The translations under genes were made by a program, and so were the position numbers. The notes beneath the pieces are model-generated. The model worked only from the letters and a program-made list of their open reading frames with translations. It did not search any database and was not told the DNA's origin. 20,447 nucleotides of DNA from a virus: positions 1 to 20,447 of IMG/VR virus record IMGVR_UViG_3300049783_000235. One strand, given 5' to 3'. Positions 1-20,447 of the stretch are shown here, one piece after another (the first letter of the stretch is position 1; each line of letters begins with the position of its first letter).

Positions 1-3
1 GAT

Positions 4-9
4 TGTCAA
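4..9 (-). promoter_or_regulatory. Possible sigma70 -35 box at the window edge
   Basis: A perfect TTGACA on the minus strand lies just beyond the stop of the nuclease gene at 14. Any matching -10 box would fall outside the window, so this is only a hint that another minus-strand transcription unit begins there. Confidence 0.25.
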
Positions 10-13
10 CCTT

Positions 14-493
14 TTATTTTGCCATTTTAGCGACAGCTTTGTCGTAGTCTTCTTGGGTTACTACGCCTTCAGTAAGTAAACGTGTTCTGTTTACCATATG
101 TGCAGCTTGTGTATCTTCTTTTGATCCGCCGAAGTAAGGAACGCAATGTCCTTCTTCTGTCATGATCTCGGTTACTTTCTTCATTTCGCCATTGTAGTCT
201 ACTTTGAAGTCTCCTAAGACACGTCCGAACTTACCTTTCATATCTTCACCCTTGCGATCTTCAGTAGTAATAAGTTTACCACCGTCCTTCATAAGCTCTT
301 TTAGTCTTGCTTTGGCCGCTTCGCCAAACAAGTCTTCTACTTTATCTCTTGTGCGTGACTCGGGCGTATCAATGCCCATAATTCTTACACGTTCGTCTGT
401 TAGTGTTACACCAAAGCCTAGATCAATATCTACGTCTACTGTGTCACCGTCTACTACTTTAATGACTTTTACGTCATATTCATTATGTTGCAT
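14..493 (-). CDS. Staphylococcal nuclease-like (SNase/TNase) protein
   Basis: This 159-residue protein has the thermonuclease OB-fold signature. DGDT lies at residues 15-18, RIMGIDTPES at 37-46 and FGRVLGDF at 89-96. R37, E45 and R91 line up with the catalytic Arg35, Glu43 and Arg87 of the staphylococcal enzyme, and the Asp residues of DGDT and IDTP match the calcium site, so the active site looks intact. The family cleaves DNA and RNA phosphodiester bonds. No signal peptide is visible, so it probably acts in the cytoplasm, perhaps in degrading host nucleic acid, or in the virion. It appears monocistronic, with its own late-type promoter at 530-537 and a terminator of the preceding gene at 541-566. 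The C-terminal 40 residues are not recognised. Confidence 0.85.
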   Translation of the reverse strand: MQHNEYDVKVIKVVDGDTVDVDIDLGFGVTLTDERVRIMGIDTPESRTRDKVEDLFGEAAKARLKELMKDGGKLITTEDRKGEDMKGKFGRVLGDFKVDYNGEMKKVTEIMTEEGHCVPYFGGSKEDTQAAHMVNRTRLLTEGVVTQEDYDKAVAKMAK

Positions 494-529
494 TGTGTTT
501 TCCCTCTAAGTTATAATATGCCCACATTA

Positions 530-537
530 TATTTAGT
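530..537 (-). promoter_or_regulatory. T4-like late promoter variant (ACTAAATA)
   Basis: ACTAAATA on the minus strand lies 37 nt upstream of the nuclease start codon and directly after a terminator. It differs from TATAAATA in the first two bases, but the same variant recurs at 12483 and 16794. Confidence 0.45.
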
Positions 538-540
538 CAT

Positions 541-566
541 AAAAAAAGAGCCCTAAGGCTCTTAAT
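541..566 (-). terminator. Rho-independent terminator
   Basis: On the minus strand the stem AGAGCC/GGCTCT has a three-base loop and is followed by seven T residues. It lies just past the stop codon of the 592-1146 gene and ends that unit. Confidence 0.85.
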
Positions 567-591
567 TTAGTTTATTATGTTATATTAACTT

Positions 592-1146
592 CTATGCTAC
601 GCCTTGAAAAGGTGTCCACCAACTCATATTTACAAACATAACTGGCTGTTCCCATGTTACTGTAATTGATTTTTGAGTTGATCCGCGATAGTATTTTATT
701 TCAACAGGATCTTCGTCGTCACTTTCGAGACTGACCATTAAAGTTTTTCCATCTGGAAAAAATGCCCACCAAACAAGATCAATTGCGCCAGTTGCACCCA
801 GCTCGTTTTTTAATGAAATACATTTGGTTGTAAATAAATCTACGTCATAGTCTTTAGTCTCATCACCGCCTGTATAATCTGCCAACATATTATCACCACG
901 GTAAACTTCAAGCTCTTGTATAGGACTTGGATTAATTCCAAAATTTCCAGCTTGTGTATATCCTGCTGCAGGAGTAATTACTTTCTGTGTAAACTGTTCG
1001 TATGCTGCACCTGCACTTGCTAGGTTACCAAAAGCATCTACGCCATTGCCTAGTCTAAGTTGTTGTCCGCTAAGGAGTAGTTCGCCTACTTGTGGAACTG
1101 GTGCGCCGCCGCCTGTTTTTGTATTTTTTAGTTTGATCTTTCGCAT
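592..1146 (-). CDS. Unknown protein, probable virion or late protein
   Basis: I do not recognise this 184-residue protein. The N-terminus is basic (MRKIKLKNTKTGGG), followed by a Gly/Ala-rich segment (about 18-50) and a beta-rich, tryptophan-containing C-terminal half (WWAFF near 125 and SWWTPF near 175). There is no signal peptide, membrane segment or catalytic motif. It is a single-gene unit: a TATAAATA promoter lies 28 nt upstream, GGAG is placed as a ribosome site before the ATG, and a terminator follows. Strong individual promotion and termination suggest a protein made in quantity late in infection, such as a head or tail accessory protein. That is inference from context only. Confidence 0.7.
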   Translation of the reverse strand: MRKIKLKNTKTGGGAPVPQVGELLLSGQQLRLGNGVDAFGNLASAGAAYEQFTQKVITPAAGYTQAGNFGINPSPIQELEVYRGDNMLADYTGGDETKDYDVDLFTTKCISLKNELGATGAIDLVWWAFFPDGKTLMVSLESDDEDPVEIKYYRGSTQKSITVTWEQPVMFVNMSWWTPFQGVA

Positions 1147-1174
1147 TTTGTTCTCCAGTTACGTTGCTTACATA

Positions 1175-1182
1175 TATTTATA
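1175..1182 (-). promoter_or_regulatory. T4-like late promoter (TATAAATA)
   Basis: Exact match to the T4 late promoter octamer on the minus strand, 28 nt upstream of the ATG at 1146. It follows directly after the terminator of the preceding gene. Confidence 0.75.
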
Positions 1183-1193
1183 CATTCAGTCAT

Positions 1194-1222
1194 AAAAAAA
1201 GGCTGCACAAGGCAACCTTTTT
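1194..1222 (-). terminator. Rho-independent terminator
   Basis: On the minus strand GGTTGC pairs with GCAGCC (one G-T wobble) across a five-base loop, followed by seven T residues. It ends the outer-membrane protein gene whose stop is at 1243. Confidence 0.85.
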
Positions 1223-1242
1223 AATAAAAAATGTATTCTTAA

Positions 1243-1842
1243 TTACAACGCGAAGTTGAATCCAATCATAAATTCTCTGTCTGTGCTATCGAAGTCTGTG
1301 TCCATCTTCTGCAATAATTGCAAGTTGACTTCAGTTCTTTCGTTAACTGATACTTTTACACCTAGTGCGCCGTAGCTGTCTACTCTATTAAAGTCTACCC
1401 AGTCTGCGTCTGTTGATGCAATATCATATCCTAGCTCTGCATATGGAGTAATTCCACCTACAGGCATTTCAACACCAACATACGGACTAAGAACTAGTCT
1501 GTTATCTGCGTATGAATCACCAAAATCATAGTGTGCTTCTGCAACACCATATACATTTAGGTTGATTAGTGTGTAGTCAACTCTTTTACTCAAGTTAAGA
1601 CGATAGTCATTTACTGAGTTATCGTTAATTACTTGAAGACCAAAGTCCACTGGTAGGCCACCGTAGCTTAGTGAAAACACTTCTGCGTCATCAGCAAAGT
1701 CTGCGTGTGTACCATTTGCGTAACCAAAACTAATATCGTCCTTTGCAACATTTACTGAGACTCCAGTGTTATTGTAGTCTTCAGCAAAAACTGACCCAGT
1801 CATAAAAGTTAGTGCTACTATTGATAATAATATGTTTTTCAT
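1243..1842 (-). CDS. Secreted outer-membrane beta-barrel-like protein
   Basis: Taken from the ATG at 1842, the product is 199 residues and begins with a clear Sec signal peptide: MKN, a hydrophobic core to about residue 16, then SVFA just before ED, with predicted cleavage after Ala20. An upstream in-frame ATG at 1881 would bury this signal behind 13 residues. The 1842 start also has AAGGA in good position. The mature part has alternating polar and aromatic beta strands with Asp/Asn-rich turns, and it ends in a strand-like EFMIGFNFAL, although the last residue is Leu rather than the usual Phe. This resembles small 8-stranded outer-membrane proteins. It has its own GATAAATA promoter and terminator. 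The role is unknown; masking receptors or changing host permeability are possibilities by analogy with phage-encoded barrel proteins such as Lom. Confidence 0.7.
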   Translation of the reverse strand: MKNILLSIVALTFMTGSVFAEDYNNTGVSVNVAKDDISFGYANGTHADFADDAEVFSLSYGGLPVDFGLQVINDNSVNDYRLNLSKRVDYTLINLNVYGVAEAHYDFGDSYADNRLVLSPYVGVEMPVGGITPYAELGYDIASTDADWVDFNRVDSYGALGVKVSVNERTEVNLQLLQKMDTDFDSTDREFMIGFNFAL

Positions 1843-1899
1843 ATAATTCCTTTTAATTATTATTATTGTTGTGCGTGTCATGTTATCATACGCAGATAA

Positions 1900-1907
1900 T
1901 ATTTATC
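1900..1907 (-). promoter_or_regulatory. T4-like late promoter variant (GATAAATA)
   Basis: GATAAATA on the minus strand lies 58 nt upstream of the chosen ATG at 1842. Identical octamers occur at 10965 and 12826. Confidence 0.6.
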
Positions 1908-1909
1908 TC

Positions 1910-1952
1910 TTCAGATGAAACCAGTTACATTTATTGACTGGGCTAATCTGAA
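1910..1952 (-). other. Two-tier stem-loop at an operon end
   Basis: TTCAGAT (1910-1916) pairs with ATCTGAA (1946-1952), and inside it CCAGT (1921-1925) pairs with ACTGG (1937-1941) around an 11-base loop. The structure covers the stop codon region of the 1943-2155 gene and abuts the next late promoter. It lacks a T-run, so it may protect the 3' end or act as a weak terminator. Confidence 0.45.
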
Positions 1953-2155
1953 AAGAAGATTACCTTTGTATTTCCTGCGATAATCATACAGCATGTTACT
2001 ATATGTAGAACAATCCAAAAAGTACGAAAAGCTAGTGCCTTCCGTACTTCCTGTTGGGTGATGGGTAAAAACTCTGGCTTGTCATCGTCAGTTACACCTA
2101 TTGGCATACCAACTGTTCGCGACCAAAACTTTAACCACCGCCGCTGTCCACTCAT
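1943..2155 (-). CDS. Small single-span membrane protein, unknown
   Basis: This 70-residue protein has a basic, Trp-rich N-terminus (MSGQRRWLKFWSRT) and one hydrophobic segment at about residues 45-62 (FWIVLHIVTCCMIIAG). It ends in a short charged tail. It overlaps the upstream 58-residue gene by one base (TAATG), so the two are translationally coupled. The layout suggests an inner-membrane protein with the N-terminus inside. A lysis-linked or host-membrane role is possible but not shown, and I recall no characterised homologue. Confidence 0.7.
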   Translation of the reverse strand: MSGQRRWLKFWSRTVGMPIGVTDDDKPEFLPITQQEVRKALAFRTFWIVLHIVTCCMIIAGNTKVIFFSD

Positions 2156-2331
2156 TACATTGAGTTCTTCTTCTCAATGATTTCTTTTCTGCGATCTTTG
2201 GTAAGTTTACCTAAGTCACCAAGTGCCTTTCGGGCTCTTGTTGCAGCAGCTTTTACACCTTTCTCTTCGAAAGTTGCATGCTCTGCCAAGTAGTTGTTGT
2301 ACGATTGTACAATTTCTTCATGTGTCGCCAT
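2155..2331 (-). CDS. Small basic, alpha-helical conserved-type protein
   Basis: This 58-residue protein begins MATHEEIVQSYNNYLAEHAT and ends in a Lys/Arg-rich helix. It has about 24 charged residues and no hydrophobic segment. The middle reads KGVKAAATRARKALGDLGK, which predicts a basic amphipathic helix suited to binding nucleic acid or an acidic partner. GGAGAG stands 5 nt before the ATG. A CTTAAATA octamer lies 31 nt upstream, and the stop overlaps the next start by one base. From memory, similar short proteins occur in marine T4-like phages without known function. A small DNA-associated or regulatory protein is a guess. Confidence 0.75.
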   Translation of the reverse strand: MATHEEIVQSYNNYLAEHATFEEKGVKAAATRARKALGDLGKLTKDRRKEIIEKKNSM

Positions 2332-2361
2332 AATGCTCTCCAGTTTTATGTTTTACAAATT

Positions 2362-2369
2362 TATTTAAG
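2362..2369 (-). promoter_or_regulatory. Possible late promoter variant (CTTAAATA)
   Basis: CTTAAATA on the minus strand lies 31 nt before the ATG at 2331 in the gap after the PAAR gene. It is a weaker match to TATAAATA. Confidence 0.35.
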
Positions 2370-2400
2370 TGATCTGCGTTTAAGGGGTGTTAAAAGTGGT

Positions 2401-2667
2401 TTAGCTAGGATTGCCAACGTTTACGTTAGCACTACCTGTTGCAGCATCTCCACATGTAGCAAGGTCACCTGCGTTTACAACAGCAACTCCGCCAATGAAT
2501 ACATTGTTAGAACCTGCTATCATAGTTGGACTAGCATGGGCGCCAGTTCCGTGACCTTCTACATCGTCGCCGTCAACAATGACTAGTTCACCGTTTGCAA
2601 AAACAGTGGTCTGACTTGGAATTAAATCGCCGTCAGCTGTATCATTGTTGCGACTAATTCCAGGCAT
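2401..2667 (-). CDS. PAAR-domain tail-spike tip protein
   Basis: This 88-residue protein begins MPGISRNNDTADG and consists of short beta strands with repeated Gly, Asn and Val. The family pattern of PAAR proteins is visible: HGTGAHASPTMIAGSNNVFIGG in the middle (about 38-60), then VVNAGDLATCG. His and Cys residues are placed to bind the tip metal ion. PAAR proteins cap the central spike of contractile tails and help pierce the outer membrane; in T4 the equivalent is gp5.4. The gene is the last of a chain coupled by one-base overlaps to the LSm-like, glutaredoxin and nrdB genes. That puts a virion part in a metabolic operon. Confidence 0.8.
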   Translation of the reverse strand: MPGISRNNDTADGDLIPSQTTVFANGELVIVDGDDVEGHGTGAHASPTMIAGSNNVFIGGVAVVNAGDLATCGDAATGSANVNVGNPS

Positions 2668-2954
2668 TAAGTTACAATACCTGTAGTTTGTTGGACATAT
2701 TGCTTTGAAATTTCTTCAAGCGTTATACCTACTGTCATCACATTAGTACTTTTAAATGACATTGACTGATCATTGCTTGTACTAAACATGAATGGTGCTA
2801 GTGCAAGGCCTTGCTGGCCCATTACTATTGCCATTGGCTTCTTGACTTTAAAACCTGTATCGGTTTCTTCTTCCAATCTGCCAATAATTTCTTCACCAGT
2901 TGATAGTTTCATTGAAACTACATCGCCGATGCCGTGTGTTTTTTGAATCAACAT
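2667..2954 (-). CDS. LSm/SH3-barrel-like small protein, unknown function
   Basis: This 95-residue protein has residues 10-45 matching the Sm1-like pattern: a strand ending VSMKL, then STGEEIIGRL, then a strand DTGFKVKKPMAIVM. That is the layout hydrophobic strand, polar turn with Gly, G-R-L, acidic turn, basic strand that LSm and related small barrels share. The C-terminal part (about 50-95) is Ser/Thr-rich and ends in a helix ITLEEISKQYVQQ. It sits between glutaredoxin and the PAAR gene with one-base stop/start overlaps at both ends. An RNA-binding role would fit an LSm fold, but the Sm2 motif is not convincing. A structural SH3-like barrel is an equal alternative. Confidence 0.6.
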   Translation of the reverse strand: MLIQKTHGIGDVVSMKLSTGEEIIGRLEEETDTGFKVKKPMAIVMGQQGLALAPFMFSTSNDQSMSFKSTNVMTVGITLEEISKQYVQQTTGIVT

Positions 2955-3211
2955 TATAATGTGTGTCCTGTACCATTGAACCCGGTGTTTTCAATGTAAG
3001 TTAATAAATCTGTATACCCGCCTATATTTTCACCGTTAATTTGTATCTGGGGTACACTCCTTGCTCCCGGAACAGCTTCGAGTAAGTCTTCTAACTCTAC
3101 ATCAGTTCCAATCAATTTTACTTCGTAATTCACATGCAATGCATCTAACTTTGCTTTTGCCTTATCGCAATAAGGACATTGTGTCTTACTCCATACTACT
3201 ACATTTGTCAT
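2954..3211 (-). CDS. grx: Glutaredoxin
   Basis: This 85-residue, single-domain glutaredoxin has the dithiol active site CPYC at residues 12-15, the cis-proline segment RSVPQI at 51-56 and the glutathione-binding GGYTDL at 64-69. It has the normal length of phage and bacterial glutaredoxins. Its ATG overlaps the nrdB stop by four bases (ATGA), so it is coupled to the reductase. The expected job is to re-reduce the C-terminal cysteines of NrdA (CEAC) after each turnover, using host glutathione. T4 encodes a similar glutaredoxin (nrdC). Confidence 0.92.
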   Translation of the reverse strand: MTNVVVWSKTQCPYCDKAKAKLDALHVNYEVKLIGTDVELEDLLEAVPGARSVPQIQINGENIGGYTDLLTYIENTGFNGTGHTL

Positions 3212-4311
3212 AGACTAAATCCTTTAAGTGATTCCTCACTTACGTCTTGTTTAATACCGCCGATAACATAAGACTCAACTTCTGTTTCTTGTGGGGCTAC
3301 CTGCAAGCCTGAACTACTCAACCAATGTGTAGTCCACGGTAGTGGGTTAGTGTTTACAGGTTGGTCAAAGATTGCATCTAGTCCTAATGCTTTTAATCGT
3401 CTGTTAGCAATATATTCTACATACTGATTAAGAAGTGTTGCATTAAGTCCAATCATTGAACCATCTTTAAACAAGTACTCCGCCCATGCTTTTTCTTCTT
3501 CTACACAGGTACGCCACATTTCATATACTTCTTCCTTGCACTCTTTAGCAATTTTAACAAAGTCTGGATCGTCTTTACCGTTAGCCCAGTTCTTAAGAAC
3601 GTGTGTGCTAAGTGCTAGATGTTGTGCTTCGTCACGTGCAATTAATGAAATAATCTTTGCAGATCCTTCCATTAGTTTTAGTTCGCCAAAGCCAAACGTA
3701 CATGCAAAGGAAACATAAAAGCGAAGTCCTTCTAGGATATTTACGTTCATCATTGCCAAGTATAGTTTCTTTTTGACATCTCGCATGTTGCCTTCGCCTC
3801 TGTGATTAAAAGCATCTGCGGCGTTAGTAAATGCATCATAGTTCTTTGTAACGGCTTCTGCACGTTTTAAGATCTCTTTGTCATCTAAGATAGTGTCAAA
3901 CACTTCACTTGGATCAGGATACACATTCTTCATGATATGTGTGTACGAACGTGAGTGAATAGTTTCAAAGAAGTCCCAAGTAACAATACAGCCTTCTAGC
4001 TCAGGCAATGACACATGCGGCAAAAATGCTAGGCATGGACCTCGTCCTTGAACACTGTCAAGTAGTGTTTGGTACTTTAAGTTTGCTGTAAAGATATGCT
4101 TCTGCTCAGGGCGGAAGTTAGCATAGTCTGCTCTGTCTTTTTGTAAACTTACTTCTTCTGGACGCCAAAAATATCCAAGCATCGTTTGGTTTAATTTATC
4201 AAACACAGGAAACTTAAATGTATCATATCTCTGCGTGTTCATATCTGCTCCGAAGAACATATTTTGTTTTGTAAAATCAACCTTATCAGTGTTGAATACT
4301 GTTTTTGCCAT
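3208..4311 (-). CDS. nrdB: Ribonucleoside-diphosphate reductase class Ia, beta subunit
   Basis: This 367-residue ferritin-like R2 protein is close to the usual length. The di-iron ligands are D85 (LLDSVQGRGP), E116 and H119 (FETIHSRSYTHI), E194 (ILEGLRF), and E228 and H231 (ARDEAQHLAL). The radical tyrosine is Y123, so this is the classical tyrosyl-radical type. The C-terminal tail ends ESLKGFSL, the short peptide that docks into NrdA. AGGA precedes the ATG. The gene follows nrdA by 59 nt but also has its own sigma70-like promoter in that gap. It couples by a 4-base overlap to glutaredoxin. Together with NrdA it converts ribonucleotides to deoxyribonucleotides for phage DNA synthesis. Confidence 0.96.
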   Translation of the reverse strand: MAKTVFNTDKVDFTKQNMFFGADMNTQRYDTFKFPVFDKLNQTMLGYFWRPEEVSLQKDRADYANFRPEQKHIFTANLKYQTLLDSVQGRGPCLAFLPHVSLPELEGCIVTWDFFETIHSRSYTHIMKNVYPDPSEVFDTILDDKEILKRAEAVTKNYDAFTNAADAFNHRGEGNMRDVKKKLYLAMMNVNILEGLRFYVSFACTFGFGELKLMEGSAKIISLIARDEAQHLALSTHVLKNWANGKDDPDFVKIAKECKEEVYEMWRTCVEEEKAWAEYLFKDGSMIGLNATLLNQYVEYIANRRLKALGLDAIFDQPVNTNPLPWTTHWLSSSGLQVAPQETEVESYVIGGIKQDVSEESLKGFSL

Positions 4312-4338
4312 GTTAAACTTTCCTCTTCCTATGTATCT

Positions 4339-4367
4339 ATACTACTATCATTTATGTTTGTTGTCAA
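4339..4367 (-). promoter_or_regulatory. Sigma70-type promoter for nrdB
   Basis: TTGACA (4362-4367 on the complement) and TAGTAT (4339-4344) are separated by 17 nt. The pair lies in the nrdA-nrdB gap and would start transcription about 20-25 nt before the nrdB ATG. It allows nrdB, grx and the downstream genes to be expressed apart from nrdA. Confidence 0.6.
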
Positions 4368-4370
4368 GCA

Positions 4371-6674
4371 TTAAATTGCACATGCTTCGCATTCTTCTTC
4401 ATCGTCTTCGAATGTGCTTGCTGGTAATGCTTCTATTGTTGGTTCGTCTTCTAATTCGCTTGGATCTGTTTTGTAATCGTATGTGTTCTGATAGTAACTT
4501 GTTTTCCAACCTAGTTTGTAAGTTGTTAGCAAGTCGTTTATCATCTTACTCATTGGCACTTCGTTGTTTTCAAAGTGCGTTGGGTTGTAACTCCAGTTAC
4601 CACTAATTGCTTGATCAAAGAACTTCTGCATAACCGCTACTACATTAATGTAGCCTTCGTTGCTTGGCATGTCCCACAACAGTGTGTAGTGATTCTTTAG
4701 CGTTTGATACTGCGGAACAATCTGCTTAAGAGGCCCTTTCTTTGACTTCTTAACGGACAAGTATCCTCTAGGTGGTTCGATTCCGTTTGTTGCGTTCGAC
4801 ACAACGGAGCTGCTCTCTGAAGGCATTTGTGCGGACAATGTGCTGTGCCGTAGACCGTGCTCCTTAATGTCATTGCGTAGGCTATCCCAATCATAATTTA
4901 ATTTATTCTCCACTACTGTATCTACATCTTTCTTATAAGTGTCAATAGGAAGGATGCCGTCAGCGTATTTAGTACGATGGAAGTACTCACAAGGGCCTCG
5001 TTCCTGCGCTAATTTGTTACTTGCTTTAAGTAAGTAGTACTGGAATGCTTCGCTCAAGTCGTGTACTAGTTTCCACGCTTTAGGATCGTCATACTTAACA
5101 TGATTCTTTGCAAGGAAGTGTGCTACTCCAATGTAACCTACGCCCAAACTGCGGCGGGCCTTTGTACTAATCTCAGCGGCTTTAATTGGGTACTTTTGGT
5201 AATCAATAATTTCTTCTAATGCTCTTACAGCTAACTCACATAGTTCGCCTAAGTCGTCTAAGTTCCTTAGTGTACCTACATTAATAGCACTAAGAATACA
5301 TAATGCAATTTCGCCTTCTGGATCATCAATGTGATTAAGTGGCTTAGTTGGTAGTGTAATTTCTTGACACAAGTTGCTCATATAAACTTTATCTTTAAAC
5401 GAGCTGTGTGTATTACAATGGTCTACGTTCATAATATAGATACGTCCTGTTTCTGCACGTTCTTTAATTAATGCCGAAAACAAATCCATTGCTGATATAG
5501 TATGCTTCTTAATACTTGTAGCACGTTCATACTTTTCGTATAGTTCTTTAAACTTGTCAGCGTCACCAAAGTATGCTTCATATAATCCAGGTACATCATG
5601 TGGCGAGAACAAAGTTATATCGCCACCAGATAACAATCTTTGATACATTGTTAAGTTAAGTTGTATACTATAATCTAATTTACGCACACGATTGTCTTCA
5701 GTACCTTTGTTGTTCTTTAGTACAAGAATGTCTTCAATCTCTTGATGCCAAAAAGGAAAGTGTGTAGTTGCACTACCGCCACGTACTCCGTTTTGTGTAC
5801 AACAACGTACTGTGCTTTCAAACTTCTTTAAGAAAGGAATGATACCAGTGTGTGCCACTTCTCCGCCACGTATTTTCGCATTGACGCCACGTATGCGTCC
5901 AGCGTTAATGCCAATGCCTGCCCTTTGAGCAGTATACCTGCCGATAGCCATATCACTAGCAAAAATACTGTCAAGAGTGTCATCACTGTCAACAAGTACG
6001 CAACTTGCAAACTGGCGTACAGGCGTCCTGACTCCTGCCATGACTGGCGTGGGTATATTGATTTTAAAAAGTGAGGTCGCATCATAGTATCTCCTTACGT
6101 AATGCATACGTGTTTCTGCTGGATAGTTAGCAAACAGGGTTGCTGCAATCATCATGTACATGAACTGCGGCGTCTCAAATATTTGTCCATTAGAACGATC
6201 CTGTACGAGATACTTGTCTACTACTTGACGCAGTCCTGCATAGGTAAAGTTCTCATCACGCTTGTGACGTATGTAACTATCAAGTACTTCAATTTCTTCG
6301 CTAGTGTATGACTCAAGTATTGCAGGGTCATATACGTTACGCTCAATGTTTTGTTCAATGTTTTTCTGTAGTGTAATTGCTGTGTACTCGCCGAATACAT
6401 CTTTATTAACACCATAACTTAATAGTCTAGCAGCTGCATATTGATAGTTAGGAGCATCTAAGCTGATAAGATCATTTGCACTTCGTACAAGTATCTCTTG
6501 TATTGCACTTGTTGGCATGCCCTCGTAAAATTGCAAGTTTGCATTCATTTCGATTTGACTACTACTTACACCAGCAAGGCCTTCACAAGCAAATTCTACT
6601 ACCTTATGTATTTTATCAATGTTGATGTGTTCTTTGTTGCCGTCTCTTTTTATAATTTGAATGCCGTTTGACAT
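4371..6674 (-). CDS. nrdA: Ribonucleoside-diphosphate reductase class Ia, alpha subunit
   Basis: This full-length R1 protein has 767 residues. An ATP-cone regulatory domain covers about residues 1-95 (IIKRDGNKEHINIDKIHK). The catalytic barrel has C225 (FASCVLVDS) and C459 (EIALCILSAINVG) as the redox pair, with N434, C436 and E438 in NLCQEITLPT as the thiyl-radical site. Y727-Y728 (SYYQNT) is the radical-transfer pair. The C-terminal shuttle cysteines are C762 and C765 in ECEACAI, spaced by two rather than the four residues of the E. coli protein. GGAG is well placed before the ATG. All catalytic residues are intact, so this is an active enzyme, expected to pair with the NrdB encoded directly downstream. 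Confidence 0.96.
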   Translation of the reverse strand: MSNGIQIIKRDGNKEHINIDKIHKVVEFACEGLAGVSSSQIEMNANLQFYEGMPTSAIQEILVRSANDLISLDAPNYQYAAARLLSYGVNKDVFGEYTAITLQKNIEQNIERNVYDPAILESYTSEEIEVLDSYIRHKRDENFTYAGLRQVVDKYLVQDRSNGQIFETPQFMYMMIAATLFANYPAETRMHYVRRYYDATSLFKINIPTPVMAGVRTPVRQFASCVLVDSDDTLDSIFASDMAIGRYTAQRAGIGINAGRIRGVNAKIRGGEVAHTGIIPFLKKFESTVRCCTQNGVRGGSATTHFPFWHQEIEDILVLKNNKGTEDNRVRKLDYSIQLNLTMYQRLLSGGDITLFSPHDVPGLYEAYFGDADKFKELYEKYERATSIKKHTISAMDLFSALIKERAETGRIYIMNVDHCNTHSSFKDKVYMSNLCQEITLPTKPLNHIDDPEGEIALCILSAINVGTLRNLDDLGELCELAVRALEEIIDYQKYPIKAAEISTKARRSLGVGYIGVAHFLAKNHVKYDDPKAWKLVHDLSEAFQYYLLKASNKLAQERGPCEYFHRTKYADGILPIDTYKKDVDTVVENKLNYDWDSLRNDIKEHGLRHSTLSAQMPSESSSVVSNATNGIEPPRGYLSVKKSKKGPLKQIVPQYQTLKNHYTLLWDMPSNEGYINVVAVMQKFFDQAISGNWSYNPTHFENNEVPMSKMINDLLTTYKLGWKTSYYQNTYDYKTDPSELEDEPTIEALPASTFEDDEEECEACAI

Positions 6675-6705
6675 GTTTGTTCTCTCCTGTTCCTATTAAG
6701 TTAAC

Positions 6706-6713
6706 TATTTATT
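6706..6713 (-). promoter_or_regulatory. Possible late promoter variant (AATAAATA) before nrdA
   Basis: AATAAATA on the minus strand overlaps the stop codon of the preceding gene, 32 nt before the nrdA ATG. One mismatch to TATAAATA. An early-type nrdA gene would not be expected to rely on this site alone. Confidence 0.3.
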
Positions 6714-7134
6714 GCAGACGCGGCATGGTGTAGACACGTTGCGAAATTATTTTTTTTGGTAGATCTGACATTGCTATGTGACGCTTATCATCATACCCAA
6801 TTACTCTATTTTCAATCATTAACAAATAGAAAGTTTCGTTATTTTCTCTATCTATACAGATATGTATCTCTACCAAATCCTGTTTAAAGCGTTCTGTTAA
6901 CTGTAGCGAATAACACATTCCTAGTACGGTACAGAAGGTACAATACTGATTCTCTAATATTAGCGACCACGGTTGAGGCCATAGCTTTTGGTCCCACGGA
7001 TCAGTATGAATACTTACTCCGGGTACATGCCGATAAGCGTCAATTGTGTGCTGTAGTGGATCAGGGTGTGTTTCGAGTGTTGCTCGAAAATCGTGCCACG
7101 ATTGCAGCCTCTTCTCATATTTCTCTTGAAACAT
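6709..7134 (-). CDS. Conserved-type protein of unknown function
   Basis: This 141-residue soluble protein is rich in Trp, His, Gln and Tyr. It begins MFQEKYEKRLQSWHDFRATL and contains HTDPWDQKLWPQPWSLI at 43-59, then ENQYCTFCTVLGMCYSLQL with three Cys and YCTFC spacing. The second half is a beta-rich segment with a short basic end. I believe similar proteins with the same DPWD...WP.PW...ENQYC core occur in other marine T4-like phages without known function. The CxxC plus a further Cys could bind metal, but no fold is recognised. It starts 4 nt after the tail-fibre stop and so belongs to the same transcript. Confidence 0.75.
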   Translation of the reverse strand: MFQEKYEKRLQSWHDFRATLETHPDPLQHTIDAYRHVPGVSIHTDPWDQKLWPQPWSLILENQYCTFCTVLGMCYSLQLTERFKQDLVEIHICIDRENNETFYLLMIENRVIGYDDKRHIAMSDLPKKIISQRVYTMPRLQ

Positions 7135-7138
7135 ACGT

Positions 7139-8734
7139 CTAACTTCGTGAACGTATTTTAAAAGTTAATTTTCCTGAGTCGAGTTGATTGGTATATTTTA
7201 CCTGGGCACTCCATGCTGTTTCCAATTGGTTTAATGTTGCACTAAATTGCAAACTTGCACCTAATGAATCCAGTCCACTTATATCGTAATCATCCATAAT
7301 ACTAACGCTATTGCTCTCTCTGTTAACAAATACAGTCAAAGTTCCTGCTCTTGAAAACACTCGAGCGCCAACATCAGTTTTATACCAGTAGTCAATATCA
7401 AATGACTTAGTAGTATCTGCGGGCAATCTAAATAAAAGTTGCGGTGTGCCAATTTGGGCAAGGTCAACTTGTTCAGTGTATTCGTGTTCATAAAACGCAG
7501 GTCCTTCAACCTCTGGAATATATGGTTTAGTAACTATATATGCCTGATTAATACTTAAATTATACGTTCTATCAAACTCATTGTCAACTGAAATATTGCC
7601 TGATTCTCCAAATTTTATTATACTGTGAGCAACAGTTGCTTCACTGCCGCCATTGTTACCAACACTAGGACCAAATCTATTATTGATGCTAGAGTTACGT
7701 GTGCCATTTGCAATGTGAATTGCTTGTTGCTCTATCGTCTCAAAGTAACACTCTCTAATGTTGTTGTCGGTTGCGTTCGTTTGTCCGATTGTAGGTGTAA
7801 CACCTATTTCAATTGCCTTAGTAATGTTAAAGAACTTACATGAGTCAATTTCATTACGTGATATGTTGTGATCGCTTACTATCGCTTTACCTATAGAAAC
7901 AAACTCACAATCAATAAATCTATTGAATTCTGATCTTACAGCATTACTTTTACTTCTTATTTCAACAGCTGGATTAGTTGTTGAATTTGTTAATTTACTT
8001 CCTTCAAATTTTACATTTTCAAAGCGGCTATCACGACAGCTATTCAACTGTAGTAATTTTCCGTCATCTGATTCTGTTTGAAGTGTACAATCTTTAAATG
8101 AAACATATCTTGCACTGTTTGCATATGACATTGTAGGATCTGCATATATAGTAGCATTCACGCCATCATATGTTGTATCGCTTGATATAGTATCAAACAT
8201 TGTGATGTCGCCTGTCTTTATAAAGACAGTTTTCTCTTTGCCTGCGCCAACGATAGTTGCATATGGAGGTATTCTAATTGTTGAACTTATTCTGTATATC
8301 CCTGCTTCAACATGTAGTATTACTCTGCTCTGCGGGTTGTTACGTGTTGTGGGCTTTAAGTATAATTCGTATAATGCTTTCTGTAACTTTGTTGTAATAT
8401 CTGAGCCGTCACCTGTAATGCCAAATGATCTTACACTAACAATATCATCGAGTCTAGCATTAAGTGTGCGCTCTACAGCAACACCTATACCAGTATCAAT
8501 ACTACCCTTTTTATAAGAATATGTGCCTACTAGTTCGAACAAGTCATCATGCTCAGTAATTATCTTTGAATTACCTACTTGTGGTGCGCCTTCTGCGACA
8601 CTACCGTTACCTATGTAAAGTTCTTGTTCGTCAACAGCCCAGCCTAATTCTCCGCCAGCAAGTTGCGGGATGCCAGATCCTTGATTTGCTTGTCCTCTAC
8701 GGACTTGAATACGACTGATTTGTACTACGGCCAC
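7139..8734 (-). CDS. Tail fibre/tailspike with right-handed beta-helix
   Basis: This 531-residue protein starts at a GTG with GGAG 8 nt upstream. Residues 5-55 carry the short phage-fibre anchor pattern: IQVRRGQANQGSGIPQLAGGELGW-like residues, then ELYIGNGS, as in tropism-determinant N-terminal domains. Residues 100-130 read VRSFGITGDGSDITTKLQKAL, the start of the pectate-lyase-like beta-helix fold used by tailspikes. Many short N-x-I/F-x-x-C/F repeats follow to about residue 380. A beta-sandwich-like end domain covers about 410-531. No catalytic triad can be assigned by eye, so it may bind or cut a surface polysaccharide. It is probably the host-range protein and is driven by a CATAAATA promoter. 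Confidence 0.82.
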   Translation of the reverse strand: MAVVQISRIQVRRGQANQGSGIPQLAGGELGWAVDEQELYIGNGSVAEGAPQVGNSKIITEHDDLFELVGTYSYKKGSIDTGIGVAVERTLNARLDDIVSVRSFGITGDGSDITTKLQKALYELYLKPTTRNNPQSRVILHVEAGIYRISSTIRIPPYATIVGAGKEKTVFIKTGDITMFDTISSDTTYDGVNATIYADPTMSYANSARYVSFKDCTLQTESDDGKLLQLNSCRDSRFENVKFEGSKLTNSTTNPAVEIRSKSNAVRSEFNRFIDCEFVSIGKAIVSDHNISRNEIDSCKFFNITKAIEIGVTPTIGQTNATDNNIRECYFETIEQQAIHIANGTRNSSINNRFGPSVGNNGGSEATVAHSIIKFGESGNISVDNEFDRTYNLSINQAYIVTKPYIPEVEGPAFYEHEYTEQVDLAQIGTPQLLFRLPADTTKSFDIDYWYKTDVGARVFSRAGTLTVFVNRESNSVSIMDDYDISGLDSLGASLQFSATLNQLETAWSAQVKYTNQLDSGKLTFKIRSRS

Positions 8735-8763
8735 TATGCTCTCCTAAGTTAACTTCTATAATG

Positions 8764-8771
8764 TATTTATG
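8764..8771 (-). promoter_or_regulatory. T4-like late promoter variant (CATAAATA)
   Basis: CATAAATA on the minus strand lies 30 nt before the tail-fibre GTG start and overlaps the stop of the nuclease gene. Seven of eight bases match the T4 late octamer. Confidence 0.55.
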
Positions 8772-9447
8772 CTTGCTTCTCATAATACATTTCGCAACGC
8801 TTCCACCACTCTTGAGCCCATGCATCAAACTCGTCTGGCCATATATCAAACTGTTGATATTCTAAATCACGTGAACACATAAAGATATGTCCTTCACGTA
8901 TATCAGTGCCATGTACTTCGTTGTGTGCTAGTGCATAAGCCGTCATTTGTAGGTAGTAGTCATATACCCACTCAGGCTTCTTAGGTTTGTTAGTTTGCTT
9001 AAAGTCCATTATGCAAGGCTGTCCTTTGTATTGTCCTACAAGGTCAGTTGTTCCTGCATAGATACCTGGAACATATAAAGGAACTTCGCTTCCCCATATC
9101 TCATCTACATCACCCATTGCTTCATCGCGTATTACACATGCCATTGCGTGTGCTTTTTGTGCATATGGATTACTTCCACAAGTTGGCCATTCAGCAAACT
9201 CTATATAATCTTCTAGGTATTTGTGCATACGTGTGCCCACGCCAGCTGCTTCGGTTACAATCTCTTTTGCTTTTGCTTCGCCAACACGTTTGCGCCATGC
9301 GATTAAGTGTGACTTATCTTTTGTAGCGTCAAGTATAGTTGTTACACTTGCTACAGGTACACCACCTGGTGCGGCGTACTTACGTTTACCGTTTACTTCA
9401 ACACGTTTAAGTCGTTCGTATTTGTACTTCTCTATAATTAAGCTCAA
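8767..9447 (-). CDS. PD-(D/E)XK exonuclease, RecB/Cas4-like
   Basis: This 226-residue nuclease shows the RecB-family order: GVGTRMHKYLE with H75, E121 (GSEVPL), D135 (GTTDLVGQY), D148 and K150 (IMDFKQTNK), and Q167 with Tyr171 (YYLQMTAYA). These are the metal-binding and catalytic residues of the superfamily. No four-cysteine Fe-S cluster is visible, unlike true Cas4 or AddB. It starts at a TTG overlapping the nfu stop (TTGA), with a strong AAGGAG 8 nt upstream inside nfu, which supports this rare start and coupling to nfu. Likely roles are DNA end processing in recombination or replication, or breakdown of host DNA. Confidence 0.85.
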   Translation of the reverse strand: MSLIIEKYKYERLKRVEVNGKRKYAAPGGVPVASVTTILDATKDKSHLIAWRKRVGEAKAKEIVTEAAGVGTRMHKYLEDYIEFAEWPTCGSNPYAQKAHAMACVIRDEAMGDVDEIWGSEVPLYVPGIYAGTTDLVGQYKGQPCIMDFKQTNKPKKPEWVYDYYLQMTAYALAHNEVHGTDIREGHIFMCSRDLEYQQFDIWPDEFDAWAQEWWKRCEMYYEKQA

Positions 9448-9803
9448 TCTTTAGGCTCCTTTGGTAATTGTAAGTCTGTGTCATAGTCTTCTAAATGAAT
9501 ACGCTGCATGCCAAATGGATCTGACATGTATGGATCGACTCCTGAGTTTGGATCGTCTACTCCAACAACAGTTGTTACTTCGGGGATCATACCAGTAAGA
9601 GTTCTTTCAATGCCCTCTTTTAAAGTCATTGAAGACATAGCACAACCAGAACAAGCACCGCTCATTTCGAGTGTTACAACTCCGTCATTGTAATCAAGGT
9701 AATTTACTACGCCGCCGTGTCCTGCTACTGCTGGCTGAACATAAGTTTCTAATACTTGTTTAATATTTTCAACTATTGAATCATACGTGTTTTTATCAGT
9801 CAT
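9444..9803 (-). CDS. Nfu/NifU C-terminal-type Fe-S cluster carrier
   Basis: This 119-residue single Nfu domain has GHGGVVNYLDYNDGVVTLEM at about 29-48, then SGACSGCAMSSMTLKEGIE with the cluster-binding C51 and C54. The rest is a short acidic tail not typical of NfuA. The ATG at 9803 is chosen because GGAG lies before it and because the longer in-frame start at 9854 would fall in the promoter -35 box. The family passes 4Fe-4S clusters from the scaffold to target enzymes. A phage copy is an auxiliary metabolic gene, perhaps supporting host Fe-S enzymes during infection. A sigma70 promoter and a hairpin over the ribosome site control it. Confidence 0.9.
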   Translation of the reverse strand: MTDKNTYDSIVENIKQVLETYVQPAVAGHGGVVNYLDYNDGVVTLEMSGACSGCAMSSMTLKEGIERTLTGMIPEVTTVVGVDDPNSGVDPYMSDPFGMQRIHLEDYDTDLQLPKEPKD

Positions 9804-9849
9804 AAAAAAGCTCCTATTAGTGTATATAATAACACCAAATAAGAGCTTT
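9804..9849 (-). terminator. 12-bp stem with T6 tail: terminator and ribosome-site switch
   Basis: On the minus strand AAAGCTCTTATT (9838-9849) pairs with AATAGGAGCTTT (9807-9818), with one T-G wobble. A run of six T follows and then at once the nfu ATG. It ends transcripts coming from the structural gene upstream. The right arm holds the nfu ribosome site AGGAG, so read-through RNA would hide it. RNA starting at the promoter inside the hairpin would lack the left arm and leave the site free. Confidence 0.7.
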
Positions 9850-9854
9850 GTCAA
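9826..9854 (-). promoter_or_regulatory. Sigma70-type promoter for nfu
   Basis: TTGACA (9849-9854 on the complement), a 17-nt spacer and TATTAT (9826-9831) give a near-consensus promoter. The predicted start is near 9819, about 16 nt before the ATG and inside the loop of the hairpin described at 9804-9849. Confidence 0.75.
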
Positions 9855-9862
9855 CCGTTAAT

Positions 9863-10177
9863 TTAAAGTCCTGCGCCTACGTCTGTAGCGTTCTTAGCCA
9901 TATCACCGACAGTGTCAGCATTGCTTGGAGTAGTGCTACCTACTTGATCCATAGAGCTATCATTGATAGTTACACCTTGTGGATCAAACTTAACTAACTT
10001 TTGGAGTTGTGGATTGTTATCGTAGGTTGCTTTAAATGAATTGTAATCAAACTGTGGTACACCAGCTTTTTTCATATAGCCATTAAGTTTGTTCCACGTA
10101 ATAGTGGTGCCAGGCTTAATTGTTTTGATTATTTGTACTAGTGTACCAGACTCGTCTAATGCTTCGGCTATTTTAGC
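9863..10177 (-). CDS. Frameshift-encoded C-terminal domain (-1 frame)
   Basis: This is an open frame of 104 codons with no ATG or ribosome site at its beginning. It runs on in the -1 frame from the slippery site at the end of the 10168-10929 gene. It reads AKIAEALDESGTLVQIIKTIK, then PGTTITWNKLNGYMKKAGVP, a coherent soluble domain, then FDYNSFKATYDNNPQLQKLV and a polar Ser/Asp/Asn-rich tail ending DVGAGL. An internal ATG at 10075 would give 70 residues but has no good ribosome site and would cut the domain. The best reading is a 355-residue fusion made by -1 frameshifting. The alternative is a one-base deletion, real or from sequencing, in a run of nine A. Confidence 0.6.
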   Translation of the reverse strand, partial: AKIAEALDESGTLVQIIKTIKPGTTITWNKLNGYMKKAGVPQFDYNSFKATYDNNPQLQKLVKFDPQGVTINDSSMDQVGSTTPSNADTVGDMAKNATDVGAGL

Positions 10178-10929
10178 TTTTTTTTTGAACGCTGTACACT
10201 TTCACGCTTTTCTCTGCCAGCTTCTTCTTCGCCGCCTGCAGCTGCGTCATCAGCACCAAAGTCATCGCCCATGTCGTCCATACCATCTACTGGCTCATCA
10301 ACACCTGGCTCTAACTCATCAGTTGGTTCCATGTCACCGCCTAAGTCGTCCATGCCATCATCGCCCATTGGCTCTTGCATATCGCCTTCGCCTGTTAGCA
10401 TACCAACACCACTAGTAAGTGCAGCTCGTGTGCCTTCCATTTCAGCATATAGTTGCTCTAGTGCAGGCTTAATTGTATTAGTAAATGACTCAGCAGCTTC
10501 GCTACCCATTTCATCTCTAATAGCATCTGCAAGTTCTAGCATTGACTCAGTTTGCATTTCTGCTGTGTCTTCCATCCAACCCGTAACACGGTCTACCATG
10601 TCTTTAGCAGCCATTACTAGTTCAGCTTTATCTTCTTCGCCTTCAGTAAGTGTTGATTCGATCATTGGTTCGTCAATGTCAGCTCTTTCGCTAATCTCAG
10701 CATTTAAAACATCTAGGAAAAGTTTTGACTTTTGGTATGCTGGATTTTGAGTTGAATTAAAACTTTCTTTAGTTTCAACTTGACTAAGTGATGTTCTTAG
10801 TTTATTCTGTGCATCTTGAAGTTGCCCTAGTGTAAACTCTTCTAAGTTTAGACGCTGGCCAAACTTCTTAGCAAGGCTTTCGTTCAAGCCTTTTGCTGTA
10901 ATTGGTTTTGAAATTTCTCTTATATTCAT
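10168..10929 (-). CDS. Acidic structural-type protein (pre-frameshift product)
   Basis: The zero-frame product is 253 residues. It starts MNIREISKPITAKGLNESLA and has a helical middle (about 25-165) with conserved-looking QNPAYQKSKLFLDVLNAEI and MVDRVTGWMEDTAEMQTESM. A long Asp/Glu/Gly/Met-rich linker follows (about 180-235). The end is basic: AGREKRESVQRSKKKLK. Helical plus acidic low-complexity composition resembles phage scaffold or core proteins, and I recall similar marine-phage virion proteins. The start peptide shares its form with six nearby genes (see findings). A GATAAATA promoter lies 36 nt upstream and the ribosome site is AGGAAAG. The zero frame ends four codons after a run of nine A, where a -1 slip would extend it by 104 residues. 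Confidence 0.8.
   Translation of the reverse strand: MNIREISKPITAKGLNESLAKKFGQRLNLEEFTLGQLQDAQNKLRTSLSQVETKESFNSTQNPAYQKSKLFLDVLNAEISERADIDEPMIESTLTEGEEDKAELVMAAKDMVDRVTGWMEDTAEMQTESMLELADAIRDEMGSEAAESFTNTIKPALEQLYAEMEGTRAALTSGVGMLTGEGDMQEPMGDDGMDDLGGDMEPTDELEPGVDEPVDGMDDMGDDFGADDAAAGGEEEAGREKRESVQRSKKKLK
10177..10183 (-). promoter_or_regulatory. A AAA AAG slippery heptamer (-1 frameshift site)
   Basis: In zero-frame phase the minus strand reads A-AAA-AAG, the efficient bacterial -1 slippery sequence known from dnaX, inside a run of nine A. A small stem GCTA-AAA-TAGC follows directly, and the zero-frame stop lies three codons on. No clear Shine-Dalgarno stimulator is seen at the dnaX spacing. 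Confidence 0.55.
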
Positions 10930-10964
10930 TGTTCAACTTTCCTAAATGTTGTTCTTTGTATATT

Positions 10965-10972
10965 TATTTATC
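10965..10972 (-). promoter_or_regulatory. T4-like late promoter variant (GATAAATA)
   Basis: GATAAATA on the minus strand, 36 nt before the ATG at 10929 and just past the stop of the 10975-11403 gene. Confidence 0.6.
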
Positions 10973-10974
10973 AT

Positions 10975-11403
10975 TTAACACAGTATTAGTTCGTCCAACT
11001 GATCTTTGGCGTCCTGTGCTAATGAGTAGCTTATATCGAATCTAGTTTCTAAAACATCGTACTTAGATCCGTCCGTTGTTCGTTTCATTCCGTGATTGTA
11101 AAAAACACAATCCTGGTAATGTTTACTTAATATATCATCTAACTTTTCTACAGTTCTAACTAAACTTCCTGTTTCATCGTTTGCGTTTACTTTTGCAAAC
11201 GCTATGGCACTAGTTTTAGCAAAGAACTTACCTGCTTGTATATTTTCTGCTACATCATATACTAACCAAACACCTGCCTTCTTACTAAATCTAACAACGT
11301 AGTTTCTAATACGTATTGAGTTGCCTTTCACCACCGGGAGCGGGTACTCTTTTAACTTGTTGTTAATTAAATTTTCTAGTTGACTAGCTAAATTTGAACT
11401 CAT
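10975..11403 (-). CDS. Unknown soluble protein of the structural block
   Basis: This 142-residue protein starts MSSNLASQLENLINNKLKEY. An early segment NSIRIRNYVVRFSKKAGVWLVYD forms beta strands, then AGKFFAKTSAIAFAKVNAN, then a helical SLVRTVEKLDDILSKHYQD. The C-terminal part is helical and ends LDELILC. No catalytic motif or membrane segment is seen. It overlaps the preceding gene by 20 nt, so it is translated with it, and it is the last gene before the next late promoter. The RNYVVRF...GVWLVYD...FAKTSAIAFAK pattern looks like a conserved phage protein, but I cannot name it. Confidence 0.75.
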   Translation of the reverse strand: MSSNLASQLENLINNKLKEYPLPVVKGNSIRIRNYVVRFSKKAGVWLVYDVAENIQAGKFFAKTSAIAFAKVNANDETGSLVRTVEKLDDILSKHYQDCVFYNHGMKRTTDGSKYDVLETRFDISYSLAQDAKDQLDELILC

Positions 11404-11596
11404 TCTGCACCACCATTACTATGTTGTCTCGAAGTACTTTACTTACAAGACTTTTCCTTATCAAGTTCTCAATTATGACTTGCTCTCTAGGAGAAAAGCC
11501 TTGTAGAGGTTGCACAGGGTTTACTTTATCTAATACCTCTGCTTCCTCGTTTGACAGAGCTATACTAAAGCTCTGAATTAACTCGTTTAGTTTCAT
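11384..11596 (-). CDS. Small unknown protein, possible winged-helix-like
   Basis: This 70-residue protein begins with MKLNELIQSFSIALSNEE. Its core SPREQVIIENLIRKSLVSKV predicts two adjacent helices, and the VMVVQNE end predicts a strand. That order would suit a small winged helix, but this is weak. The start peptide MKLNEL fits the shared tag of the block. The ATG overlaps the stop of the 11593 gene by four bases (ATGA), and the end overlaps the next gene by 20 nt. Confidence 0.75.
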   Translation of the reverse strand: MKLNELIQSFSIALSNEEAEVLDKVNPVQPLQGFSPREQVIIENLIRKSLVSKVLRDNIVMVVQNEFKFS

Positions 11597-11850
11597 TGTG
11601 GTGCAACAACTACCTTGTCACCTCTTTTGGCTTGGGTAGCCGGATTGGGTTTTTGACCAGGTTGCTGTTTCTTTGTCATTGTGACCTTTTTGGTCTTTGG
11701 ATCTTTTTGTAATGCACTAGGATTCTTCTTTAGGTCAATCATTGTTTTGGTGCCATCACCATGATCAATCTCTGCGGAAGTGCCAGGCTTAAGGTTTTTG
11801 ATGATTGCAGGCTTTGTGCCTTGCATTTCTGTTATTTCATTAATTCTCAT
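11593..11850 (-). CDS. Small Lys-rich unknown protein with shared start tag
   Basis: This 85-residue protein begins MRINEITEMQGTKPAIIKNL. A short beta-rich region follows (PGTSAEIDHGDGTKTMIDL), then a Lys/Gln/Pro-rich disordered stretch with many KK pairs, and a VVVAPQ end. AGGA precedes the ATG and the stop overlaps the next gene by four bases. Composition and tag suggest a packaged or virion-associated protein; no function is visible. Confidence 0.72.
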   Translation of the reverse strand: MRINEITEMQGTKPAIIKNLKPGTSAEIDHGDGTKTMIDLKKNPSALQKDPKTKKVTMTKKQQPGQKPNPATQAKRGDKVVVAPQ

Positions 11851-11851
11851 T

Positions 11852-12172
11852 TTATATCCTTTTTGCCTTAGACTTCTTACGGTTGGTCCGCATGCTAATA
11901 TTTACTTTTGGCAATCTGCGTGAAGCAGGATTTGCTCTTTTGGTTCTTGCTGTTTTAACAGCTTGGCGTTTTGCGCCTGCTCTCTTTACTTTCTTAAGTG
12001 TTGTTGCTTTCTTAATATTCTTTGGTGCTGTACACGTTGCCATCTTTGCAACAATGCGTCCTTTACGTGGACCACTACTACATCTATATTTACGAGTACT
12101 CTGGTTACCTGAACGTCCATAAATGGATGTTGCACCTTCGTCTATTACTGTTGTCAACTCTCTCAAGTACAT
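11852..12172 (-). CDS. Highly basic protein, tandem paralogue A
   Basis: This 106-residue protein is very rich in Arg and Lys. It begins MYLRELTTVIDEGATSIYGR, then carries the core RKYRCSSGPRKGRIVAKMAT-C, also found in the next gene upstream (RKFRCTGGIRHGRIVSNIAQ-C). A basic tail follows with KRANPASRR and RTNRKKSKAKRI. The shared order is R-K-aromatic-R-C, then GRIV, then C, then IKK and LK, so the two genes are a tandem duplication. The two Cys could pair or bind metal. High charge suggests contact with packaged DNA. The ATG overlaps the upstream stop by one base. I recall similar basic proteins in marine T4-like phages. Confidence 0.75.
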   Translation of the reverse strand: MYLRELTTVIDEGATSIYGRSGNQSTRKYRCSSGPRKGRIVAKMATCTAPKNIKKATTLKKVKRAGAKRQAVKTARTKRANPASRRLPKVNISMRTNRKKSKAKRI

Positions 12173-12477
12173 TAGATTCTCTTCGCCTTACCTGCTCTGT
12201 TGAGCTGTGCTACTCTACGACTTGCTGAATTAGTACGTTTAGTCTTACGTGCTTTACGTGACATCTTAGAACCTAGTCTTGCTTTTGTAACTTTAAGCTT
12301 CAAACGTTTCTTTATGTCAGGTCTTGCAAAGCATTGTGCAATGTTAGACACAATACGTCCATGACGTATGCCTCCAGTGCATCTAAACTTACGAACAACT
12401 TTGTTGCCGCGTTTAGCCCAAGCCATTTTGGCTTCAGCTAGTTCGTCATGCGGTAAGGTAATCTCTCTCAATAACAT
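12172..12477 (-). CDS. Highly basic protein, tandem paralogue B
   Basis: This 101-residue protein begins MLLREITLPHDELAEAKMAW and carries the same core as its neighbour, with Cys residues in RKFRC and IAQC. A Lys/Arg tail follows that includes RKARKTKRTNSASRR and ends AGKAKRI, matching TKRANPASRR...KAKRI in the other copy. No ribosome site is visible before the ATG, and a late-type octamer lies only 6 nt upstream. Initiation may therefore be unusual or leaderless. No earlier start exists in this frame because a stop lies eight codons upstream. Confidence 0.72.
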   Translation of the reverse strand: MLLREITLPHDELAEAKMAWAKRGNKVVRKFRCTGGIRHGRIVSNIAQCFARPDIKKRLKLKVTKARLGSKMSRKARKTKRTNSASRRVAQLNRAGKAKRI

Positions 12478-12482
12478 ACAGT

Positions 12483-12490
12483 TATTTAGT
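12483..12490 (-). promoter_or_regulatory. Possible late promoter variant (ACTAAATA)
   Basis: ACTAAATA on the minus strand only 6 nt before the ATG at 12477. If used, the mRNA would begin at or next to the start codon. Confidence 0.3.
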
Positions 12491-12493
12491 TGA

Positions 12494-12724
12494 TTAATTA
12501 ACGTTTAATAGTATTACGATTATTGTTGATAATAAGCCAGCTACGATTGTGCCAGCTGTTCCGATAAGCACTTTAGTCATTGACTTTTGACCTTCTGTGA
12601 TATCTCTGTGCAGGTGATCTACTTTTTCTTCGATCTTTGTAAGACGCCCTTCAAGTTGTTCATATCTTGCTTGACATAAATCAACGTGTGCTTCTAAATT
12701 CTTCTTTTCTAAGGCAGTTGCCAT
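12494..12724 (-). CDS. Coiled-coil plus C-terminal membrane anchor protein
   Basis: Taken from the ATG at 12724, the product is 76 residues. This start has GGAG 9 nt upstream, while the longer reading needs a TTG at 12751. Residues 5-50 form a heptad-like coiled coil (RYEQLEGRLTKIEEKVDHLH), and residues 55-75 form one membrane span (VLIGTAGTIVAGLLSTIIVILL). This layout, a short coiled coil followed by a tail anchor, resembles XhlA-type holin-associated proteins and other small phage lysis accessories. The sequence match is only at the level of topology. A GATAAATA promoter lies about 100 nt upstream. Confidence 0.72.
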   Translation of the reverse strand: MATALEKKNLEAHVDLCQARYEQLEGRLTKIEEKVDHLHRDITEGQKSMTKVLIGTAGTIVAGLLSTIIVILLNVN

Positions 12725-12825
12725 TATTTCTTCTCCGTTATCTCTGCTCAAGAGTGTTGTTAAGTAAACCTGTAGTTTGCCTTAAAATAAGATTAAATAA
12801 ATTGCCTTGTTTGCCTATACACTTT

Positions 12826-12833
12826 TATTTATC
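12826..12833 (-). promoter_or_regulatory. T4-like late promoter variant (GATAAATA)
   Basis: GATAAATA on the minus strand overlaps the TGA stop of the 12832 gene and serves the coiled-coil protein. The leader is about 100 nt. Confidence 0.5.
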
Positions 12834-13230
12834 ATACTTTTAGAAAAACGATATTATTATAACGTGAATTTGCTGTCTGAAATATCGGTTTTTTAAATGT
12901 AGCTGTCTCGCTTAAATTATTAATAAAAGGTACTAAGTTATAGTCTGCTGTTAACAGTTCTAAGTCAACGCCGCCCTCACGCTCTATTTCAAATTCTACA
13001 GTCCACACAGTATGTTTACCAGTAAACTCTTTTCCAAACACTTTGGTATCTTCTTCTGTAGATGTTACTACAACAGATACAGGATTGCTTCTTAAGCCCA
13101 ATGTATTAAGCATAGTCATATAGTTTTGATGTTGCTTATACATGTAACTATCTTCTGTCCTACGTGCATGTGTAGGTGTAATGTCAACAAGTGTTTTTAA
13201 TTGGAATCTCATACTATTACTTATAGCCAT
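12832..13230 (-). CDS. Unknown protein of the structural block; start uncertain
   Basis: The product is 132 residues from the ATG at 13230 or 126 from the ATG at 13212. It reads MRFQLKTLVDITPTHARRTE, later LGLRSNPVSVVVTS, and a central beta-rich GKHTVWTVEFEIEREGGVDL. I recall similar short proteins with an F/YQLKTLVDIT start in marine T4-like phages, which would favour 13212. The first ATG follows directly on the T-run of a strong terminator and has no ribosome site. A TATAAGTA octamer lies between the two ATGs. If that promoter is real, only the second ATG can be used from it, with almost no leader. The ending FQTANSRYNNIVFLKV is beta-like. Confidence 0.72.
   Translation of the reverse strand: MAISNSMRFQLKTLVDITPTHARRTEDSYMYKQHQNYMTMLNTLGLRSNPVSVVVTSTEEDTKVFGKEFTGKHTVWTVEFEIEREGGVDLELLTADYNLVPFINNLSETATFKKPIFQTANSRYNNIVFLKV
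13218..13225 (-). promoter_or_regulatory. Possible late promoter variant (TATAAGTA)
   Basis: TATAAGTA on the minus strand has one mismatch to TATAAATA and stands directly after the terminator at 13231-13264, as true promoters do at 530 and 1175. It lies inside the longer reading of the gene. Confidence 0.4.
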
Positions 13231-13264
13231 AAAAAAAGGGTCCAGTAAAAACTGAACCCTTTTA
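13231..13264 (-). terminator. Strong rho-independent terminator
   Basis: On the minus strand GGGTTCAGT pairs with ACTGGACCC, with one G-T wobble and a short T loop, followed by seven T. It ends the unit of the 13320-13694 gene and abuts the next ATG. Confidence 0.88.
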
Positions 13265-13297
13265 GTGTGACGCCTGCCTTAACGGCCGTATATCACG

Positions 13298-13316
13298 ATT
13301 CTAAGGTAGTTAGAAT
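13298..13316 (-). other. 3' stem-loop after the stop codon
   Basis: ATTCTAA/TTAGAAT forms a 7-bp stem with a 5-base loop directly behind the stop at 13320. It has no T-run, and a real terminator follows 35 nt later. It may stabilise the 3' end of an abundant mRNA. Confidence 0.5.
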
Positions 13317-13319
13317 TTA

Positions 13320-13694
13320 TTAAGCTAAGTCGCCTGCTGTTAATGTGATAGCTGCTACTGTTGAAGTTACACCAGTTGCTGTATCAATTAATGCTTTAGC
13401 GGCTGCTGCTACGTCTATATCGTCGTTGCCGTCGATGTAAGCATTAGCTGTTGCTGCGTCTACAGCTACTACTACGACATTATTTGCTCTTTCACCAATG
13501 TGTACAATTGACATTTGAGTCTGTAGTGCTGAAACTGCTTTTGAAAGGTTACCCTGTGTAAAAGCTGCTACGCCGTCTGCAGATGCTGTATCTGCTGTTG
13601 CTACGTTTGTACCTGTAATTTTAAGGAATATTGGATCATATCCGTAAAAACTATCTGATACTGTTAAACCATGTACTTTTGCTTGTGTTGCCAT
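13320..13694 (-). CDS. Ala/Thr/Val-rich probable abundant virion protein
   Basis: This 124-residue protein is mostly Ala, Thr, Val, Asp and Gly, without cysteine or tryptophan. It starts MATQAKVHGLTVSDSFYGYD and has segments such as ASADGVAAFTQGNLSKAVSA and RANNVVVVAVDAATANAYID. The composition resembles small capsid-decoration or fibre proteins, but I do not recognise a family. The gene is monocistronic: a terminator stands upstream at 13800-13822, a promoter-like GCTAAATA at 13784, a leader with two hairpins, a ribosome site AGGAG, then a 3' stem-loop and a strong terminator. This layout suits a strongly expressed late protein. Confidence 0.75.
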   Translation of the reverse strand: MATQAKVHGLTVSDSFYGYDPIFLKITGTNVATADTASADGVAAFTQGNLSKAVSALQTQMSIVHIGERANNVVVVAVDAATANAYIDGNDDIDVAAAAKALIDTATGVTSTVAAITLTAGDLA

Positions 13695-13719
13695 TTTATT
13701 TCTCCTGTTATATAAAATT

Positions 13720-13775
13720 GAAGAGTTTTACCTCTTCGGCTCTAATGACACTTTCCGTAAACTCTTTACGAAGTG
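13720..13775 (-). promoter_or_regulatory. Structured 5' leader with two hairpins
   Basis: Hairpin one pairs CACTT and CGTAAA (13749-13761) with TTTACG and AAGTG (13765-13775), with a 2-nt bulge and a 3-base loop. Hairpin two pairs GAAGAG (13720-13725) with CTCTTC (13732-13737). Both lie between promoter and ribosome site and leave the ribosome site free, as in mRNA-stabilising leaders. Confidence 0.5.
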
Positions 13776-13783
13776 CTTATTAT

Positions 13784-13791
13784 TATTTAGC
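13784..13791 (-). promoter_or_regulatory. Late promoter variant (GCTAAATA)
   Basis: GCTAAATA on the minus strand lies just after the terminator at 13800-13822 and 90 nt before the ATG at 13694. Confidence 0.4.
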
Positions 13792-13799
13792 TCTTTTGT

Positions 13800-13822
13800 A
13801 AAAAATAGGCTATTATCAGCCT
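13800..13822 (-). terminator. Rho-independent terminator overlapping a stop codon
   Basis: On the minus strand AGGCT pairs with AGCCT across a 6-base loop, followed by a T-run (ATTTTTT). It overlaps the TGA of the 13816-14187 gene and ends the long operon that begins at 16772. Confidence 0.75.
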
Positions 13823-14187
13823 TTTTTGGCTCTCTGATGTAGTAATCTTAGCATCTGTACATACCCAGGGCCTGCTGTGACTATGTCATCCAGCATTTTA
13901 AGTGCCGGCAAGTACCCTTTTACCATTGTACTCGGTACTGACTTGCCATTTAATGCTAGTTCTAAAAACTTTTTGGTGAGCATCATATTGCTTTGCCCTA
14001 CAATCATTCTATAAAGAAGTAAGTCTCTTGCTTCAACACGCTGTTCAATGCGATCAAAGGCACCTTCATCTAATTCTTCTAGATTGTTAAACACTAATTG
14101 TAGTTCATCCAACTTCTCAAGTAATTCTACAGACTCTTTGTCCGGAGATATATCTTGATCGTTTTCTAATGCTCGGATAAAATCCAT
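13816..14187 (-). CDS. Helical unknown protein, operon end
   Basis: This 123-residue protein is almost wholly helical. It starts MDFIRALENDQDISPDKESV, then DELQLVFNNLEELDEGAFDR and RVEARDLLLYRMIVGQSNMM, then a C-terminal LPALKMLDDIVTAGPGYVQM and a basic end HQRAKKG. No catalytic or membrane features are seen. Its ATG overlaps the upstream stop by one base. It is the last gene of the 13816-16772 operon. Confidence 0.75.
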   Translation of the reverse strand: MDFIRALENDQDISPDKESVELLEKLDELQLVFNNLEELDEGAFDRIEQRVEARDLLLYRMIVGQSNMMLTKKFLELALNGKSVPSTMVKGYLPALKMLDDIVTAGPGYVQMLRLLHQRAKKG

Positions 14188-14594
14188 TACTTGCCTCGGG
14201 CCATTGCTCTTGCTTTTGCGTCAATCTCGTCATCACTTGGACCAGCGTCAAAATCATCTTCTGGCTCATCTACTGGTTCTGGGTCTTTAACTACCGGCTT
14301 AATTGGGCCAGTCTTTTTAGCAAGTTCAATAAACTCCATTGCGTCCTGTTTTGAACAACCACTATCTTTTAGTAGTTCAGGCAAGGTACGTGGTCCCCAC
14401 GTTGTGCCAAAGCGTGTTAGCGCATCACCAAATGCAGACATTCTATTTGACTTTGCAATTTCTTCGTCTGGTGTAGTTTTTGTTATCTTCATCTTTGCAC
14501 TTAGGTCCATTAGTGTGCGGCCCATTGTTGCAAAGTGTTTTGTCTTAGGATCATCACCGTAGTTAGATTCTGTTACTATCTCATTCATTTTCAT
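14187..14594 (-). CDS. Unknown protein with shared start tag and acidic tail
   Basis: This 135-residue protein starts MKMNEIVTESNYGDDPKTKH. A helical region follows (ATMGRTLMDLSAKMKITKTT), then TRFGTTWGPRTLPELLKDSG. A Pro/Asp/Glu-rich tail starts at about residue 95, and the end is basic (DAKARAMARGK). The N-terminal form M-x-M-N-E-I fits the tag seen across the block. AAGGA lies 10 nt before the first ATG; a second ATG two codons on is also possible. It belongs to the operon that carries the ligase-like gene. Confidence 0.75.
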   Translation of the reverse strand: MKMNEIVTESNYGDDPKTKHFATMGRTLMDLSAKMKITKTTPDEEIAKSNRMSAFGDALTRFGTTWGPRTLPELLKDSGCSKQDAMEFIELAKKTGPIKPVVKDPEPVDEPEDDFDAGPSDDEIDAKARAMARGK

Positions 14595-14609
14595 TGTATT
14601 AGTTTCCTT

Positions 14610-15695
14610 TTAGTTCGGTTGCCATCTAGAGCGTGGAACCAATTTAATCTTTGATTTTTGAGCAACGTAACCTTCACCGCCGCGTTCGTCGCCTGTTGAT
14701 GCTTTAATGTCTGCATCAGCATCGTCTAGTTGATCTATAATATCATCCTTTGCTAACATAATTTGTTTTACCAAACCAAATATAGCTAGAAGTGCTTGTG
14801 GCGACTCGTTATGCATTGCCTGTATCTTTGCCTGCTTGTTAGCACTAACCTTACTAGTGCCTAGCCAATCAAAGAATCCCTTTTCAATATTCTGTAATTG
14901 TTTTGTTCGTGTCATATGGTTAACATAGGTATAAATTATGTTCTTCATATCACTTAACCCTTTCACCGGAGCAAGGAATGAATCAATTAATTTTCCATTC
15001 TTTTGTACCAGCTTACGTATACTATCTGTTTCGCCTGACTTCACAGTTGGCTGATGTGATACATAAGTTTGCCCTAGTACTACAACATCTTTACTGTTTA
15101 GTTCACCTACTTGGTTAACTGGCTGTCCGTCTTTGTCTCCAAAGGCATTATATCTTGTGTGTACTGTAACTCCTACTTTAGACTGAGCAATGCGTTTGCC
15201 CATGTCACTGTTAACATCTACAGTATAAGTTACTTTGTTTGGTGTAAATTGTATTTTACCATCTGTTATTGTATATGGATTACCTGGATGGTATAATAAG
15301 TCTCCGTATACATATTGGTTTGTACTTGGAGGAGTTGAGCTTTTTAGTATGTCAAATATCTGTGCCATATCATTGCCGAACTTCTCGCGCCACTCTTCGC
15401 CCTTGCCACTAGTCTTAATAAACTTAGCAAGGTCTGCAGATGATGTTGAACGCTGTCTTCCCCAGCCATTCTTACCAACCATAACAAACTCGCCGTTGTC
15501 TTCGCGTCCCCAATAGATAGTTGGATTGCCGTCCCACTTAATAGCAACGTCTGAACTATCTGTTCCTAGGTTGTCTAGTATGTCTGCGGCCTTGTTTGCG
15601 CCTTGCGACCCGTCAACAAACACTAGGTCCTCTAAGTGTTGATACTCACGGCCAACTTTTGCTTCTGTTAATATGCGGAATTCACCAAATCTCAT
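14610..15695 (-). CDS. Ligase-like covalent nucleotidyltransferase candidate
   Basis: This 361-residue protein contains IKWDGNPTIYWGR with K53-x-D-G56, the pattern of motif I in DNA/RNA ligases and capping enzymes, where Lys takes the AMP or GMP. YVYGDLLYHPG (128-138) could be motif III. Near the C-terminus, EGYVAQKSKIKLV (341-353) resembles motif IV (E-G-x-V) and motif V (K-x-K) of T4 RNA ligase 1. The gap between III and IV, about 200 residues, is longer than usual and would mean a helical insertion. I recall uncharacterised cyanophage proteins ending similarly. The start peptide MRFGEFRILTEAKVG strongly resembles the T4 internal-protein targeting peptide MKTYQEFIAEARVG. The gene overlaps its upstream neighbour by four bases. 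The substrate is unknown. Confidence 0.6.
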   Translation of the reverse strand: MRFGEFRILTEAKVGREYQHLEDLVFVDGSQGANKAADILDNLGTDSSDVAIKWDGNPTIYWGREDNGEFVMVGKNGWGRQRSTSSADLAKFIKTSGKGEEWREKFGNDMAQIFDILKSSTPPSTNQYVYGDLLYHPGNPYTITDGKIQFTPNKVTYTVDVNSDMGKRIAQSKVGVTVHTRYNAFGDKDGQPVNQVGELNSKDVVVLGQTYVSHQPTVKSGETDSIRKLVQKNGKLIDSFLAPVKGLSDMKNIIYTYVNHMTRTKQLQNIEKGFFDWLGTSKVSANKQAKIQAMHNESPQALLAIFGLVKQIMLAKDDIIDQLDDADADIKASTGDERGGEGYVAQKSKIKLVPRSRWQPN

Positions 15696-16519
15696 TTTAC
15701 TAATACGCTCGCTAATGTAACAATTCTACTTAGTTGCTTGTCGGCTAATGATTCAAATGTTGACTCAGGTACTTGTTTACCTGCCTTCTCCATTGTTTCT
15801 TTCCAAGGAGCAATAAGCTCTTCGTAGTTTGGATCTTTCTTTAAAAATGCAAGCATTGTTTCTACAGTAATTGTATCAGATTCTTTTGCTCCTTTGCCTA
15901 GTAGCATAGGTGCAATATCATTCCAGTTAGAAGCAACTACTTCATCGCCTTGTGCAGGATCAACTAAGCCAAACTTAGGACTAAATTTTAAGCCGCGTCC
16001 TCTTGCAATACTTGATAACAATATAGCTCTGTCTGTTCCGCCAAACTGTGGTGTGCCGCCTCGCTTTGCTCCACGTTGGAACTCTGGGTTGTCAGTAAAC
16101 ATAAAGTCTGTTTGCACATATCCATTCTTGGAGTTGCCTGCAATAGGTGTACGGAAGTGAACTTGATCGCCTGCATTATGAATCCAGCCGTCTGTCTTCT
16201 TGCGGCCTTTGTTCATAATAGCTTCGTCATCAATGCCTTTTGATTTTAACCAACTAGTAAGTTTAGCAATCAATTGTTCTTTGCTGATTTTACTTGCGTC
16301 TGTATTTAAGTCTAGGTCACCGGAACTATTCTTTTCAAACTCTCCATCTGGATCGTTCTTCTTACCTGTTGTACCTAACCAATCTTCTTCATCGTAGACT
16401 AAGCCTGTAATCTTTTCTATAAAGTTTATTGAAGCTTGTACGTCTTTGGTTGCAATGCGCTGAGTAAGAGGTCCTTGCTCAGATTTAAATATGTTGCCGC
16501 CTTCTTTAAGTATTGTCAT
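15692..16519 (-). CDS. Pol-beta-type nucleotidyltransferase candidate
   Basis: From the ATG at 16519 the product is 275 residues. An in-frame TTG at 16534 is less likely because GAGAG is placed for the ATG. DWLGTTGKK (46-54) and SSGDLDLNTD (65-74) give a possible G-[G/S/T] and D68-x-D70, and NGYVQTDFMF (132-141) gives a third carboxylate, D138. Together these match the order of the nucleotidyltransferase superfamily, though the gap between the first two motifs is long. The remaining sequence has GGTDRAILLSSIARGRGLKF and a helical end. It couples by ATGA overlap to the ligase-like gene, so the two probably act together, perhaps in end repair of RNA or DNA. It starts MTILKEGG. Confidence 0.55.
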   Translation of the reverse strand: MTILKEGGNIFKSEQGPLTQRIATKDVQASINFIEKITGLVYDEEDWLGTTGKKNDPDGEFEKNSSGDLDLNTDASKISKEQLIAKLTSWLKSKGIDDEAIMNKGRKKTDGWIHNAGDQVHFRTPIAGNSKNGYVQTDFMFTDNPEFQRGAKRGGTPQFGGTDRAILLSSIARGRGLKFSPKFGLVDPAQGDEVVASNWNDIAPMLLGKGAKESDTITVETMLAFLKKDPNYEELIAPWKETMEKAGKQVPESTFESLADKQLSRIVTLASVLVK

Positions 16520-16772
16520 TTTTTTTACTCTCAATAATTCTGTTAATACTTCTCTTAAACTTGCGTGGATCGCCTGATTTAATACTGTTAATAAATCTAC
16601 GTTCTAGCTCAGATGCGTTATCCTGATCATAAGTTCTATGTATCATGTTTAATAAATTAATAGAGCTTTCAATAATATTACTCGCCGAGGCTTCAATCAA
16701 TAGATCATTATTATCCTTGGGTCTACCAATATTGTTTAGTTCTTCAAGTATACTTCTAGTTTTTTTACGCAT
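16506..16772 (-). CDS. Small helical unknown protein, first gene of operon
   Basis: This 88-residue, charged, helical protein starts MRKKTRSILEELNNIGRPKD. SASNIIESSINLLNMIHRTY and ASELERRFINSIKSGDPRKF follow, then KRSINRIIESKKNDNT. It has AGGAAAG before the ATG and overlaps the start of the nucleotidyltransferase gene by 14 nt. It opens the 16772-13816 operon. The ELERRFINSIKSGDP...R.INRIIE core looks conserved, but no function is known. The context suggests a partner or virion-packaged protein acting with the two enzyme candidates. Confidence 0.72.
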   Translation of the reverse strand: MRKKTRSILEELNNIGRPKDNNDLLIEASASNIIESSINLLNMIHRTYDQDNASELERRFINSIKSGDPRKFKRSINRIIESKKNDNT

Positions 16773-16793
16773 TGGTTTACTTTCCTATATTTG

Positions 16794-16801
16794 TATTTAG
16801 T
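16794..16801 (-). promoter_or_regulatory. Late promoter variant (ACTAAATA), minus strand
   Basis: ACTAAATA on the minus strand lies 22 nt before the ATG at 16772. It stands back to back with a plus-strand octamer at 16811. Confidence 0.4.
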
Positions 16802-16810
16802 TACAATAAC

Positions 16811-16818
16811 AATAAATA
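16811..16818 (+). promoter_or_regulatory. Late promoter variant (AATAAATA), plus strand
   Basis: AATAAATA on the plus strand lies 24 nt before the lipase ATG and about 13 nt before its ribosome site. One mismatch to the T4 late octamer. Confidence 0.4.
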
Positions 16819-16841
16819 AATGTACATTATGGAGGGCACAC

Positions 16842-17609
16842 ATGCAAGGTATAGAAAAGTTAAGTTTTTTAGAACGTTCATTGTTATTCGCTAAGTTATC
16901 AAGTGTAGCATATAGTAACATATCGGACGCTAAAAAGCAAGCAAAAAAATTAGGATTCACGACTGTAGAATTTTATGACAAAGAAGGAGCTCAAGCATAT
17001 CGTTTTATGAACAAAACGGATTTAGTAATCGCTTGTAGAGGAACACAACCAACAGAGTTTAACGACATCAAAGCAGATTTAAAAGCATTGCCAGTACTGG
17101 CTGAAACAATTAGTAGAGTACACAGAGGATTTAAAGCAGAAGTAGATGTGCTTTGGCCTATGGTTGAAGAAGATGCATTGCGTAAAACAAATGTAAACAA
17201 GACACTTTGGTTCTGTGGACACTCGTTAGGTGCAGCTATGGCAACAATCATGGCTAGTCGTTGCAAGCACAATATTGATCTAAATGATCCAGTACAATTA
17301 TTTACTTACGGTTCGCCTCGTGTAGGGTGGAAAGGTTACTGTAATAGTTTAAACGTTGAGCACCATAGATGGAAAAATAATAACGACATCGTTACCACTG
17401 TGCCTCCAAAATTTTTAGGTTACAAGCATCATGGAACTGAAAACTATCTTAATGCTTATGGACTAATTCGTACACCTACCGGATGGCAACTATTCAAAGA
17501 CAAGTGGCGCGGCATCTGGATGGGGCTAAAGCAAGGTAAGATAGACAGCTTCTCAGATCATAGCATTGACGAATACATCAAACATATTGAAACAGCGTTA
17601 GACGAATAA
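16842..17609 (+). CDS. Class 3 lipase (alpha/beta hydrolase)
   Basis: From the ATG at 16842 the product is 255 residues. GGAGGG 6 nt upstream decides this start over an earlier ATG at 16791. The catalytic residues are S128 in GHSLGAA, D182 in [10 protein letters not shown] and H240 in [16 protein letters not shown] (65-70) and VHRGF (93-97) match the conserved class 3 lipase strands near the oxyanion hole. [12 protein letters not shown] at 155-166 is also typical. No signal peptide is present, so it is cytoplasmic or packaged. The family cleaves acylglycerols or phospholipids. A role in host membrane breakdown or lipid turnover is possible. It is on the strand opposite to its neighbours, flanked by divergent promoters, which suggests later insertion as a unit. 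Confidence 0.9.
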
Positions 17610-17621
17610 ACTACTAACGCT
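17594..17621. terminator. Shared bidirectional stem-loop between convergent genes
   Basis: AGCGTTAG (17594-17601) pairs with CTAACGCT (17614-17621) around a 12-base loop. It spans the stop codons of both the plus-strand lipase and the minus-strand prs gene. TTTCTTC follows on the plus strand. It probably ends both transcripts, though neither T-run is strong. Confidence 0.55.
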
Positions 17622-18530
17622 TTCTTCGTTTGATACTCTACGTATTGCTTCACCAAACAAAGGCGCGACACTTACCTGTCGTGTCTTTTTGCAATTTTTA
17701 GGACAACGATTACCAATACTGTCAGTGATTACTAGTTCCTCAAGTACACTCTTTTCAACCTTTTGACATGCTTCGCCTGATAATACGCCGTGTGTGATAT
17801 ATGCACGAACACTTAGAGCGCCTGCATCCATAATAGCTTTCGCTGCACTACACAATGTTCCACCACTATCAATAATGTCGTCTACTAAGATAGCGTGTTT
17901 ACCTTTAACTTCACCAATCAGCGCCATTACTTCACTCTTGCCTGCTTCTGGTCTACGTTTGTCTACAATAGCAATGTCCCCATGGAACATGTCTGCAAAC
18001 TTACGAGCTCTAACAGCACCGCCTGCATCTGGTGATACAAATACTGTAGGCTCTTCTGTGTTTACTTTATACTTGATGTCTTTGGCAAACACTTTACGGC
18101 TTGTTAAATCGTCCACCGGAATATCAAAGAAGCCCTGTATCTGTCCTGCGTGTAGATCCATTGTAAGAATCCTATCAGCGCCTGCGGTTGTTAATAAGTT
18201 TGCAACTAGCTTTGCTGTAATAGGAGTACGTGAAGCACTCTTACGATCTTGTCTAGCATAACCAAAGTAAGGAATAACAGCAGTAATACGACTAGCACTA
18301 CTTCGCCTTGCGGAATCAATCATTATCAAAAGTTCCATTAAACTGTCATTAACAGGAGTTGATGTACTTTGTACAATAAACACATCCTCGCCTCTAACAT
18401 TTTCTTGAAACTCAACATTTGTTTCACCGTCTGCGAATGTTGATATTGTTGCTGGTACTAGTCCGGCAAAACAGTGTTCTGCAATGTCTTGGGCCAACGT
18501 CCTGTTGCTGTTGCCTGCAATTATTTTCAT
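17598..18530 (-). CDS. prs: Ribose-phosphate pyrophosphokinase
   Basis: This is a full-length PRPP synthetase of about 310 residues. It has [20 protein letters not shown], the ATP-site segment [20 protein letters not shown], the divalent-ion site [18 protein letters not shown], the flexible loop KRRPEAG and the PRPP loop [10 protein letters not shown]. All key sites are intact. The C-terminal third contains CPKNC, an unusual addition. The ATG at 18530 is chosen; a TTG two codons upstream at 18536 is nearer the AAGGA site and is an alternative. The enzyme makes PRPP from ribose 5-phosphate and ATP, feeding nucleotide (and NAD) synthesis alongside NrdAB. Its 3' end overlaps that of the lipase gene by 12 bases. 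Confidence 0.95.
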
Positions 18531-18586
18531 CTTCAAACTGTGTCCTTTCCGCTATGGATGGTTAAATGTTTAATGCTTATACTGTA

Positions 18587-18614
18587 ATTATAACATCATA
18601 TTGATATAAGTCAA
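18587..18614 (-). promoter_or_regulatory. Sigma70-type promoter for prs
   Basis: TTGACT (18609-18614 on the complement), a 16-nt spacer and a perfect TATAAT (18587-18592) lie directly after the terminator of the transporter gene. The leader is about 50 nt. Confidence 0.75.
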
Positions 18615-18646
18615 GAGAAAAGGTTGTGCCGTTGAACACAACCTTT
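18614..18646 (-). terminator. Rho-independent terminator
   Basis: On the minus strand AAAGGTTGTG pairs with CACAACCTTT, a 10-bp stem with an 8-base loop, and runs into TTTTCTCTT. It ends the transporter gene just before the prs promoter. Confidence 0.82.
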
Positions 18647-18651
18647 AAGTA

Positions 18652-19611
18652 TTAAAGTCCGTTAGGAACGATAACGTAATGTATCATCAGTACTAGTGCA
18701 ACACTTGCTCCTAGACCAATCATCATCTTCATAAAGTCTCTTCCTACTAATGGAAACACACTCTTAAATTTATGCTTGCCTGTAAACTGTGCAATAGCAA
18801 GTTCACGTCCAGCCAGCATACCAACAAACACCCAAGTTGTTGACATAGGTATATCGTTTAGTTCTTTAAAGAAGTACAAACACATCCAATAAAACAAGTC
18901 AATTAGTGTAGCACTTCTTACATAACGTGTGTTGTGTTTTTCTAATACAATCTGTTGTATCTTCCCGCCCCGTTCTCTAAACATAAAGAACAAGCCTATT
19001 ACAAAGACAGCTGATATTAACAACATAAGATCTACAGGAACTACACGTGGCAAGAATACAGCAATGTTAGCCATGTCATGACTAAGCCATGTCCACCACA
19101 AGCCGCCTGTTGCAAACCATTGTGCTATGCGCCAATAGTTCTTGTTCTTCTCTTGTACAGCTTCGCCTTCGTCTAAGGTTCTACTAACTACATACCAAAC
19201 AGCATATGCAAACATTGCCGCAATGCCATATCCCATGATGCTCTTCATCAACATCTTTTCTAGCACAAAGGTACTTGCGAAAGCACTCAACACTAGAAAG
19301 GATGTTGATACCGGTACACCAAGTCTTGTAAGTACTACAAGTATGCCTGGAGCAGCTGCATGATACCATTGTATTTCTTCCCATGGTATTTTATTAAGTC
19401 TGCCGTAACTAATGTCGCCGCCGTTTGTATACCAACCATACCACAAGGTTGCAAGTAACACTGTACTTGCGGCTCCCCATAATGTTTTATAGTTGAATCG
19501 CTCATTGTTTGATGCCATCCATGTACCGAGCGTTTGTACTGAATCGTTTGCTATCACAGCGTATGCTGCAAATAGGAACCCGGTTAGGCTCCATAAGGTG
19601 AGTGCGTCCAT
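18652..19611 (-). CDS. PiT/Pho4-type inorganic phosphate transporter
   Basis: From the ATG at 19611 (AGGAG 8 nt upstream; the GTG at 19653 has no such site) the product is 319 residues with about eight to nine hydrophobic spans. It shows the duplicated PiT signature. AYAVIANDSVQTLGTWMASN near the N-terminus and WLSHDMANIAVFLPR in the middle match the GANDVANA-type repeats. RLGVPVSTSFLV and ELNDIPMSTTWVFVGM match the two G-x-P-x-STTH-type loops. Some residues differ from the consensus, and the protein is shorter than bacterial PitA, so it may be a minimal or altered carrier. The expected role is phosphate uptake in the inner membrane, useful to a phage in phosphate-poor seawater. A sigma70 and a late promoter overlap upstream, so it could be expressed throughout infection. 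Confidence 0.8.
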   Translation of the reverse strand: MDALTLWSLTGFLFAAYAVIANDSVQTLGTWMASNNERFNYKTLWGAASTVLLATLWYGWYTNGGDISYGRLNKIPWEEIQWYHAAAPGILVVLTRLGVPVSTSFLVLSAFASTFVLEKMLMKSIMGYGIAAMFAYAVWYVVSRTLDEGEAVQEKNKNYWRIAQWFATGGLWWTWLSHDMANIAVFLPRVVPVDLMLLISAVFVIGLFFMFRERGGKIQQIVLEKHNTRYVRSATLIDLFYWMCLYFFKELNDIPMSTTWVFVGMLAGRELAIAQFTGKHKFKSVFPLVGRDFMKMMIGLGASVALVLMIHYVIVPNGL

Positions 19612-19707
19612 TTGTTTATCTCCTCTGCTTGCCGCTTTTTCCACGGCGCTCACATAATAAGAGCAAGCTCAACGATGCCTGCCTTTAGAACATTATTGTT
19701 CCACTTT

Positions 19708-19715
19708 TATTTATA
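19708..19715 (-). promoter_or_regulatory. T4-like late promoter (TATAAATA), transporter
   Basis: Exact TATAAATA on the minus strand, about 97 nt before the transporter ATG. It shares bases with the sigma70 -10 box at 19713-19718. Confidence 0.65.
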
Positions 19716-19741
19716 GTAACATTACCATTTGAGCATGTCAA
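19713..19741 (-). promoter_or_regulatory. Sigma70-type promoter overlapping the late promoter
   Basis: TTGACA (19736-19741 on the complement), a 17-nt spacer and TACTAT (19713-19718). The -10 box runs into TATAAATA (TACTATAAATA), a compact dual promoter for early and late transcription of the transporter. Confidence 0.7.
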
Positions 19742-19820
19742 CCGGTAGTGTTATGCGTTACGTGCATAGCGGGTATTTCCATAAAGCATTAGGAAAAACA
19801 TAAATCAGGCTGTACTATTG

Positions 19821-19828
19821 TATAAATA
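19821..19828 (+). promoter_or_regulatory. T4-like late promoter (TATAAATA), rightward genes
   Basis: Exact TATAAATA on the plus strand. The transcript would carry a leader of about 175 nt with the hairpin array at 19875-19960 before the first gene at 20007. Confidence 0.65.
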
Positions 19829-19874
19829 ACAGTGTTAAGACAGTCGCAATGACGGTTTTGACAACACACAGACA

Positions 19875-19960
19875 CATTGGATAGACAATGCGGATCATCC
19901 ATCCGTTACAAGTGATTGACGAGCACCAAAGGTGCTTGCACCGCCGGGGAAGTTCCGGGG
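19875..19960 (+). ncRNA. Candidate structured RNA: four tandem hairpins
   Basis: Four hairpins stand in a row on the plus strand. CATTG/CAATG is at 19875-19890 (6-base loop). CGGAT/ATCCG is at 19891-19905 and abuts the first with no gap. CGAGCACC/GGTGCTTG is at 19920-19938, 8 bp with one G-T pair and an AAA loop. CC-g-CCGG/CCGG-GG is at 19941-19960 with one bulged base. No T-run follows, so this is not a terminator. The 19612-20006 gap holds no supported gene, only this array, the divergent promoters and a few weak inverted repeats. It may be a riboswitch, a regulatory leader or a separate small RNA. I recognise no known family. Confidence 0.45.
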
Positions 19961-20006
19961 TATTGCTATTCCTCAAGCATCCAAAACATAGAAACAGGAG
20001 ATCACT

Positions 20007-20219
20007 ATGAAAAAAGTGTTTAAAGTCCTACGAGTATTGTTTGGATCTAAACCATCCATGAAAAACGATTCGTATCTCGTATGGGCTCGAACAGAGTACA
20101 AGAATGATTGGCAATTTGCTTATCAACACATGCTCGAAAACAACGGAGCCGCACCGACCCGCAAGGACTTACATCCTTGGAACGAAGGCGCAAACAAAAA
20201 TTTACAAGGATGGGTATAA
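20007..20219 (+). CDS. Small basic protein of unknown function
   Basis: This 70-residue protein starts MKKVFKVLRVLFGSKPSMKN. An aromatic-rich middle follows (SYLVWARTEYKNDWQFAYQH) and the end is APTRKDLHPWNEGANKNLQGWV. The N-terminus is an amphipathic basic helix. AGGAG lies 6 nt before the ATG. The stop overlaps the next start by one base (TAATG). It opens a plus-strand operon behind the structured leader; no homologue is recognised. Confidence 0.72.
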   Translation: MKKVFKVLRVLFGSKPSMKNDSYLVWARTEYKNDWQFAYQHMLENNGAAPTRKDLHPWNEGANKNLQGWV

Positions 20220-20410
20220 TGACCGCAGCTACTATTAGCACTTACTACTGTACATTTTGCGATACAGTTAAAACTTTCGCAATCGCAGCATTTATTAGCT
20301 TTATCGCATTTGGCGAATCAGCTGGTAGAGCAAGAGCCTCAGCAGAACTTAGCCGTATGGGCTTGCACAAAGAAGCTAAGACACTTATGTTAGATGGAGT
20401 AAAAAAATGA
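20219..20410 (+). CDS. Small membrane-associated protein with N-terminal CxxC
   Basis: This 63-residue protein starts MTAATISTYYCTFCDTVKTF. The hydrophobic AIAAFISFIAFG at about 21-32 could enter a membrane. A helical end SAELSRMGLHKEAKTLMLDGVKK follows. YCTFC (CxxC) recurs as YCSLC in the next, incomplete gene. It is coupled to both neighbours by overlaps of one and four bases. I recall families of such short proteins in tandem in marine T4-like phages, function unknown. Confidence 0.72.
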   Translation: MTAATISTYYCTFCDTVKTFAIAAFISFIAFGESAGRARASAELSRMGLHKEAKTLMLDGVKK

Positions 20411-20447
20411 GTACAACACTTACACAAGTTTACTGTTCATTATGTGA
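20407..20447 (+). CDS. Partial paralogue of the preceding small protein
   Basis: An ATG overlaps the preceding stop (ATGA), and the frame stays open to the window end: MSTTLTQVYCSLC. The T-x-x-Y-C-x-x-C pattern at the same distance from the start as in the 20219 gene indicates a tandem copy. The gene is cut by the window edge. Confidence 0.6.
   Translation, partial: MSTTLTQVYCSLC

Follow-up and report, generated by a model that had tools for sequence, protein, structure and literature searches.

The window, i.e. the whole stretch of DNA analysed, is a whole IMG/VR record of 20,447 bases and represents a 20-kb fragment of an uncultivated aquatic virus whose hosts are bacteria. On its minus strand, positions 9444-9803 encode an Fe-S carrier of 119 amino acids with a NifU C-terminal domain (nfu; Pfam PF01106, E 6.9e-25). 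Immediately 3' of nfu, in the window as in every relative examined, lies a gene for a PD-(D/E)XK exonuclease (8767-9447, minus strand). As its start overlaps the nfu stop, the exonuclease gene is the second gene of the nfu promoter and would share the control of nfu. Upstream of nfu, also on the minus strand, a 70-aa ORF (9863-10075; stop at 9865-9863), whose position is kept in relatives, ends 8 nt ahead of the -35 box described below. It is preceded by a gene for a virion structural protein (10168-10929, minus strand; PHROG 14154), which is syntenic in relatives, and by the T4-type late promoter motif GATAAATA (10965-10972, minus strand), the presumed source of late read-through RNA. The order of virion structural gene, 70-aa ORF, sigma70-type promoter, nfu and exonuclease is constant in all relatives examined and is followed, where this region is in view, by a tail-fibre-like gene and nrdA. 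NrdA of the window's phage is cyanophage-like. Models for gp23 and the late sigma factor gp55 found no match in the available contigs, and the controls were silent as well. The tail-fibre-like gene of the window (7139-8734) encloses a perfect sigma70 promoter (TTGACA-17-TATAAT, 12/12; 7587-7559, minus strand), which also occurs in one relative.

The element studied here is placed on the minus strand between the 70-aa ORF and nfu and reads, from 5' to 3', TTGACA, AAGCTCTTATTTGGTGT, TATTAT, ATACACTAATAGGAGCTTTTTT, ATG. It starts with the -35 box TTGACA (9849-9854), which is followed by the spacer AAGCTCTTATTTGGTGT of 17 nt (9832-9848) and by the -10 box TATTAT (9826-9831) with a TG just before it. 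This sigma70-type promoter scores 11/12 against the consensus, and its TTGACA, 17-nt spacer and -10 box are kept at every one of the 24 distinct nfu loci that have a promoter. The same nucleotides form a hairpin. Its left arm (9832-9849) consists of the final base of the -35 box and the entire spacer and is missing from RNA of the nfu promoter itself, while the loop TATTATAT (9824-9831, 8 nt) consists of precisely the -10 hexamer and AT. The right arm (9806-9823) holds both the transcription start, which is predicted from the position of the -10 box to lie near 9819, and the Shine-Dalgarno (SD) sequence AGGAG of nfu (9815-9811), located 7 nt ahead of the ATG. A run of six T (9809-9804) completes a signal resembling an intrinsic terminator and leads directly into the nfu ATG (9803-9801). 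With a stem of -15.1 kcal/mol and the T6 run, the element reaches a moderate terminator d score of 5.7 according to a published formula.

A sequence-only reading of this stretch had described a promoter inside a hairpin with the -10 box in the loop, the ribosome site in the right arm, and T6 and the ATG behind it. Each of them was confirmed, with the minus strand as the coding strand. The stem exists as well, with a length of 17 pairs and one bulged U instead of the 12 bp stated. RNA covering 9870-9790 folds with -22.9 kcal/mol compared to -8.4 +/- 2.1 kcal/mol for dinucleotide shuffles (z -6.8), and none of 200 shuffles is as stable; for the stretch from TTGACA to nine nucleotides beyond the ATG, 0/1000 shuffles match the fold. 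A hairpin of the plus strand was rejected, as its fold z is only -1.6, and the hairpin is thus a feature of minus-strand RNA. The computed cost of opening SD and AUG amounts to 14-15 kcal/mol for RNA starting at 9849 or farther upstream and to 2.7-3.2 kcal/mol for every start from 9840 to 9817. Accordingly, the predicted energies place the SD in a paired state in read-through RNA and leave it unpaired in RNA started at the internal promoter, as in leaders of the T4 gene e type. Because the cost stays at about 3 kcal/mol over starts 9840-9817, the energy switch is insensitive to the exact start. Its sole requirement is that transcription starts 3' of the greater part of the left arm, as follows from the position of the -10 box in the loop.

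ATAAATA is the core of the T4-type late promoter. This core lies 20-45 nt ahead of ORF starts at six of eight sites in the window, 7/11 sites in the related contig G003 and 11/25 sites in G001, compared to a median of only 0-2 sites for permuted 7-mers at the same position. Motifs with this core are found at a fixed distance before ORFs at 10965-10972, 8764-8770, 6706-6712 and 1175-1181 (minus strand). The ORFs with a T4-type late motif include nrdA (4371-6674), while nrdB has a sigma70-type promoter at 4367-4339 instead; in T4-type phages, nrdA is usually an early or middle gene. Terminator hairpins that end in T7 and run directly into ATGNCTAAATA or a similar sequence occur in the window at 546-563 and approximately 13230-13260 (minus strand), and also at G001:24292, G001:42756 and G003:5671. 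At these sites a possible late promoter motif overlaps with both the terminator and the ATG, and the respective ORF has no visible SD.

Wherever the virion gene upstream of nfu is in view (20/20 loci), it has the motif GATAAATA before it, which makes late read-through into nfu plausible. It is therefore reasonable to infer that late RNA approaches nfu from the virion operon, and the sigma70-type promoters of the window's phage presumably act early. The earlier proposal that the timing known from T4 is reversed at this gene is thereby supported at the level of sequence, by the late motif in 20 of 20 loci and the sigma70-type promoter in 24 of 24, with the timing itself predicted from these promoter classes.

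Taken together, these features suggest a gate that probably restricts the expression of nfu and the exonuclease to their own promoter. RNA from the nfu promoter would start inside the right arm, could not form the hairpin and would be translated. Read-through RNA from the virion operon, supposedly late and derived from the GATAAATA promoter, would carry both arms. The hairpin together with T6 would terminate part of this incoming RNA, and in the remaining part the SD would be locked, with about 14 kcal/mol needed to open SD and AUG. As incoming RNA would be either terminated or silenced, the nfu promoter would be the only source of nfu and exonuclease expression. Start, timing, termination and silencing are predicted here from promoter motifs and computed folds.

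Among the nfu relatives, the hairpin is less widely distributed than the promoter. With a difference of at least 6 kcal/mol as criterion, 14 of the 24 distinct nfu leaders have an SD-hiding hairpin. It is absent in ten, namely L010, L023, L024 and L025, which form clade B, and L248, L259, L260, L262, L264 and L269. Clade B has no gate, yet its synteny and late motif are as in the window. Relatives of this clade also lack the T run, which is missing in several relatives, while L248 and L262 have retained the SD and the T run and have lost the left arm or lower stem, with the upper stem persisting. A TACTTT/AAAGTA pairing spotted by eye in clade B was rejected because its fold is not significant and provides no gating of the SD, and the clade was scored as hairpin-less. 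Since ten of 24 nfu leaders including a whole clade do without the SD-hiding hairpin, the gate is dispensable; as judged from these leaders, it is favoured at nfu and not essential.

Compensatory changes are found in the nfu alignment, where stem columns 20-35 hold GC in 13, AU in three and GU in two sequences, and columns 9-46 hold GC in eight, GU in three and AU in two, with five unpaired. The overall signal is modest, with two double-change pairs and a score reached by 24/500 shuffles in a test of 18 sequences that included five non-formers. A lack of stem conservation, which the sequence-only reading had named as a refutation, was not observed: 14 of 24 leaders have the hairpin, with some compensatory changes. 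Conservation is incomplete, however, and fails in clade B, L248 and L262. Regarded as a whole, that interpretation is partly supported.

Conservation of the element exceeds that of its flanks. The window and L243 share 96% identity over the 51 bp of the element, compared to 55% for the upstream 140 nt and 61% for nfu. The promoter spacers of the window and L004 agree at 16/17 positions, whereas the spacers of the nrdB promoters in these phages agree at 11/17. L264 and L267 have upstream flanks of 99% identity and nfu genes of only 77%, while in L259 and L260 the upstream region is 49% and nfu 99% identical. Near-identical upstream flanks (96-99%) are combined with diverged nfu genes (74-78%) in L264, L266, L267 and L259, with hairpin and non-hairpin leaders swapped. 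Thus, recombination seems to have used the promoter at nfu as a joint, as far as these comparisons of flanks indicate. A search for the element as a mobile repeat within one genome was negative, the promoter-SD pattern occurring once per genome, and the element itself is absent from all cultured phages of the collection searched.

Similar elements precede other genes. In a scan of ORF starts in the window and eight related contigs, a difference of at least 6 kcal/mol was found at 7/54 promoter-bearing starts compared to 6/438 control starts. Four of the seven belong to nfu, two to a 151-aa gene of the sister phages G003 and G007 and one to its 142-aa relative in G002. G003 and G007 belong to the lineage of the window, and their elements before the 151-aa gene differ in stem sequence. 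A wider search of IMG/VR used the pattern TTGACA-N17-TATNAT-N6..16-GGAG-N1..4-TTTTT. Among the distinct matches listed, 53/97 (55%) form an SD-hiding hairpin compared to 4/485 shuffled versions (0.8%). When the T run was not required, 12/128 of the matches listed form the hairpin compared to 8/640 shuffles, and the T run is missing from 11 of the 12. As the matches of one family are related to each other, these counts do not represent independent events. In the matches listed, the genes behind such elements encode Nfu, DnaJ, metallophosphoesterase, MazG, UvdE, dNMP kinase, UvsY, dUTPase and proteins of the HKSN family, and the stem sequences are unrelated across gene families. Hiding of the SD is common to all hairpin cases, and termination is not, because several of them lack a T run.

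The HKSN family, whose proteins of 98-151 amino acids share the C-terminal motif GIxTMHKSNAVP and have no known function, is very widespread in phages. Its genes are often located behind a consensus sigma70 promoter, and about half of the strong promoters lie within SD-hiding hairpins with covarying stems (loci G003:19632 (L099), G007:19945 (L228), G002:5887 (minus strand), G001:43508 and L273-L352). The covariation is strong, with 14 double-change cells compared to 4.8 expected and a score reached by 0/500 shuffles. In the sequences of named phages looked at, HKSN homologues are located within operons and no such element was found. Genes of the DnaJ type (L130, L218, L107, L186, L101, L132, L119, L128, L177, L197, L162, L192, L210 and L148) have a strong promoter in a hairpin with a T run; their GGAG and first ATG are 13-14 nt apart, with an ACG at the usual start distance.

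The same architecture could also be read as an intrinsic terminator of the virion operon that is overlapped with a promoter for compactness, with the pairing of the SD as a by-product and no translational control. The T6 run right behind the stem and the d score of 5.7 agree with this, as do the T run common to many of the pattern matches listed, the DnaJ-type elements, which have hairpin and T6 despite the large distance between GGAG and ATG, and the promoter early stem-loops (PeSLs) discussed below, whose stem-loops are described as terminators. However, the SD is also hidden where no T run is present, as at G003:19632, at nrdH of phage KVP40 and in 11 of the 12 listed hairpin matches of the unbiased scan, and formation of the hairpin necessarily occludes the SD. 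A pure terminator therefore appears rather unlikely, while still deserving consideration. Chance in combination with the constraints on promoter and SD, by which an A+T-rich leader beside a consensus promoter folds accidentally and is then inherited, would fit the lack of the hairpin in part of the nfu family and the weak covariation of nfu when taken alone. It is difficult to reconcile with the fold z of -6.8, the survey result of 55% compared to 0.8% among the matches listed, the compensatory changes in the two gene families nfu and HKSN, and an nfu promoter spacer that is better conserved than the nrdB promoter spacer of the same genomes; this explanation is disfavoured and highly improbable.

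The inverted repeat might also act as DNA: a dimeric regulator would bind GTGTTATTATATACAC, the palindrome that surrounds the -10 box, and the hairpin in RNA would be incidental. The upper stem, which survives in L248 and L262 where the lower stem is lost, would be compatible with such a site. The lower stem, however, is rich in G-U pairs (columns 8-47, 9-46, 10-45 and 13-42), as expected of pairing in RNA, and other genes of the same lineage have hairpins of unrelated sequence and identical geometry. The repeat is not common to different genes. Binding of a regulator is accordingly improbable. The gate on read-through RNA remains the preferred explanation. Beyond nfu, it is about as likely as not that these elements constitute a widespread class, as yet without a name, of gates that restrict genes of uncultivated T4-related phages to their own promoters. 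In this class, sigma70 promoters would lie in hairpins with the SD as right arm and an optional T run, and the gates would have evolved repeatedly before early-type genes such as nfu, DnaJ, dUTPase, MazG, UvdE, UvsY, dNMP kinase and the HKSN family, block late read-through and serve as exchange joints.

Because it is found ahead of many genes and is better conserved than its flanks, the element might allow a cheap prediction of early genes from sequence alone. A possible use is that of a portable insulated promoter in gene circuits. Good experimental models are available in the cultured T4-type phages RB49 and KVP40, in which SD-hiding hairpins precede modB (L232, 9420) and nrdH (L235, 36008), respectively. 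Both leaders likewise combine a promoter with an SD-hiding hairpin that RNA from the own promoter cannot form. They are single cases per genome, at other genes and with other stem sequences than the nfu element, and no description of them was found in the open-access literature searched.

Two known systems resemble the nfu element. PeSL (promoter early stem-loop) cassettes of T4-type phages were reportedly treated by Arbiol et al. in 2010 and Comeau et al. in 2014, and PeSLs are said to have been described for phage RB49. The definition used here draws on titles given in citing papers and was compared against the RB49 genome. By this definition, PeSLs are cassettes of early promoters and terminator stem-loops in T4-type phages that mediate gene shuffling (PMC4503421). 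Within the limits of this definition, the nfu element is similar in its intergenic position, its strong sigma70-type promoter with a terminator-like stem-loop, and the module exchange seen at its locus (L264/L267, L259/L260, and the element compared to its flanks in L243). In RB49, however, the stems enclose promoters and end before the SD, which is locked at only 1/63 strong promoters near starts (modB), whereas the right arm of the nfu element includes the SD and the T run. For this reason, the nfu element could gate translation as well.

The analogy to T4 gene e drawn in the sequence-only reading agrees with the literature. In T4 e, soc, 49 and I-TevI, read-through RNA conceals the SD in a leader hairpin, while RNA from a nearby internal promoter, devoid of the 5' arm, is translated (PMC3014915, PMC2988022). 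Leaders of the gene e type silence early or middle RNA and have a late internal promoter (TATAAATA), whereas the nfu leader would silence late RNA and has an internal promoter of the sigma70 type (TTGACA/TATTAT), with no late motif present in the element. The nfu element would therefore work like gene e and yet stands outside that late class. If this is true, the T4 timing is reversed, with the gene switched on early and kept off against late read-through RNA. Furthermore, descriptions of T4 e-type hairpins mention no T run of a terminator ahead of the ATG, while the nfu hairpin has T6. The architecture is not peculiar to the Fe-S carrier gene and is one case of a recurrent PeSL-related design, a point absent from the sequence-only reading. 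Based on the comparison with T4 e-type leaders, PeSLs, RB49 and KVP40, and with its novelty judged on the open-access literature, the nfu element is a PeSL-like cassette with a built-in SD that follows the logic of gene e with the promoter class swapped, so that a single element of about 54 bp unites the promoter-terminator cassette of PeSLs and the hidden ribosome site of the T4 lysozyme type.
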